From Stentor roeselii (lineage: Eukaryota > Ciliophora > Heterotrichea > Heterotrichida > Stentoridae): a stretch of DNA of 64,000 nt. Each line of letters begins with the position of its first letter. Positions within the stretch are counted from its first letter, which is position 1. The stretch is taken from the NCBI GenBank assembly GCA_006503475.1, contig RSEH01000006.1:124001-188000 (forward strand). Reading direction: 5' to 3'. Of the stretch, positions 1-64,000 are shown in pieces. The notes below the pieces were generated by a model. That model was not told where the DNA came from. It saw only the letters and a program-made list of their open reading frames with translations, and searched no databases. Both the position numbers and the translations under genes were made by a program.

Positions 1-1
1 A

Positions 2-247
2 CCTGTCGCTCTTCAAGAGTTCACAGATCACGGTGCAGGGAAGGAGTACCTCAAGAAGATCAAAGAAAAAAACCCTTGGAACAGTGCCCAAAAAGAATTT
101 TCAAAGAAAAGAGACTCTTCAACATCTCAGATCATGAAAAAAGCGATTCAAACAGTTGCAGCTTGTCGAAGTCTGCCCTTGTCGCCGAAGTCTATAACCA
201 GTTCGACTTACCCTGGTTCGATATCATCTCCTAGAAGTTTAATTTAA
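2..247 (+). CDS. 3' end of an unidentified gene (partial)
   Basis: The second forward frame is open from the window edge to a TAA at 245-247, giving about 81 residues. The tail is basic and rich in Ser and Pro near its end (it contains SLPLSPKS and SSPRSLI). The other two forward frames are less protein-like, so this frame was preferred. No domain is recognisable and the upstream part lies outside the window. It ends 24 bp before the next start codon on the same strand, typical of the spacing here. Confidence 0.6.
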   Translation, partial: PVALQEFTDHGAGKEYLKKIKEKNPWNSAQKEFSKKRDSSTSQIMKKAIQTVAACRSLPLSPKSITSSTYPGSISSPRSLI

Positions 248-271
248 TGTAAAGTCCATAAAGGTGTCATC

Positions 272-1495
272 ATGAGTTCTTTTTATGCACCTCCTGTGAT
301 TGACTTGAAAGAACAAGCGAAAAATTTAATGATTCAAAAAAAAATTAGTGATTTCTGCACTTTTCAAGAAATTCTTGCAATATTCACTACGAAAAGTCAT
401 TCTAAGTTCTCTTCAGAAATGTTGAAATTGGTTTTTGTGGAATCTGGACTTGACTTACACGCCCAGGTCACTGTGGAAGACTTTTTTTTAAAACTTTCTG
501 AATTTGAGTGCAAGATTAGAAGGCTCATTGAAGTTATTCGGCAAGAAGTGAAAGAAAATAGTTTAAAATTGACGAATGTTAGAAGAGAGCTTATCGAGGC
601 GAAAGCGAATAAGTCTCCAGAAGATAATAATTTGTTGACTGTTATGCTTAAAGAAGCCCAGCTAAAATCAGAAGCTTGGGTCACTGCCCGGGTTATTTAC
701 GGGGACTGGGAAGTTACTTCAAACAAGTCAAAAGGTATCTGGAATGAAAGTTTCACATTTAATACCTCTGAAAGTGACTTGCTGACTATTGAGATCTGGC
801 AGTCAGGACAAGAAACTCTTGAAAAAAAAATCGGAAAAGTCGAGATTTCTTTAAATCCATTGAAAAATGAAGAAGTTTCTGATAAAGAACTGAAAGTCTT
901 CCCGAATAACCTTCTTGTTGATAAAATCGCAGTTAGACTTCATTGGGTTTCTAATAAAGTGAGTTATCTGGAAAGACAGGTCAAAGAAATCGAGGGAAAA
1001 CTAGAAGAAGTCAAGAAAAAGTTAAAAGAAAATGAATATAATCATATAACGCTTTTATCTCCTTTTGTCCCTGAAAAGGACTTGAACCATGAGATCGATG
1101 CTGAGATTTCAAAAGGAATCGACAAGTTCTTCATTGAGCAGGTCGGAAAACAATTCAAATGGACTTTAGCCTTTTGGGTCCTGATGTATTCCTTTTTGCT
1201 CCTCATTTTTCTCGGGATTTTCAAAAGACATGAAATTTTAAATGTAAGAAAAAGACAGGTCACTGTTTTTTGCTTGTTATTCGCTTGTGAAACTTGCAGA
1301 AAAAATCTTAGAACTAGTCCTCGGGCTGTGTTAAGCTTTGTCATGGCAAGTCAAGTTGTTGATTTCTTTGAATTGATTTTATTTCCTTTGTTGTATGAAA
1401 CGAAAATTCAGATTTGGTGGAGAGCGGGTTTATTTTTAGGAATCAACTTAAAGTTAGTCCTTTGTGTTGTCTTTTGGAAGGTTTATTTTCGATGA
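272..1495 (+). CDS. C2-domain, coiled-coil, C-terminal multi-pass membrane protein
   Basis: The 407-residue product starts with a helical charged region, with likely coiled coil around residues 75-125. A C2-like beta sandwich follows at about 130-215 (WVTARVIYGDW ... GIWNESFTF ... LLTIEIWQ), then a second short coiled coil at about 230-255. The C-terminal third has about four hydrophobic segments, the first near residue 300 (LAFWVLMYSFLLLIFLGIF). C2 domains usually bind membranes, often with calcium, but the acidic calcium ligands are not clear. The layout recalls MCTP-type proteins with C2 domains before terminal membrane segments, although only one C2 is visible. Membrane tethering is inferred; the function is unknown. 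Confidence 0.7.
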   Translation: MSSFYAPPVIDLKEQAKNLMIQKKISDFCTFQEILAIFTTKSHSKFSSEMLKLVFVESGLDLHAQVTVEDFFLKLSEFECKIRRLIEVIRQEVKENSLKLTNVRRELIEAKANKSPEDNNLLTVMLKEAQLKSEAWVTARVIYGDWEVTSNKSKGIWNESFTFNTSESDLLTIEIWQSGQETLEKKIGKVEISLNPLKNEEVSDKELKVFPNNLLVDKIAVRLHWVSNKVSYLERQVKEIEGKLEEVKKKLKENEYNHITLLSPFVPEKDLNHEIDAEISKGIDKFFIEQVGKQFKWTLAFWVLMYSFLLLIFLGIFKRHEILNVRKRQVTVFCLLFACETCRKNLRTSPRAVLSFVMASQVVDFFELILFPLLYETKIQIWWRAGLFLGINLKLVLCVVFWKVYFR

Positions 1496-1534
1496 ATTTC
1501 AAATGGATAGAGAGATTTAGTGATTTCTTAATAA

Positions 1535-2533
1535 ATGGCTTTTGTTGCACCTGAATGTCTGGAAAAAATTTTGAATTTCGAGGGTTCAGAGAGATTTAGA
1601 TGGAGATTTTCGTGCTTGGAACAGGTTTTGAGGTATAAATGGGGGTTTTATTTGAGAGTTTTAGGTTTTTTGATTTTTTTTGCAGGGTTTGAAGAGTTTG
1701 AGGGATATTTGGTTATCGTGATTTTAGTTGGAGTGTTTTATGAAGGGGTAAGTTTATTTGCATTTGCAAAAATTGAATATAAGAATGATATTGAGAAAGT
1801 TCATAAAGCTCTGAGGTTAAACTCGCATTTAACGCTTTACTCTTTTTTTGTGCCTTCGATTCTTTACGCCCTTTCTGATGAATTTTTTTTTCAATTTGTG
1901 ATTCACTCGTTTTCAGTGAGTTTAGTTTGGCTATCGAGTCAGTCAATATCTTCTAATGTTATTGAAATATTTCCATATTATCCTCCAGTTCTGGTTTTTT
2001 TGACTCTTTTGTTTTCATCATTTCAAGTATTATCAAAGATTTTTCAATCATCACTGCTTTTTATTCAGGATTTTTGGATTCCTTTATCATTTCAGTCGAC
2101 AATAACTATGACTATTTTGCTTTATTTATTTATTTGGGTGATAATGAATGATCCTATTAAAAATTTCCTTACTTTGAAACATATGAAGATATCATTTGTA
2201 TTACCATTGATCCTCACTAACTTAAACCTTTTACTTTGGAGTTTAACTGATATTTTTCAGAAGTATACATTCTTCACAATTTTTATTCATACATTGATCT
2301 GCTGGCAGATGTGCTTTAAGATAAAAGTATTGATTTTATGCAAGATACCTGTTCAGAAAGCTCATTTTACTGAACTTATGATTGAGAGCTCGATGATTAT
2401 TCAAGAATTGTGTACTAGGATCCTTCCACAAATACCACTCTTTGGTTTGTTTGTGGTTCTAATGAGTATTCGTACAGTTACCTGGGTATTAGGCACCCTA
2501 CTAAACATAAACAAAATAAAAAAAAGTAGGTAA
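1535..2533 (+). CDS. Multi-pass membrane protein, unidentified
   Basis: The 332-residue product is strongly hydrophobic, with eight to ten possible membrane segments between about residue 35 and the C-terminus and a short charged tail (NKIKKSR). The start (FVAPECLEKILNFE) and the overall topology faintly resemble CDP-alcohol phosphotransferases of the choline/ethanolamine type. However, the catalytic DGxxAR...GxxxDxxxD motif is absent, so this is not proposed as a function. The ATG lies in the local TAATAAATG context. Its TAA stop is only 2 bp before the ATG of the next gene on the same strand. Confidence 0.6.
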   Translation: MAFVAPECLEKILNFEGSERFRWRFSCLEQVLRYKWGFYLRVLGFLIFFAGFEEFEGYLVIVILVGVFYEGVSLFAFAKIEYKNDIEKVHKALRLNSHLTLYSFFVPSILYALSDEFFFQFVIHSFSVSLVWLSSQSISSNVIEIFPYYPPVLVFLTLLFSSFQVLSKIFQSSLLFIQDFWIPLSFQSTITMTILLYLFIWVIMNDPIKNFLTLKHMKISFVLPLILTNLNLLLWSLTDIFQKYTFFTIFIHTLICWQMCFKIKVLILCKIPVQKAHFTELMIESSMIIQELCTRILPQIPLFGLFVVLMSIRTVTWVLGTLLNINKIKKSR

Positions 2534-2535
2534 AT

Positions 2536-4065
2536 ATGACTGGTAAAAAGCAAGCCCTTGAAGATCTTCTTCAAGGTTTCCTCTTAAAATTCGGTGATTC
2601 ATCTCAAAACCGTTCAACAATCTCCTCAGAAATATCCAAATACCTCCAATCCAAAGAAAAAATCACAATCCAAGACCTAGACGAGTTAGAAGAAATTCTT
2701 CTATACAAGTTAAATCCAAGTAAAAAGCAAGTGCGTCGTTTGTCCCTATCGCCATTAGAAATAAAATCTCCTTCTTACCCAAGCCCAACACTAAAGCACA
2801 TAAATCCAAAGCCCGAAGTAAACTCAACCCGAAGCCTATCAAATCCTCTTCCGACCGATCCTCAAGTTCCTTCTTCAAAATACCAGCGAAAAGACTCTCA
2901 AATCTTTCCATCCCCTAATCTTCCTTCACAAGTTTACAACAAGACGTCTTCTCCTTACAATGTTTCAAAATTTCCTTCTTCACTTAGCCCTGGAAGGGAA
3001 ACTTTGAGGTTTAAACATGACCAGTGGGGAAAAATCGCAAGAGCTGAAAGCATCAAGTTTAAACAAGAGCAAGAACTCACTATTCGGGAAGCGAAGGAGA
3101 GGAAAAAGGATTATTGGATACAACTGTCTAAACAGGTCCAGGAACAAAAACTTAGAAAAGAGTTTCTCGTCAAAGAACGAGAAATTGAAGGAAAAAACGT
3201 CGGAAAATTGGTTTTTGAATATGAAAATCAGGTACTTCAAGCAAGACTCCGCACTAAACAAAGTAAAATGCAACAAATGCACGATTACGAAAAAATTATC
3301 CAGGAAAAAATCCAGAAAAATCAAGAAAAAAAAGAGAAAACTCTTTTAGACAAGGAAAAACTAGAAAATTCAGCTATTTCTAACAATATTTCAATAAAAC
3401 TGAAAAGAAGTCATAAAGAAAAGCTACTAAAACAAATCGAAGCAGAAAATCAATCAACAGCTCTTCAAGTCCGTCAAAAAAAACAGCAACTAAAAGACCA
3501 AGACTCGCATCAAGACCTTCTTCACTTGTTGCAAGTTGAAAAATCCTTAACAGAAAACCAAAAAAAGTTCAAAGAAATCATCCAAGAAAAGGCCGACCTG
3601 GCCCACAACCAAGAACGTCTTCTGAAATTTTTCCCATTGCAAAAAACTTTAAAAGACCATCTTCAAGAAGCTGAACAAGAAGAAAAACTTCAAATTTTAA
3701 AAGACCTTCAAGAAGAAGAACAGAAAAAAGCTAGAAAAATCAAAGAAAAACATTTAAAAACTGAAGAAGTCGCTGAAGTCCTTGCTCAGCAGGTAAAAGA
3801 AAGTGAGCAGCGGAAGTCCGAGCAGAAAAATTACCTGAAAGAACAAGGCGAGATCTGGAAACTTGAAGATCTGCAGTTCGAGAAGACAAGGCAGCTAAAA
3901 AAGCAGTTAAAAAGAGAAAAACAACAAGAAATCAAGTTAGTTCTCGATAAACAAGTGAAAGAAAAAGAAGAAAGAGAGTTAAACCGTCTTCAACTCACTC
4001 CAGTCGAGTCGAAAATCAATGCAAAAATATTTCAAAGTGCTGTGAAGGTCTTAGGAGAGGAGTAG
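2536..4065 (+). CDS. Long coiled-coil protein, possibly ciliary or basal-body
   Basis: The 509-residue product has a short helical N-terminus (to about 65), a Ser/Pro-rich linker (about 70-155) and then nearly uninterrupted Lys/Glu/Gln-rich coiled coil to the end. The charge pattern and Arg/Lys-Glu repeats recall trichohyalin-plectin-homology proteins of cilia and centrioles, but no diagnostic motif was seen. Codon use is A- and C-rich, unlike the T-rich gene before it. The start is 2 bp after the previous stop, so its promoter and 5' UTR must lie inside the upstream coding region unless the pair is co-transcribed. It is tail-to-tail with the next gene, 11 bp apart. Confidence 0.7.
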   Translation: MTGKKQALEDLLQGFLLKFGDSSQNRSTISSEISKYLQSKEKITIQDLDELEEILLYKLNPSKKQVRRLSLSPLEIKSPSYPSPTLKHINPKPEVNSTRSLSNPLPTDPQVPSSKYQRKDSQIFPSPNLPSQVYNKTSSPYNVSKFPSSLSPGRETLRFKHDQWGKIARAESIKFKQEQELTIREAKERKKDYWIQLSKQVQEQKLRKEFLVKEREIEGKNVGKLVFEYENQVLQARLRTKQSKMQQMHDYEKIIQEKIQKNQEKKEKTLLDKEKLENSAISNNISIKLKRSHKEKLLKQIEAENQSTALQVRQKKQQLKDQDSHQDLLHLLQVEKSLTENQKKFKEIIQEKADLAHNQERLLKFFPLQKTLKDHLQEAEQEEKLQILKDLQEEEQKKARKIKEKHLKTEEVAEVLAQQVKESEQRKSEQKNYLKEQGEIWKLEDLQFEKTRQLKKQLKREKQQEIKLVLDKQVKEKEERELNRLQLTPVESKINAKIFQSAVKVLGEE

Positions 4066-4076
4066 TCCTGCTTGTA

Positions 4077-4610
4077 TCAGTTAAATTCAGTAGATAACTT
4101 AGAATTAAAAGGAGACATTCGCACGTTCGCTGATACTGGACGCTTGTTTGGAGTACTTGAAAAGTTTGTACTTTTACTCTCAGTGTTTGGCTTCGCACTT
4201 GAAGGACGTTTTATACGGTTTGGACTGAATTCTACGCAAACTGCTGATGAGGCTAAACGAGATTTTTTACTTTTAAGCACTAGGCTCGGCTCGAATACTA
4301 GAGAGTGGCCGGTGTAGAAGTACCCGTTGTTGCTCACGTCTTTGGAACCGTGAAAGGCTTTGTAGACTGGACCTCCTTTCTTTGGCTTTACTATTTCTAA
4401 CTTTGGGTTCTCGTAGCTTCCTGGACCGATGCGAAAACCTGTTCGTTTTGCGTCGATTTCGTATTGTTGGAACCGTTTGCTTTGAGAAAAGGTTCCACTG
4501 AGCCTATTTGGTGAAAAACCAAGTCTTTTTCCATAAATAGTAACTGCAGGATTGTATGCATCAGGAGTCTTTTCTTTTGGACTTCGGAATTCAAGATAAG
4601 TTGGTCGCAT
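4077..4610 (-). CDS. SHIPPO/STPG-like basic protein
   Basis: The 177-residue product is basic and contains motifs typical of sperm-tail PG-rich (SHIPPO) proteins, such as PDAYNP and GPGSYENP, each within a P-x-x-Y type repeat. Proteins of this family bind microtubules in axonemes, so a ciliary or cortical microtubule role is likely but inferred. The open frame extends to 4646; the inner ATG at 4610 is preferred because the upstream part is AT-rich spacer-like and the TATAAATAAG context sits just before it. The Ser/Lys-rich C-terminus repeats KRPSSAKP and KRPVSANV. Confidence 0.6.
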   Translation of the reverse strand: MRPTYLEFRSPKEKTPDAYNPAVTIYGKRLGFSPNRLSGTFSQSKRFQQYEIDAKRTGFRIGPGSYENPKLEIVKPKKGGPVYKAFHGSKDVSNNGYFYTGHSLVFEPSLVLKSKKSRLASSAVCVEFSPNRIKRPSSAKPNTESKSTNFSSTPNKRPVSANVRMSPFNSKLSTEFN

Positions 4611-4795
4611 TTTCTTATTTATATATTTAATATATAAGACTTTCATTTAGATGTCAGAGTCTTGATTATTAATTGGTGCAAATATTATGAGAATTTCAAA
4701 GAATAGTAAATAAAGCAAGAACACGAAGTATCCCGAAGTTCATTTTAATCTTTCCTAATGTTTATCAGCGTTTATAAGTTATAATAGAAATTTTA

Positions 4796-5251
4796 ATGGT
4801 GCATGAATCTAAAATGAGAAAACTTCTTCATCATTCCGATAAGAAGAACTTTATCCTGTACTTGATTATCTGCTCACTTGTTACCGTAGCTTTCCTGATC
4901 TTTGCTATAGGAGCTCAATTTCCATTTTTGGGAATTACCGGATTCGTCTATGCCCTCTACACTGGTTTAGGAATCGCTGCAAGGAAAGGTAAAAGTGGAA
5001 AACTGACTTTAGGATTCATGATATTCAGCTGGATTATCATCGGGTTTTGGATGCTATTTTTCATGATCAGTGTCGTCAGCTGCACTATTTCTTTTGAAGT
5101 ATGTCTTACTGCTAATATGGGTCTGTATTACTATTTTGGAATAATTTTCTCGTTAGCGTTGGTGTCAGTTTTAGGGGTTATTTTTATGAGGCGAGTGCGA
5201 CATTCATATAAAGATATAAAGAAGCAGAAGCATAGACTAGTTAAACATTAG
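4796..5251 (+). CDS. Small four-TM membrane protein, tandem copy 1
   Basis: The 151-residue product has four hydrophobic segments (about residues 19-42, 45-60, 72-96 and 107-130) between a basic N-terminus (MRKLLHHSDKKNF) and a basic C-terminus (RVRHSYKDIKKQKHRL). It is clearly paralogous to the product at 5736-6188: the N-terminus, the LIICSLVT segment, the GKSGKL loop and the C-terminal tail all align. No family is recognised. The tetraspan topology with both basic ends probably cytoplasmic is inferred from the positive-inside rule. Confidence 0.65.
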   Translation: MVHESKMRKLLHHSDKKNFILYLIICSLVTVAFLIFAIGAQFPFLGITGFVYALYTGLGIAARKGKSGKLTLGFMIFSWIIIGFWMLFFMISVVSCTISFEVCLTANMGLYYYFGIIFSLALVSVLGVIFMRRVRHSYKDIKKQKHRLVKH

Positions 5252-5735
5252 ATTAGGAATATTCAAGCTCTTTATGTTGTGAATTTATAAACATAGGGTA
5301 TTTTGACGTGATTATGAATCTAATTTATGCTCATTCAAAGACATTAATATAAATGGGATAAAATATTTCGACTATAAGAAATTCAATATTATGATGGTTA
5401 TTAGTTTTTAATAATTTAGTTAAAATTTGGTTCTATTACTTGTAATTAGTAATTATAGGTGAAGAAAACACTTATTCTATATTTATAATAAATATAATAT
5501 AGATTAATGCTCGTATCCTGCTGTATTAATAATTAAAGTTAAAGATTATACGATAATGTGAAAGTTGAATTTTTGGAGAGAATCATTAAAATTTATATCA
5601 ATTATTTAATATCTGTTGTTTAATCACTATAAATTTCCATCTGAAAGACTTTAAAACTATGATTACGATGTGCTCTACGTTCATTCTAATATTCCCGATA
5701 TAGATTAGAAATAAATAGGCTATAAAGAGATTATA
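5252..5735. other. AT-rich spacer between tandem paralogues
   Basis: About 480 bp of AT-rich DNA with no open frame and no recognisable RNA gene. The last bases (CTATAAAGAGATTATAATG) give the next gene a TATA-like start context. Nothing else is seen. Confidence 0.6.
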
Positions 5736-6188
5736 ATGGTTGATCAGTCTGTAAACAGAAAACTTCTTCATCGATCAGATAGGAAAAACTTTATCTTCTT
5801 CTTGATTATCTGTTCACTTATTACTTTATCCTTCCTGATATTTTTTCTGTTTAATCTATCTATACCTTTAGGAGTTATTACTCTTGTCTTTGCACTCTAC
5901 ACTTGTTTAGGAATTCTTGTAAGAAAAGGTAAAAGTGATAAACTTTCATTAGTATTCATAGTAACTAGTTGGATATTCATTGCTTATTGGATTCTAGATC
6001 TGATTTTGTTTATATATAGAAGTTACTATTACAATTTATTCAGAAATTCTCCAATTGTTCTATATTATTGTTATGCAATAATTCTCTCGTTACTATTGTT
6101 ATCAGTTTTAGGGATTGTATTTTTGAATCGAGTGCGGCGTTCATACAAGGAATTGCATAAAGAAAAGCATAGGCTACTTAAAAATTAG
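5736..6188 (+). CDS. Small four-TM membrane protein, tandem copy 2
   Basis: The 150-residue product aligns along its whole length with the protein at 4796-5251. It shares RKLLHRSDRKNFI at the start, four hydrophobic segments, the RKGKSDKLS loop and the RVRRSYKELHKEKHRL tail. The third membrane hairpin is more diverged (YRSYYYNLFRNSP). The two genes have the same orientation and are separated by 480 bp, which indicates a local tandem duplication. The function is unknown. Confidence 0.65.
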   Translation: MVDQSVNRKLLHRSDRKNFIFFLIICSLITLSFLIFFLFNLSIPLGVITLVFALYTCLGILVRKGKSDKLSLVFIVTSWIFIAYWILDLILFIYRSYYYNLFRNSPIVLYYCYAIILSLLLLSVLGIVFLNRVRRSYKELHKEKHRLLKN

Positions 6189-6447
6189 ATTAGTTATATT
6201 CAATCTCTCAATTTTGTAAAGGCTATAAGTTTGGGGATTCAAGGGTCAATTTATAAATCTAATTTTCCTTTCTAATGCAAACCTTTAACAAAATAATAAC
6301 AATCATATCTAAACAATAAAGTTACTCTAAACTTTCTTAATTCCCAGAAATACTTTTGAAATCAAAAAACTACCTCAAAACCCCTAATCATTATTCTAAT
6401 CATAATCAATATTCTTAATCCTCGAATACTTATATACAACTATTAAC

Positions 6448-9108
6448 TTAAAACTCCAAATCCCAATTTTTATTCAAGTTCAACCTGCAAATATAAGACT
6501 CAGGGCCAGTTTCATAAGACGAAAAGATTTCATTAACCGGAACCATTTTTTTCAGAGCTTCTTTAACCTCAGGATCAACATGAGTTGGATTCGGCAAGAA
6601 CGGAGCCTTTATTTGCTTATTATTCAACATTTCCCAGTTTAAGCCAATAAACCAAGGATGATTTTTAAATTTTTCAATACTACCTCTTAAAACTGGGTTC
6701 TTGTTCAGGAGTTCACAGAGAATATGTCTTGACTTACTCAAAGGGTCAACATTTGAAGGAAACACGAGACGATAATTTAAGATCTGCTGATAAATTTGCA
6801 TTGGATCTGATTCATTGTGGCCAAAAGGATACTTTTTAAACATCATGTAATATAAACACACTCCAAGTCCCCAGAGGTCGACAGCTGTTTCATAACCTTC
6901 TCCAATTATCACTTCAGGGGGTAAATAATGAAATGATCCAATCACAGTATAAGTCCTTCCACTAATCTGCTTAGAACATGAAAAATCAACCAATAAAGGA
7001 TACCCCTGATCATCAATCATAAAGCTTCTCAAAGTAGGATACCTAAGCACAATATCCCTATTATGAAGATACTCAATAATCAACAACAAGCACCCAGTAT
7101 AAAACCTTGCATTCAATTCAAGTGAAAGTTTAACATTATCAATAACATCAACAAAAGGAACTCCAGGAACATATTGAAAAAGCATGCAAAGTCTAAAAGA
7201 GTCTTTAAAAGTCTTCAACAAGCTGACCATAAAAAAATGGTCAACAAGAAGCATAAGTTTTTTGCTCTGAATCAAATTAACCTGGTCCTGGTCACTTATA
7301 AAGCGATTTCGCTGCATGGACTTCAAAATATAAAGCTTTGAGTCCTCCGGGTTCACACAAAGAAAATGCGTAGAAAAGCTATTCTGAGTAACAACCTTTA
7401 CAAATATCAAGTCTTTAATTGAAATTGAAATATCTTGAATTTTTATCCGTTCTAACAACCTGCTTTGCATTTGCTCGTCTATCACTGAGGAAAATTGCTT
7501 GTTGGTTAACACCCAGCATTCCACTTCGTTTAAAGCTTTTACTGTTGCTGAACGGCTTGTTTTAAATAGTAAAGACCTTTCACCAAAGTAGTCAAGTCTT
7601 CCTATATGCCTGACAACTGAGTGTTTTTTAGAGATTTCAACATTTCCTGATTTTATTATGAAAAATGAGTCACCTGGTGCGTTTTCAGAGAAAATGACTG
7701 ACCCGCTGGGATATTTTACGAGATTCAGCATTTTTCCTAGTTTTTCAAGACTGAAACTAGAAAGTGATCTAAAAAGTTTCATATCTTTGATCACCCTAAC
7801 AATATTATTCCTCTCAATAACTGATTCCAATTCACCTTCAACACTTTTTTCAAACTCTTCTCTTGAAATTTCAATAACTTCTGAGTCTTCAACAGCAGCT
7901 AAGCTTTCTCCAAACACAAAACTTCCACCCTGAAGACAATTCACTCCAATAACATCAGAAGTTTTAAACTTTTGCTTTTTTCCTTCAATTCTTCCAGAAA
8001 GTAAGACAAAAAATGACTTGATTTCCTTTCCAGCAACAACTAAATGACTACCTTTAACTATTTTTTTTGCCTTTCCCAAAGAAGCGAGTTTATTGATCTG
8101 TTCAGGGTTGAGACCTTTTAAGACAGGATCATTTCCATAAGCCATTTTCTGAGAATTCAAAAAAATGATGTCTTGCAGGTTGTTTCCCAAGGCCGACTTC
8201 AAGTCATCAGAATATAAAGACAAACAAGAAAGACTTTCTAAAACAGTGATCGTCGCAGTCCTCAAGTTGTTATTCATCAGAGCCTGCTCTCCAAAGTACT
8301 CATTTTTAAACAACTTTCTAATCTCCAAGCCATTTTTCGTGACCACAGCAGCCCCTTCCTTAATAAAATACATCGAATTTCCCAGATCTCCTTCTTTCAC
8401 TACTTTCGCCCCAATAGAAAACCTTTCAAATCTCATGCAATTTGCGAGTTTTTCCTTTTGTTTCGTGGTAAGTGCCTGAAAAAAGCTAAACTCTTCAATA
8501 AACCGAATATTTTCACTGTACTTCTCAAAACTCATCCTTTCCAAGACCTGCCGAAATTCGAATCGACTCAGTCCCCAAAGCGCGGTTTTTGCTAAAGCGA
8601 CAGCAGAGGCCGTCCGAGGCGAGTCCTGCATAAGCGCGACTTCTCCGAAACTATCCCCGGGGGCCAAAGTCGCCACTGCGTTTAAGTTGATCTGCACTTC
8701 GACCTTTCCCTGCGCAATTATATAATAAAAGTCACCAACTGACCCTTGCTTGAATATAAGTCCTTGCTTTTTGAATGAAAAAAGCTTCATCACAGTGATT
8801 ATCGCTGACAACTGCTCCTCTGATAAGTTAGAAAAAATGAAATGCTTTTGAAGGGCTGAACGAATCAACTGGAGGTCTTCGGTTGACTTGAAGTTGTCGG
8901 ATTTCGATGATTTTGAGTGATGGTGGTCTATGTTGTTCTGAGTTGATGTGCTTCGGCTGTGGTTTGATGACTTTAAACGGTGGGAAAATAATGGGGCGGT
9001 GGAGTCTGGATGGGACTTGGAAAATATCGAACTTTTATCTGGAACCTCGGAAATTTGTAAGATTCGGTTTGACTTGTTTGATGAGGATTTAATGCAGCAT
9101 GAACCCAT
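6448..9108 (-). CDS. PKG-like protein: four cyclic-nucleotide domains plus degenerate kinase domain
   Basis: The 886-residue product starts MGSCCIKS, a good N-myristoylation and palmitoylation signal, so it is probably membrane-bound. Four cyclic-nucleotide-binding domains follow. Their phosphate-binding cassettes are FGEVALMQDSPRTASA (about 153), FGEQALMNNNLRTATI (about 272), a degenerate FGESLAAVEDSE (about 395) and FGERSLLFKTSRSATV (about 517). Four domains with the third degenerate match the alveolate PKG layout known from Apicomplexa. The kinase domain (about 565-830) keeps a Lys in YILKSM. It has no glycine-rich loop, its catalytic loop reads LRYPTLRSFMI where YRDLKPENLML is expected, and DFG is DFS. 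It is therefore predicted to be a catalytically dead sensor or scaffold. The APE-like PPEV and DLWGLG motifs remain. Confidence 0.85.
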   Translation of the reverse strand: MGSCCIKSSSNKSNRILQISEVPDKSSIFSKSHPDSTAPLFSHRLKSSNHSRSTSTQNNIDHHHSKSSKSDNFKSTEDLQLIRSALQKHFIFSNLSEEQLSAIITVMKLFSFKKQGLIFKQGSVGDFYYIIAQGKVEVQINLNAVATLAPGDSFGEVALMQDSPRTASAVALAKTALWGLSRFEFRQVLERMSFEKYSENIRFIEEFSFFQALTTKQKEKLANCMRFERFSIGAKVVKEGDLGNSMYFIKEGAAVVTKNGLEIRKLFKNEYFGEQALMNNNLRTATITVLESLSCLSLYSDDLKSALGNNLQDIIFLNSQKMAYGNDPVLKGLNPEQINKLASLGKAKKIVKGSHLVVAGKEIKSFFVLLSGRIEGKKQKFKTSDVIGVNCLQGGSFVFGESLAAVEDSEVIEISREEFEKSVEGELESVIERNNIVRVIKDMKLFRSLSSFSLEKLGKMLNLVKYPSGSVIFSENAPGDSFFIIKSGNVEISKKHSVVRHIGRLDYFGERSLLFKTSRSATVKALNEVECWVLTNKQFSSVIDEQMQSRLLERIKIQDISISIKDLIFVKVVTQNSFSTHFLCVNPEDSKLYILKSMQRNRFISDQDQVNLIQSKKLMLLVDHFFMVSLLKTFKDSFRLCMLFQYVPGVPFVDVIDNVKLSLELNARFYTGCLLLIIEYLHNRDIVLRYPTLRSFMIDDQGYPLLVDFSCSKQISGRTYTVIGSFHYLPPEVIIGEGYETAVDLWGLGVCLYYMMFKKYPFGHNESDPMQIYQQILNYRLVFPSNVDPLSKSRHILCELLNKNPVLRGSIEKFKNHPWFIGLNWEMLNNKQIKAPFLPNPTHVDPEVKEALKKMVPVNEIFSSYETGPESYICRLNLNKNWDLEF

Positions 9109-9276
9109 TTATATGGATGGATGAATTTTAAGTCAAATTTAGAGAATTTAGCATTTTAAGGGTTTTTGAAGGTTTGGGTTTAAAATGTTTTGAGAGGATT
9201 AAGGAAGTTAATTTTTTTAGAAATAATTTAATTTTAGTTTGTTTAAATGAGTACTCAAAATATGGTTAATATATGA

Positions 9277-12200
9277 TTATTTATTTGGGAGTTTTCCTTC
9301 AATCACTTTAAGATTCCTTTTGATTGTTTCGAGCTCTTTTAAGGTGTCTTTGATCTGTAAGTAATTTTTAGTGTTTTCTTCTTGGAATTGCTTTATACAG
9401 TTTGTAACTGCTTGGATTTTTCCTTCCCAGTGATTCTCATATGATTCAATTCTAGGGTCCTGACAAACATGTATAAAAACCTTTTCATTCTTATCCCTAT
9501 TCCAATAAGTCAAATACTCAATTTCCAAAATATTTTCCAACATATCCGCGCTCTGTATTTCAATACTTTCATTTTTGATGCGATCAAAAGAGTCTCCAAG
9601 TACAGCAATAAGAAGATTGAGCATGATGACAACATTAAGCAAACTCGCGAGTACGAAATAAACATAATCCAAAGGTTTAACCTGGTGAGTGAATTCTTGT
9701 AAATTAAGCTGATAAGGTGCCTGCCAAATCATATAAAACCAGTTCTCCCCATTATCCTGAGCAATAAGATGCAAGAACCCAACAGCCAAAGTCGAGTAAA
9801 TAAAAATAATAATAAACGGAAAAGCATCTAAAATCGCATGAAAAACAAGCCTCACATAAATCCTAGTACAAGAAAATATCTTCAAGCTGTAAAACCCTTG
9901 CACAAAAGAAAAGAACGCCATGAACCACCCAATATAATAATTATCTTGTCCCAAATACAACAAGATGCTCCAAACGCTGCACAATAAAAACCGAATAATT
10001 GAAATCGAGTTCCAGAAGTCAAAATGAATCATAATTCCAATAAAATAAGCCTTCATCAACTCAGTCATCAAAACCAGGACATTGAGAACTGAAAAAGAAA
10101 CAATTATTAAAGCATTCGGCTCTTTGGACAGCAGCTGGGCGACCATGAGTCCCGTAGCGAGCCAAAGCATGACCGTCACAAACAAAATCGGGGCAAAAAC
10201 CTGCGACCACTTAATTTGAATCAAAGTCTGAATAATGTGAGTTCGAAGCACTTTCGGATTAGAACACATTAAAATACTTTGAATCAGAGAAATACTTTCA
10301 ACAGCGCCTATATTCATACAGACCTGGATTGGAAGTGACTTGAAAACAACTGGCTGCTCCAAGTAAAGTGCTTTGTTGTCATTCAAAAACATTGACTTCT
10401 GAAGTTTTTCACTGTCAGTCAGGTGGTAAATCGGCAGACTTTCCTTCGGCACTCCGAACTTAGGAAGGGTCTGACTTTCCAACCCGCAAAAAAGCGTTTC
10501 AAGGAAAGTAGGTAAAAAAGGTGAACTATTCTGAAGTAAGTCTGTAAAATCATTTCGAATCGCATTGGTAAAGTTAAAAAACCTGTCAGGGTCTGTCTGT
10601 TTAACTCCAACTAAAAATGAAAGAATCACGTCAACACACCCTTGAGAATTACGAGCTAAGGCGTAATGAAGTGGCGAGTTTCCAAGGGTATCAACTGAAA
10701 GATAAGTACCTAGCGTAAGTGTCTTTTCTAGAAACTCATCATTTCCTAAAAACGAGTAAACATGCGCCAGGTTCACTCTTAAAGAACTAAAAACAATATT
10801 AGCAAGTCCAGCCCTCGGAGGACGGTTCAACTTAATCTTACTCATCAGCAGAAACGAATCAATAGGTCCTAAAAAGTCAGCAAGTTCCAAATTCTTGATA
10901 TTCTGCAAGTCCCACAAACGTACTGTCAGGTCTTCCGACCCAGATACTAAAAACTTCTGATCAAAAGTAAAGAAAACACTTCTAATGGTATTTCCATGTC
11001 CTAAAAGAACAAACTCTTGTCTTTTTTCTCGCGCGTTCCATACTCGGATAGTTGAATCATTTGAACATGACGCGAAAAGGTTCCCGTCGCTTGCGAAGCA
11101 GACACTTTTGACCCACTTGTTATGAAAAGTGAATTTTGTGAGACTGGTCTTTTCTCGCCAGTTCCAAAGATGCACTGAGTTGCTTCGGTCACCCAGTGCA
11201 AGGAGGGAGTCGTCGAAATTGAGGGAGACACATTCGATCATTCCACTTTTTGTTTCGATTTTTTTGAAAAGGTTCATCGTTTCCACCTTCCAGATCCGGA
11301 TTGTGTAGTCTGCGGCTCCGGAAACTATGAATTTATTTTCGTGGGTCACTTTTACTGTGAACACTGTGTCGGTGTGACCTTCAAGACGACCTTGACGCTT
11401 TCTGCTTAAAAGGTCCCAAACCATTACTAGCTTGTCTTGAGCTCCGCTTACGGCGAATTTTGAGTCGTGGGAAACTGTCACGCAGAATATTGGGTTTTCA
11501 TGACCTGTTAGAGATATTAACTCTTTTTTTGTCGCGAAGTCCCAGATTCGCAAAGACTTGTCACCTGATACGCTTATTATGTACTCCATGCTTTGAGTTA
11601 CTGCCACACCCCAAACAGTATCTTGATGTCCATTAAGTATACAAACCTCTTCTTTTTTCTCAATCGACCAAATCCTAATAGTCTTATCTTCACTTCCTGA
11701 AACAATAAACTGATTATCTGCAGTTGTAGTAACAGACATGATACACTTAGAATGTCCTTTCATAACAGAAACCCTCGAAGCCCTTCCAATTTCCCATTTC
11801 CTCAAAGTCTTATCAGAAGCTCCGGACAATAAAAACCTTCCATCTTTTGACAAACTAAGTCCAAAAACATATCCTTCATGTCCTTCCAAATTAAATTCTT
11901 CAACTTTTTCCTTTAAATTAACGACTCTCATAGTTTTATCAGCAGAGCAAGTAATAAAATATCCAGAATCCGAAGTAGTGACCAAGTTCCTGACCCAATT
12001 ATTATGAACATCGAAGATAAACACTTCAGACTTGTCATCATAATTCCAGACTTTTACGATATTATTCCTGGTTCCGATTATGATAAACTTCGAATCCGCA
12101 GTGACAGCCAAGCTTTGAATGACTCCAGCGTTGACGTTGTGTTGACTGATGAAACTTTTAGTCTCGAAGTTCCAGATTCTTAAATTTGCATCCCAACCAC

Positions 12201-12765
12201 CGGCTAGAACATGTTTTCCGTCTTTTCCGAGAGCAAGTCCGAAGACTGAACTGCTGCTGCAGTCGAGAGCAGCTACTTCATTTGTTGCTTCGATATTCCA
12301 GATTCTTACTTTGTAGTCACCTGCTCCTGATAATAGAAATTTCTTATCTTTTGACATCGCGAAACAATATACACCTGCTGTATGGCCTGATAATGTTGTG
12401 ATTAGAACTTTGTTTCTCCAGTCCCAGATTTTTATGTTGTTGTCCCAGGCTCCTGAAATCAAATTTTCTTCATTCTCTGTTAATTCTAATGCGTTTACAG
12501 TGTTTTCATGACCTATCAACTTACCGAAAATGTCTCCTGTCGCTGACACCCAAATAATGATTGTTTTGTCTTCAGACCCTGAAAAAAGATACTGGTTGTC
12601 ACTTGTTGATAGTGTCGACCAAACTGCTCCTTCATGCCCTGAGTATATCTTGTGGTTATATGGGTTCCAATCATCCAGCTCGCTCATAACTTGCTCCATT
12701 GTTGGACTTACTTCTGGGTTTTCGAGACTTTTGACGTACAGAGGCTCAGAGAGTTCTATTTCCAT
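9277..12765 (-). CDS. WD40 (14 repeats) - ankyrin-like - TRP-type ion channel fusion
   Basis: The 1162-residue product has fourteen WD40 repeats at about residues 38-640 (for example GHEGAVWS...SGSEDKTIIIW), enough for two seven-bladed propellers. An ankyrin-like helical stretch around 690-740 contains GNSPLHYALARN. A hydrophobic ion-transport region with about six membrane segments spans roughly 855-1060. The last one reads VVIMLNLLIAVLGDSFDRI, the form seen at the end of S6 in TRP channels. A C-terminal coiled coil (about 1115-1160) may drive tetramer assembly. WD40 propellers as cytoplasmic sensing modules on a cation channel are inferred. A paralogue with the same order lies at 34840-38448. 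The start is in the context GATATAAATGG. Confidence 0.85.
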   Translation of the reverse strand: MEIELSEPLYVKSLENPEVSPTMEQVMSELDDWNPYNHKIYSGHEGAVWSTLSTSDNQYLFSGSEDKTIIIWVSATGDIFGKLIGHENTVNALELTENEENLISGAWDNNIKIWDWRNKVLITTLSGHTAGVYCFAMSKDKKFLLSGAGDYKVRIWNIEATNEVAALDCSSSSVFGLALGKDGKHVLAGGWDANLRIWNFETKSFISQHNVNAGVIQSLAVTADSKFIIIGTRNNIVKVWNYDDKSEVFIFDVHNNWVRNLVTTSDSGYFITCSADKTMRVVNLKEKVEEFNLEGHEGYVFGLSLSKDGRFLLSGASDKTLRKWEIGRASRVSVMKGHSKCIMSVTTTADNQFIVSGSEDKTIRIWSIEKKEEVCILNGHQDTVWGVAVTQSMEYIISVSGDKSLRIWDFATKKELISLTGHENPIFCVTVSHDSKFAVSGAQDKLVMVWDLLSRKRQGRLEGHTDTVFTVKVTHENKFIVSGAADYTIRIWKVETMNLFKKIETKSGMIECVSLNFDDSLLALGDRSNSVHLWNWREKTSLTKFTFHNKWVKSVCFASDGNLFASCSNDSTIRVWNAREKRQEFVLLGHGNTIRSVFFTFDQKFLVSGSEDLTVRLWDLQNIKNLELADFLGPIDSFLLMSKIKLNRPPRAGLANIVFSSLRVNLAHVYSFLGNDEFLEKTLTLGTYLSVDTLGNSPLHYALARNSQGCVDVILSFLVGVKQTDPDRFFNFTNAIRNDFTDLLQNSSPFLPTFLETLFCGLESQTLPKFGVPKESLPIYHLTDSEKLQKSMFLNDNKALYLEQPVVFKSLPIQVCMNIGAVESISLIQSILMCSNPKVLRTHIIQTLIQIKWSQVFAPILFVTVMLWLATGLMVAQLLSKEPNALIIVSFSVLNVLVLMTELMKAYFIGIMIHFDFWNSISIIRFLLCSVWSILLYLGQDNYYIGWFMAFFSFVQGFYSLKIFSCTRIYVRLVFHAILDAFPFIIIFIYSTLAVGFLHLIAQDNGENWFYMIWQAPYQLNLQEFTHQVKPLDYVYFVLASLLNVVIMLNLLIAVLGDSFDRIKNESIEIQSADMLENILEIEYLTYWNRDKNEKVFIHVCQDPRIESYENHWEGKIQAVTNCIKQFQEENTKNYLQIKDTLKELETIKRNLKVIEGKLPNK

Positions 12766-12923
12766 TTATATCTCGATATGGCAGAGATTTTTTTGGAAAA
12801 AGTAGTTTGGAGGGATTGGATTAAAGAATGATTAAGGATTTGGGTGATTGATAAAGAAATTTTAGGAATTAGGATTTTTGTAAGTAAATAGATTAGGAAT
12901 TATAAAGGAATCGGAGGAATTCT

Positions 12924-13124
12924 TTACGGGATTTGTGGTAACAAGCTTCTATCGATTTCAGATTTCTGTTGAGAAGTGTGACTTTTTAAAATTACCATCT
13001 GGGTGGGGTGTACATTCTGAATATGTTTACCTTCTGTGCTTATTTTTACTTTCTTCTTCGTCAGTATCTTGACCTTCGTGTGAATTGCCCACTTTTTATA
13101 AATACAGTCTAGTAACTCTAACAT
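12924..13124 (-). CDS. Possible small basic protein
   Basis: A 66-codon frame on the minus strand encodes a Lys-rich product (CIYKKWAIHTKVKILTKKK). It lies in a 660 bp gap and has no recognisable domain. Composition is slightly richer in GC than the surrounding spacer, which is the only support besides the intact frame. It could be spurious. The rest of the gap (12766-12923 and 13125-13425) is AT-rich and shows nothing. Confidence 0.3.
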   Translation of the reverse strand: MLELLDCIYKKWAIHTKVKILTKKKVKISTEGKHIQNVHPTQMVILKSHTSQQKSEIDRSLLPQIP

Positions 13125-13425
13125 TTTCTAGTAAAATAGTCCAGATATCTGTTACTTTTGTCTATTTTTTTGTACTTTCTTCTTCAAATATGTTACCTAG
13201 TTAATTAAACCGATTCCTTCTTAAAAAAACCAGCTTCCTTAAAAAATTTTCCAGCTGTCATTAATTCTCTAAAGAAAATTTTTACTTTCTATTGATGCAA
13301 ACATTCTCTTTATCTCAAACTTGAATCTAAAAATCTTCGACTCTTTAATAAAAGAAACTGTTTTTCTTCACTTTCTTGTAAATCAAACCTTCTCAAAAAA
13401 ACTTTCTATTGTAAAATACGAGCTA

Positions 13426-13824
13426 TTAGAAAAAACAAACTGATAATTTCTTACAAATACACAAAAAATTCTCATCATTATGCAAGTAGAACCGATGAGA
13501 TCCTGCATTTTCATGCACTAAATAAACCCCGCAATTAGTAATAATCCACTCTCCATCATCCTGATCTATCAAGTTCAATACCCGAGAACCACTTTCAACT
13601 CGATCAAAACTATTAATTCCACAAGTCTTTCCCGAAACCTTCAAATTTTCCAGTTTTTTTTCAAACTTTTGAAACAAAAGACAAGCATTTCTCTGAAGAT
13701 CTTTCAAATCCTGTATTTTTTCAAGTTCCCTTAAAAACCCGGCATGTATTTTCTGTACTTTCGCAATAAAATAACTACAAATTTTCACAGCCTTTATTCG
13801 AAATATCTGAATTTTGTCTTCCAT
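13426..13824 (-). CDS. Small protein of unknown function
   Basis: The 132-residue product has a helical N-terminal half with a possible short coiled coil (about 1-65), then a beta-rich half (WIITNCGVYLVHENAGSHRFYLH) and a Cys-containing end. No family is recognised. The ATG lies 16 bp downstream of the KH-protein stop on the same strand, so the two may share a transcription unit or closely stacked promoters. Start context is AAAGTAATAATGG. Confidence 0.5.
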   Translation of the reverse strand: MEDKIQIFRIKAVKICSYFIAKVQKIHAGFLRELEKIQDLKDLQRNACLLFQKFEKKLENLKVSGKTCGINSFDRVESGSRVLNLIDQDDGEWIITNCGVYLVHENAGSHRFYLHNDENFLCICKKLSVCFF

Positions 13825-13840
13825 TATTACTTTATCCTAC

Positions 13841-15190
13841 CTAATGCTTAGAAAGAGAGATGACCTGGTCAAGCAAGATTCTCAGTCCATCAGAAATCGT
13901 ATTGGGAGTGCCTTTCAAAGTACAGATCCTTGCAGGGACGCCATCAGGAGTCTTTATTTCACTTTGTTCCTGTTTCATAAACGAAATATTGCTATTCGAC
14001 TTATGCATGATATTCCTGATATTTTCCCCGTTCTTTCCAATAAGTCTTGCTACAAGAATCTCAGGAACCGTGATGTTGATCGAACTTTGCTTCGGCCTTC
14101 GAGGCGAGTCTTTTTTCGGAGATTCTCTTTTCGGTGACTTCCTTTCAGGACTTCTTCTCCTGTCCCTTGCCAAAAGCATCTTTAAGGCTTCAATTTTCGA
14201 CCTTCGGCCTCCACTAATAAATATCAAGCGACTTTCCAAGTAACTATCAGACCAGATGTCAATATCACCTCCAACTCTTTCCTTGATTTCTCGAAACAAG
14301 CCTGAATGCGGGGTACTGGATGAACAAAGAAAACTTTCACTTTCAACAACAAGTTTAAAAGTTTCAGAAAATTCATGAACTCGAGTGATCAGTTCTCTAA
14401 AGGCTTCAATGCAGCTTTCTTGACGACCTGAAATGGTCTTTAGTTAGATTTGTCTATTTTTAAAAAATACCACAACATATTCTGAGTCTTTTAATGGAGC
14501 CCTTCCTCTTCTCACCGCGATGTCTAAGTTATACTCAGTGCGCATTATTTTAGACAGTGTAGAATTGCTTCTTTCTAGTTCATTTGCGATTTCTCCTGGA
14601 ACTACGAAGCGATAAGTAGGCACTTCGAACTGATTTTTTATTACTTTTTGACTTGCACTCGGCCTGCGGTCGACGAAGATCGACCTGAAGACTGCATGTG
14701 ATGCTTCTTTGCAGTCATTTACTTTCCCAGAGATTCTAACAGGTCTTTCCTTGATTCCAGGAATTCTTTTTTGTATTGAAACATTTGCATATCTCTGTAA
14801 CCCTGACAAAGACTGACCATACTGACTGGTCAAGTTGCTTAACTTATTATCAGCAATGAAAATATCAAAAGAAACCTTGTCAGACTGACGGGCTTCTGAG
14901 AGTTCTTCAATAATCTTAATAAGCATTACGATGGAGCAGGCTGATATTTTTTGACTGAGAGTCGTTCCTGTCACTGTGATGGCTCCGTCGGGGTAACTCA
15001 CAGGGTCGATGCTCTGGTTGATGGAAATTTGACGGGCTCCTGACACTGACTTGATTTTGTTGATCACTTCGTGGTCATTGAAATGAGAAATCGCGTCTTG
15101 GGGAATCGAGATTTTCAGAGGGTGCTGTGAGTTGTCGTCTGGTGACCGCGACCTACTTCGTGAGCCTCGCTCGAATCTGTCGTCGTTCAT
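13841..15190 (-). CDS. Five-KH-domain RNA-binding protein (one 33-nt intron)
   Basis: Exon 1 runs from 15190 to 14471 and exon 2 from 14437 to 13841, giving 438 residues. Removing 33 nt at 14438-14470 deletes an in-frame stop and joins EYVV to TISGRQESCIEAF, the normal last strand and helix of a KH fold. An RS-rich start (RGSRSRSRSP) is followed by KH-like units at about 25-95, 100-170, 185-260 and 265-325. A basic Ser/Pro linker with repeated SPKR/SPRR motifs leads to a C-terminal KH with a clear GxxG loop (LIGKNGENIRNIM). The layout resembles hnRNP K/PCBP or vigilin-type proteins, so binding of single-stranded RNA in splicing or mRNA control is likely. It is head-to-head with ZMYND10, 16 bp apart. 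Confidence 0.75.
14438..14470 (-). other. Candidate 33-nt intron in the KH gene
   Basis: On the minus strand the segment begins GTATTTTTTA and ends CTAACTAAAG. Its length is a multiple of three and it holds an in-frame TAA. Its removal restores a standard KH beta strand (VVTISG). It contains CTAAC close to the 3' end, a match to the classical U2-type branch site. It is twice as long as the other introns in this window. Confidence 0.6.
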
Positions 15191-15206
15191 TTATATTTGG
15201 TTTATA
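15191..15206. promoter_or_regulatory. 16-bp bidirectional promoter/start region
   Basis: Only TTATATTTGGTTTATA separates the start codons of the KH gene (minus) and ZMYND10 (plus). Each ATG is directly preceded by a TATA-like run (AATATAAATG on the minus strand, GTTTATAATG on the plus strand). Any larger promoter elements must lie inside the coding regions. Confidence 0.55.
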
Positions 15207-16532
15207 ATGGACTATATAACACCTTTTGAAGCTGAGTACCTCGTCAAGTCCCTCAGTGAGTTGCCTATCAGAGAATTCGGAAGTAATGAGTGGTTCTCTC
15301 AGTATGAGTCGCTTTATAAGTTGAATTTACAGTCTCATCGAAATGCTAAGGCCCGGGCAGATGAATACGTGCAGGACTCGATGGTCACTTTTGATAAAAT
15401 AAAGTCGTTGATCTATTCTTTGATTATGTCGGAAACGTGGAAATCGAGGGTGTTGCCTTTGTGCATTGTGGAGATCTCGTCATTGCCAAGTGTCAGAAGT
15501 TACACCCTGGTAAGAAATATTTAGATTTATCATGAAGCTATCATTGCGAACTTTCTTGGAATTATGATGTTTCATAGAACTGTTTGTGTCGAGGCTGGGG
15601 ACTATTTAATCGACCTTATCGACTGGTGCTATCGAAAACTGGTGAAACTCACTTCTTATAAGGAAAAAAACTTGGAAAACCAGGGAAGAACTGAAGAATT
15701 TACAAGTCAAATACAAGAACTTGAATTTGCAATGGGAATTCAAAGTATTTCTATAATTCAGTTTATTTCAGACCACCTCTCAGGTTTAACCCTTGCAGTT
15801 ATTCAACAGCTGGTTGAACAATGTGACATTTTTTGCATCTTGGTTCCTCTTATGGAGCAGAAACCTTGGCTGAGGACTGAAAAAACTGGAAAAATGGTTT
15901 TTGAAGATCAACACTGGGAAAAGTTTAAAGATTCTATGAAGTTGCCGAAAGTTGAAGCCCAGATCTGGATGACTGTTTTTAATCTTTTCATGAATTCTGA
16001 TGTGCGCAGCAAGTACGAACTCAGCAGTTACCGGAAAAACAACCTGCTTAGATTAAGGAAGTTCATTAATGAGGTAGTCATTGACCAGCTCCCTATTTTA
16101 AGCGCACTTCTCCGTGCTTTAGAAGAACTTTCCTTGATGGGAGACTCTCTGCCTTCAAAGATCTCAGCTTTTGTCATTCAACAGTTACCTGAAGTTCAAG
16201 ATCAGATCTGTCATGGGCAGGACTGGGAAAGTATCGCGGCTTATCAAAAGCAATATTTTTGGATAGAAAACAATGAACAAGTCAGAAAAGCTTCTGAGTT
16301 AATGGTGAGTGGGTTTGAAGACTATCTGGGAGACCCTCTCTGCGCTGCTTGTGGTGAATTAGCTACTAACAGATGCTCTAAATGTCATAATGAATGGTAC
16401 TGTTCCCGAAAGTGCCAAGTCGCCGCTTGGAAGAAACACAAAAGTGTCTGCGAGTTGATGAAAACTGAAGAAACTGAAAAAATCGTCAGTTCTGAAAAGA
16501 CTCCGAAGATTGTGGATATAACAAAAGAGTAA
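15207..16532 (+). CDS. ZMYND10: ZMYND10 dynein-arm assembly factor (one 15-nt intron)
   Basis: Exons 15207-15509 and 15525-16532 join in frame to 436 residues, close to the roughly 440 of the human protein. The N-terminus (TPFEAEYLVKSLSELPIREFGS) and the segment TLIYHEA spanning the splice follow the family pattern. So do DLIDWCYRKL, DQLPILSALL and a C-terminal MYND zinc finger at about 373-410 (CAACGELATNRCSKC, then EWYCSRKC and HKSVC). In animals ZMYND10 acts in the cytoplasm with chaperones to preassemble axonemal dynein arms and is restricted to ciliated organisms, which fits a ciliate. The upstream part of the open frame before 15207 is antisense to the KH gene and was not used. Confidence 0.93.
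15510..15524 (+). other. 15-nt intron in ZMYND10
   Basis: The sequence GTAAGAAATATTTAG interrupts the frame, carries the only stop in that region and, when removed, joins RSYTL to IYHEAIIANF, as expected for ZMYND10. Confidence 0.9.
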
Positions 16533-16544
16533 TTATAGTTAATC

Positions 16545-17255
16545 ATGTCTCGAGATGAAACAAATTCTTCAACTTTTATACAAAAAAACTTGTCGAATGT
16601 CAAAAAGGAGAGGAAACAAATGGAACAAGATGCAACTTTGCTTAGTAATCGAATCAAACTCTTGCAACTTGAAGAATCGAAAACTTGGAAGCATATAAAA
16701 GAAACTCAGAGCAAGAAACTGAAAATTGAAGAGTATCGAAAAGTAAAAGAAGAAAAAGCTAGACTGCAAGAACATATTTCAGTGATGTTTGAACGACAAC
16801 AAGAGGAAAACATGCAAAAAATCAAACAACTTAAAATGGAAATCGAAAAAAATAAGTTAAACAGTAAAAAAATCATTCAAAGCAGTAAAAAAAATTCGTA
16901 TATTGAAGTGAAAAAACTCCAGCTGCAGATAAATGAGCAAAAGATCAAACATGATGAAGATTACGTTAACGATAACAAAAAAAGATCTACAAGTGTCAAG
17001 GTAGAGCATATTAAACAAAGCATCAGGAAACAAAAAGAACTTCAACTGAAACAAAACAAGTCAAAAGAAGAGTACTTAAAAAAAGTCAATAAAGAAATCG
17101 AGAAAAAACAAGAACTGGCTGATAAACTCAACACAATGGAAACTTTGGAAATGGAACTTATAAAAAAACTTCAAAATACTCAGGGTATTCAACAAAAAGT
17201 CATTTCTGAATACGAAACCTTCAAAAAAAATAGGATTGTTTTTCATAATAAATGA
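16545..17255 (+). CDS. Coiled-coil protein
   Basis: The 236-residue product is almost entirely Lys/Glu/Gln-rich coiled coil from about residue 15 to the end, without other domains. It starts 12 bp after the ZMYND10 stop on the same strand. Its TGA stop overlaps the ATG of the next gene (ATGA at 17252-17255). A structural role in cilia or cortex is plausible only from composition and neighbours. Confidence 0.65.
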   Translation: MSRDETNSSTFIQKNLSNVKKERKQMEQDATLLSNRIKLLQLEESKTWKHIKETQSKKLKIEEYRKVKEEKARLQEHISVMFERQQEENMQKIKQLKMEIEKNKLNSKKIIQSSKKNSYIEVKKLQLQINEQKIKHDEDYVNDNKKRSTSVKVEHIKQSIRKQKELQLKQNKSKEEYLKKVNKEIEKKQELADKLNTMETLEMELIKKLQNTQGIQQKVISEYETFKKNRIVFHNK

Positions 17256-17581
17256 TTTTTTTGTGTCTTTTAGCACTCGGGGTTGCCAAACAAGGACAGA
17301 GCTTTTTGCAGCAGGATGAAGTTCAGTATGAAGAGTTTTGGCAAGAGACTCAGGCGGATTATGATAGGAAAAAATATAATGGTTACCCTGAAGAGTTGGA
17401 TAAGTATGAGATGGAAGGATATGAGCCTGAAGGAAAGTCAACTCCTGAGAATGATTATTTGTTTGTTCAGTATGAGACTTATATCAATGAACTTTATGAT
17501 ATTTATTATGTTGATTCTACTCAAAATGATTATGATAGCTCTGAGGGTAGCTTTGACGAAAGTGATGATTATTATTCTTAG
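17252..17581 (+). CDS. Small secreted acidic protein
   Basis: The 109-residue product begins MIFLCLLALGVAKQG, a clear signal peptide with likely cleavage near residue 12-15. The rest is very acidic and Tyr-rich (DDYYS at the end, many D/E/Y residues) with no Cys. It has no recognisable fold and may be a cargo, matrix or low-complexity secreted protein. The start is well defined because the next Met is far downstream of the signal peptide. It overlaps the previous gene by 4 nt in another frame, which is unusual for a nuclear gene. Confidence 0.6.
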   Translation: MIFLCLLALGVAKQGQSFLQQDEVQYEEFWQETQADYDRKKYNGYPEELDKYEMEGYEPEGKSTPENDYLFVQYETYINELYDIYYVDSTQNDYDSSEGSFDESDDYYS

Positions 17582-17678
17582 AAGTTGTAATGAAAATTAT
17601 TTTGATTTTGTTTTAGGTTAAGGTTTTGGTTGTTAAACTTGCTATGATTATCCTTCATCTTTAAACAATCAATCTACC

Positions 17679-19580
17679 TCACTTAATTACCATAAAGTTA
17701 ATATCTTCATCAGAACTAGCAATTTCTACTTGTTTCCCCCCAAGATCTTCAAAAACCTCATCATCCTTTTCCCTGATACTAGTAAAGCTTTCCCCTTCAT
17801 CAATCCAGTGTTTAAGTTTCCCCATTTCCCAAACCCCTTTCCTCCTAACACCTTCTTTATTAACGATTTCCCCTTCACCCTCTTCCTTAAACTGAACAAT
17901 TTTCCCTTCAAAATACGTGAAATCAGTATACTTAAGCAACCCAACTCCCACATTTCCGTTAAACTCTCCAACAAATTCCCTGCCATCATGAAATTTGACG
18001 ACTCCATATCCAAAAATTTCTCCAGCTTTAAACTTTCCCTCATATTTCCAGTCCTTAGTAACAAGAGTTCCTTTTCCATTTCTTTTTCTATCAATAAATC
18101 CTCCTTCATAACTTTCTCCATTCTTCAAAATTTCAATTCCAGATCCAATCACATCAAAATTCAAAAAGTTTCCCTGAATGACTCTTCCGTCATTAAAATG
18201 AAAAATTCCAGACCCTGCAGGAATATCGTCTTTCCAACTGCCTTCAAACCAGTCAAGACATGCGAAGATCATCCTTCCTTTTCCTTTCCTTTGAAGCATT
18301 TGGAAGCCTCCTTGATAGACATTTCCATTCGGGTAGAAAATGTTGCAAAAGCCTTCAGGTCTCTTATCTTTAAGCCTTCCAAAGAAAATGCTTGAGTCGC
18401 TGAGCATGAAAAGTTTAGAATCATCAGGAAGATTTTCCATGTAAGGAAGAGTTGAAATGAAAGAAATCACTTCAGCGTCCTTGTAAGATTCAACTAGTTC
18501 TGTTAAATCTTCTGACTCCTCTGATTCACTTTCAACGAGAGGAAACTGCTCAATTCCTGTAGTCCTTGGCGAGGCGAGAGGTGAGAGAAGAGCAGAAGTG
18601 GCTTGAGAGAATTCTGAAAAGTCAAGAATTGTTTTATTTTCCGGTAGTGTTTGGAAGTAGTCGTTAAGAAAAGGCAGGACGTCGATGACTGGAGAGACGA
18701 TGATGTTATCAGAACGGAAGATATGCTGACGTTTTTGAATCTTTTTGAAGTACTTTTGTTTTTTCCTCTCATTCAAACCACTGTACCACCCTGGCATCCA
18801 CAGTCCTTTTACAGTCTTTCTTCGATGGACCAGGTCCTTGCCGAGCATCTGAAGGACTCCCGAGTGGTCTAAACAGTCAAACATATAAAAAAACCCTCGT
18901 TCTTTCAAGTAGCTAAAAGCCAAAGCCCCTAACTCTCCTCCTAGTCCGTCGAAACAAGCTGCGGGTTTGAGTTTATCACAGATGTTAAAGAATTCTTTCT
19001 TGAAACCCTCTGCTGCGCAGTTAATCACGTATTTTGCACCGATTTCTATCAATTCTCGCACTTTTAACTCGTTTTTAGCGAGGTTTATGCAGGTCACGTC
19101 TTTGTGGGCGCACCATCTTACTATCATCTTTCCTAGCGTTGATGAAGATAAAGTGTTTATCACGCAGGTGAACTTCTTTCGCTTTATTATTTTTCCTATC
19201 ATTATCATTGTCAGAGGCATCAACATCATTGTTGAACCCTTGATGAAACCGAATTCTTCGTTTATTATGCAACAGTCACTTGACTCGCAGAGAACGTACT
19301 CGGCCCAGGCACCGGAATTTGAAGAGTTTTTGAAAAAACAGACGTTTTTACCTTTTAACTTCTGGGTTTTGAAACCTGAACCTGCTTTTACTACTGTTCC
19401 TGCACCTTCAAAACCAGGGGTGCCGGAAAAAATTCCAAATGTGCCTCGAAATTTGTGAATATCAAGTTTATGAATTGGTGAGCAGATAGTTTTAATAAGT
19501 ACTTGCCCTTCAGCAGGCACTGGAAGTGGCACTGTATCAATCAAACATTCTTGAGTTTGAGTCACGATGATGGCTTTCAT
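17679..19580 (-). CDS. MDR-family dehydrogenase fused to MORN repeats
   Basis: The 633-residue product has an N-terminal medium-chain dehydrogenase/quinone-oxidoreductase module (about 1-310). It starts MKAIIVTQTQECLIDTVPLPVPAEGQ in family style, with TPGFEGAGTVVKAGSG and a Rossmann region near 140-250 (NTLSSSTLGKMIVRW). A Ser/acidic linker follows, then about seven MORN repeats at 400-595 (YEGGFIDRKRNGKGTL, FVGEFNGNVGVGLLKY). No catalytic zinc ligands are evident, as in quinone reductases and enoyl reductases of this superfamily. MORN repeats often bind membranes or phospholipids and organise cortical structures. The fusion suggests a membrane- or cortex-localised NAD(P)H enzyme; substrate unknown. 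Confidence 0.85.
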   Translation of the reverse strand: MKAIIVTQTQECLIDTVPLPVPAEGQVLIKTICSPIHKLDIHKFRGTFGIFSGTPGFEGAGTVVKAGSGFKTQKLKGKNVCFFKNSSNSGAWAEYVLCESSDCCIINEEFGFIKGSTMMLMPLTMIMIGKIIKRKKFTCVINTLSSSTLGKMIVRWCAHKDVTCINLAKNELKVRELIEIGAKYVINCAAEGFKKEFFNICDKLKPAACFDGLGGELGALAFSYLKERGFFYMFDCLDHSGVLQMLGKDLVHRRKTVKGLWMPGWYSGLNERKKQKYFKKIQKRQHIFRSDNIIVSPVIDVLPFLNDYFQTLPENKTILDFSEFSQATSALLSPLASPRTTGIEQFPLVESESEESEDLTELVESYKDAEVISFISTLPYMENLPDDSKLFMLSDSSIFFGRLKDKRPEGFCNIFYPNGNVYQGGFQMLQRKGKGRMIFACLDWFEGSWKDDIPAGSGIFHFNDGRVIQGNFLNFDVIGSGIEILKNGESYEGGFIDRKRNGKGTLVTKDWKYEGKFKAGEIFGYGVVKFHDGREFVGEFNGNVGVGLLKYTDFTYFEGKIVQFKEEGEGEIVNKEGVRRKGVWEMGKLKHWIDEGESFTSIREKDDEVFEDLGGKQVEIASSDEDINFMVIK

Positions 19581-19633
19581 TAATAGTATAAGGAAAGTTA
19601 TATGAATTGGTTAATCAATAATTTATCTACTTA

Positions 19634-20566
19634 TTAAAACACTTGGCACTTTTTCTTATCAGGCATTTCCCCTCTTCGAGATCGTACTCCAGTGTTCTCC
19701 ACCCTACTAGACCTCATAAGTTCAAGCTGCCTTCTAGCAATCCTAAGTTCTTCCTGCAGTTCCTTAATCCGATTTTTTTCTAATTCAATACTTTCATTAC
19801 TATCCAAGTCATTAGCAGATTCCCCAACCGATCTAAAATCATTTCCTTCCGACCTTTCCTTAACAAGTTGAACCTTAAGCATTTCAAGACAATCAACAAG
19901 TTGCTGAGTATAATTAATATGTTCAGTTTCCATTTCCTTAAGTTTCGCTTTAAGTTCCTGATTTTCCTGATACAATTCCAGACATTCAGGCGGAATTGTA
20001 TTAGAATTTCTTTTATTTTCAGCAGATTCAGCTTTGACCCTACAAAGTTCCTGACTAAGACTTTCAATGATATCTTCCTTATCAAGAATAATTTTATCCA
20101 TTTCCTCATTTTCCAGGTTTAAAGTTTTGATTCCGATTGTGATTTCTTTGATTTTCAGCACATTTTGGTCAACTTCAATCTGAAGGGTGTCGATGATCGT
20201 TTGTTTCTCTTCAATGCTTTCAAGGTCGTCGTTGAGTTTCTTTAAACGCTTCACGTTTCCGTTGATTTCTTCTTGCAATTTCGATACTTTTGATGATAAC
20301 TCGTGGTTCGTCATCGCTTCTAATTGAAGCTGCTGGACTGCTGGAGAGGGAAGATATGAGAGGAACTTGTAACATTTGCTGCAGTAACGATAACAGCTCG
20401 AATCTGGAGACATTGAACATGCATCGCATGTTAACTTGGTGCATAGTATGCAGGAAAAGTGCCTTTCGCTGTTCTTTTCGTATTCGTGGTTGCAGAGTTG
20501 ACATTGCTTTTCTGATGAACTGCTTGATTTTGTTGGGGATGTGGGAGATGCTCGACGGGAGTCCAT
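19634..20566 (-). CDS. Zinc-finger, coiled-coil protein with C-terminal CaaX box
   Basis: The 310-residue product has a Ser-rich start, then a FYVE/RING-like cysteine cluster at about 20-68 (CQLCNHEYEK, CILCTKLTCDAC, YCSKCYKF). A long coiled coil runs from about 80 to 290. The last four residues are CQVF, a CaaX prenylation motif whose terminal Phe is accepted by farnesyl or geranylgeranyl transferase. It is therefore probably an anchored, dimeric adaptor on a membrane. The ligand of the zinc finger cannot be read; the basic RHHCR patch of true FYVE domains is missing. Confidence 0.75.
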   Translation of the reverse strand: MDSRRASPTSPTKSSSSSEKQCQLCNHEYEKNSERHFSCILCTKLTCDACSMSPDSSCYRYCSKCYKFLSYLPSPAVQQLQLEAMTNHELSSKVSKLQEEINGNVKRLKKLNDDLESIEEKQTIIDTLQIEVDQNVLKIKEITIGIKTLNLENEEMDKIILDKEDIIESLSQELCRVKAESAENKRNSNTIPPECLELYQENQELKAKLKEMETEHINYTQQLVDCLEMLKVQLVKERSEGNDFRSVGESANDLDSNESIELEKNRIKELQEELRIARRQLELMRSSRVENTGVRSRRGEMPDKKKCQVF

Positions 20567-21385
20567 TTTGGTTAGAGGATTATTTTGGGTTAAAGGTGGA
20601 TTGGAATTGGATGAGGTGGGTTGGAGTTTTGATTGGTTTTAGAAGATTTTTGAAGGGTTTGTTTGTTTTAGGGTTTTAGTATTGGGTGGGGTAGATAGCT
20701 GTGTGATTTTGATTTAATGTTGGAAAATTCACTAAGTTTGTCATAGTTTTAATCGAAGAAATGAACTTTAATATAATGATTTAAATACTTGATCTGTGAA
20801 GGGTTAAAGAAGAATTCGAATTTTTATTCAATATGTTTAAATAATATTTTTTTAGATACTTTCGATACAATTATAAGTATTTATATCCTGGTGCATAAAA
20901 ACATGTCTGATATTTACACATTTCGTATTTTTCTTACTTAACTTCTTATAAACTCTGCTATCTATTCATGAAAGAATTGTAGAACTGACTAGTAAAACTA
21001 ATTTTGCCACGATAAATTCATTCTGATTGCCAAATACAAAATTTTTCTTTAAATGTTAAATGATAAGAGTATCATTAAAATATAGATCCTTTTCCGCATA
21101 AAATTCCTTTATTCTTTAAATTTCCACGTAAAGGAACTTAAAGTCAAATTTTGTATTCAAATATTCAATGATTCTATAAAAAGAAGTTATAATATATAAT
21201 TTATATAAAATTGTATTAAACCCAAAAATCACTGCAAATTTAAACTCTTAATACATTTAACTAAATTCAAACATTTCTTACAAGGTCGTCCATAACCCAA
21301 TTAATTTATTGGAGTAAATTCCATTAATCTAAATAATTTCCACTTATACCAAATTATAATCTCATTCTTTAAAATCTTAAAATTA
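20567..21385. other. AT-rich intergenic region
   Basis: About 820 bp very rich in A and T. The first 110 bp just upstream of the zinc-finger gene is G/T-rich on the plus strand. No open frame, RNA gene or repeat family was recognised. Confidence 0.6.
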
Positions 21386-21601
21386 TTAAAACTGGCTAAA
21401 ATTGTCAAGTCTTCTTTGTCGAAGACTGTTCAATTCTAAATAAAGGGTCGGAACACTTGAAATTTTACTAAAAAAAAATTCTGTTTGTTGAATCGAGATA
21501 TTTTTATTTGGTCTTCCTTTAACCAGAAAGTCAAATTCTCTCAAATCGATTTGTTTTCTATCGCATCTTGGTTTTTCTGGTCTAAACATGCAAGATCCCA
21601 T
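21386..21601 (-). CDS. Tiny MGSC lipid-anchored protein, copy 1
   Basis: The 71-residue product starts MGSCMFRPEK, a myristoylation plus palmitoylation signal. It shares a core with the product at 22258-22452: here IDLREFDFLVKGRPNK, there IDLGELDYLVHGRPKK. Conservation of the N-terminal lipid signal and the D-L-x-E-x-D-x-L-V-x-G-R-P-x-K core in otherwise sparse AT-rich DNA argues that both are real genes. The family is not recognised; a small membrane-bound regulator or adaptor is inferred. Confidence 0.6.
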   Translation of the reverse strand: MGSCMFRPEKPRCDRKQIDLREFDFLVKGRPNKNISIQQTEFFFSKISSVPTLYLELNSLRQRRLDNFSQF

Positions 21602-22257
21602 ATCTGATGTATTATAAATGAACCATGATTAAATGTGAAAATATGAAAGTCTTGTTTTAGTCGAAGATGAAAAGAGATAATCATTTACTTTACTTTAAAT
21701 TATTTTCTGCTAATTTAAGAATTTGGTTGTAGAGTTAGAGAAACTCATGTGGATTTATTTTTTCAAGAATTGTGATTGAGTGCCATTGAGGATGAGTTTT
21801 TCTGAAAATGATGAATGATTGATTTTTTACTTAAAAATTTGTGAGTTTAACGAGTTAGTTATTAGATAAATTTTTGAATATTCAAATATAAGCTCTTATC
21901 TATAGTTTTCCATTAGGAATTTAACTTATTCACCTTATTCTATATTCATTTAGCGAAATGCGAATGATTATTATTTTTTGTACACTTTGATTATTATTCT
22001 TACCCCTATGCGAAATTTTTGATTAGAAATCTTAGATAAATGAAGCAAGCATTGAACAGATTTCTGAAGAATTATTTAAATATTGGAAACATTTATGATA
22101 CAGGATTCAATATCATAACAACACCCAATACACATTCACCTAACTAAATGCGAAATTTGCAAAAAACTTAATTAAATTAAACATTTTCCATTGACATATT
22201 TAAACCTTTATGTTTTGTTTAACTTAGAATTTGTTCCAAAATATTGATTTGATTATT
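21602..22257. other. AT-rich spacer
   Basis: About 655 bp of AT-rich sequence between the two MGSC genes with no open frame or recognisable RNA. Nothing else is seen. Confidence 0.6.
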
Positions 22258-22452
22258 TTATTTACTCAAAATTATCTTATGAGGTTCTGTTTCAACCATA
22301 GCAATACCTGTTTGGCTTGATTTGAAAATATCTGTCGCTTCACTTAGCTTCTGTTTTTTCGGTCTTCCGTGAACGAGATAATCGAGTTCTCCTAGATCTA
22401 TGTAATTTTTTTTGCATTTAAGTATTCTCGACCTTGATGTACAAGAGCCCAT
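22258..22452 (-). CDS. Tiny MGSC lipid-anchored protein, copy 2
   Basis: The 64-residue product starts MGSCTSRSRILKCKK, again a dual acylation signal, and carries the shared core IDLGELDYLVHGRPKK at about residues 18-33. The C-terminal half differs from copy 1. It lies 656 bp away in the same orientation, so this looks like an old tandem duplication. The function is unknown. Confidence 0.6.
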   Translation of the reverse strand: MGSCTSRSRILKCKKNYIDLGELDYLVHGRPKKQKLSEATDIFKSSQTGIAMVETEPHKIILSK

Positions 22453-23012
22453 AACTAATATTATAAATAATCATTCGAGATGAAAAACAATCATTTTTGT
22501 TAAGTCAGAAATATGGTAATTTGAATAAATTCAAGTTTCCAAAAATTTTAAAAACGATTTTATTTTCTATCTATTATTGAATTATAGTTCAAAATTAGGT
22601 ATAAAATCATTGAATGATTTTTTTATTCTCTTCTTAAGAATTTTTTGATTATATCAAGACACATTTTTCATTGCTATGTGGAAGTCAAGTAATTGTCTGC
22701 GAATGCATCCCTTGTAATCTAATTATATGTAAAAGATTATAATTTGGAGTGCTATTTAATCTTGAAATATTTAAATTTATTATTGAACAATTATTTAGGA
22801 AATTATACTTGTTCTGAAGTCCAAAAGTATTCTGAGACATGATAGAAATTTTTACCATAATTACTTATAATTATTTTAATATAAATAGATGATATTTTGA
22901 TATGTATATCAATTTAAACTCTGAAAATCTTTTATAGAAGATCATGAAACTATTATCTATTTCCTTTAATCTTAAACAGTGCATTTACCAAATAACTTAA
23001 AAATCACTAATC
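22453..23012. other. AT-rich spacer
   Basis: About 560 bp of AT-rich DNA between the MGSC gene and the ABC transporter stop. No features were identified. Confidence 0.6.
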
Positions 23013-26000
23013 TTATTCTCTAGTCCTATGATTTTCAATAAGATTTCTTAAAAATCCACTTTCCTCCTTTCCAGTATTTTCAATCATCTGATAAAAAGCT
23101 GAAGATAGTTTATTTCCCAAATCTTTCGGACTTCCAATTTCAACACAAGTTCCTTTATCAACGACCAAAATAATATCAGATCCAATAATAGTCCTAAGCC
23201 GATGAGCAATAACAATAACAGTGCAATCATCAAAGAGACTTCTAATGCTACTCTGAATAAACTTATCAGTCTCATTATCCACATTAGCAGTAGCTTCATC
23301 CATCATGACAATTTTATTCCCTCTTAAAATAGCTCTGGCAACACAAAGCATTTGTCTCTGTCCAGCAGAGAAGCTGATTCCATTCGAGCTGATTTCCGTA
23401 TTCAAAGCAAAATCCTGTTCTAATATATACCTCTTCAGCTTTACCTTATCAAGAGCCTCCAAAATCTCCAAGTCACTACGATACTCAAAAGGGTCTAAAT
23501 TATGTCGAACAGTTCCAGAAAAAAGTACCGCTGACTGAGGAATGACTGACATTTGCCTTCTTAACTGATGAAGTCCTGCTTTCAAATAATCCACCCCATC
23601 AATTTTAATGGTTCCACATTCAGGAGAGGTCAACCTGAAGAGAACCTGCAAAATAGAAGACTTGCCAGAGCCGGTCCTTCCAACAATCCCGACTTTTGAC
23701 TTGGGAGGAATTTCGAAAGTGAGATTATTCAAAACCCGATCAAGCTCCGGACGATATCTCATTGAAACCTCTTGAAATTCTATTTTTCCTTCAGTTATGC
23801 GAAACTCAGAAGGCTCTTCCATGATTCCTTCAGGCATCAAGTCAGAGAATTCATGAAGTCTCTGAGTTGAAGAAAGACTTGTACTGATCTCAAGGATTGC
23901 TTTAAACCAAAGAGAAGTCAGATTAAGGATCGAAATCGACGTCGATAAACTAAAAGCTGCTAAGCCAGGGTCAGTTGTTTCTTTCAGAGAAATAATTAAA
24001 ATGACGTTGATTGCTTGGATAACGATGCTCACGAATTCAAAGTAAAGTTGCACGAATCTTAGAATGATGTGAAATGTGATGTAGCTTCTTTGATGAAGAT
24101 TTGATAACTTCTTGCATTGGTCGAGGAAAAATCGCTCTAAGGATAAGCATCGGACTGTGGGTAGACCTTCGTAAACTGAAGTTATTGCTGAGAGAAGAGG
24201 ACCTCGAGAGACCAGTTCAAGTTTTCTCAGCTGGACAATCAACGGCCCTATTTTTTTAAATAAAAAGTACCAGGTGAGTGACATGATTGGAACGACTATT
24301 ACTGTGTAAGGCATCACAATGATTATAATCAATATATAACCTGCAACTGTTAGGGTGTTGTTTATTGACTCAAATATGTAATGCTGTAATGGACCGTCAA
24401 CCATACTCACATCTTTTGAAAATCGGTTCAACAGCCAACCGGTTTGGTTTTTATCGAAAAAGTTACTTGGAGCAAAACATAAACCTTTCAAGGCCTGGTT
24501 GTGAAGACCGATGTTTCCGCTGATAAATTTCAACATGAATGGAAAAGTTTTCAAAAAACTGGTAAAATATGTTAAAATCAATAAAATTCCGTAGATTTCT
24601 AGATACTTTGAATTGCCTTGATCCTGTTGTTTTGACCAGTAGGAAGGCCAGTAAATAGTGAAAAGTTGACAAGCATGAGCAATTGCCATGAACATTAAAA
24701 CCACCAAAACCATCCAAATACTTCCAAAAGCCTGAAAACTGTATTTCCAAAAAGTTTTAAATCCAGCAGTATCTTGAGTAGTATTTTCTTGCATTTTCTC
24801 CAATTTCACAGTATTTTCCCTATCAATCACTTTTTCTTGCAAGGTATTTTCCTGTTCCCGTTCAGGAAATTTGAAATTTCCTAAAATTTCTTTAACCTCC
24901 TGATTTTCCTTAATTTGTTCATAAGTTCCAAAAAAAACCTGTTCTCCATGATCAAGAACAATAGCCAAGTGAGTCTGACTTAAAAACTGAATTTGATGAG
25001 TAGCTAAAATAACAATTTTATCCTTAAGCCACCCTCTGATACACCTTTCAAATAACCTATTAGCGACTTTGCTATCAACTGCGCTTAAAGGGTCATCCAG
25101 AATATAAACATCAGCCTGTGCATAAACCGCCCGAGCAAGACTGACCCTAGCTCTTTGTCCTCCACTCAAAGTAAGTCCTTTATCACCCACAAGTGTTTCA
25201 TCTTGATGTGAAAAAAGTGCCAGGTCTTGGTCCAAGTCACAAACTGACAAGACCATCGCGTATCTTTCAGGAATCATTTCTTGCCCCATCAAAATGTTCT
25301 CCTTGATACTTCCAGAGACCAGCCAAGGGTCTTCACCTGCGAATGACTGAGAGCGACTTGAAAGATACTCTCCTGAAGTCAAAGTGATTTCATCCAAGAG
25401 ACCCATTAACAAGGAAGTCTTCCCGCAGCCGACAGGACCTACAACCATCAACAGCTGCCCGGGGTTGACTTGAATTGAAACATCTCTTATAGCATCTCGC
25501 TGAACAGTTTTCGACCTGATCAGTCCTATTTTTGAACTGTTCAAATCTTCTGAATCGTTTTTTTCTTCTTTTAACTTCCAAGAAAAACTAACGTTTTTCA
25601 ATGAGATAAATGAAGAATTGTGAGAAATGTTGGAAAATTTGTATTTTTCAGGAAGTAATAGCAACTGACTTGTTCGTTTAAGGATCCCGTTGAATGCGAA
25701 GACGATGTTTACTCCTGTGTTGGAGATGTACGTGATTCCCCAGTGTGCCTGGTGGTAAAGTGAGACCAGCATGAAAACTTTCCCGGGACTAAGGTCGTTT
25801 CCTAGGTAGACATGTATTGAAAGAGCTGCGAAAATCATCAGGTTGTTCCCTGCAGCGGAGAGCACATTCAATAAAGCTCCGTAAAAAACTGATTTTTTTA
25901 ACATTTTTATCTCATCTTCTCGAATTAAAGAGATTTTACCCAGTAGAGGAAGTTCCCAAGCGTAAAGTTTGACGATTTTGATGCCTTCGATTAGGTTTTG

Positions 26001-26780
26001 AATCATTTTTATACGTTTATCAGCGATTTTACTGGCTTTCAGCTTGATTTTAACCATGAGCTTTCCTAGTATAAAAACTACTGGAGTGTGAAGAATGCTG
26101 ATTGCAATTCCCAATAATGCTATTTTTCCAAAGAGCAACGTCAGAATAATCATAATCGCAGGGATTGTGAAAGGAATACAAAAAAAGAAAAAAGAGTAAA
26201 CTGATAATTCAAGAATTTCAAGATCAGAGCTAATCACGTTCAAAAGCTTTCCTTTTGTGTTCTGAGCATGAGATGCGCAGTAATTCAGAGAAATTAACTT
26301 TTCTGATACTAGCTGAACTATCATGTTTTTTACTTTTCCTGTCAACAGCAAAGCTCTCAGTGACCCGTTGTGTTTAAAACAACAGGAAAAAATGCAGCTA
26401 AGGATAAAAAAAAGTCCTAAAATTACTCCTTCCCACATTGGTGCTGAAGTATCTGTCAGGTAAGAAATGATCAGATAAACTTGGACTCCCTGGCTGGTCT
26501 GCAAGCCAACACCTAACAAGATTGCAAGAATCGATTTCAAGATGTCTTTGTAGATCACTTTCAACATTGGACCTAATAAACTTGCCTCTTTTTTTAATGA
26601 CTCTTTCGACCAGAGTAACTTCAGCTCTTCCAGAGGCTCTTCTACTGAATATTGTTTTGGAATGTTGAAGGAATTGCTCAGGTCTGGATTATTTTTTAAG
26701 AGATATGATAAGGGAGAAAATATCCAGGTGAAGAACAAGTCTTCTAAAAGAGATGAAGTCTCATATTTGAGTGAAGCCAT
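23013..26780 (-). CDS. ABCC-type (MRP-like) full ABC transporter
   Basis: The 1255-residue product has the TMD-NBD-TMD-NBD order of ABC subfamily C without the extra N-terminal TMD0. NBD1 has Walker A GPVGCGKTS (about 446), signature LSGGQRARVSLARA (about 540) and Walker B ILDDPLSAVD, with Asp in place of the catalytic Glu, as is normal for ABCC. NBD2 has GRTGSGKSS (about 1030), signature FSAGQRQMLCVARA (about 1140) and MMDEATANVD. NBD2 therefore carries the working catalytic Glu. Such proteins export organic anions, glutathione conjugates or drugs at the plasma membrane or vacuole; the substrate cannot be read. Start context is TCCATAAATGG. Confidence 0.93.
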   Translation of the reverse strand: MASLKYETSSLLEDLFFTWIFSPLSYLLKNNPDLSNSFNIPKQYSVEEPLEELKLLWSKESLKKEASLLGPMLKVIYKDILKSILAILLGVGLQTSQGVQVYLIISYLTDTSAPMWEGVILGLFFILSCIFSCCFKHNGSLRALLLTGKVKNMIVQLVSEKLISLNYCASHAQNTKGKLLNVISSDLEILELSVYSFFFFCIPFTIPAIMIILTLLFGKIALLGIAISILHTPVVFILGKLMVKIKLKASKIADKRIKMIQNLIEGIKIVKLYAWELPLLGKISLIREDEIKMLKKSVFYGALLNVLSAAGNNLMIFAALSIHVYLGNDLSPGKVFMLVSLYHQAHWGITYISNTGVNIVFAFNGILKRTSQLLLLPEKYKFSNISHNSSFISLKNVSFSWKLKEEKNDSEDLNSSKIGLIRSKTVQRDAIRDVSIQVNPGQLLMVVGPVGCGKTSLLMGLLDEITLTSGEYLSSRSQSFAGEDPWLVSGSIKENILMGQEMIPERYAMVLSVCDLDQDLALFSHQDETLVGDKGLTLSGGQRARVSLARAVYAQADVYILDDPLSAVDSKVANRLFERCIRGWLKDKIVILATHQIQFLSQTHLAIVLDHGEQVFFGTYEQIKENQEVKEILGNFKFPEREQENTLQEKVIDRENTVKLEKMQENTTQDTAGFKTFWKYSFQAFGSIWMVLVVLMFMAIAHACQLFTIYWPSYWSKQQDQGNSKYLEIYGILLILTYFTSFLKTFPFMLKFISGNIGLHNQALKGLCFAPSNFFDKNQTGWLLNRFSKDVSMVDGPLQHYIFESINNTLTVAGYILIIIIVMPYTVIVVPIMSLTWYFLFKKIGPLIVQLRKLELVSRGPLLSAITSVYEGLPTVRCLSLERFFLDQCKKLSNLHQRSYITFHIILRFVQLYFEFVSIVIQAINVILIISLKETTDPGLAAFSLSTSISILNLTSLWFKAILEISTSLSSTQRLHEFSDLMPEGIMEEPSEFRITEGKIEFQEVSMRYRPELDRVLNNLTFEIPPKSKVGIVGRTGSGKSSILQVLFRLTSPECGTIKIDGVDYLKAGLHQLRRQMSVIPQSAVLFSGTVRHNLDPFEYRSDLEILEALDKVKLKRYILEQDFALNTEISSNGISFSAGQRQMLCVARAILRGNKIVMMDEATANVDNETDKFIQSSIRSLFDDCTVIVIAHRLRTIIGSDIILVVDKGTCVEIGSPKDLGNKLSSAFYQMIENTGKEESGFLRNLIENHRTRE

Positions 26781-27450
26781 TTATGGACTTAAGATTTGTT
26801 TATATTTATACGTTAGGTGAATTTAATCCAGAAAATGAGTAATTATATTTGAAGAAATTTTAAGTTTTTTAGTTATTAATTGGATTAAAGATCAAATTGA
26901 TATTTAAAAGTAGAGAGGTTGGAACTTTAATGATGTTTATTCGATGGATAAATTGCTTATAAAGGTTTTTTATAATCGATAGAGGGTAATTATTCAAGAA
27001 ATTTAATGTTTTTTTACCAGGCTGTCTCAATCAAATTATAAAGTTGTTTTTTGTTGCACGATTCAATTACTTTGAATTCAACCCTAACAATCATATTCAA
27101 AGCTCAAAAATAAACCATTTCCAAAAAGTAAATTCTTAACATTAATCTAGAAAATTCCTATAAACCTCTAGAAAACATATTCAATTTTTTTTCAGCATTG
27201 TCTAAGTCAATAAAATCCTCATCATCCAACTAAAAACATTCAAAAATATCTAAACCCCTTCAAAACTGAACCCTTTTCGCTGAAATCGACATACCCGGCC
27301 ATGCCCTAACAAATAATCAATCTAAGCCCAAATGAATCTCAAAACTCGACGACTTAAATACAACTAAAAACCATCTCATCCTTCATATCCATTTGCAATC
27401 CCCTTAAAAATTGATTCCTATGAACATCCATTCGAATGGCGGCCAAATAA
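26781..27450. other. AT-rich divergent intergenic region
   Basis: About 670 bp between the divergently transcribed ABC transporter and 14-3-3 genes. The right half is A/C-rich on the plus strand. Both promoters must lie here; no individual element beyond the CAAATAAATG start context is recognised. Confidence 0.5.
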
Positions 27451-28197
27451 ATGGGAAAATTAGAAAACCTGGGTAACCTTTCCAAAGAAGAACTTCTTCT
27501 TCTATGCCGTTTATCAGAGCAGAGCGAAAGATACGATGAAATGATGGAATATGCGCGTCACTTCATCAGCAAGTGTTCATCAGAGTTCTCCGACGACGAG
27601 CGAAATATTTTATCAGTGGCATTCAAAAACGTGGTCGGCACTCGTCGAACAGCCTGGAGAGTTCTACACTCAATCGAGTCAAAAGAAGCCCGTCGTGGAA
27701 ACGAGGAGAACAAGTCCCGAGCTTCTTCTTACCGAGAAAAAGTGGAAGGCGAGCTTCGTAGTTATTGCCGGGAGATCCTTCGAATCATCGACAACGACCT
27801 ATTGACAAAGGTATCTTCAGACGAAGGTAAAGTCTTTTTCATTAAAATGAAAGGAGACTACCATCGTTACATCTGTGAGTTCGCGCAAGGTCAGTACAAA
27901 GACGAGAGTTCAAAGAGCGCTCAAGAGTTCTACCAGCAAGCCTTGACTCTTGCTGAAGGGTCACTCGACAGCACCCACCCCACCCGCATCGGCCTGGCTC
28001 TGAACTTTTCAGTCTTTAACTACGAGATCCTTGGACAGCACGCCTCCGCCATCGCAATCGCTCAGAAGGCCTTTGATGACGGAATCGCTAACTTGGAGAA
28101 CTTGACTGATGAGCAGGCTTATAAGGAGTCCACCATGATACTGCAACTCATCAGAGATAATATCTCATTGTGGAACTCAGAGGGTGAAGAGAATTAA
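27451..28197 (+). CDS. 14-3-3 protein
   Basis: The 248-residue product has the normal 14-3-3 length and signatures. These are LAKLSEQ-type LLCRLSEQSERYDEMMEYA near the start, RNILSVAFKNVVGTRR, KVFFIKMKGDYHRYICEF, THPTRIGLALNFSVFNYEI and a last helix with STMILQLIRDNISLW. The phosphopeptide-binding Lys, Arg, Arg-Tyr residues in these helices are present. The acidic tail is short. It is a cytosolic dimeric adaptor for phosphoserine proteins. Codon use is richer in C and G than its neighbours, consistent with high expression. Confidence 0.97.
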   Translation: MGKLENLGNLSKEELLLLCRLSEQSERYDEMMEYARHFISKCSSEFSDDERNILSVAFKNVVGTRRTAWRVLHSIESKEARRGNEENKSRASSYREKVEGELRSYCREILRIIDNDLLTKVSSDEGKVFFIKMKGDYHRYICEFAQGQYKDESSKSAQEFYQQALTLAEGSLDSTHPTRIGLALNFSVFNYEILGQHASAIAIAQKAFDDGIANLENLTDEQAYKESTMILQLIRDNISLWNSEGEEN

Positions 28198-28223
28198 TAG
28201 GTAGAACATTTTGGCTTAGCATT

Positions 28224-29669
28224 ATGGAAAACTCGTATTATTTGGTATCGACTCTTGCAGTTTCTTTGGAGTTTTTGGTTTTTAATGCGAATCAACAGAT
28301 TTTTAGAGGACTTATGCATTTTAATAGGAAAGTTTTTAGCTTTTTTTGTTACTTAGGAGCGGATTTTGAAAGGGTGCAGAAGGTTTTAGGGATTTTTCAT
28401 GGGAGAGTTAATTTGGTTCTTGCTCATAGATATAGGCTGAGGCAGATGAGGGTTGGGAATTTGGAAAAGTGCTTTAGTGGGTTGCAGAGAAGGATTGAGA
28501 AGGATTTGGAGAGGAAAGGAATTGTTTATACGGATTGGGTTTTTTCTTTGGAAAATCGAAGGACTATTAGAAGGATATTTGAATATATTGAGCAGCATAC
28601 ATCGTTTATTCAGGAAATACCGATTTCGAAGAAATATGAATGTCTTTGTTGGTTTATTGAGTTGCAGGAAATTCATCGGAAGAAAAATGAGGTTGTAAGG
28701 GTTAGAGATATTCCTGTTGAGTTTGATATCAAGGAAATGGCTCAGCTATGCAGATTCGCTGTTGGAATATACGGCCACTTCCTCGGCCGACCAAATATGA
28801 CGAAATACTTCAAATCCTACATAACTGGCCTATCAAACGAGCAAATATTACTCAAATACTGCAACATTACCCAATCCGATCTTCTATTCTACAGTAACGA
28901 CAGCAAAAAATACCTCCCACTATACGCAATTGTAAAAAAAGACGATGAAAGCATAGTATTCATAATTCGAGGCACGCTCAGCATCTTCGACGTGCTCACA
29001 GACCTCAAAGGAAAGTACTCAAGTCTTAAAGTTGGCGACACTGAAGGTAAAGTTCACACTGGAATACTGAAATCAGCAATCAACCTTGCAGAAGAACTGA
29101 AAAAAAAATTAGATCATCCGAGTTACTCTTGGGTAAAAAAAATTTTTATCACTGGGCACAGCTTGGGAGGAGGAACTGCTGGAGTTTTACATCTCATTTG
29201 CAAAAATGATCAATTTTTTAGAAGATTTTTTATCAAAACTTATCCTTTTGCACCTCCTCCTGTTTTGTCTTCGAATTTAAATGAACTGATTAAAGGGGAA
29301 GTTTTTTCTAGTGTTTATTCTAATGATATTGTTCCAAGACTGTCGTTTGGAACTGTTAAAGACTTGTGTGAAGCTATTTCGCTTATCTTTGTAAGGGGTG
29401 TTAAAAGAGTCCCATATTATGAAATTCTTGAGAAGGTGATGAAAAATGAAAAACTGGAACTGCCTGGATTTATTCTTCATACTTTCAAGAAAAATGCAAC
29501 AATTTCTTTTAAGTACTCTGAAACTCAATTCGAGTCTGAAAAGTATGCTGCAAGTTTCATATTGCCAGAATTCTGCTCCTCAATAATATTTTCTAGGACA
29601 ATGATCACAGATCATAAAGCTACAAGTTATCAGAAAGGGTTAGAGAATTTAGTTGATTCTTTAAACTGA
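28224..29669 (+). CDS. Class 3 lipase (diacylglycerol-lipase-like)
   Basis: The 481-residue product has a helical N-terminal half of unknown role (about 1-200) and a lipase_3 alpha/beta hydrolase domain (about 215-430). The nucleophile elbow is FITGHSLGGGTAGVL, the oxyanion-side motif is FIIRGTLS, and the Asp loop is VYSNDIVPRLSFG, all typical of sn-1-specific diacylglycerol lipases. A catalytic His candidate lies in GFILHTF. It probably hydrolyses acylglycerols at membranes. Third-codon-position composition changes sharply inside the gene: G/T-rich before about 28735, A/C-rich to about 29130, and T-rich again afterwards, without disturbing the protein. Confidence 0.85.
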   Translation: MENSYYLVSTLAVSLEFLVFNANQQIFRGLMHFNRKVFSFFCYLGADFERVQKVLGIFHGRVNLVLAHRYRLRQMRVGNLEKCFSGLQRRIEKDLERKGIVYTDWVFSLENRRTIRRIFEYIEQHTSFIQEIPISKKYECLCWFIELQEIHRKKNEVVRVRDIPVEFDIKEMAQLCRFAVGIYGHFLGRPNMTKYFKSYITGLSNEQILLKYCNITQSDLLFYSNDSKKYLPLYAIVKKDDESIVFIIRGTLSIFDVLTDLKGKYSSLKVGDTEGKVHTGILKSAINLAEELKKKLDHPSYSWVKKIFITGHSLGGGTAGVLHLICKNDQFFRRFFIKTYPFAPPPVLSSNLNELIKGEVFSSVYSNDIVPRLSFGTVKDLCEAISLIFVRGVKRVPYYEILEKVMKNEKLELPGFILHTFKKNATISFKYSETQFESEKYAASFILPEFCSSIIFSRTMITDHKATSYQKGLENLVDSLN

Positions 29670-30055
29670 TTATACTAATGATATGCTTTAAAGTTAATAT
29701 GAATGTTATGTCTGTAGATTATTTTTATTCAAAATTTTAATCCAATCATTGAAATCTTTCCCAATCAAATAATTTCTTAATATAATAAAAATCTCTAATA
29801 TTCTGAATTAAATTTAACATAAAAAATACTCCAGATTTATCATTAACAATAATGCGAATCCCGCCATCACAAATAAAACCAAAAAAACCTAATAAAAAAA
29901 TCCTCCAAACCAAATCCCTTCATTCATCAACTCCATCCCAATAAAATCTCCTTAAATAAATCCTTAAACAATCCTTCTTTTCCCTCCATTCCAATAAAAT
30001 CCTCTTCAAATCAATCCTTCAAAAAATCCCAAATAAATAAATTCAAAATAAAATA
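29670..30055. other. C/A-rich spacer
   Basis: About 385 bp with no gene; the second half is strikingly A/C/T with very few G on the plus strand, including a short imperfect tandem repeat (listed separately). It should contain the promoter of the coiled-coil gene at 30056. Confidence 0.5.
29933..30019. repeat. Imperfect tandem repeat, two copies, 53-bp period
   Basis: Two 33-34 nt units begin CCATCCCAATAAAATCTCC (29933) and CCATTCCAATAAAATCCTC (29986). Each ends in AATCCTT and most positions match. This is a minor local duplication in the spacer. Confidence 0.4.
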
Positions 30056-31492
30056 ATGTTCCCCGGTAACAGGTCAATAACTCCAGGAATCTACACAAAA
30101 CGTCAGAACTCCCGAGCAGATTCAGCAACTTACTCAGAAAACGAAGGAGACCAGAACGACAACGAGCAAGAAACAAAAGAAATCGCAGCTTACCTGAACC
30201 TAATCCGTAAAAGCCACGACAAGATAAAGCAAGAAAACATGAAAAAGAAGCTTTACTTAGAACGTTTAAAAAAGGAGTTCGAGCGAGCATCAGAACAAGT
30301 ACAAACCTCAGAAGAATCATCAGAAATGATAGAAGACCAGATCAAATCAGTGCAAAAACAATTGGACCAAACCCGTGCAAAGTACAAGGCCGAGATGAAA
30401 GACCTGAAAAGTTACACCCATGTCCTCGACCGAATGAAAAAGGACAAAATCGCGATGGAAATCAAAGCAAACGACATTCAAACCAGTCTCAAGTCAACCA
30501 AGCACGTTCTCACATCAGAAGTCAAAAAAAGCCAGCAAGCCCGAGAAGCTCATTTTCAGTCAAAGATGGTCCTTCAAGACCTTCGCAAAAGTTACTACAT
30601 CTCCCAAAAGAAAAAAACAGAAAAAATCCTAAACCTCGAACGCGAACTCAAATCTCGAGAAGAAGTCGCCGCCCGACGCGAAGACCGTCAAAAAAGACAA
30701 AATGAAATCGCTGAAGCTGCGGCAAATGACGATAAAGACTCACATGAAGTCAAACTTCGAGAGTCTCTTCTTTTGTTTAAGCTTTGGTTCAGCTTTTTAA
30801 GTAAAAAACTCAATAGCGAGATGAAAAAAGCTGTGGATGTTGAAAGAGCCTTCTTGAAAATCAAGTCGGCAACTGGACTTGTAGATGTTGTTGAAATAGT
30901 TGAAAGGTTTTTGACACGTGAGCAGAGCTACTTGGTACTTGTCAAGGCGGTGAGTGAGGCTGAAGAAAAGTTGAACCTTTTGAAAGCTGAGAATAAGAAA
31001 GCGAAAGAAATGTTGAGTAGTTTGACTTTAGAAGACTCTGGAGCCAAGCCAGCCGTGACCACGACAGAAGCCATGAAGACTTTACAGAAAAAGCAGAAAA
31101 ACTACGTGATTGTAAAGGAAAAACTTAAGTCTTCTAGAAATCTTTACAACCAGATCATGAACTGGACAAGTAAAACACTCTTGGTGCTGAAAGCGAAGAA
31201 ACCAGAGGACCAGGGAAACATGGTCGAGATTTTTAACTCGATATTTGAAGCGGTTTCAGTCCTTTCTCAGCAGATTTTAATGCAAAGTGAAAATGTTTCA
31301 AAAGCGCTCAGTTCTTTTGAACTCATGAAAACTGAAGACGTGATGAATGAAATGAGGACTGAAGATGCTTTTAATAAAATCATCAGGGCTAAAGTTGAAA
31401 GTCCTGAAAGTCTTGATGATGAACACGACAGCGGAAACGAGGCAAGAGAACTCAAGCCATTAAGTGCCAAGAAGGGAAAAGCTGGAAAGTAA
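30056..31492 (+). CDS. Outer dynein arm docking-complex-like coiled-coil protein (ODAD3/CCDC151-like)
   Basis: The 478-residue product is mainly coiled coil (about 45-220, 250-350) with a charged disordered start and an acidic, Lys-ending C-terminus. The segment AFLKIKSATGLVDVVEIVERF with a following FLTREQSYLVL matches the conserved A-F-x-x-I-K-x-A-T-G-x-x-D motif of the ODAD1/ODAD3 (CCDC114/CCDC151, ODA10) family. These proteins attach or target outer dynein arms to doublet microtubules. The precise orthologue cannot be settled by eye; ODAD3-like is favoured over ODAD1. Together with ZMYND10 and other axonemal genes it fits a ciliary role. Confidence 0.7.
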   Translation: MFPGNRSITPGIYTKRQNSRADSATYSENEGDQNDNEQETKEIAAYLNLIRKSHDKIKQENMKKKLYLERLKKEFERASEQVQTSEESSEMIEDQIKSVQKQLDQTRAKYKAEMKDLKSYTHVLDRMKKDKIAMEIKANDIQTSLKSTKHVLTSEVKKSQQAREAHFQSKMVLQDLRKSYYISQKKKTEKILNLERELKSREEVAARREDRQKRQNEIAEAAANDDKDSHEVKLRESLLLFKLWFSFLSKKLNSEMKKAVDVERAFLKIKSATGLVDVVEIVERFLTREQSYLVLVKAVSEAEEKLNLLKAENKKAKEMLSSLTLEDSGAKPAVTTTEAMKTLQKKQKNYVIVKEKLKSSRNLYNQIMNWTSKTLLVLKAKKPEDQGNMVEIFNSIFEAVSVLSQQILMQSENVSKALSSFELMKTEDVMNEMRTEDAFNKIIRAKVESPESLDDEHDSGNEARELKPLSAKKGKAGK

Positions 31493-31522
31493 TAAATTCA
31501 AATAATCCATTTTCTTATAACG

Positions 31523-32641
31523 ATGAGAACTAATCTGATGATTGATAGTCGCAAAAGACCTCAGGGGTACCTCCCTACAACTAGATCTAGAACTTCTTTG
31601 CAGATAAAACAAGAAAAAACTAAATATTCTCTGTCGAAAGACGAAGAAAAAGTCTATGGAGAACGATTTCCGCCTGGTTTAAAAAAAATCAGAGTGCTCG
31701 GAAGAGGTGGATGTGCATTGGTTTGGCTTGCTGAAGATAACTTGACTGGAAAAATGATCGCTGTTAAACAGGTCAGTCGAATGAGCGGGTCTAATGCGGT
31801 TGATAGCTGTAAACGCGAAATTCACTTTGGAAGTCTCTTGAATGAAATCCCACATCCTGCTCTGGCTAATGTTGCAAAACTTGTGGGATCGAAAACGGAT
31901 AAGTCGGATCTTTGGGCACTTTTTGAGTTAGGAGGGATGAGTCTGAGTAAGGCTCTCTTCCATGTAAAAGGTGAATTCGTGAAAGGTGAGCGGATGTACC
32001 TGATCGAACACTCCCCACTCTACACTCACTTTCAAACAGTTCATGTCATTCAAAAGTTCCTTCGAGAACTTCTGGAGACAATAAACGTATTAAGTTCGCT
32101 CAACATCGTCCACAGTGACCTTAAGCCGGACAATATACTTGTTTCTGAAGACGAGTTTGAAAGCATCAAGCTAATCGACTTCGGAAGCGCTTATCACTTC
32201 TTAGGCAATGGCTCAATAAACACAGCAACTCCAGAATACATGCCTCCAGAAAGCCTGGAAAAGTCCCACGCGCCAGGAGATCATATAAAAGACCTGGCTT
32301 TGATGTCGCAGCCTTGGTCTTTTGATATCTGGTCAGTTGGAATGATCTTGATTGAAATACTCTCAGGCATCCCGCTTTGGATGTCGCTCAAGTCTCGAGT
32401 TCAACGCAAGGGAAAACTCGTCACTTGTCGTGGCCTACTCGCTGCTCAAGGTAGGGACCCTGGGGTAATATTTAGAATACAGGGGGAAATTGCGAGGGAT
32501 GTTCCTGGAACCATCAAACGGAACTCAACTTATGATGTCCCAGACTTGCTTATCGACTTGATTGATAAAATGATTCGCTGGGACCCTATGAGACGCATTT
32601 CGCCTAGTCAAGCTTTAAACCACCACTTTTTCAGTCTTTAA
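31523..32641 (+). CDS. Ser/Thr protein kinase, predicted active
   Basis: The 372-residue product has a basic N-terminal extension of about 50 residues and then a complete kinase domain. It has a Gly loop LGRGGCALVWLAE, Lys in IAVKQV, a Glu candidate in CKREIHFG, catalytic loop VHSDLKPDNIL (HSD instead of HRD, with Asp, Lys and Asn kept), DFG in LIDFGSAY, ATPEYMPPES and DIWSVGMILIEIL. Unlike the other two kinase-like proteins in this window it looks catalytically intact. An insert before the catalytic loop and one after DIWSVG make it hard to place in a group; CMGC-like is possible. The stop is 9 bp before the DLD start. Confidence 0.85.
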   Translation: MRTNLMIDSRKRPQGYLPTTRSRTSLQIKQEKTKYSLSKDEEKVYGERFPPGLKKIRVLGRGGCALVWLAEDNLTGKMIAVKQVSRMSGSNAVDSCKREIHFGSLLNEIPHPALANVAKLVGSKTDKSDLWALFELGGMSLSKALFHVKGEFVKGERMYLIEHSPLYTHFQTVHVIQKFLRELLETINVLSSLNIVHSDLKPDNILVSEDEFESIKLIDFGSAYHFLGNGSINTATPEYMPPESLEKSHAPGDHIKDLALMSQPWSFDIWSVGMILIEILSGIPLWMSLKSRVQRKGKLVTCRGLLAAQGRDPGVIFRIQGEIARDVPGTIKRNSTYDVPDLLIDLIDKMIRWDPMRRISPSQALNHHFFSL

Positions 32642-32650
32642 TCTTAATAA

Positions 32651-34084
32651 ATGCTGCGAAGTCTCAAGAAGTTCTTTTCTTCTGAATTTGATCTTGCTGT
32701 TGTTGGAGGAGGACCTGGTGGTTATGTCGCTGCTATCAAAGGAGCCCAGTTAGGTCTAAAAACAGTCTGCATCGAAAAGCGTGGAAAGCTAGGAGGAACC
32801 TGTTTGAACGTGGGGTGCATTCCAGCCAAGGCCCTTCTAAACTCATCCCACAAGTACTACGAAGCAGCGAAGCACTTCAAAGACCACGGAATCTTTTACG
32901 ACAGTATCAACTTCAACTTCGATCAAATGATGAAGTTAAAAGAAGAGTCAGTAAATGGTTTGACGCGTGGCATCGAAGGTCTCTTCAAGAAAAACCAAGT
33001 TTCTTACGTGAAAGGCTACGCATCTTTCAAAGACCCCAAGACCCTAATGGTGAACAACTCAGATGAAATCAGAGCAGAAAACATTGTGATAGCCACTGGC
33101 AGCGAACCCACACCTTTACCTTCAGGAATCCTCGAAATCGATGAAAAACGCGTTTTATCCAACACTGGAGCTTTAGCCTTGACAGAAATTCCTAAAAAAC
33201 TCACAGTCATCGGAGCAGGAGTCGTCGGCCTTGAACTCGGAAGTGTTTATGCAAGACTCGGCAGTGAAGTCACTGTTGTCGAGTTCTTACCCCGACTAGC
33301 ACCTGCTTTAGATATGGAAGTTGCCAGCACTTTACAGAAAATTCTAACAAAGCAAGGCATTCGCTTCTTGTTAAACACAAAAGTTGTTGGTGGAAGTGTT
33401 GGAAGTGACTCTGTCAGTTTAACTTTAGAATCTACTGAAGCTGGACAAGAAGGACCTAAGACATTAGAAAGTGACTATGTTTTAATTGCTATTGGCAGAA
33501 GAGCCTTCACTCAAGGACTTCACTTGGATTACATCGATATTACCCGTGATCGGCAAGGCAGGGTAAACGTGAATGACCACTTGCAAACTTTGAAACATGC
33601 TCATATTTACGCTATTGGCGACTGTGTTCGAGGCCCGATGCTCGCTCATAAGGCTGAAGAGGAAGGAATCTTTGCAGTTGAGCACATGACTGGACATGGA
33701 GGCCATTTGAACTATGACGCCATTCCTTCTGTCATTTATACCATGCCTGAAATCGCTCAGGTCGGAAAGACTGAAGAACAGTTGAAAGCTTCTAATACGC
33801 CTTATGTCAAAGGAGTTTTTCCGTTCTTAGCAAATTCTAGAGCGAGATGCAATCATGATACTGATGGATTCGTGAAGGTCCTCACGCATAAAGAAACTAA
33901 TGTCATTCTTGGAACTCATATCATTGGACCATTGGCAAGCGAGATCATTATGGAACCGACTCTTGCATTGGAATATGGAGCGTCTGCTGAGGATGTCGCT
34001 AGGACCTGCCATGCTCATCCAGGGTTTGGAGAAGCGATAAAAGAAGCATGTTTAGCGACTTTTAGTAAAACGATTAACTTTTAG
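32651..34084 (+). CDS. DLD: Dihydrolipoyl dehydrogenase, mitochondrial
   Basis: The 477-residue product starts with a short mitochondrial presequence (MLRSLKKFFSSEF). It then shows the FAD motif VVGGGPGGYVAA, the redox disulfide GGTCLNVGCIPAK, the NAD motif VIGAGVVGLELGSV, the second FAD motif IYAIGDCV and the active-site pair HAHPGFGEA. It is the E3 subunit of pyruvate, 2-oxoglutarate and branched-chain dehydrogenases and of glycine cleavage, re-oxidising dihydrolipoamide with NAD+. All key residues are present. It follows a kinase gene by 9 bp and precedes a small basic protein by 8 bp on the same strand. Confidence 0.97.
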   Translation: MLRSLKKFFSSEFDLAVVGGGPGGYVAAIKGAQLGLKTVCIEKRGKLGGTCLNVGCIPAKALLNSSHKYYEAAKHFKDHGIFYDSINFNFDQMMKLKEESVNGLTRGIEGLFKKNQVSYVKGYASFKDPKTLMVNNSDEIRAENIVIATGSEPTPLPSGILEIDEKRVLSNTGALALTEIPKKLTVIGAGVVGLELGSVYARLGSEVTVVEFLPRLAPALDMEVASTLQKILTKQGIRFLLNTKVVGGSVGSDSVSLTLESTEAGQEGPKTLESDYVLIAIGRRAFTQGLHLDYIDITRDRQGRVNVNDHLQTLKHAHIYAIGDCVRGPMLAHKAEEEGIFAVEHMTGHGGHLNYDAIPSVIYTMPEIAQVGKTEEQLKASNTPYVKGVFPFLANSRARCNHDTDGFVKVLTHKETNVILGTHIIGPLASEIIMEPTLALEYGASAEDVARTCHAHPGFGEAIKEACLATFSKTINF

Positions 34085-34092
34085 ATAGTAAA

Positions 34093-34539
34093 ATGTCTCA
34101 AACTGCAAGGTTTGACAAAGAAAAAATTATTTCGGTTCCTAAACATTTGCTTCGGAGAAGAGATGATGCTTCACCTTATGGGAAGAAAAGAGATGCGAAA
34201 ATCAGAAGTAATAGAATTTTACTTAATAAGAAGAGTAAGTCGAGCTTGACTAGAGGACAAACAATGTTCAATACTGGAATTGATGAACCTTTCGCTAGTC
34301 TTGTCACTGTTGAAAGAAACTTCGTTAGAGATCTTATTAAAAGTCCCTTGAAGGCTAAGTCTCCTCAGGTTCAGGATTCACAGAAAAACATCAGCCCGAG
34401 TAAGAAGAAATTGAATAAAAATCGCTTTGAGTCTTTGACTATCTGTGATTTTATTGCTCATCATATCAAAAAAACGTCTGGAGAAAGGAGAAGATCTAAA
34501 TGTTCAGTTACTCCTGATGTTTTTACGAAGAGGAAGTAA
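34093..34539 (+). CDS. Small basic protein of unknown function
   Basis: The 148-residue product is Lys/Arg- and Ser-rich throughout with a few hydrophobic patches (GIDEPFASLVTVERNFVRDLI, SLTICDFIAHHI). No domain was recognised. It begins 8 bp after the DLD stop. Similar short basic proteins occur elsewhere in this window (62434-62967, 51021-51563); they may be microtubule- or chromatin-associated, but that is only a guess from composition. Confidence 0.55.
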   Translation: MSQTARFDKEKIISVPKHLLRRRDDASPYGKKRDAKIRSNRILLNKKSKSSLTRGQTMFNTGIDEPFASLVTVERNFVRDLIKSPLKAKSPQVQDSQKNISPSKKKLNKNRFESLTICDFIAHHIKKTSGERRRSKCSVTPDVFTKRK

Positions 34540-34839
34540 TTGTTAAAAAATTTAACTATTTGGATCCTTGTTCTTAACACCCTGAAACTAGTGCTGCTTG
34601 ATCAAGCATCATCTCCAAATCATCTGCAAGTGCAGAATATCTAACCCATAAGAAAAATTCTTTAAAATTCCTCCAAAACTATCAAGCTGATCCCACGCTT
34701 AAACTGTTCAAAACAATAATTCCCCATCCCCTATATCCCTTCCACCTACAATCCACCCACGATTCCCTTGAAATGATAGAATAACCCGAGTAAATTTAAA
34801 TAAAAATGGTCTTAATAGCCATGAAATCCCTTATAAAAA
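34540..34839. other. Short intergenic region
   Basis: About 300 bp, C/A-rich on the plus strand. It holds TATAAAAAATG at its right end for the channel gene. Nothing else was identified. Confidence 0.5.
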
Positions 34840-37800
34840 ATGTCAGAAGTCAAATCGTATTCGCCTCTGGCAATCGCCCTGGTGAGTTCATTAATAAACC
34901 CAAAGCACCAGACCGATTCATCCTCAGTGCTAAAAAGTATTTTCTCAACAAATTCTCTACATTCCTACGTATTGGAGTTAAAAAAAGCGATTCTTATAAT
35001 GAAAAAGTACATCCCTTCCGAAATAACCACTCCATTCAAAGGCAACTGTTTAGAAATCACAAGATGCGGGCGATTCTTTGTCTTCGGGTCAGTTGAAGGC
35101 CGAATCGGAGTCGTGGACATTGGGTCAAAGGAAGTCCTTCAAGACATTCCTCTGAGCGGGGGAAGCATCTACTCAATAGCGATGTACAATTACGACACCA
35201 ACTTCTTAGCAGCGGGCAAAGACGGCATCATCAGGAACTTCGACTTCAGAAGTTTCCAAGTTGTCAGCACTTTTGAAGGCCATGAAAAAGAAGTGAATAA
35301 AATCGTTGTAAGCGTCGATGAAAGTCTTTGTTTCTCTGCCAGTGATGATACCACTGTGAGAGCTTGGAACCTTTATGATACTAGTGAAACTAAAGTGCTT
35401 TATTATCATGAAAAAGCTGCTCTTTGCTTGGATAAAAGTGCTGATGGAAGTTATTTAGTCTCTGGAGGAGCGGATAAGAAAATCAAGATTTTTAACCTTC
35501 AGACTGAAGTAGTTGAACAGACTTTAAATGAGTTTACTTCAAGTGTTTGGTCTGTCAAGATCTCGAATACGAACTCCTTCGTCGCCGGGGGAGACAGTAA
35601 CGGAAATATTAAGTTATGGGAGATGGAAAGCTACACCTTGGTCAAAACGCTTTCAGGACACGAAAAAAGAGTGACTCATATCGAGTTTAACAAAGAGCAA
35701 ACCGTGTTGATCTCATCAAGCAACGACCATACTCTCAGGATCTGGGACTTGGTAGAAGATAAAAACGAATTAATCCTCACAGGCCACACAGGCTGGGTCA
35801 AGTCCTTCAAACTATCCCCAGACCAGAAGTTCATTTATTCAATTGCCGAGAATTATAAGATCCTATCATGGGTGTCTCCTCGATTCAACAAGTCCTGCAG
35901 AAGAAGTTGCCATCAAAACTCAATACAATTCATGTGTTATAGTCGGAACAACCACCTGATCTTCACTTCAGACTTGACAGAAACAAAAGTTTGGGATGTT
36001 CAGACCAAAAGTCTTTTAAAGTCCATGAAAAATATTGATAGGGTCACTGCAATGAATGTTGATTCAGATGGGTTGACTTTACTTGTAGCGTTTTCCAATT
36101 ATGATGTTTATAGTTGGAACGTTGAACAAGAAAGCTTTATACCTAAATACAAACATTCTGCTATTATCACTTCTCTTGTTCCAAGCCCTGACGGGCAGTT
36201 TCTCGCTGTTGCTGATATCAATTTCAGAGTAATGGTCTTGTATAAGAGAAATTTTGCAATTGCGAATGTTTTCAGAAGTCATAACAACGTAATCAACGTT
36301 GTTGTTTTCAGTAAACCTGTGATGAGTGAGAATGACCAGCTTTTTTCTGGAGGTGAAGAATCTTGGATTTTCATGTACTCGATCAGAGAGAACAAATCAA
36401 GGAAATTACCAACAAGTCACACTTCTCCGATATCAGCTCTGAATGTTTCTAGAAGTAACGACTTTCTCATTTCAGGAGATCGTGAAGGAGTCTTTAAAAT
36501 CTGGAGTATCGCTCAGACGATTTGCATAAAGACTCTTCGTTCTCACACTGACAGGATCACAGGTATCTACTTCAGCGAGAACATGAAATATTTCTTGATT
36601 TCTTCATGTGACTCGAGTATCTCCCTGTGGAACTCAGTCAGTTTCGCGAAGGTCACTCATTTGAAGTCGAAGTACCCAGTGACTTCTTTCATTTGCACGA
36701 AAAATGAGTCAGAATTAGTTTCAGCAGAAGGGACTGAGCTTCAGTTCATGGACAACCCTTTGAGGACTACTCAGTTTTTTATATATGGACCAGGTCGCGA
36801 GTATTACTCGTTCATGAAGTACATCATTAATATTTGTGATGGGAATGATCAGGAGCATGACCCTTCGATGGATAACTGGATGGTTGTTCCTTATGAAATC
36901 AATGCACTTCACTTTTATTCTTATTTCAACTTGCCAGGACACTTGAAACTAGCACTTCAAAATAAAGGTCCTTTTTATGTTTCTAAGTCGGACTATAACC
37001 CTTTGTCTATTGCACTTCACAGGAACTTTAGAGACTGCATCAACGCGATCATTAAACAAATCAGACTTAATGTGAATGAAGACCCTTATTCTGTGAGTTT
37101 TATTGAAAACTCGATAGTCAAGCTAAATGAGCTCGGGTTTCGAGGCCTGGATGAGTTCTACTCCTGTATCTTGTATAAATCAGATGATAAACTCTTACCA
37201 AAGTTCTGTGATGAGCATGTAAACCTCCCAGTAGTCTACAACTCAAGAAACCTTGCACCTCAACAAAAAGACTTTTTCAGTCCCGACATGATCTCAGGCT
37301 TCGGCCGTCCTTTAGCATTCTGGCAAAGTGCTTTAAAGATCGATGCAGTAATGGGCTCAAAGGACTCAATAATCTTTTTAGAAAGTCTCTTGAACTGTCC
37401 AAACCCGAACATCTTCAAAACCGATTTTATCCGTCAATTGATTTTATACAAATGGGGATATTTAAAATGGGTGTTAATGCCACAAGCTGCAGCTTATGTG
37501 CTTTATCTTCTCTTCCTGATATTCTACTTATTACTAACAGACCTTAACGACAACTATTCACTTTCCGGAATGTTTTTCTTAAACATCAGCCTGGCCTGTT
37601 ACGAAATCTTCCAACTTACCCTAACAGGAGTAAAGTACTTCAAAGATCCTTGGAACTACATCGACTTTTTCCGAATGACCAGTTGTTTCGTCTACATAAT
37701 CTTCGCATGGGTGGGTTTCCAGCAGTTCATTTCTCGTCAGGTGTTAGTTTTAGTGATTTTCCTCAGCTGCATCCGAGGAATCAGTTACTTTCGCCTTTTC

Positions 37801-38448
37801 GACAACACCCGATACATGATCAACTTGTTAAGAGAAGTGATAAAAGACATGAGATCTTTTCTTATCCTATTTTTCTATTCCACCTACTCATTCGCCTTGA
37901 TTTACTTTATAATGGTTAACAACTTGCTGAAGTACAGTCCTGAAGCTGAAGCTTCTCGGCAAGACTTCTCTCATTACATCGCCACTTCTTACCTGTTAAG
38001 TCTAGGAGAGTTCGACACAAACAACTACGGAACTTTCGAGTGGATTATTTTTTTCTTCGCTTCTGTGATCAACCCGCTTATCATGTTGAATCTCATCATT
38101 TCCATCATCGGCGATACCTTCGGCCGTGTGAAGGAAGAGCAAGAAATCGCTGACATGCAAGAACTCACATCAATGGTCGTTGAAGGCGAGTACGTTTTAT
38201 TCTGCAAGAGGAACCAGGGGAAGAAGAGCTATATGCAAATATGCAAAGAAGCCGAGCTGACCAGTGTCGAAGCTTCAGTCGACCGAGAACTCGACAATTT
38301 GAAGCTTCGCATTCGGATGATTGAAGAAGTTGTTTTGAAGAAGTCGAATGAAATGAAAACTGAAATAAACGAAACTGTATTTGGAGTGAATCAAAAGGTT
38401 GATGAGTTGACAAGTCTTATTGAACAGATAAGTTTGACCCAGGATTAA
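34840..38448 (+). CDS. WD40 - TRP-type ion channel fusion, second paralogue
   Basis: The 1202-residue product repeats the layout of 9277-12765. A long WD40 region at about residues 70-640 has about a dozen repeats (GHEKEVNKIVVS...SASDDTTVRAWNL, GHEKRVTHIEF...SSSNDHTLRIWDL). A helical ankyrin-like linker contains YNPLSIALHRNFRDCINAII, and about six membrane segments lie at roughly 875-1090. S6 ends VINPLIMLNLIISIIGDTFGRV, and a C-terminal helical coil follows (RELDNLKLRIRMIEEVV). The WD repeats are more eroded than in the first copy, several lacking the terminal Trp-Asp. It is most likely a cation channel of the TRP/polycystin superfamily; gating and location are unknown. An overlapping frame from 34806 is a shadow. 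Confidence 0.85.
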   Translation: MSEVKSYSPLAIALVSSLINPKHQTDSSSVLKSIFSTNSLHSYVLELKKAILIMKKYIPSEITTPFKGNCLEITRCGRFFVFGSVEGRIGVVDIGSKEVLQDIPLSGGSIYSIAMYNYDTNFLAAGKDGIIRNFDFRSFQVVSTFEGHEKEVNKIVVSVDESLCFSASDDTTVRAWNLYDTSETKVLYYHEKAALCLDKSADGSYLVSGGADKKIKIFNLQTEVVEQTLNEFTSSVWSVKISNTNSFVAGGDSNGNIKLWEMESYTLVKTLSGHEKRVTHIEFNKEQTVLISSSNDHTLRIWDLVEDKNELILTGHTGWVKSFKLSPDQKFIYSIAENYKILSWVSPRFNKSCRRSCHQNSIQFMCYSRNNHLIFTSDLTETKVWDVQTKSLLKSMKNIDRVTAMNVDSDGLTLLVAFSNYDVYSWNVEQESFIPKYKHSAIITSLVPSPDGQFLAVADINFRVMVLYKRNFAIANVFRSHNNVINVVVFSKPVMSENDQLFSGGEESWIFMYSIRENKSRKLPTSHTSPISALNVSRSNDFLISGDREGVFKIWSIAQTICIKTLRSHTDRITGIYFSENMKYFLISSCDSSISLWNSVSFAKVTHLKSKYPVTSFICTKNESELVSAEGTELQFMDNPLRTTQFFIYGPGREYYSFMKYIINICDGNDQEHDPSMDNWMVVPYEINALHFYSYFNLPGHLKLALQNKGPFYVSKSDYNPLSIALHRNFRDCINAIIKQIRLNVNEDPYSVSFIENSIVKLNELGFRGLDEFYSCILYKSDDKLLPKFCDEHVNLPVVYNSRNLAPQQKDFFSPDMISGFGRPLAFWQSALKIDAVMGSKDSIIFLESLLNCPNPNIFKTDFIRQLILYKWGYLKWVLMPQAAAYVLYLLFLIFYLLLTDLNDNYSLSGMFFLNISLACYEIFQLTLTGVKYFKDPWNYIDFFRMTSCFVYIIFAWVGFQQFISRQVLVLVIFLSCIRGISYFRLFDNTRYMINLLREVIKDMRSFLILFFYSTYSFALIYFIMVNNLLKYSPEAEASRQDFSHYIATSYLLSLGEFDTNNYGTFEWIIFFFASVINPLIMLNLIISIIGDTFGRVKEEQEIADMQELTSMVVEGEYVLFCKRNQGKKSYMQICKEAELTSVEASVDRELDNLKLRIRMIEEVVLKKSNEMKTEINETVFGVNQKVDELTSLIEQISLTQD

Positions 38449-38465
38449 TTAGGTAAGTCTTGGTA

Positions 38466-39416
38466 TTAGTCTAACATCATTAGTTTTGAAGGAATTCGAC
38501 CCACTTTTTCAGAGAGTCGGCCGAGCCACCAGTCAGGGTCGTCTGTTTTAATCACTTGGATTCGGTCACCGAGTTTAAATGAAAGCTCTCCGTGATGTTT
38601 CGCTTCGTATTCACTCATTGCTATTACTTCTCCTGGCTGTCCTGCAGGATTTGGAGTGGTAAATGAATGTTGAGTCTCTGATAATGACCGGAAACGGCCT
38701 GTGTTTTCTCCTGTTTCACAATCGATATTACTGAAACTGTGGGTTTTTAGAATTTCCAGCCCGAAGAGAGGAACTAGAAGTTTTAGTTCTTGGTCAAAGC
38801 AGGACTTTGCTGCTTGCACTTGATGAAAATCTCCAAATTGCTGTTCTAACACCTTGCAGAGCTTTTCAAAGTTATATTTTACTTTCAAGACAAAGTTTTC
38901 TACTGTTGACTTATAAGCCTTTATCATTATTTTCAAGTCTTTCGTTGATTTATGTCGAGTAGAATCAACTTCTTGGGTTGATTTAAATTTATTAAGCTGA
39001 ACCTTCAATAATTCATTTTCATTTGTAAGCTGTTGAATACGAGAAAAGAGCTTTTCTTCCGTTTTTCTTGCTTCTTCTTGCCGGAGGCTTGGCTTTGGAA
39101 GAGGAGAAAATTTTTCATGAAGTTCGCTTAAGTAAATCATTCGAGATTCTATCGTTTGTTTGGAGTCCAGTCGTCTAGATTTAGGAGTATCGAACAAGTG
39201 ATGGTGAAGTGCTTGCCGAGAGACAGTGAGAGGAGAAGACATCTCAGCAGTGCTCTGTGCTCGATTGTTCTTCGTTGTGTTCGGAGTCGAGCCTTGCTGC
39301 CGAATAAGCAGCAGCTCAGTGTCTTCAACTGCGTGAGTCGTTGGAGTCGTTATTTTTTTTATGTGGAAAGATGAGGCTCTTTTGCTTGGAATTCGGTTTG
39401 GAAGCCGGAAAGACAT
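38466..39416 (-). CDS. Coiled-coil protein with C-terminal SH3 domain
   Basis: The 316-residue product has a basic disordered N-terminus with Ser/Thr-Pro sites, a coiled coil at about 110-150 and again near 165-200. The C-terminus is a clear SH3 domain (about 262-315) with ALYDY-like MSEYEAKHHGELSF, DRIQVIKTDDPDWWLGRL and GRIPSKLM. The WW pair and Pro-binding aromatic residues are present. It is likely an adaptor that dimerises and binds proline-rich partners. It is tail-to-tail with the channel gene, 17 bp apart. Confidence 0.8.
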   Translation of the reverse strand: MSFRLPNRIPSKRASSFHIKKITTPTTHAVEDTELLLIRQQGSTPNTTKNNRAQSTAEMSSPLTVSRQALHHHLFDTPKSRRLDSKQTIESRMIYLSELHEKFSPLPKPSLRQEEARKTEEKLFSRIQQLTNENELLKVQLNKFKSTQEVDSTRHKSTKDLKIMIKAYKSTVENFVLKVKYNFEKLCKVLEQQFGDFHQVQAAKSCFDQELKLLVPLFGLEILKTHSFSNIDCETGENTGRFRSLSETQHSFTTPNPAGQPGEVIAMSEYEAKHHGELSFKLGDRIQVIKTDDPDWWLGRLSEKVGRIPSKLMMLD

Positions 39417-39474
39417 TTTTTCGTAACATTGCTGTTAAAATTAAGATTTCAAGATTTAGTTAGAAACTAATTAA

Positions 39475-40191
39475 CTAAGGGTTCACCAGACTAGCCTCAC
39501 TTCTTTCGATTAAACTACCCACGTATGCTTCTGCTGCTTCTTCTGGGTTTGATGGAAGACTCATGTTTCCGGATATGTTTAAAGCATCTTTAGTGTGGTC
39601 TTCTGTGGAACGGTGGGTAGGCTTTGGAGCTGGATGACGAGTTTCTTCTTTGTGGTCCATTGAGTCTGGGTGGGTTGGAGGCTTTTCGGAGTGAGGATCT
39701 TTAACTAGAGCTTGTCCATGTCCAGAAGATGGTTTCTCATGATGTTCTTCTTTATGTTCCGCTTTTTCATGATGAGCAGTAGGTTTATCATGATGAGGTG
39801 TAGGCTTGGTCTGATGATCTGCATGTTGTTTAGTTTTAGCCTCTTCATGTTTATGAGTCTTCGTAGAAACTTCCTCATTTTTGGCAGTTTTTCCAGTCGG
39901 ATCCTTTTTTGAAATATAAGGAACCGGTTGTTTCGAAGTAGGTACTTCCTTCAAATTCTTCTGAATGTTAACTCTAGGATAATCACAAGGAAGAGGTCCT
40001 CTAGACTTACTTGGGTCCCATTCAAACTTGTTTTTCTAATTGGCTTTTACACTACTGAGCGCCCTGAAGTACTTTGCTGAAAACTCGACGATATTCTTGG
40101 GCTGAAGTCGTAGAACCTCCCTAGTGAAATTCCTTAAAATGAGTGGAAAGTCAGGAGGAATGGTGTGCTTTTGGTAATACTCACTAGCCAT
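39475..40191 (-). CDS. RIIa-domain, His-rich protein (radial-spoke/ROPN1-like; one 15-nt intron)
   Basis: Exon 1 (40191-40051) encodes an RIIa docking/dimerisation fold, including IPPDFPLILRNFTREVLRLQ and FSAKYFRAL. Removing GTAAAAGCCAATTAG (40036-40050) joins it in frame to exon 2 (40035-39475), for 233 residues. The second half is rich in His, Lys and Glu (HHDKPTAHHEKAEHKEEHH) and ends EAAEAYVGSLIERSEASL. RIIa proteins of the ROPN1/SPA17/RSP7-RSP11 group sit in radial spokes or fibrous sheath and bind AKAP helices, so an axonemal role is likely. A frame beginning at 39954 uses TTG and is just exon 2. Confidence 0.8.
40036..40050 (-). other. 15-nt intron in the RIIa gene
   Basis: GTAAAAGCCAATTAG on the minus strand carries an in-frame stop. 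Its removal joins FRALSS to KNKFEWDPSK in one frame, linking the RIIa domain to its acidic/His-rich tail. Confidence 0.85.
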
Positions 40192-40214
40192 TTCAATTAT
40201 ATGAATATAAATAA

Positions 40215-41180
40215 CTAATTAGTCGGAGAAGCTAATGATCTCACTCGCTTTAGACTTGACTCGATGTCCTGCAACAAAGTGCTTGACCTTAGCTTCATAG
40301 ATCGAGGTGACAACTGTTCAATCATCTGGAAAGGAGACTTTCGGCCTACAATATTTGTCAGAAGTCGAAGTTTAGAATTCGGGTTCAACTTCGTTGAACT
40401 TGAAAGTGCTTCGAGTTCTGAATTTTTACTCAAAAGTAACTTTTTTAGTTCTTCCACTCTTCTTGCTTTAGAGTCTACTTCTCGTTTAAGTCTTAGGAAA
40501 GTGTCTTTATTCACGAATTTTGAGTTGAGTCTTCCAAGTTCTTCTTCGATTTTTTTGTTTTCAGTCATTATTTCCTGCAATTGTATTGAGGCCTGAGCTG
40601 TGCTCAGGCCTGTTGCGTTCACTTCAGCTTCATTGAACGATGAGGATGGACCTCCTAATGAAAGAGATTTGAGTCGGGCCAACTCGCCTTGGAGGATTCG
40701 AAGCTTCTTGTTGTAAAGGTTTCCGTGGTCGTAGTTCTCGATCTCTGTTATTTGGTACTGGTGATCTTTTATTTGGCTTAGAAGTGACTGGCTGTGGGAA
40801 CTCGCTCCTTCTTTCAAGGACCTGAAATTTTGCTTTTGGGTTAGAAGCTTGGACAGGATTTCATGTTTTGATACCAGGGATGACTGGAGCTTTACTAGGT
40901 CTTTCCCGATTTCTTCTGCTCTTGCGGTTCGGGTTTTCTTGTCTGAGGGAATCGAGGTGATGAACTCAATCATTTCTTTTACTTTGGAGATTTCTGAGGA
41001 GAACTCGTGGTGAATTAAAAGCACATTCTTTACCAAGTTCTTCTCCTCTTGTGGGCGTTGCTTGAAGTTAGATTTCAATTCGTTTCTCTCTCTCTCAAGT
41101 TCATTATTTTCTTGTTGAATGAATAAAAGATAATGCTCGAGTTCTTCTCTCACTATGGTACGATTTGAAAAGCAACTCAT
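40215..41180 (-). CDS. Coiled-coil protein
   Basis: The 321-residue product has coiled coils at about 10-50, 95-190 and 200-265, and a basic Ser-rich C-terminus (SSLKRVRSLASPTN). No other domain is visible. It precedes the RIIa gene on the same strand, with 23 bp between its stop and the RIIa start, which may hint at a shared ciliary role. Confidence 0.65.
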   Translation of the reverse strand: MSCFSNRTIVREELEHYLLFIQQENNELERERNELKSNFKQRPQEEKNLVKNVLLIHHEFSSEISKVKEMIEFITSIPSDKKTRTARAEEIGKDLVKLQSSLVSKHEILSKLLTQKQNFRSLKEGASSHSQSLLSQIKDHQYQITEIENYDHGNLYNKKLRILQGELARLKSLSLGGPSSSFNEAEVNATGLSTAQASIQLQEIMTENKKIEEELGRLNSKFVNKDTFLRLKREVDSKARRVEELKKLLLSKNSELEALSSSTKLNPNSKLRLLTNIVGRKSPFQMIEQLSPRSMKLRSSTLLQDIESSLKRVRSLASPTN

Positions 41181-41370
41181 AAATTATTTACCATTGATTT
41201 GTAAATTTAAAGTAATGTATTCATGTATTTTCATTTACGATTGACTAGATCATTGAATCATACAAGACTCGATAAAAACATCATCAATTAAATTTCTACC
41301 TAATTTAAATACTTTCTAAAATTTTCTTAAAAATTTTAATAATTACCCTCCATTTAACCAATCTTAAATC

Positions 41371-41778
41371 CTACCCATCACTAATTTTTAACTTATTATA
41401 AACCGAAACCAATCTATGCTTGTTAAGTCTCAACTTCATCTTATCAAAATTTCCATTATCCTTTGCCAAAATCTGACCGGATTTGATCTTCGGAAGAGAA
41501 TTTCTCAAAATTTTAATTTTTTGAGTAGAATCCTCAATTTTCAAATCTCCCGAAACTTTTTTTCTATCACAGCTCAAATTTTTCCTACTTCTCATTTTAT
41601 TAAACCTTATAGAATAACAAGAAAGCATATCTTTTTTCTCTTTTTCCCTTTTAACCTTATTAAGCCTATTGACCATATCCTGATATTCAAACTGTGCAGA
41701 ATACAACTTATCAACACTGACTCCCAAATTTTTAGCTTTTTTTTGAGTTAAAAACTTGCAAAATTGGTCGAGATCCAT
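41371..41778 (-). CDS. Small basic protein of unknown function
   Basis: The 135-residue product is Lys/Arg-rich and mostly helical (DQFCKFLTQKKAKNLGVS, YQDMVNRLNKVKREKEKKD). No family is recognised. Its start codon is only 11 bp from the divergent start of the FAM136A-like gene, so the two must share a promoter region that extends into coding DNA. Confidence 0.55.
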   Translation of the reverse strand: MDLDQFCKFLTQKKAKNLGVSVDKLYSAQFEYQDMVNRLNKVKREKEKKDMLSCYSIRFNKMRSRKNLSCDRKKVSGDLKIEDSTQKIKILRNSLPKIKSGQILAKDNGNFDKMKLRLNKHRLVSVYNKLKISDG

Positions 41779-41789
41779 ACTTTATTAAC
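41779..41789. promoter_or_regulatory. 11-bp bidirectional start region
   Basis: ACTTTATTAAC is all that separates two divergent start codons. It reads TTAATAAAGTATG on the minus strand and CTTTATTAACATG on the plus strand. Core promoter elements must overlap coding sequence. Confidence 0.5.
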
Positions 41790-42176
41790 ATGGAGACCAG
41801 CCTTTTTACGCAAGAGTTCAAGAAAAGGTCTGCTGATCTCAGCAAGTTCATGGAGATCGAGTTCTTGAAGCTGAAATATAAAGTCGCTCTATGTGCTCAT
41901 AACTGTTTCGACAGAGAATCGTTCTTAGAAGCTATTTCATGTGAAAAAGAATGTACCAGCAGTGTTGAAACTGCCTTCGTCACCATGAAAAACCTTCAAA
42001 AAATGATGGCCAGTCGGATGGATCAATGCAAGAAAGATGCTGACGAAGGATTAGAAGGACTGAACGGGAAAATCGATGAAGCCGCTGCAGGTCATGAGCT
42101 TTGTTATCAGCAGTATTATCAAGACCTCGAGTCTATGAAGAAAGAGATGGAAAAAGAGTTTTCTTATTATTATTAA
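41790..42176 (+). CDS. FAM136A-like (DUF842) helical CX3C protein
   Basis: The 128-residue product is helical, with a CX3C motif in KVALCAHNCFDR and another in SCEKECTSS, followed by single cysteines in DQCKKDA and HELCYQQY. Order and spacing follow FAM136A, a mitochondrial intermembrane-space protein with CX3C repeats, though the last two CX3C pairs are reduced to one Cys each. This suggests import by the MIA pathway. Assignment is moderate because it rests on pattern only. Confidence 0.65.
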   Translation: METSLFTQEFKKRSADLSKFMEIEFLKLKYKVALCAHNCFDRESFLEAISCEKECTSSVETAFVTMKNLQKMMASRMDQCKKDADEGLEGLNGKIDEAAAGHELCYQQYYQDLESMKKEMEKEFSYYY

Positions 42177-42273
42177 ATCAAAAAGTCGATATTTGTTAAA
42201 GGTTTATATTCTTTTTATTACTTATACTTCAATCCTGACAACAGTTCAACATTTTCTTAAAATTTCTATTTGC

Positions 42274-42723
42274 ATGATTGCTGAGAAGCCTGTTTGTGTC
42301 AAATACAAGAAACTAACACTCTCAGACGTGATTGCTGTCGACTTCTGCTGGCTAGGCAAGGTGAAATCAGGTGTAAAAAATGTGCTCGAATCTCGAGTTC
42401 TAAAATGGGACACCCGGATAAAAGGTATAATCAAAAACTTCTGTAAAATCCGTCTTCTAGGTAAAAAAGCAAGAATCTTAGAAGACGTTGGAGTGATCTT
42501 AATCCCAACACGTTACACTTTAAATTACTTCAGTCCTCAAACAGGTGAAAAAGCTGAAGGAATAGTGAAAAACTGGACCGACAAAGAAATCGGTGCACTT
42601 TCAGAAGGTTTCAACACAATTCTATCAGTCGATAACTGTAAATTCGAAGGAGAAATCTGGAAAGACCAAAATGGAAGTGAGATTCGAAGAGATTGCAAAG
42701 TTTCTTTTATCATCGAGAAGTAA
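42274..42723 (+). CDS. RPA43/Rpb7-like RNA polymerase stalk subunit (tentative)
   Basis: The 149-residue product has an N-terminal SHS2-like region ending KKARILEDVGVILIPTRYTL and then GEKAEGIVKNWTDKEIGALSEGFNTIL, which resembles the OB/S1 part of RPA43 (G-x-x-x-x-G-x-V...I-G-x-L...F-N). RPA43 is the Pol I partner of RPA14 and binds the Rrn3/TIF-IA initiation factor. The family is usually longer, so this could also be another Rpb7 homologue. The open frame extends to 42193 only with a TTG start; the ATG at 42274 was chosen. Confidence 0.5.
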   Translation: MIAEKPVCVKYKKLTLSDVIAVDFCWLGKVKSGVKNVLESRVLKWDTRIKGIIKNFCKIRLLGKKARILEDVGVILIPTRYTLNYFSPQTGEKAEGIVKNWTDKEIGALSEGFNTILSVDNCKFEGEIWKDQNGSEIRRDCKVSFIIEK

Positions 42724-42803
42724 TTAAAAGTTAGGGTCGAGACTGAAAATGAATTCGTGAGACTAGTGGGAAGAGACCCGGTGGTAGTGAATAGTTAAGT
42801 CTA

Positions 42804-43199
42804 TTAATCCTCGTATCTCACGTCAAGGCTGTTCTGAGCGTCGGCCACGCCCCAGGTCATGTTTGCCTGCGCTGAGATCACGTCATGGTCTGGCTTGGTG
42901 ACTGTTTCATAATAAAGAATCGCCGGGTAACACAGTAGAATTCCAAGTCTCACCCAAAAAGTGTTGCTTTCAGGATACTCGTATTTCGGAAGGTTCGCCA
43001 TTCGTCGCCAGTTCGAATAAATGACAGCCTTTTGGACGATAGGCTCTGAAGTTACTTCTTCTTCCATCTGGACCTTGGGTTGAAAGACTTCTTCTTTCGA
43101 GTACCTCCTGGCTTTAAATGAGTAGTGGGACTGATAAGTAGATGTCGGAAGTTTGGTCTTAAATAATTTGTTGGAAAGTCGGTGTAAATGGAAACTCAT
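42804..43199 (-). CDS. Probable mitochondrial single-TM protein
   Basis: The 131-residue product begins MSFHLHRLSNKLFKTKLPTST, an amphipathic basic presequence. It has one membrane segment at about 83-100 (FWVRLGILLCYPAILYYET) and a short polar tail. The shape resembles small accessory subunits of respiratory complexes, but no specific subunit is recognised. Its start is 10 bp upstream of the end of the CDPK gene region on the same strand. Confidence 0.55.
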   Translation of the reverse strand: MSFHLHRLSNKLFKTKLPTSTYQSHYSFKARRYSKEEVFQPKVQMEEEVTSEPIVQKAVIYSNWRRMANLPKYEYPESNTFWVRLGILLCYPAILYYETVTKPDHDVISAQANMTWGVADAQNSLDVRYED

Positions 43200-43209
43200 T
43201 TATTACTAC

Positions 43210-44799
43210 TCAAGGTGAAAACTGACGAAACATCATTCCTTGAAACTCCTTCAAGTCAATCTCCCCATCGCCGTTCAAATCAACTTCCTTTACAATTTTC
43301 TGCACCTCTTCCAAATCTGCAAGACCAGGACCTAAAAGTTTTTTTAGTTCTTCAACAGTGAGTTTTCCGTTACCATCAGCGTCAAACCTCTCAAAGGCCA
43401 AGACAAGATTTTCCTGATTTGCAATTGTTTCAGTTTTTAAACAAGCAGTGATGAACTCAGAGTAATCAATGAACCCTGACTCGTTCAAATCGATTTTTTT
43501 CATCACTTTGTCGACTTCTTCCAAGGCCTGTGTGCGGTTCATGATTTTTGAATAAGCCGTTAAAAGCTCTTCTCGACTGATTTTTCCGTCGCCGTCTTGG
43601 TCGAGGTTTCTGAACTCGACGCTTAGTTTCACAAGAGTTTCTTTTGAAACTAGCTGAGAAGCGATGAACATGCTGACTGCTTGTTGAAATTTCTGCCCAA
43701 ATCGAAAGTTTGAAAGTTTTTTCAAGTTTAAAATGTCGAAAGTCGCTTGAGTCCCTGACTGTAGCCATGGGTGGACCATCGCTTCTTGAATTGAAAGTCG
43801 TTTCGTGATATCAACTCTTAAAAGACCTCTTAACAAGTCCTTCGCCTCATCTGAGATCTTCGCCCATGAAGGTGATTTAATTGAAAACTCGCCTTGAACG
43901 ACTCGACTTCTGAGGTCTTGTTCTGTTTTTCCATAAAAAGGTAGTTTTCCAGTGAGAAGGACGAAAAGAATCACTCCACAACTCCAAGAGTCACATTTCG
44001 GGTCGAAGGAATTAGAGAGAAGTGCTTCAGGAGATGAAAATGAAATATTTGACTGTCGGAAGTCGCAGCTTAAAAGCTGCGACATTAAAGAAGAATTTCC
44101 GAAACCGATGAGTTTTATAGTCAGAGGATTCGAGGACTCCATCAGTAAGTTGCTGGGTTGGAGGTCTCTGTGAGTTATCTGCTGCTTGTGACAGTAACTC
44201 ACTCCGCTGAAGACTTGCCTCATGATGTTGGCTGCCATTTCCTCAGAAAAGAACCTGTTTGAAATAATGTAGTCAATCAGGTAGCCCCCTGCGATGTACT
44301 CAGTTACCAGGTGGATGTACCAACTGTCTTCGAAACATTCAAACACTTGCACGATGTTCGGGTGGTCAAGACTTCGGAGAATTTCGAATTCTTTGCGAAA
44401 AGGAGAAGAATCAGTGGAGGATTGAGTAAAACGAAACTTTTCAATACTTTTTATTGCTCGATTTAACTTGCTGCTTTTTTGGACTCCTAAACGCACGTAA
44501 CCGTAGAAACCTTCTCCGAGCTTTTGAAGGATTTCATAAGAATTTTCTAGTTTTTGGTCATTGTAGATTGTGAAATGGGATGGAGTGATTTTGAGTGTTT
44601 TTTTTTTAGGTTGTTCTGAAGGAATTTGGGTTGATGGGATTTCGGATACTGGGTTCACTGAACTTGAGGATGGAAGTTTTGAGTGAGATTGGTTTAATCT
44701 TGGAGATGGTTGCTTTGCAGGGTTTTGATCTGTTTGGAGATGGTCGTTTTCTAAGGGCTTTTTTGATGATTTTAAGGTTTTTGCAGGACAGCAGCCCAT
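43210..44799 (-). CDS. Calcium-dependent protein kinase (CDPK) with degenerate DFG motif
   Basis: The 529-residue product starts MGCCPAKTLK, a dual acylation signal. An in-frame ATG at 44838 exists, but the 44799 start sits in TATAAATATG context and gives the classical CDPK N-terminus. The kinase domain (about 65-325) has LGEGFYGYVRLG, Lys in RAIKSI and HRDLQPSNLLM. DFG is replaced by GFG in LIGFGNSS, removing the magnesium-binding Asp, and the catalytic-loop Lys is Gln. Four EF hands follow (DQDGDGKISREE, DLNESGFIDYSE, DADGNGKLTVEE, DLNGDGEIDLKE), all with good calcium ligands. It is a calcium sensor whose kinase activity is doubtful. Confidence 0.9.
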   Translation of the reverse strand: MGCCPAKTLKSSKKPLENDHLQTDQNPAKQPSPRLNQSHSKLPSSSSVNPVSEIPSTQIPSEQPKKKTLKITPSHFTIYNDQKLENSYEILQKLGEGFYGYVRLGVQKSSKLNRAIKSIEKFRFTQSSTDSSPFRKEFEILRSLDHPNIVQVFECFEDSWYIHLVTEYIAGGYLIDYIISNRFFSEEMAANIMRQVFSGVSYCHKQQITHRDLQPSNLLMESSNPLTIKLIGFGNSSLMSQLLSCDFRQSNISFSSPEALLSNSFDPKCDSWSCGVILFVLLTGKLPFYGKTEQDLRSRVVQGEFSIKSPSWAKISDEAKDLLRGLLRVDITKRLSIQEAMVHPWLQSGTQATFDILNLKKLSNFRFGQKFQQAVSMFIASQLVSKETLVKLSVEFRNLDQDGDGKISREELLTAYSKIMNRTQALEEVDKVMKKIDLNESGFIDYSEFITACLKTETIANQENLVLAFERFDADGNGKLTVEELKKLLGPGLADLEEVQKIVKEVDLNGDGEIDLKEFQGMMFRQFSP

Positions 44800-44984
44800 A
44801 TTTATAGCATTTAAGGGTTTTACAAGGTTTTTAGACATTTTCTCAAAGCATTGATTAAAGAATAAAAGTTTACAGTTGGGTAAATATTTATTGACTTTAA
44901 AGGATTAGTTATTAAAAATGAATGATTTTCTTCACTTTAAGTTTAGATATGATCATATCTTTGGAACTGCAAGATCTTTGAATA

Positions 44985-45644
44985 ATGGGAAGTAGGCCGT
45001 CATCTAAAGTCATTTACCCAAGTCAAGAACTATCGAAGAGCTATGAATTAGTCACATTTGCCGATAGAGAATTCGATGAAAGCATAATTTCAAGTCTAGT
45101 CTCGCAACCTCCTCTCTCCACCTACACCCTGCAAAATCTAATCCTAAAAAAGATAGAAAAGTCTAGATCAAAACTTCTGAAGCAATTCCTGAATATATTC
45201 CCTGCAACAAAATCCAACTCAGCAGTCTTCATCAGTTTACACATCTCTCGTTGCAAGGCTAAAACCGGTTATTTCGACTACATCAACTCAATGCGATCTC
45301 TTCACTTCGCCCACGTGATAAAACAAGAAGTGATCACAAAAGAACTAATAAAAAAAAGCCGTTCAAAAAGCGAGCTATTAGACTATTACTTAAAAAACAT
45401 CCGAGGATGTTTTTCTCTTCAAGGCCTTTGCGAGCTAGAAGAACTTATCGAATCAGACTACAAAGGTTTTAAAATTCTAGTCTTGTTATTTCGACAAACA
45501 TTTGACAATAAAAAGAATGTCGAAAGTCAGCTCTTAAACATAAAAGGAGTAGACAAGTCAGACATCATCCCTCACGGTTTCGAAACGGTTCAAGAATCAG
45601 TTCAAGAAAGTCTTTACCAGCTTCAGTTTCCGAATATACATTAA
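44985..45644 (+). CDS. Unknown MGS-start protein
   Basis: The 219-residue product starts MGSRPSSKVIY, compatible with N-myristoylation. The rest is helical and basic, with no recognised domain (RCKAKTGYFDYINSMRSLHF, QGLCELEELIESDYKGFKI). It lies head-to-head with the CDPK gene, 185 bp apart. Confidence 0.55.
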   Translation: MGSRPSSKVIYPSQELSKSYELVTFADREFDESIISSLVSQPPLSTYTLQNLILKKIEKSRSKLLKQFLNIFPATKSNSAVFISLHISRCKAKTGYFDYINSMRSLHFAHVIKQEVITKELIKKSRSKSELLDYYLKNIRGCFSLQGLCELEELIESDYKGFKILVLLFRQTFDNKKNVESQLLNIKGVDKSDIIPHGFETVQESVQESLYQLQFPNIH

Positions 45645-45798
45645 TCTAATAATCTTTAAACTTCAAAAATTTTAAGTCTTTTTAAATAATTTCAATAACT
45701 TAACCTTATCCAACTACAGAAAGAATAAAATAATCACAATAGTCCATCAAAAAATCAGTATTTCTAGCACGATTCACTTCGAATGAATCATAATAAAG

Positions 45799-46239
45799 AT
45801 GTTCAAATACCCAGCATACGTCGCAGGTCCTTCAGAAGAGCCAATAATTCCTCACATTTCACAGCGATTCCAACCTCGCGAGGTGGAGCTAGAGTCAGAA
45901 GTCCGATATCTGGGAAACATGTACAACTACTGCGGTTATTTCAACAAAGCTCTTGTAGACTGCGTGGAAGGAGAAGTAGGAAAAACCAATAAAAAGATAT
46001 TCAAAGAGTGCAAAACACGTCTTGAAAATCTGCATAACTGTTACTCTTTGAGAGAACCGAGTGAGTTCCAATATGAAAACAGGTTTATCACTGAAAACGA
46101 GGAATGCGCTTATGAAAGAGACACTTTCCTAAAGTGCTACTTCAGACAAGCGACTGAATGGACCTACTGCCATTCGCATTGGCTTGACATTTACAGATGC
46201 AGGTTCAGGAAGGATCCTTCTAAGTTTAACTTCTATTAG
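45799..46239 (+). CDS. Double CHCH protein, NDUFA8-like complex I subunit
   Basis: The 146-residue product has exactly four CX9C motifs: CGYFNKALVDC, CKTRLENLHNC, CAYERDTFLKC and CHSHWLDIYRC. Two coiled-coil-helix-coiled-coil-helix domains in one protein of about 150-170 residues is the pattern of NDUFA8, an intermembrane-space accessory subunit of respiratory complex I imported through Mia40. No presequence is present, as expected. Other double-CHCH proteins are possible but rarer. An overlapping frame at 45783 is a shadow. Confidence 0.7.
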   Translation: MFKYPAYVAGPSEEPIIPHISQRFQPREVELESEVRYLGNMYNYCGYFNKALVDCVEGEVGKTNKKIFKECKTRLENLHNCYSLREPSEFQYENRFITENEECAYERDTFLKCYFRQATEWTYCHSHWLDIYRCRFRKDPSKFNFY

Positions 46240-46252
46240 ATAAGGATAATTG

Positions 46253-46737
46253 ATGGAAAGGTATAATGTTTACAAGGTTGGAAACCCTGGATGTAGGTAT
46301 AAAAGAAAACTTCATGACAAGGGACTGAAAAAAGCTTTGAATGCCGAATGTAAAATTAAATAGATTCGCCTCAACCGCAGAGGATTAGAGTTCCTCATCG
46401 AACTGTTTTTGTTTATGGAATCGATTTTGACACTGATGAAGAAACTTTGAATAGGAAATTTAGAAAATTTGGGGATATTGCTAGTTTGACTCTTGTTAGA
46501 GATCTTGTTACCGGCGAGTCGAATGGATATGCTTTTGTTGAATTTTTGGATAGTTACTCTGCTGAACAGGCTTATAGGGTATGGGTTTTGTAGTATGGAC
46601 ATAAAATGGCTGTTGATCAAAAAAAAGTTATGGTGGACTGGATGAGGGCTGGTGCTCAGGAAGGGTGGGTTCCAAGGAGACTTGGAGGGGGACTCGGAGG
46701 AAACAAAAAATCAAGACAAATGAGATTTAAGTATTAG
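46253..46737 (+). CDS. SNRNP35: U11/U12 snRNP 35K protein (two tiny introns)
   Basis: Exons 46253-46349, 46364-46578 and 46594-46737 join in one frame to 151 residues. The N-terminus ERYNVYKVG...LHDKGLKKAL...YSP parallels YDPLKVG...PHDKAVIRAL...YVP of the U11/U12-35K protein. The RRM has TVFVYGI (RNP2) and SNGYAFVEF (RNP1), with LVRDLVTGESNGYAF and AYR typical of 35K rather than U1-70K. The end PRRLGGGLGGNKKSRQMRF matches the 35K tail. The protein contacts the 5' splice site in the minor spliceosome. U1-70K is the alternative but fits less well and lacks an RS tail here. Confidence 0.85.
46350..46363 (+). other. 14-nt intron in SNRNP35
   Basis: GTAAAATTAAATAG breaks the frame with a stop. 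Removal joins ALNAE to YSPQPQR, matching the conserved N-terminal box of the 35K family. The combined length of exons 1 and 2 (312 nt) is a multiple of three only with a 14-nt intron. Confidence 0.75.
46579..46593 (+). other. 15-nt intron in SNRNP35
   Basis: GTATGGGTTTTGTAG holds an in-frame stop inside the RRM. Removal joins SAEQAYR to YGHKMAVDQKKV, the normal end of the RNA-recognition fold. Confidence 0.88.
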
Positions 46738-47258
46738 GTTTGTTAATATTTTAAATCAAAAAATTTTATTTCAGGGAATTCAGAAAATTTTTACACTTAT
46801 TAGTTAAAATTAAGCTAATCAGTTGGATTTTAATGAAGTCTTTGATATCTGTCTGCAGATGTCAAGATTTAAGATTACCAGAAAAATGATGGCAATTTGT
46901 AAAAAGTCTATAAAAAATTCTAAAGATTAATTCTGCAGAATTCTTCAAAATAATTTTAGAAGTTTTTATTATAAAAAATTGTTCTTTTCATCGTAAATTC
47001 CATTCCAATATCATAGAAAATCTTTAAATCCTATCATGACTCTCACAAATTGAATATAAGCCAGTTCTAAAAATTTACTTTATTTCTTAGTTAAACTAAT
47101 TATCAGTTTTTTACAGTATCCTCCCATAATTAGAAAAAGAATAAGACACCTGTTTCAAAAAGATCAAATCCAAGTCAAATAAACCTAAAATTCAAACAAC
47201 ATCCTCAAAGATTTTTTCTAATTTTAAGTCCGATGCTCCTAATTTAATCTAGTTTATG
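46738..47258. other. AT-rich intergenic region
   Basis: About 520 bp between two convergent genes. AT-rich with no open frame. No snRNA or tRNA signature was recognised. Confidence 0.5.
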
Positions 47259-48122
47259 CTAGTTTAGGTTATCGAAATCAGTTTTCCTGTAATACCCACT
47301 AAAGAAATCCGAGTCGTCCAAGAAGTCCAAAGCCTTTTGCCGGTCATCCAAAGTGCAGTCCTTCAAATTCCCATCACGAGAATGAACAGGCTTCAGTTTC
47401 TTAAAGTCACAATTCTGTTTATTAACAACAACATCCTGACAAGTCTCAATTTTCTCAACCTTGCAGTAATTCTGCGAAATTTTCGCATGTTTCTTGACCT
47501 TGACAGCACTTTTACAGCAATAAGGTGGAGAGTTTCTAAGTATCTGATCGACATAAAAGGTATAATTCACATCTCTCAAGTAAGATTTCTGCAAATCTTC
47601 ATACTTTAAGTTTAAATCCCGAATATCAAATTCTAAGAATTTGTCGAATACCATCAAATTTTCTTCGAATTTTTTGTACTGTTGTCTAACTCTACATTCA
47701 AGCAAGTCCAGGACTATCGGGTTGCTTTCCATTCTTTTCTTCACTATAAAGCTGCAAATCTTGATCAGCTCCTCGATGCTGATGCTTAGGCTGTCGATGT
47801 CCACAAGCTGGATCATCTGGGACAGCGCCACGAATTCGAGCTCGGTTATCATGAAGAATTTGGCGTTTTCTTGGAATATCTCCACCAGGTTCACCCCTTG
47901 GGAACCTTCGGGCAAGTCCAAGGATTTCAGTGAATTCCATATGAAGGACTGAAGTCTTGGTGTGTATTCATGCTTGAGGTATTCGCTTTGAATTGAAGAT
48001 AACTGCTTTAACTTTTTACCTATTTCTTGGTCTTGAGGGTTTAGTGAAAGTCTTTGCTTTAACAAGTCGATTTTCTTCGGTCTTCCTCTTTTAACAGGAA
48101 GTGTATCAAAAAATTCTTCCAT
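47259..48122 (-). CDS. AT-hook-bearing protein of unknown function
   Basis: The 287-residue product has an AT-hook-like VKRGRPKKID at about 10-19, a mostly helical middle and a Cys/Lys-rich C-terminal part (PPYCCKSAVKVKKHAKISQNYC). AT hooks bind the minor groove of AT-rich DNA, so a nuclear role is possible. Composition changes inside the gene: 47698-47940 is clearly richer in GC than both ends. Start context is AATATAAATGG. Confidence 0.6.
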   Translation of the reverse strand: MEEFFDTLPVKRGRPKKIDLLKQRLSLNPQDQEIGKKLKQLSSIQSEYLKHEYTPRLQSFIWNSLKSLDLPEGSQGVNLVEIFQENAKFFMITELEFVALSQMIQLVDIDSLSISIEELIKICSFIVKKRMESNPIVLDLLECRVRQQYKKFEENLMVFDKFLEFDIRDLNLKYEDLQKSYLRDVNYTFYVDQILRNSPPYCCKSAVKVKKHAKISQNYCKVEKIETCQDVVVNKQNCDFKKLKPVHSRDGNLKDCTLDDRQKALDFLDDSDFFSGYYRKTDFDNLN

Positions 48123-48461
48123 TTATATTCGACCATCCAGATTTAGCCTTGAAAATTAAATTACCTTGCATTAGAATAATTACTTGTCTTATGAAATGTT
48201 GAATATTTAAATATTTCGAAAAGATAATCAGAAGTTGAAAATATTTGTTTTATTGAATATATCTTTCAGAAAGATCTTAAAGAGATCTTTTTATTTCAGG
48301 CTTAAATAAGAAAATCATAATTGCCTAATACTCATCTAAACTTCTGGTGCTCAATAAAATAATCAGCTATTATGTAAGCATTAGTCATATTTTAATTTCG
48401 ATAGAAGACAAAACTTATGATTTAGATATCTTAAGAATACTATATTATTGAACTAAATCTC
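48123..48461. other. AT-rich spacer
   Basis: About 340 bp with no open frame or recognisable RNA gene. Nothing seen. Confidence 0.5.
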
Positions 48462-48704
48462 CTAAGCTCCCGATATTCCAAAGAAATAAGTGAAAAAAGT
48501 GATAATCGCTAGAAGTTGAAAAACTGAAATAGCAGCTCCCCCAGCTCCAACTAAAATTTTCTTAACTGCAGGAGTAAGCCAGATTCTTTTCGGAGGTTTA
48601 TTTTCCACACTTTCATCAGGATTTTCTTCTTCTTTATTTTCCTCCTCCTTCAAAGGAGCCTCTTCCTGTTTTTCAGTGACTTCAATAGGTTCATTATTTT
48701 CCAT
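48462..48704 (-). CDS. Small tail-anchored acidic protein
   Basis: The 80-residue product is a very acidic N-terminal half (EEAPLKEEENKEEENPDE), a short basic/Pro stretch, and one C-terminal hydrophobic segment (about 50-77, with VGAGGAAISVFQLLAIITFF). This is the shape of a tail-anchored membrane protein with a cytosolic acidic domain. No family is recognised. Confidence 0.55.
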   Translation of the reverse strand: MENNEPIEVTEKQEEAPLKEEENKEEENPDESVENKPPKRIWLTPAVKKILVGAGGAAISVFQLLAIITFFTYFFGISGA

Positions 48705-48730
48705 AATCTTTAAATATAACTAAGTCTTCA

Positions 48731-49573
48731 TTAAAACTTCTGCTTTGCCTTAAGAATCTTTTTCTGCATTTCGCGAATTTCATCAAGTCGAGCTTCATTA
48801 ACCTGCAGTTCTTTATTGATGTGACTTTGCTGCCCTTCGACCATCATCCTTTCCTTGAGTTGCGCCTGGTTTTTCTCAAGTCCAACAATGATCTCGCTGA
48901 GCTGGTCAATTGAAATGCTGGCCTTCGGGGTACTCAGCGATGATTGAGTTTTTTTTAAATGGGCCTTGCCTGAATGGTACTGGTTGAGAGAACTGCTTGA
49001 CTTGTAGTGACTTGCGCTACTTTCGATGTTTTTTATTCGCGACATCAGGTCTTGAACGTCTTTGTCTTTTTTTTGGAGTTCGAAAGCGAAATTGTCTTTT
49101 TTGCTGTTTAGCTCTTTTTGAAGATCTTTTATTTTGGCTTCTGAAGAACTTGAGAGCTTTTTTAAGGCTTTTTGAGATTTGATGAGCTCGGTTTTTATCT
49201 TTTCTAGTTGTTTGTTTGAGTTTTTTCTTTCGGTTTCTATTAGTTCTTTTAGCTTGTTGTTTTTTTTTAACAGAATTTCAAGGTCTTGTTTGTATTTCTG
49301 GCTTTGCTGCTCTTTTTCTTGGGTTAGTGAGTTTAGGGTGTCGGTTAAATGAAGGTTTTTTTTTCTTAATTCGTGAACTTCTTTAGAAAGTTCTTTTAAG
49401 TCCTTTTCTAAGTTGAAAAAGTTTTGCTGAATTGAGTAATCTTTCGACTGAGAGCAGTTGATTAATACTGAGTTTTCAAAGTCAATGCTTCTATTGTTTA
49501 AATCATTAGGATCTTCAGAGAAAGTCAATTGAAGTTTACTTACACTATCCGCACTTATATTCGAACTTTCCAT
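48731..49573 (-). CDS. Coiled-coil protein
   Basis: The 280-residue product is coiled coil from about 45 to 185 and again from about 205 to the end. A Ser-rich hinge (SSASHYKSSSSLNQYHSGKA) lies between them. The N-terminal 45 residues are polar. No other domain is visible. Codon choice is T-rich on the plus strand, matching neighbouring minus-strand genes. Confidence 0.65.
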   Translation of the reverse strand: MESSNISADSVSKLQLTFSEDPNDLNNRSIDFENSVLINCSQSKDYSIQQNFFNLEKDLKELSKEVHELRKKNLHLTDTLNSLTQEKEQQSQKYKQDLEILLKKNNKLKELIETERKNSNKQLEKIKTELIKSQKALKKLSSSSEAKIKDLQKELNSKKDNFAFELQKKDKDVQDLMSRIKNIESSASHYKSSSSLNQYHSGKAHLKKTQSSLSTPKASISIDQLSEIIVGLEKNQAQLKERMMVEGQQSHINKELQVNEARLDEIREMQKKILKAKQKF

Positions 49574-49616
49574 TCAACTATATAAAATAACACTCTTCAT
49601 TGAATTGCTGTCTAGT

Positions 49617-50000
49617 CTAGTTCTTAAATGTTATAAAAATTACTATCAAGCCTAATATACCTGTGCTGGTCCAGCTAGGAGAGTCACCCGTATATGCCAT
49701 GAGTTGTTGAACTGTGAAAATGGCAAACACGCTTATAAGAACTGCAAGTTTGGTATAAACAAATGATATTTTGTTGTTAATGATGGCTTCTTGTCTCAGT
49801 TCTAAATTCTCAGCTTGTAGTTTTTTTATTTCCAGTTCCATTTTGCTGTTGACCTCATTGATTTTATCCAATTTGTCTTGAATAGTCTCGAGTTGTTCTT
49901 TTTTGTAAGCTCTAAGCCTTGAGGCACTTTCTCTATTTTGTCTTCTTCTTCTAGCCTTTTTGTATTCTTCAGTGCCAGGAGCGAGTCCTTGCTCATCCAT
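49617..50000 (-). CDS. Membrane-tethered bZIP transcription factor
   Basis: The 127-residue product has a bZIP basic region, KKARRRRQNRESASRLRAYK, with the N-x3-A-x3-R spacing that contacts DNA. A leucine-zipper-like coil runs to about 70. Two hydrophobic segments then follow at about 80-97 (LAVLISVFAIFTVQQLM) and 110-125 (ILGLIVIFITF). Such an N-terminal bZIP with C-terminal membrane segments recalls ATF6, CREB3 and plant bZIP28, which are released by proteolysis during ER stress. The luminal part here is only a short loop, so a different trigger is likely. The mechanism is inference; the domains are visible. Confidence 0.75.
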   Translation of the reverse strand: MDEQGLAPGTEEYKKARRRRQNRESASRLRAYKKEQLETIQDKLDKINEVNSKMELEIKKLQAENLELRQEAIINNKISFVYTKLAVLISVFAIFTVQQLMAYTGDSPSWTSTGILGLIVIFITFKN

Positions 50001-50339
50001 ATTGAAGTATAGGGCTCGACTTCATTTCAAATTAAAGAAATTCAATTAGTTTAAATAACGAAAAGAGTTCTATTTAAATCAATTAACTCAAAAAATCCTC
50101 CAAACTGAAGATTTCTTAATTATTATAAAAAATCTCTAAATTTTCAAATATAAAATTAAAGTTTTAGACAACAATTTTTTTCAAAGGGTAAATCTTAAAA
50201 AACTAAAAAGTTACATATTATGATTTTTTCACTTTTTTCCCTCAGAATTCTTTACTCTTCAATAAATCTACTGTTTTTTACATTCCAAGATGTTCAAAAC
50301 AAAGATCCACTCATAAACTTCAACTATTTTCAGATAAAT

Positions 50340-50873
50340 ATGAAAACTTTTCACGATAGGTTCTCTGCAAACCCTACAGACTTTCCCCAAGAAAACTTCC
50401 GTAAAAGTCATGATCATCTGTCACAAAATAAATCAGTCAAAATAAAAAACAAGACTTTTTATAAAGCACTTAAAAAGCCTACCTGGGGAATTCAAGATAA
50501 ACTGTTTTTCGTTCATAGAAGTGCAGAAAAGACTCGAACCAGTTCATTTAACAAGCCGATGAATGTAAAGACACCATCTCCAAGTCCTTCTCCAAGGTTA
50601 AAATCAAGAGAATTGGTGATTCCGATGAACTCTTTCAAGTTTTTCAAGAATGAAAGAGCCAAAACTCCAGTTGATAGTATTTTCAAGATTTTAGTTAAAA
50701 CTTCAGAACTTTGCACTGTTTCAAAACCTGTTAAGCCGAAAATTATAGAGAGAAAATCATGGAAAATAAGGACTATTCATTATCGCAAAAAAAAAGAAAG
50801 ACCTGAGGAGTTTAGTGATTTGAATGCTTGGAATAATGATTCTTCAGCTTTGCTTTATATTAATAATTATTAG
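50340..50873 (+). CDS. Basic protein of unknown function
   Basis: The 177-residue product is Lys/Ser-rich with a Ser-Pro cluster (TPSPSPSPRLKSREL) and SH-type short motifs, and no recognisable domain. The open frame continues upstream to an ATG at 50220, but that part is hydrophobic and spacer-like. The ATG at 50340, in the context GATAAATATG, is therefore preferred. The other start cannot be ruled out. Confidence 0.5.
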   Translation: MKTFHDRFSANPTDFPQENFRKSHDHLSQNKSVKIKNKTFYKALKKPTWGIQDKLFFVHRSAEKTRTSSFNKPMNVKTPSPSPSPRLKSRELVIPMNSFKFFKNERAKTPVDSIFKILVKTSELCTVSKPVKPKIIERKSWKIRTIHYRKKKERPEEFSDLNAWNNDSSALLYINNY

Positions 50874-51020
50874 TTTGGATTTAGCCTTTGAAGAGGTTGT
50901 TGATTAAAAGAAAGATTAGAAAAGATCCAATTGAATTAAGTTATTTTCTCTGAGTTCCTGGCTATTTTCATTTTCTTCTCATCATAATCCCTAGTACTTC
51001 AAAATGCATGAATAAACTTA

Positions 51021-51563
51021 ATGGAATCGGAAAGAACCAAAAATACTAAAGCAACCTCTCGGTCCCCTATAAAATCTCGAAACCTTTCAATGAATTCCAA
51101 CTCTTTCAGTCCACCAAAAGTGAAAAACCAATCCAATTTCCATCATTCATCCCATAGTAAAAGGCGTCTAGTTATTTCAACAGAAGAAACATATTCTCCT
51201 TACCGCGAAATGGCAATTGATAAGACTTGCAGCAGAAGATATGCCCACCTTGAACCTCTTGACCCAGGACATAAACGCAAGCGACGATCAACAATTTTAG
51301 GAAAAACTCAGGCACTTCAAACATTGATCAATAATTTTTGGGATAATCAGAGCAGAACAATGAAGAACGGTTTAAATCAAACAACTTTAGGAATTTTTGT
51401 TGATGAGGACCTGTTTATGAAAACTTTTGAAGAATCTTGTGGACTGGAAGCAAAAGCTTATCAAAATGATATGAAAAAAAATCTTGCAATTGAGAAGATT
51501 AGAGTTGGGAACTATAGAAGGAAGAAGATGAAAAGTTTGCAGGTTTTTAATAATTTTTCATAA
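51021..51563 (+). CDS. Small basic protein of unknown function
   Basis: The 180-residue product has a Ser/Lys-rich disordered first half (SRSPIKSRNLSMNSNSF) with many possible phosphorylation sites. The helical second half contains KTQALQTLINNFWDN and DEDLFMKTFEESCGLEAKAY. No family is recognised. Confidence 0.55.
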   Translation: MESERTKNTKATSRSPIKSRNLSMNSNSFSPPKVKNQSNFHHSSHSKRRLVISTEETYSPYREMAIDKTCSRRYAHLEPLDPGHKRKRRSTILGKTQALQTLINNFWDNQSRTMKNGLNQTTLGIFVDEDLFMKTFEESCGLEAKAYQNDMKKNLAIEKIRVGNYRRKKMKSLQVFNNFS

Positions 51564-51779
51564 ATAAGACTAAAATTGAAATTTTTCCTTTTTAAAGTAA
51601 ATTTTTCAACAAATCTTAGGTAAGAAGTTGGGAATGTTCCTGTGACTTGAAGCGGGAACTTTGGCTCTGGGTATCATTAACTTGGTTTATTTAAATTAGA
51701 TGCTACCTAAACATTAGACCATATTGGATCTGATAAAGGCAAGGGTTAAAATTAAAACTACCATAAAAGATGAATATAA

Positions 51780-54700
51780 ATGAAAAGTAACATCAAGAAG
51801 CTTCAAACCTTCTCACAAGACCCTTCAAATTCAGTGGAATACATCTACCTACGAAGCAAGCTGATCCTTGACATTCTTTTGGTCTTTTTATTTATAATCT
51901 CCCTGGGTCTCCTCTACCTCCCTTATCGGTGGTTAGTGCAAGTCCGTCGTCTCTTTTACCTGAAAGCAAATCACAAAACATCAACGCATGTTTGGGTGAA
52001 AAGGCCGAGATTTGATGCAGAAATAGTTCCAATAGTTACAAAAGAGGCTCCAGAGCAAGCAATAAACCTTTCCAGCCCTATGACAATGAAAACATATAAA
52101 ACTTTCACCTACCTCCATGAAGACTTTTATTATGAAGAGTCACTCGAGCAGTTCACTCCTTTAGTCTTCAACACTCAGCTGAAATTCGAGGTTTTTCATC
52201 AACAAACTGAAGGAATCACTTCAGTTCAACTGAAACAAGCACGACAGATCATGTTCGGTGAATCAGTCATCGATGTTACCATCCCGAGTCTATTCAGTAG
52301 TACTATTGATGAGATTTTCAAGCCTTTCTTTGTATTTCAGGTGTTTTGTCTCATACTTTGGTGCGTTCAGTTATATTACTTGTACTCTGCCGCAATTTTC
52401 ATAATTATGGCCATCACTGTAACTCTCAATGTGTACTACGAACAGACTAATATGACACAAATTAGGGAACTTGCGAGGTATGTTTGTGAAGTTTCTGTGC
52501 TTCGATATGGTAATATCGAAAAAATTCTTAGCAATGATTTGGTTCCTGGAGATATTTTGATACCTTCGAGAGACTTGATATTTCCCTGTGATCTGGTTTT
52601 GATTCAAGGATTTTGTCTTGTTGATGAAACTATGCTAACTGGTGAGTCTCAGCCTTCAATGAAATCATCGCTTCCAATGGTCAACAATATATACAACAAT
52701 GATAAACTTTACACTCTGAGTGCAGGAACAAGAGCAGTTGAATGCAGCATGGAATGCAGAGCAGTAGTCATAAGTATCGGGTATTGCACTGCAAAAGGAG
52801 ATCTTGTTAGATGGATCTTGCATCCCAGGCCGAATCGTTTCAAGTTTGTGAAAGAATGCTTTATATTTTTAGGATTTCTTACCATAATAGCACTTATTGC
52901 CACCTGCATTGATATAAAAGCGCTGGTTGATGGCGGGCTGGACGGTCTTGGATTCGTCTTTGTTTATTTAACTATCATCAGCACTGCTATTCCACCGATT
53001 CTTCCTTTGAGCTTCACTATAGGAATCAGCTACTCGTTTGGAAGACTGAAAAGAAATGGAATCAGTTGTATTGATCGAGAAGCGATTAATGCCTCTGGAA
53101 GGGTGTCAGTTATTTGTTTTGATAAAACTGGAACTTTGACTACTGATCAAATGACCTTGGTACTCACTCTGGATGCTCAGACTAAGAAAGCCTACTCTGA
53201 CCCGAGTCAACTTTCGAACATTTTTCAGAAGTGTCTGGCCACATGTCATTCATTGGCGTACTTGCAAGATTCTTATTACGGAGATCCTATGGAAATTGCG
53301 ATATTAAATGGTCTTAACTGGACAGCAGTCTCAACTCACGAAGGAAAAGCAGGAGTGATCGATCCATCCTCAAAAAAAATTCTTCAAAGTCAATTCATTT
53401 ACCACTTTTCCCCAGAACTCAAAAGAATGGCAGTAGTAGTTCCGATTGAATTAGAATACTATCTCTTCGTGAAAGGAGCTCCCGAAGTGTTGATCCCTCT
53501 TTGCGAGGCAGTAGAAAGTGAAATCTACAATATTTTAAATCAATACACCCAGGCTGGTATGCGGGTTCTAGGTTGCGGATATAAAGTCCTTGAAACATTC
53601 GATGAAAACATGAAACTCGAGGACATTGAACACGGGCTGAAATTTCTGGGTTTTCCAGTGCTGGAGAACCTTTTAAGATATGATGCAGTTGAGACTATTC
53701 ATACGTTACGAAGCAAAAAGATTCATTGCACGATTTCGACAGGAGATAATGTTTATACTGGACTCACTGTAGGTAAAACTGTTGGAGTTGTTGACTCCAG
53801 GGCTGAGGCCTTTACAGGAGATTATGTTAATGATGAAGTTGTTTGGACTGATAAGCATGGAAACCGTTTAAACAATTTGAAAACGAAAGAGGAAAATTTT
53901 GAGCTGGCAATAAGCGGGAATTTATTGGAGTACTTTTTAAATAATGATCCAAGCCTTTTCGAAGAACTATCCAGCAACTGCAAAGTTTTCGGAAGGATGA
54001 CTCCAAAGCATAAAATCATGTTAGTCGAGTCTTTTCAAACTGAGGACGTCATGGTCGCCATGGTCGGTGACGGTGCAAATGACTGTGGAGCTTTAAAACA
54101 AGCCGACGTTGGTTTAAGTCTAAGTGATGCCGAAGCTTCAATAGCAGCACCTTTCAGTGCAAAAGACCTCAATTCAATAATTTACATATTACAAGAAGGC
54201 CGTTGTTCATTAGTAACCTGCTTCCAGTCCTTTAAGTTCATAGTGGCTTACAGCATTCTAGAGTTGCATGTGATAATCATGATGCACTACGAAAAAACTG
54301 CCCTTACCAACAATCAATACATTTATTACGACGCAATCAACGTATTCCCTCTGACTTTCACAATGGCAGCAAGTCTTCCCTATCATCGGCTGTCGAAGCA
54401 TCTGCCCCCAGGGTCAGTCTTGTCGCCGCAGATCTTGATAAGTGTTTTCGGAATGATGGTTGTTAATACTCTCATCACACTTGCTGGGCTACTCGCTTTG
54501 AGAAGCTTCTCTTGGTATGATGTTGACAAAGTCTATGAAAACCCTTCTTATGTCAATTGGGGAGCTCCTACTATTCAGGGAAATGCGATTTTTTGTCAGG
54601 GAGGGTCGCAACTTATCATCATCGCTGCTGTGTTTAGCTTCGGGAAACCTTATAGAGAAGCGATATATAAAAATATACCTTTTTTGGTTGCTTTTTTTAT

Positions 54701-54923
54701 ACTCCTTGTGATTGATGTTTATCTTATCTTGGATAGAAGTGAAGCGACCTTTTATGTATTAGAGATGTACAGTGATTGTTATATGAGCTATCGATGGGCA
54801 ATTCTTGGAATATTTATTGGTGGAAGCATTGTTATTTATATTTTTGAAGTTTATGGAGTACCTTTTATGGTCAAAGCTTTTAAAAAAAATAGGAAAAGAT
54901 TTATTTCTGTGCGGAATAATTAG
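51780..54923 (+). CDS. P5B-type ATPase (ATP13A2-like)
   Basis: The 1047-residue product is a P-type ATPase. It has the actuator motif MLTGES, the P5B-type M4 motif PPILPL (PPALP in most members), the phosphorylation site CFDKTGTLT (Asp near 447), the KGAPE nucleotide-site motif and the hinge MVGDGANDCGALKQADVGLSLS (about 763, including VGDGAND). Ten or so membrane segments are present, with an extra pair at the N-terminus as in P5 ATPases. P5B enzymes such as ATP13A2 export polyamines from late endosomes or lysosomes. The A1 hydrophobic start and a short regulatory N-terminus are consistent. All catalytic residues are present. Confidence 0.94.
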   Translation: MKSNIKKLQTFSQDPSNSVEYIYLRSKLILDILLVFLFIISLGLLYLPYRWLVQVRRLFYLKANHKTSTHVWVKRPRFDAEIVPIVTKEAPEQAINLSSPMTMKTYKTFTYLHEDFYYEESLEQFTPLVFNTQLKFEVFHQQTEGITSVQLKQARQIMFGESVIDVTIPSLFSSTIDEIFKPFFVFQVFCLILWCVQLYYLYSAAIFIIMAITVTLNVYYEQTNMTQIRELARYVCEVSVLRYGNIEKILSNDLVPGDILIPSRDLIFPCDLVLIQGFCLVDETMLTGESQPSMKSSLPMVNNIYNNDKLYTLSAGTRAVECSMECRAVVISIGYCTAKGDLVRWILHPRPNRFKFVKECFIFLGFLTIIALIATCIDIKALVDGGLDGLGFVFVYLTIISTAIPPILPLSFTIGISYSFGRLKRNGISCIDREAINASGRVSVICFDKTGTLTTDQMTLVLTLDAQTKKAYSDPSQLSNIFQKCLATCHSLAYLQDSYYGDPMEIAILNGLNWTAVSTHEGKAGVIDPSSKKILQSQFIYHFSPELKRMAVVVPIELEYYLFVKGAPEVLIPLCEAVESEIYNILNQYTQAGMRVLGCGYKVLETFDENMKLEDIEHGLKFLGFPVLENLLRYDAVETIHTLRSKKIHCTISTGDNVYTGLTVGKTVGVVDSRAEAFTGDYVNDEVVWTDKHGNRLNNLKTKEENFELAISGNLLEYFLNNDPSLFEELSSNCKVFGRMTPKHKIMLVESFQTEDVMVAMVGDGANDCGALKQADVGLSLSDAEASIAAPFSAKDLNSIIYILQEGRCSLVTCFQSFKFIVAYSILELHVIIMMHYEKTALTNNQYIYYDAINVFPLTFTMAASLPYHRLSKHLPPGSVLSPQILISVFGMMVVNTLITLAGLLALRSFSWYDVDKVYENPSYVNWGAPTIQGNAIFCQGGSQLIIIAAVFSFGKPYREAIYKNIPFLVAFFILLVIDVYLILDRSEATFYVLEMYSDCYMSYRWAILGIFIGGSIVIYIFEVYGVPFMVKAFKKNRKRFISVRNN

Positions 54924-55167
54924 ATGTTGTCTCTTTTTCATTAATAGATTAGCTTATTTAAGGTTTATTTGAAATTATGTTGAATTTTTTTGTGAAATTT
55001 AGAGTCACTTCAAAGTAGTTCAAGACTTTCTAACTATCTTTTAGATCCGAATTATCATATAGTCTGCAGCCATTAACATTAAACCGAAATATTCACTATT
55101 AACGAATTATTAAGGTTTATGAATAAGGTTCAAACATAATCTCTCTTTATATAGAATAAATATAAAT
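54924..55167. other. Spacer
   Basis: About 240 bp, AT-rich, with AATATAAATATG at its right end as start context for the next gene. Nothing else is seen. Confidence 0.5.
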
Positions 55168-56295
55168 ATGCTCCACGATGTAAAATGTGTCCACTGCTCA
55201 GAATCTGCTAACTTAATGTGCACATGCAATCAACTCTCCATCTGCAGAGACTGTGCAAGGCTCCACAACAAGCATGTCTATTTAGATGCAAATCAACTTG
55301 AAAACTTTTGGAAAGACGAAGAAGCCGAGGACTTAAGTCCAGTATCTTATATAAATGATCTGATCTCAAAAATCGAAAGAAAGCAGCAAAACCTTTTAGA
55401 TTCTCTATCAGACAACGTATACATTTTAAAAAATCCATTAAATCCACCTTATACCTGCAACATCTTTATAGATCCAAGTCTCGAGCATTTAAACCAGCAG
55501 GTGTTTATAGCAAATGAAGATAATTTCATCTGTGAATTTGATTTGAGTTCAAATACAATGATCAACAGAGATATTCAAGTCGAACCTAATTTAAAGCGCC
55601 CGTTTTGGATATTTAAGTGGAAAGATTTTTTCATTGTTTTAGGGGGAACTCTTGGTGGGACTATAAATAGTAAAAACATTTACCAAATTTCTATTGATAC
55701 TAAAACAACTACAGTAATAGCTCAGATGAAAATGCAAATTACTCTGTTTTACCCTGTAATACATGATGACGTGCTTTATATTGTTGGAGGAAGGTTTAAA
55801 AAAAATATGAGAGAATCAACTGTTTTAGATACTATCACCGCATACCCATTGAATCAACCTGAAAATCATTTTGAAATTAAAATGATCAGACCGCGATATG
55901 GAGTCACTGCTTGTATGCATCGAGGAGAGTTGCATGTCTTTTCTTTTGATGCTCAGAATAGTTGTGAAATCATAAATTTAGAAACAAAGGAAACAAGAGA
56001 AATTTATACTGAATCAAGCATCACTTATGGGTCAGGTGTAGTCTCTTATGATGAAAATATGATTTTTTTGAATCAGAATGAAATAATTATAATAGACGAA
56101 AAATATTCGGCGAATTCAATTAAAAGTCTCGCAGAATTAAATGAAACTTTAGCGGGTGACTACTGGAATCAGGTTCAACCCCCAGTGTTGTTTGATGGAA
56201 AATTTTACACTTTTGGAATTAAAGGGTTCATCATTTTTGATATACAAAGTAGAGAAGTTGTTTATCGTGATTACTCATTTCCATTTAATTCGTAG
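55168..56295 (+). CDS. B-box zinc finger plus Kelch-like propeller protein
   Basis: The 375-residue product starts with a B-box-like Cys/His cluster (CVHCSESANLMCTC, CRDCARLHNKH). A short coil follows at about 60-85, then a beta-rich region of Kelch-type blades (about 95-370), for example VIHDDVLYIVGGRFKK and GVTACMHRGELHVF. The two-glycine Kelch signature is only partly kept. Such proteins are often substrate adaptors of ubiquitin ligases or cytoskeletal scaffolds. It is tail-to-tail with the HAD phosphatase, 13 bp apart. Confidence 0.7.
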   Translation: MLHDVKCVHCSESANLMCTCNQLSICRDCARLHNKHVYLDANQLENFWKDEEAEDLSPVSYINDLISKIERKQQNLLDSLSDNVYILKNPLNPPYTCNIFIDPSLEHLNQQVFIANEDNFICEFDLSSNTMINRDIQVEPNLKRPFWIFKWKDFFIVLGGTLGGTINSKNIYQISIDTKTTTVIAQMKMQITLFYPVIHDDVLYIVGGRFKKNMRESTVLDTITAYPLNQPENHFEIKMIRPRYGVTACMHRGELHVFSFDAQNSCEIINLETKETREIYTESSITYGSGVVSYDENMIFLNQNEIIIIDEKYSANSIKSLAELNETLAGDYWNQVQPPVLFDGKFYTFGIKGFIIFDIQSREVVYRDYSFPFNS

Positions 56296-56308
56296 ATAGA
56301 TAACTTTT

Positions 56309-57145
56309 TTAAAACTCTAAATTATTCAGCACATAGTCTGGCTGGAAATCGTATTTTTTGTAGCTTTCTTTGTTTTCAACTCCTGTTAAGACCAAAACTG
56401 ATCCTATTTGAGCTTTGACACCAAGCAGAATATCAGTCACCATCTTATCTCCAAAGATAACACACCTCTTGCGATCAAGTCCATCCCTATCAATAATTCG
56501 ATTAATAGCCCAAGGTTCCGGTTTTCCAACATTAACAAATCCAGCCTTAGTAGCATATCTCAAAAACTCAACAGTGCAAGCAGCTCCAGGAATATAATAT
56601 TTTCCAAACTTATCATAAGGGTCATAATTCGATGTGACAATGACAGCTCCATTATTGACACAATTGACTCCATAAGCTAAAATATAGAAATTGATCCAAG
56701 CAGAGTACCCGACAACGACAGCTTTTACTTCAGGGTCCACTTCAAGTCTTCCTAATTCAGTTGTAGTCATCTTGATTTTTTCCATAGGAACAGAAGAAAT
56801 CACTTGATACCCGGCAGCAGCGACTTCATCACACAAATTCGTCTGCCCGATCACGAAGACTTTACTACCTGGTTCAATTGTTGACTGCAGGTAAAGCGCA
56901 CTGTTGTATGCGGCGCAGAGAATGTTTGGAAGACTTGCTGGTAGGCCTAGTCTGTTGAAGAGTGCAAAGAAAGAGTTTCTTGAATGGTTTGTATTGTTTG
57001 AAAAATAATAAATTGACTTGGAAAGTGATTCGATGTGGTGAAGAAGACCTGCTGCATTTGGAAGAAGCTTTTCACCTTCCCAGACCACCCCGTCTAGGTC
57101 GAAGAAGAAGTGGTCGTAGTTGCTGAGGATCTCTTCCAAGGACAT
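56309..57145 (-). CDS. HAD phosphatase, phosphoglycolate/p-nitrophenyl phosphatase type
   Basis: The 278-residue product has the four HAD motifs of the NagD/PGP subfamily: FFFDLDGVVWEGEKLLPNA (nucleophile Asp and acid Asp), YFSNNTNHSR, VGKPEPWAINRI (Lys) and CVIFGDKMVTDILLGVKAQ (acidic pair). A C2-type cap between motifs II and III is present. Eukaryotic relatives are phosphoglycolate phosphatase (PGP) and pyridoxal phosphatase (PDXP); the first is favoured for its housekeeping role, but substrate cannot be decided by eye. Confidence 0.9.
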   Translation of the reverse strand: MSLEEILSNYDHFFFDLDGVVWEGEKLLPNAAGLLHHIESLSKSIYYFSNNTNHSRNSFFALFNRLGLPASLPNILCAAYNSALYLQSTIEPGSKVFVIGQTNLCDEVAAAGYQVISSVPMEKIKMTTTELGRLEVDPEVKAVVVGYSAWINFYILAYGVNCVNNGAVIVTSNYDPYDKFGKYYIPGAACTVEFLRYATKAGFVNVGKPEPWAINRIIDRDGLDRKRCVIFGDKMVTDILLGVKAQIGSVLVLTGVENKESYKKYDFQPDYVLNNLEF

Positions 57146-57158
57146 GATTATTAATATT

Positions 57159-58160
57159 CTATATTTTAACCTGCTTTTGAAGCACTGCTGTGTACATTAA
57201 AATGTAGCTTTCTTCATCTGTTATCAAATTTCTCACTTCTTCCATCATGTCTTGGAAAATTCTCTCTTTTTCATCATCACTTCTTTCCTTAAGACATCGA
57301 AATAACGCGATTTTCATCAAAGCAGAAGGAAAATTGCTGAACTTTTCTCGATAATCCTCGAAACTTCCTCCATTCCGATACTCTAGATAAAAAGGGCATT
57401 CGACTTTTTCCATTTCCAGAAATTTTACCTCAAATTCAGGCATTTGGCTTAAAACTCTTCGAATTTGGTGAAGGTCAAGAGGATAAGTCTGCCAGACATA
57501 ATCATTATATTCAGACTGGCTTATCAGTCCTTTCGCATGAATCCTTTTAATGCTATCGACGATGTAGGTTTCCATGTTGTTCGAACTTTCGCCTTCCAGC
57601 TTGCCCGGCGCGGTTATAACTAAAAAGCCGCCATCTGTCAGTTCTTTCAGTCTTTGGCTTAAGTTCAGCTTCAAGTCTTCCAAGGCCTGGGCTTCTGACT
57701 CCGGGTAACAAATTCGCAGGTCGCCTGAACGAGAAGGAGGAGTTGATAAGAAGTGGAAAGATAAAACTGAGAAGCCAAGATGAAGCGAGTTACTCGGAAG
57801 GACTTGCTCGAAGAAGGAACGCGGCAGGAAGGAATAGTAAAGTTCTGGGTAATGCTTGTAGGAGGTTGGAAAGGAGTGGATTGCTGAGGATACTGCTGAC
57901 CAGTTATTGGAGGGAAGGTCGTTGTGGTGGATTGTTACTGGGATTTGAGAAGTTGAACGGAGGTGAGATATTAGTTCTGAAAGGAGGGTTACGGAATTTA
58001 AACCTTCTGAACAACCGAAGTCTGATAGGGTTAAGTGAGAGTGGGATTGGAGAAGGGTGGATAGGCAGGACTTTAGGTGGGGAAGGAGTCTTTGACCTAG
58101 TTGAAGTTGCCAGGTAGAGTTTTGGTTGTAGTTTTGGAGGGAACTTGATTGGAATGCCAT
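57159..58160 (-). CDS. SABATH-type SAM-dependent carboxyl methyltransferase
   Basis: The 333-residue product shows the SABATH pattern. It begins with YNQNSTWQLQLGQRL (the start motif that binds SAM and substrate), followed by LSDFGCSEGLNSV, TIHHNDLPSNNW and the two active-site regions YYSFLPRSFFEQVLPSNSLH and LGFSVLSFHFLS. Plant members methylate the carboxyl groups of salicylate, jasmonate, gibberellin or xanthosine. Members are also known in some bacteria and fungi. The substrate here is unknown. Start context is CCTAATAAATGG. Presence in a ciliate is notable. Confidence 0.8.
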   Translation of the reverse strand: MAFQSSSLQNYNQNSTWQLQLGQRLLPHLKSCLSTLLQSHSHLTLSDFGCSEGLNSVTLLSELISHLRSTSQIPVTIHHNDLPSNNWSAVSSAIHSFPTSYKHYPELYYSFLPRSFFEQVLPSNSLHLGFSVLSFHFLSTPPSRSGDLRICYPESEAQALEDLKLNLSQRLKELTDGGFLVITAPGKLEGESSNNMETYIVDSIKRIHAKGLISQSEYNDYVWQTYPLDLHQIRRVLSQMPEFEVKFLEMEKVECPFYLEYRNGGSFEDYREKFSNFPSALMKIALFRCLKERSDDEKERIFQDMMEEVRNLITDEESYILMYTAVLQKQVKI

Positions 58161-58424
58161 TTATTAGGATGAATATGATGAAGATGTGGAGTAGATAGAA
58201 AAATTCATAGAATTAATCATCGAAAATCATTCATTTTTAGATTTCTTCATATAGATAGAATTTAGAGTTTATTGAAACTCTAGAGGATTTTATTTTGGTA
58301 ATCCTTTCTGCTTTAGTTAGGATTTTTATTTGATAAGAATTCAATTATAGTTGTATTTTAATACGATTATTTTGAAAAAGATTAAATCAACAAATAAAAG
58401 CAAGTAATGAAGTAAATATTTAGG

Positions 58425-58817
58425 TTATCTAACGATATTAGTGATAAGGAGTATATTTCCAATAATGTCTCCAATTGAATTTGGTTTCATACTTATTCCG
58501 ACTCCACAATCGTTAGAGCAACACTGAAGTCTCCAACTATTACTGTTAGTATGAGTACTTGTCGCTGAACAATAACAAGAAGGTAAGCGTCTCCTACATC
58601 TTCTACAGCTAACATCGACATTATAACTAATTTCATCAGGTTTTCCCCAAGGTGTAAAAGTATTTCTTGTAAAAACACTAATATCAACATCCCAATGAGA
58701 GCACTGTCTGCTAGCTACTGAAACCCATCTTCCAGAATCATCCCAAATATTTGATTGATTACGTATAGACATTCCGCATTCATTACATTTAAATTCACAG
58801 GCACCGTATTTAACCAT
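58425..58817 (-). CDS. Cys-rich zinc-binding-like protein, copy 1
   Basis: The 130-residue product has many CxxC pairs (CEFKCNECG, CRRCRRRLPSCYC, CCSNDC) and a conserved core SNIWDDSGRWV...CSHWDV...TRNTFTPWGKPDEISY. A paralogue at 61513-61899 shares all of these. The pattern suggests one or two structural zinc sites; no known family is recognised. Start context is TTATAAATGG. Confidence 0.65.
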   Translation of the reverse strand: MVKYGACEFKCNECGMSIRNQSNIWDDSGRWVSVASRQCSHWDVDISVFTRNTFTPWGKPDEISYNVDVSCRRCRRRLPSCYCSATSTHTNSNSWRLQCCSNDCGVGISMKPNSIGDIIGNILLITNIVR

Positions 58818-59163
58818 TTATAATGAAATGTGAAAAGATTGGTAAAATTTTTTTTCGATTTGTAGAGACCTATGTAGTAGACATTTTTATTTAATTTTTT
58901 TTGGATTCAATATATGTAGACAATTTTTTTTATGAATATTTATGAATCATCTCTTAGTAACTACAATAATTTGAGAATTCAATCTTTCAAAAGACTACTT
59001 TTTAGGAATGTTTTTTGAGTGATCATAATGTGTTGTTTTTCCATAAAATAAATACATTATGATAAATTAAATTTAGAATTTAATAGTTTTTTACTTCAAA
59101 AATGTAATATCTAGATACTATTAACCTTTTACTATTTAATAAATTATGGGCATCTTATAAAGT
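58818..59163. other. AT-rich flank of the coding-like stretch
   Basis: About 345 bp of AT-rich DNA upstream of the paralogue's start with no open frame. The first part must carry its promoter (TTATAAATGG on the minus strand). Confidence 0.5.
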
Positions 59164-60632
59164 GACCAGCTCTATGAATTAGATAGATTTTTTGTAAAGA
59201 GTCTCAACTCTGATTATTTATTATTTCACCTGTATATAGTTAGCTTCTGCATAATTATAAAGCTGTGCGGTTGAAAAAGTTCCATCATTTAAAATTCTTT
59301 TAATAAGTCGCCTCTAATTAATATCTGAGAAGAAGTATGTGCTGAATTAACCATAGATCAAAAGTTTAAATTTTCAATTCTATATAAATCCCATTCCGAA
59401 AAAGAGACTGCAACAGAATCAGATGTAAGCATAAAATTAATATCAAATTAAAAAAGAGCTCTAATTGCTGCTGCATAAAAATCAGAAAAACTAAAAATGA
59501 AAAGCTTTGACTTTGATCAAATGATCTAAAATTTAAAGCATCAGATAGTTTGCTTCTTTCATTTTAGAAGAGAAATAATATATATCTTAATTTTTTTTCT
59601 GTTGAATCTACCATGGTTAATGAAAATGACACAAAGAATTTAGCTAAAGTTTGAGATAATCTGTGGTTGTGATCTTATGAAAATATTTAATAATGATAAG
59701 ACAGAACGTTTTATATAGCGCTTCATTAAAAAATTATCAATCATTAAGGAATAAGCGCAGGCTTAAATGTTTGGAAGATAGAATCATTGTTATGCTAACC
59801 GCATCTATTACTGAAGAAAATTGAGATTATTAGTAATTATAAATTAACGTAACCTTTCTATTTAAATAATATTAAGTTAGATAATCCAAGTTTTAAATTT
59901 AAACAAATAGCAATCCTTCAATAATTATTCAGATTTTAAAGAATGGGCTTATGAAACAAAGAATTTCCTAGAGAGAAAAAATAGACAAATTATTTGAATA
60001 TAGAGTATTTCTTATATTGAGATGATTGGATTCTCTGATGGAAAATTTCCTTCCTCTCAAAAACATCTACATCATGAATTAAGCCTATTCACGTGGGAAT
60101 TATTTAAAATTTCAAGATTTAATATATAAAATAATTCTCGAACTATCGATTAGAAAATAATTATAATAACGCTGGCTATTTTTATATAAACCGGTGATTA
60201 TTCATCTTAATCTTGCTGCAATATGCATGTCCTAATGTCCTGAAATCTAAAAAAGTGCCTTTAGCAATTCAAGTATATTTAATGAACAGTAAGCTAAATA
60301 AGAATCATTTAGTAAAGATATTAAAAATCTAGAAAATCAATTTTAATAGCAATTATTAATCTGAAATCTACTATACAAGATGCCGATTGTTTGAAAATAG
60401 AATCTTGTGAGGGTTTAAAGCACAGAAAACTTGGTTGATGAAATCTAATAATGAAAATGAACTATCTAGATAATTATTATTATTTTATTGAAGAAATAAG
60501 GATTATGAAGCGTTAAGAGATGAAGATCTTGTATGTATAAATGATTTTACTGACAAGATTTACATTTTATTTAAAAGAGTATAAGAAATTATGTTAAGAA
60601 AAGAGCCAAACTTTATTACAATTCTTGTGATC
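59164..60632 (+). pseudogene. Coding-like stretch rich in in-frame TAA/TAG/TGA (decayed gene or reassigned code)
   Basis: No open frame exists, yet at least three segments keep a strong three-base rhythm on the plus strand. In 59310-59560, G falls at codon position 1 in about 21 of 85 codons, against 7 and 6 at positions 2 and 3 (hand counts). Around 60453-60632 it is about 15 of 58, against 7 and 6. The segments are in different frames. They read as charged, helix-like protein, with stops at about the density expected by chance. Either this is a decayed host gene, or TAA and TAG are read as Gln (as in many ciliates) with unrecognised introns between frames. A weak TPR-like pattern appears near 60180. 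The family is not recognised and no reconstruction is offered. Confidence 0.4.
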
Positions 60633-61512
60633 TGATGACTAGCTTTAACCAGATTTTAAATCAAGGGGAGCGAATAAAAGAAGGTAAACTTAGATAATTA
60701 TGTCAGCTTTTAAACCTATTATTAAGAAACTAGATGGTGAATTTTAAAAAATTGGATAAAATGGCAATTTCGTATATAGGTAAAACTTTCGGTGCCGATG
60801 GTACCCTATTTTAGCAGCTTCCACTGTACAACTTTTCATAAACTGACACACCTTTAATTTAGAATTATAAAATTTTTTATCAGAGTTTATATAATTTCTT
60901 TCTATTTTAGGTAACTGTCATGATCATAATTTCTTAACTTTCAATAATATATGTAAAAAAGATATATGATAATATAATAGAAGTTAAATTAATAAATTGT
61001 AATAAAAAACATATGTCTAAAAAAAAATATTAAAATTCTATTATCAATATATTATCAAATTGAAAATCTACTTAGGATAAATTTAATATATATTAATAAA
61101 GTTCCTGATTATGTTTTCAACCAAAGATCATCAAATCAAAGTAGACAATCAATTATCTAAGAATTTCCCATCTATAATTTACAGTAATTATAAAAAATAA
61201 AAGCATCTTATTTCCGAAATCTATAATTTTATAGCTACTCGGAACAGATACATCAAAGTAAATTTTAACTTTGACAGTTTAAACACAATGAGTTTACTTT
61301 ATAAGCTTTTTTATTCAAATATTAAAGAATATTGATGAAAACAGTGATGATAAATATCAATTGAGTAAATTGTATAATTGACATCATAAATAATTAAAAA
61401 CATGAATTTAATAACTTCTTAAAGTTATATCTTATATCAAAAATTATTGATTTAGTCCTACTCTCTCTTAATACCATTTAAAACATTGAAATGAAATGTA
61501 TGAATCTAATAG
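60633..61512. other. AT-rich region with intron-like TTTTAG tracts
   Basis: About 880 bp without open frames, very AT-rich. It contains pyrimidine-rich stretches ending in TTTTAG, one near 60884-60909 starting GTTTATATAATTTC, that look like 3' splice sites. Nothing definite is seen. Confidence 0.4.
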
Positions 61513-61899
61513 TTAAATACCTCTTAAAAGCCTACCCGTATTTTGGAGGATATCATCTATTGAATTAGAAGTAAGTTTAATTCCCACTAAGCACTGATAC
61601 GAACAGCAATCAATTTCCCAGTAGTCTTCATTAGTATCAAAGCTTGTAGCTCCACATTCACAGTTAAAATTTCTATTACACTCAATACAATTAACTTGTA
61701 TACGATAATTGATCTCATCTGGACTTCCCCAAGGTGTAAAAGTATTCCGTGTTAAAACATTAAAAAAAACACTCCAATGACTACAAAATCCATCAAGAGG
61801 TGTGACCCATTTCTTCGAATCATCCCAAATATTAGATGTATGTCTTAAAAACAACTGACAATTTTGGCAGATCACTTCGCAAGCACCAAACCGAACCAT
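61513..61899 (-). CDS. Cys-rich zinc-binding-like protein, copy 2
   Basis: The 128-residue product is a paralogue of 58425-58817. It shares FGACEVICQNC, SNIWDDSKKWV, CSHWSVF, LTRNTFTPWGSPDEINY and a second Cys cluster (CIECNRNFNCECG, DCCSYQC). Cysteine spacing is nearly the same, supporting metal binding. The two copies have the same orientation and flank the 2.7 kb region without open frames. The function is unknown. Start context is CTTATAAATGG. Confidence 0.65.
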   Translation of the reverse strand: MVRFGACEVICQNCQLFLRHTSNIWDDSKKWVTPLDGFCSHWSVFFNVLTRNTFTPWGSPDEINYRIQVNCIECNRNFNCECGATSFDTNEDYWEIDCCSYQCLVGIKLTSNSIDDILQNTGRLLRGI

Positions 61900-62079
61900 T
61901 TATAAGTGAAAAGACCGAAATAAATCTATTGAAATATTCTACAAATATTGATAAAATACATCCCAACGAATGATTTAAATTAAAATTTTATTAACTAGTT
62001 CTTAAATTTATCTTTTCCTTTATACACTTATATATTAATAATGAAGAATATCTTTCAATAGGCAGTGAATCTTCTTATA

Positions 62080-62433
62080 ATGGAAAAAGATCCAATCAAG
62101 TCAACTCAGTCCACCAACGAGCGCTCAAAGTCCTCAGTGAAAAGCGCCTCCTTATCTGTTGAAAAAAGAAATTCACTGGAATCTTCATCAAATTTCTCTA
62201 AAGTAAATAAAGGAAAATTTTCGATACCACATGGTTCATTTAAACGACTCGCAGTATCTTTAACCCCAGACTTCAAATGGAAAAAGTCAGCCCTTGAGTC
62301 TCTTCACTACGCAGCAGAAGCTTACATCAAGACCTTGTTTGAAGACACGAATTTAATACTGACGCATTGCAAGAGAAAAACTTTGTTTGTGAAAGACTTG
62401 ACGCTAGCCAAACGTATCAGAGGTGAAAATTAA
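62080..62433 (+). CDS. Centromeric histone H3 variant (CENP-A-like)
   Basis: The 117-residue product has a Ser/Lys-rich tail unlike canonical H3 (no ARTKQT, no KSTGGKAPR), then a complete H3 histone fold from about 50. The alpha-N/alpha-1 part is SFKRLAVSLTPDFKW and alpha-2 is YAAEAYIKTLFEDTNLIL. Loop 2 and alpha-3 read KRKTLFVKDLTLAKRIRGE. TLFxKD matches CENP-A (TLFPKD) rather than canonical H3 (TIMPKD). It ends directly after RIRGEN. CENP-A replaces H3 in centromeric nucleosomes and is expected at micronuclear centromeres. The ATG at 62080 is used; an upstream GTG in frame is not. Confidence 0.82.
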   Translation: MEKDPIKSTQSTNERSKSSVKSASLSVEKRNSLESSSNFSKVNKGKFSIPHGSFKRLAVSLTPDFKWKKSALESLHYAAEAYIKTLFEDTNLILTHCKRKTLFVKDLTLAKRIRGEN

Positions 62434-62967
62434 TTAAATAGTTCCTTTTTTTAACTTGTTGCCGACTAGTTTTCTTTGGTTCCAAAACACGTAGTTTTTC
62501 TTTGTTGCTGGACTTAAGGAAAAGTTTCTCTTTTTCTTTACTGTTGGATATGCGTTTTTACTTGGAAGGGGTCGGAAACTCTTTTGCATGAAATTTACTG
62601 TTGTTTGTCGATAGGGGAAGTACTGATGGGTGACATGCGGACTATCTGCTATGAACTCATTGCTAAAAGGAAGAGAGCGATTAACAAATTCAGGAACAAC
62701 TGTGCTAGAGTGCTTAGTTATCCCAGAATTTTTCATCACAGGTTCCAACAAAGGTAATTCACGTATTTGAGGTTCAGGTAAATCCTTTAAAAAATTATCT
62801 TGTGTCAAACTCTGAGGACTAGCCGAATTAACGTAAACAGTTCGAACACGGCGATTATTTCCCTGATGTATAGCAGAAGAAAAGACCCTGCGTCTCGGAC
62901 TGATCGGAGGCGTGTTAAACTTGACCCAAGGTCCAAGTTCATCGAGTTGTAAGTAGATAGGTTTCAT
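62434..62967 (-). CDS. Basic protein of unknown function
   Basis: The 177-residue product is Pro/Ser/Arg-rich and largely disordered, with PPISPRRRVFSS near the start and a basic end (KKKRNFSLSPATKKNYVF). No domain is recognised. Its stop codon abuts the stop of the CENP-A-like gene with no base between, so the two 3' UTRs must overlap coding sequence on the other strand. Confidence 0.55.
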   Translation of the reverse strand: MKPIYLQLDELGPWVKFNTPPISPRRRVFSSAIHQGNNRRVRTVYVNSASPQSLTQDNFLKDLPEPQIRELPLLEPVMKNSGITKHSSTVVPEFVNRSLPFSNEFIADSPHVTHQYFPYRQTTVNFMQKSFRPLPSKNAYPTVKKKRNFSLSPATKKNYVFWNQRKLVGNKLKKGTI

Positions 62968-63105
62968 TAAATTTTAACCCCTTCAAAAAGATCTCTAATC
63001 ATTTCATTAAAATGTGGTTAATGACGTCACAATAATACCTAAAACTCTTCTAATTTTCGACTATCAACTATAATGCTCTAATCAGATAGAGAATCAATAA
63101 AATTA

Positions 63106-63942
63106 ATGTCAGATTCATTACTTTCTCGTCGTTTTACTCATTGGAACTCAGGAGCTATTGCAGGAACCATCTCAGCCATCGTTCTTCAGCCTTTTGATGT
63201 GTTGAAAACTTACTCTATTGTGGTTAAACGATCAGAAGCTAGTCTAATAGAAGGTTACAGACTAGCGATGTCCAAGTACGGAATTCGAGGCATGTGGCGA
63301 GGAGTTACTCCAGCTGTTTACAGGGCTATCATAGGCTCTGGGTCTTACTTTTTAATATTGGAAGAGCTTAAATATTTCTCATCGGCAAACTCATTTTGGG
63401 TCCTTGGATTTTGTTCTGGTCTTGCAAAGGTCGCTGTGACGATTGCTTGCATGCCGATATCAGTTGTGAAGGTAAGGATGGAGTCTCCTACTTGTTCAGT
63501 ATATTCAGGACTGCGTAATGGACTGAAGACAATATACAATTCTGAAGGCATTCCAGGATTTTATCGAGGACTGATGCCGACTGTAATTCGAGAAGTGCCT
63601 TACTCATCTCTAGGTTATGGGTTCTACGAAAAGTACATTCAAATGATAAACGAAGTCACCTCCAAAGACAGATCAGATCCAAAAGTCACAATGCTGGCAG
63701 GAAGTCTTGCAGGTTTTTCAGCCACTCTAATAACACAGCCTTTCGACGTCTTAAAAACCAAGATAATCTACCAAAGAGTCTCTGGAAGTGACTGCACATC
63801 AATGAAAAAAGCGATATCTTCAATCTACAAAGAAGACGGAATCTTAGGATTTCAACGCGGAATAATCGCCCGACTATGTAGACGTCTATTTTCATTTCCA
63901 CTGGTATGGACAGTTTACGAGCAGATGAAAATAAATATTTAA
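63106..63942 (+). CDS. Mitochondrial carrier, SLC25A38/Hem25-like glycine transporter
   Basis: The 278-residue product has three carrier repeats with the signature P-x-[DE]-x-x-[KR] in QPFDVLKTY, MPISVVKVRME (Ser in place of Asp) and QPFDVLKTK. Six membrane helices are implied. The second repeat (VVKVRMES...YSGLRNGLKTIYNSEGIPGFYRGLMPTVIREVPYSS in parts) follows SLC25A38/Hem25, which imports glycine for haem synthesis. Position-specific contacts cannot be checked by eye, so the substrate is tentative. Its stop is 2 bp before the next ATG. Confidence 0.82.
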   Translation: MSDSLLSRRFTHWNSGAIAGTISAIVLQPFDVLKTYSIVVKRSEASLIEGYRLAMSKYGIRGMWRGVTPAVYRAIIGSGSYFLILEELKYFSSANSFWVLGFCSGLAKVAVTIACMPISVVKVRMESPTCSVYSGLRNGLKTIYNSEGIPGFYRGLMPTVIREVPYSSLGYGFYEKYIQMINEVTSKDRSDPKVTMLAGSLAGFSATLITQPFDVLKTKIIYQRVSGSDCTSMKKAISSIYKEDGILGFQRGIIARLCRRLFSFPLVWTVYEQMKINI

Positions 63943-63944
63943 TA

Positions 63945-64000
63945 ATGGGCTCCAGTTGCGGATGTGAAATTTCAGAAGTCTCAAACGAGTTCTTCAACTT
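63945..64000 (+). CDS. Start of an MGSSCGC protein (partial)
   Basis: An ATG at 63945 opens a frame to the window end reading MGSSCGCEISEVSNEFFN. The start is a myristoylation and palmitoylation signal like those of several neighbours. It begins 2 bp after the carrier stop codon. Too little is present to identify it. Confidence 0.5.
   Translation, partial: MGSSCGCEISEVSNEFFN

Follow-up and report, generated by a model that had tools for sequence, protein, structure and literature searches.

The gene at 6448..9108 (minus strand) of the window, by which we mean the whole 64,000-nucleotide stretch of DNA analysed, is best read as a duplicate of a type III cGMP-dependent protein kinase (PKG) that has kept its cGMP sensor and interdomain switch, has lost phosphotransfer and would now act as a cGMP-gated pseudokinase; we put the chance of this reading at roughly two in three. 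PKG is treated as a kinase that converts cGMP into phosphorylation, and it is a drug target in apicomplexan parasites, while pseudokinases are already a known kind of protein. If the reading is correct, a kinase fold can read out cGMP without phosphorylation, and a repeatedly evolved set of such genes would offer naturally occurring cases in which the switch stands apart from the enzyme. This also means that not every PKG-shaped ciliate gene should be counted as a kinase.

Domain layout and cGMP sensor

The gene, hereafter L001, is an open frame of 886 codons and a TAA stop, with an ATG start and an in-frame TAA codon immediately upstream of it; all of its features given below lie on the minus strand. 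In the Pfam scan, cNMP_binding matched four stretches (E 8.9e-60) and Pkinase (PF00069) matched with E 4e-34, indicating a protein kinase fold by homology. The top PDB match by HMMER was 5dyk, a cGMP-dependent protein kinase (E 3.7e-138, residues 74-840), and the best solved relatives were cGMP-dependent protein kinases, with PKA chains also matched. We take 5dyk to be Plasmodium falciparum PKG (PfPKG), and its numbering also fits the residues named in PMC6628679. Considering these E-values and the long open frame, the match is not by chance. Type III (protist) PKGs have more than two cyclic nucleotide-binding (CNB) domains N-terminal to the kinase in one chain, which is the case for L001. The Pfam stretches and the 5dyk alignment thus bear out the preliminary description of this DNA, in which four CNB domains in the alveolate PKG order are joined to a kinase domain. 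A hidden intron was considered and rejected: the sole 15-nt GTA..TAG match in the gene (7058-7072) is coding, specifies YLHN and part of an Arg, and aligns residue for residue with the paralogues. Such matches number 17 in the window against a mean of 15.7 in shuffles, that is, chance frequency. A structure prediction made without an alignment gave a mean pLDDT of 33.4, and the model was left unused.

The sensor carries three good phosphate-binding cassettes, as had been claimed. They are found in CNB-A (about residues 86-200; 8509..8853), with the cassette FGEVALMQDSPRTASAV at 8599-8649; in CNB-B (about residues 201-318; 8155..8508), with FGEQALMNNNLRTATIT at 8245-8295; and in CNB-D (about residues 436-550; 7459..7803), with FGERSLLFKTSRSATVK at 7537-7587. 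Each is of the FGE...R form, has the cassette Glu and Arg, and places a Thr or Ser after the Arg. By alignment, CNB-C (about residues 319-435; 7804..8154) is degenerate and has no cassette Arg (7873-7917). One CNB domain lacking critical residues defines type III alpha PKG, and CNB-C of PfPKG does not bind cGMP, according to the available part of PMC6628679; L001 has the same feature. CNB-D also supplies the first residue of the capping triad, R511, and the alignment places the other two, Gln558 and Asp559, in the linker helix that follows (7405..7458, with ERIKIQDIS at 7426-7452), so that the triad R511, Q558 and D559 is complete. In PfPKG, the capping triad that assembles with cGMP consists of R484, Q532 and D533, the R484A mutant is inactive, and the N-lobe is tethered by the WDIDF motif of the tail (PMC6628679). 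The equivalent of this tether in L001 is the C-terminal WDLEF (6451..6465).

L001 therefore resembles PfPKG in having four CNB domains followed by an AGC kinase domain, a CNB-C without a working cassette, the triad, the activation-loop YT and the C-terminal WDxxF. It shares the domain order, cassettes, triad and WDxxF with intact paralogues such as L003, L004 and L012 as well. Unlike L001, PfPKG has a complete catalytic set (GRGTFG, K570, E589, RDLKPEN and DFG), and the intact paralogues keep K72, D166, N171 and D184 (PKA numbering).

Catalytic residues of the kinase domain

The kinase domain comprises an N-lobe (about residues 569-655; 7144..7404) and a C-lobe (about residues 656-820; 6649..7143). 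HMMER and MAFFT alignment with the paralogues placed the catalytic positions. At the glycine loop (7372..7392), L001 reads VTQNSFS where the paralogues have LGxGxFG; the alpha-C Glu position is Ser615 (7264..7266); the HRD/catalytic loop (7021..7047) reads LRYPTLRSF, so that RDLKPEN has become RYPTLRS, with Asp changed to Tyr690, Lys to Thr692 and Asn to Ser695; and the DFG position (6979..6987) reads DFS. The VAIK position (7321..7329), placed by MAFFT with the paralogues, reads Ile594-Leu-Lys596, the Lys being kept and the Ala changed to Ile. In total, all three loop Gly, the alpha-C Glu, the HRD Asp, the catalytic-loop Lys and Asn, and the DFG Gly are lost; the VAIK Lys596, DFG Asp708, HRD Arg, activation-loop Thr, PPE Glu732 and F-helix Asp744 are kept. 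From the set found in competent kinases (loop Gly, Lys, Glu, HRD Asp, Asn and DFG), L001 thus retains no more than Lys596 and the DFG residues Asp and Phe.

Pseudokinases are recognized by the loss of at least one of the VAIK Lys, the HRD Asp and the DFG Asp, and in L001 the HRD Asp is Tyr690. Judged by these residues, catalytic death of the domain is well supported, and L001 is a PKG homologue and not a PKG enzyme. The missing glycine loop and missing HRD Asp of the preliminary description are confirmed, and its statement that a proper DFG is lacking applies to the Gly only, as the metal-binding Asp708 is still present. Since the VAIK Lys and the DFG Asp are kept, L001 may still bind nucleotide.

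A catalytic Asp moved to another position was looked for in the alignment and rejected. Between LHNRD and DFS, no gap interrupts the alignment with the seven paralogues shown, which means that the HRD Asp has not moved; over the whole kinase domain there is no gap against L002 and a two-residue gap against L012 and L004. The upstream NRD (683-685) was also considered as a shifted HRD; it falls on the variable ERG, ERD or SKS of intact paralogues, in which the true motif has its RD further along the chain.

PKG paralogues, rates and trees

L001 is not a single-gene oddity, as the survey of its paralogues showed. Searches of the assembly containing the window (44.4 Mb, 522 contigs) gave at least 51 matches to the whole protein, at least 142 to the kinase domain and at least 78 to the sensor part. 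At least 75 frames have the size and layout of a PKG, and 74 of them (L001-L074) were read, the frame outside this set being C180:54151-56736; frames of 390-418 codons matching part of the sensor, and kinase matches in other contexts, stand outside the count. The layout of the 74 comes from alignments, with Pfam run on 11, and L042, L054 and L056 lack part of the N-terminus. We call a frame dead if it lacks at least one of K72, D166, N171 and D184, and live otherwise. Twenty of the 74 are dead (L001, L027, L029, L044, L055, L056, L060, L062 and L063-L074), and the 54 live frames keep all four residues. The preliminary description had proposed counting the paralogues that lack such residues, and by this count L001 is one of many. 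The losses comprise D166 in 10 frames, N171 in 7, D184 in 12 and K72 in 15 (Arg in two), the VAIK residue in the most decayed N-lobes being placed by MAFFT alone. The ten proteins of a second Pfam scan, seven of them dead, all still match the kinase model. The nearest paralogue of L001 is L002, which is 47% identical and half-decayed: live by the four-residue test, it lacks two of the three loop Gly, the alpha-C Glu, the catalytic-loop Lys and the DFG Gly, and retains the HRD Asp, the catalytic-loop Asn and the DFG Asp.

The sensor has fared differently from the switch among the dead genes. The cassette Glu/Asp and Arg are present in CNB-A, -B and -D of 19, 16 and 19 of the 20 dead frames and in all three domains of 14; the live frames have them in 46, 47 and 45 of 54, and in all three in 37 (L042, whose row has no CNB-A, is counted as lacking that cassette). 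All three capping-triad residues (Arg, Gln, Asp or Asn) are present in 44 of the 54 live frames and in 3 of the 20 dead ones, L001, L027 and L029, and these are also the only dead frames that combine the triad with all three cassettes. A retained switch is thus not the rule among the dead genes, and L001, as far as its residues indicate, is one of the few with a complete PKG-type cGMP switch. A Ser/Thr following the cassette Arg, which is linked to cGMP preference, occurs in CNB-A, -B and -D of 7, 5 and 12 of the 20 dead frames and of 42, 48 and 46 of the 54 live frames. The tail motif, in a loose form, is found in 48/54 live and 9/20 dead frames.

Several groups of paralogues stand out. L063-L074 form one clade (99/97 in the 74-row tree) of twelve genes, with the VAIK Lys absent in all twelve and the DFG Asp in ten; L068-L070 lie three in a row on contig C417. 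Considering that few dead genes have the triad and that the Ser/Thr after the Arg is less frequent in dead than in live genes, this clade may respond to another ligand or by another route. The reverse case is seen in L053, L054 and L059, in which the four essential catalytic residues are complete and the CNB-A, -B and -D cassettes are lost; these would be cGMP-blind PKG-like kinases. Close-set PKG clusters occur on contig C129 (L037, L042, L047 and L054) and contig C391 (L034, L045 and L057), which is a sign of local duplication.

The N-terminal MGSCC of L001 (9094..9108) is a possible acylation site. An MG start is present in 59 of the 74 frames (15/20 dead, 44/54 live), and in 54 of them (15 dead, 39 live) it is accompanied by a Cys within residues 3-6; the starts of L007, L038 and L040 were shifted by script to a downstream MG. 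The classical N-myristoylation pattern is satisfied by 28 of the 74 frames, and MGSCCIK of L001 fails it at residue 6. Membrane anchoring of L001, which had been proposed from the MGSCC start, is plausible, but an MG start is a family trait and L001 fails the strict pattern.

The kinase domain of the L001/L002 pair has diverged unusually fast relative to its cGMP domains (z about 5). This was measured on the fixed topology of the 62-row tree, with 61 of its 62 rows taken in and L058 and L063-L074 left out, by comparing kinase with CNB-A/B/D distances against 35 intact rows, for which the log2 kinase/CNB ratio was -0.37 (sd 0.11, range -0.57 to -0.15). The ratio was raised in L062 (+0.30, z 6.3), L001 (+0.19, z 5.2), L002 (+0.15, z 4.8) and L055 (+0.03, z 3.7), followed by L049 (z 2.9, not counted dead) and L060 (z 2.8); the z values are descriptive only because the rows are related to each other. 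It was not unusual in the dead L027, L029, L044 and L056 (z 0.5 to 1.2), and it went in the opposite direction in L053 (z -7.0), L054 (z -5.1) and L059 (z -2.8). Between L001 and L002, identity is 59, 52, 32 and 49% in CNB-A, -B, -C and -D, 40% in the N-lobe and 52% in the C-lobe, the N-lobe thus being the lowest of the folded domains except CNB-C. Identity to L004 in the N-lobe is 62% for L012, 43% for L002 and 36% for L001, and in the C-lobe 56%, 44% and 41%, respectively; CNB-A, -B and -D hold at 40-51%.

Both L001 and L002 have open frames and look to be under continued constraint, and L001 does not look like a relic. In all eight segments compared between the two genes, differences are fewer at second than at third codon positions, including the N-lobe (0.26 vs 0.59) and the C-lobe (0.25 vs 0.52); between L002 and L012, the N-terminal segment is an exception to this order. 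Because synonymous sites are close to saturation, we judge selection from these codon-position contrasts only, and not from a firm dN/dS.

The dead state requires at least six changes both on the tree of all 74 rows (residues 74-820) and on the tree from the sensor columns only (residues 74-568), by a parsimony count of changes without direction in which some placements, such as that of L062, are weak. On the sensor-only tree, an AU test rejected a single clade of the 20 dead rows (p 0.0008); since this group was defined by its residues only once the data were known, the result calls for caution. L001 and L002 pair as fully supported sisters in these two trees and in the earlier tree of 62 rows, where the intact L012 joins them (support 98). 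In the sensor-only tree, L001 and L002 belong to a set of three rows (98/98) whose remaining member is probably L012, as this row comes next by path distance. With kinase columns included, the 74-row tree leaves the placement of L012 unresolved.

Proposed mechanism, alternatives and genome context

We propose the following for L001: cGMP would bind to CNB-A, -B and -D; capping at CNB-D, together with a shift of the linker helix, would move the kinase fold by analogy with PfPKG; and the kinase-fold surface released in this way would bind, shield or compete for the partners or substrates of live PKG paralogues, possibly at the membrane. Our best guess for the role is thus a scaffold, a decoy or a binding partner. 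A scaffold or substrate decoy is favoured because, between L001 and L002, conservation is higher in the C-lobe than in the N-lobe; however, CNB-A and -B of PfPKG touch the C-lobe (PMC6628679), so that contact with the sensor may instead be the cause of this conservation.

Three other explanations were weighed. L001 may be a passive cGMP buffer, in which only the CNB domains matter and the kinase fold is vestigial. The ordinary conservation of CNB-A, -B and -D next to a relaxed kinase domain is what a buffer would leave, but the C-lobe is as similar between L001 and L002 (52%) as CNB-B (52%) and CNB-D (49%), and the parts coupling the sensor to the kinase fold (linker helix, triad and tail tether) are all kept, which makes a buffer unlikely. 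A weak or unusual kinase, in which Lys596 and Asp708 bind the nucleotide and another residue substitutes for the HRD Asp, would agree with the retention of these two residues, of the F-helix Asp744 and of the PPE Glu732, and WNK, HER3 and SelO, kinases once called dead, are precedents for unusual activity. Against this, six catalytic features have gone together, the HRD Asp and the catalytic-loop Asn among them; the change of Ala to Ile594 would be expected to crowd the adenine site, as the corresponding A568 of PfPKG belongs to the C spine; and PfPKG E589A, a change of the alpha-C Glu, is called inactive (PMC6628679). We consider residual activity of this kind quite improbable. The fast divergence of the kinase domain relative to the CNB domains could also mark a functionless pseudogene decaying after duplication, yet 886 codons are open with a start, a stop and the C-terminal WDLEF, three cassettes and the triad are intact, and second positions differ less than third positions in 8/8 L001-L002 segments, C-lobe included; such decay is very improbable.

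A cGMP-gated pseudokinase thus remains our preferred reading of L001. The cGMP-regulated pseudokinase of the preliminary description stands as far as the lost catalytic residues, the kept cGMP sites and triad and the faster-diverging kinase domain are concerned, but it is one of many. A wider and doubtful possibility is that PKG has split two ways in this lineage, into dead-kinase sensors (20/74, at least six changes, twelve-gene clade) and cassette-dead kinases (L053, L054 and L059), which together would form a large cGMP network with the dead PKGs as standing output modules and not as relics. In this genome, cGMP may act through binding partners as well as phosphorylation.

Among the open-access matches listed, no title or abstract opening describes a PKG pseudokinase, in agreement with the earlier statement that this role change is not usually described for PKG; a description in a Stentor kinome preprint or the Stentor genome paper is possible. 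As far as the available parts of these sources go, Paramecium and Tetrahymena have multiple PKG paralogues, with the word pseudokinase absent (PMC6628679); 38 unplaced kinase genes of Ichthyophthirius are called likely pseudokinases (PMC3341644); the pseudokinases of PMC6694467 and PMC6337498 are those of receptor guanylyl cyclases and of rhoptries; and the PKG of PMC5371900 is a single putative one. The receptor guanylyl cyclases GC-A and GC-B likewise use a kinase fold without catalysis for regulation in cGMP signalling (PMC6694467, available part). Their pseudokinase domain controls the cGMP-producing enzyme, whereas that of L001 would lie downstream of its own cGMP sensor. No relatives of L001 in viral contigs were confirmed by a single-protein query, which reaches close relatives only.

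The genome contains 77 matches to cyclase domains, so cyclic nucleotides are probably made in quantity. Sixty-eight of these matches are paired within 34 frames of 1,879-2,290 codons, whose size and pairing fit the alveolate P4-ATPase guanylyl cyclase, for which they are candidates; the known enzyme has two cyclase domains (PMC6694467, available part). In 50 PKG-like frames, the next stop is TAA in 29, TAG in 14 and TGA in 7, and four of the TAGs lie inside genes. A 15-nt GTA..TAG stretch is found at the in-gene TAG of L011, L041, L048 and L049, and L058 provides a fifth case. In the related L041, L048, L049 and L058, the 15-nt intron occupies one shared position next to the alpha-C helix. Three standard stops and 15-nt introns suit a heterotrich such as Stentor, and the host is probably a heterotrich ciliate; a search with an exact 18S rRNA primer pattern gave no match.

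Other genes of the window include a WD40-repeat protein (34840-38448, plus strand) with a C-terminal Ion_trans domain (E 1.8e-9) and a second WD40-repeat protein (9277-12765, minus strand), whose C-terminus is hydrophobic and channel-like by eye and has no Pfam channel match. A 633-aa protein encoded at 17679-19580 (minus strand) combines alcohol-dehydrogenase domains with a MORN match.
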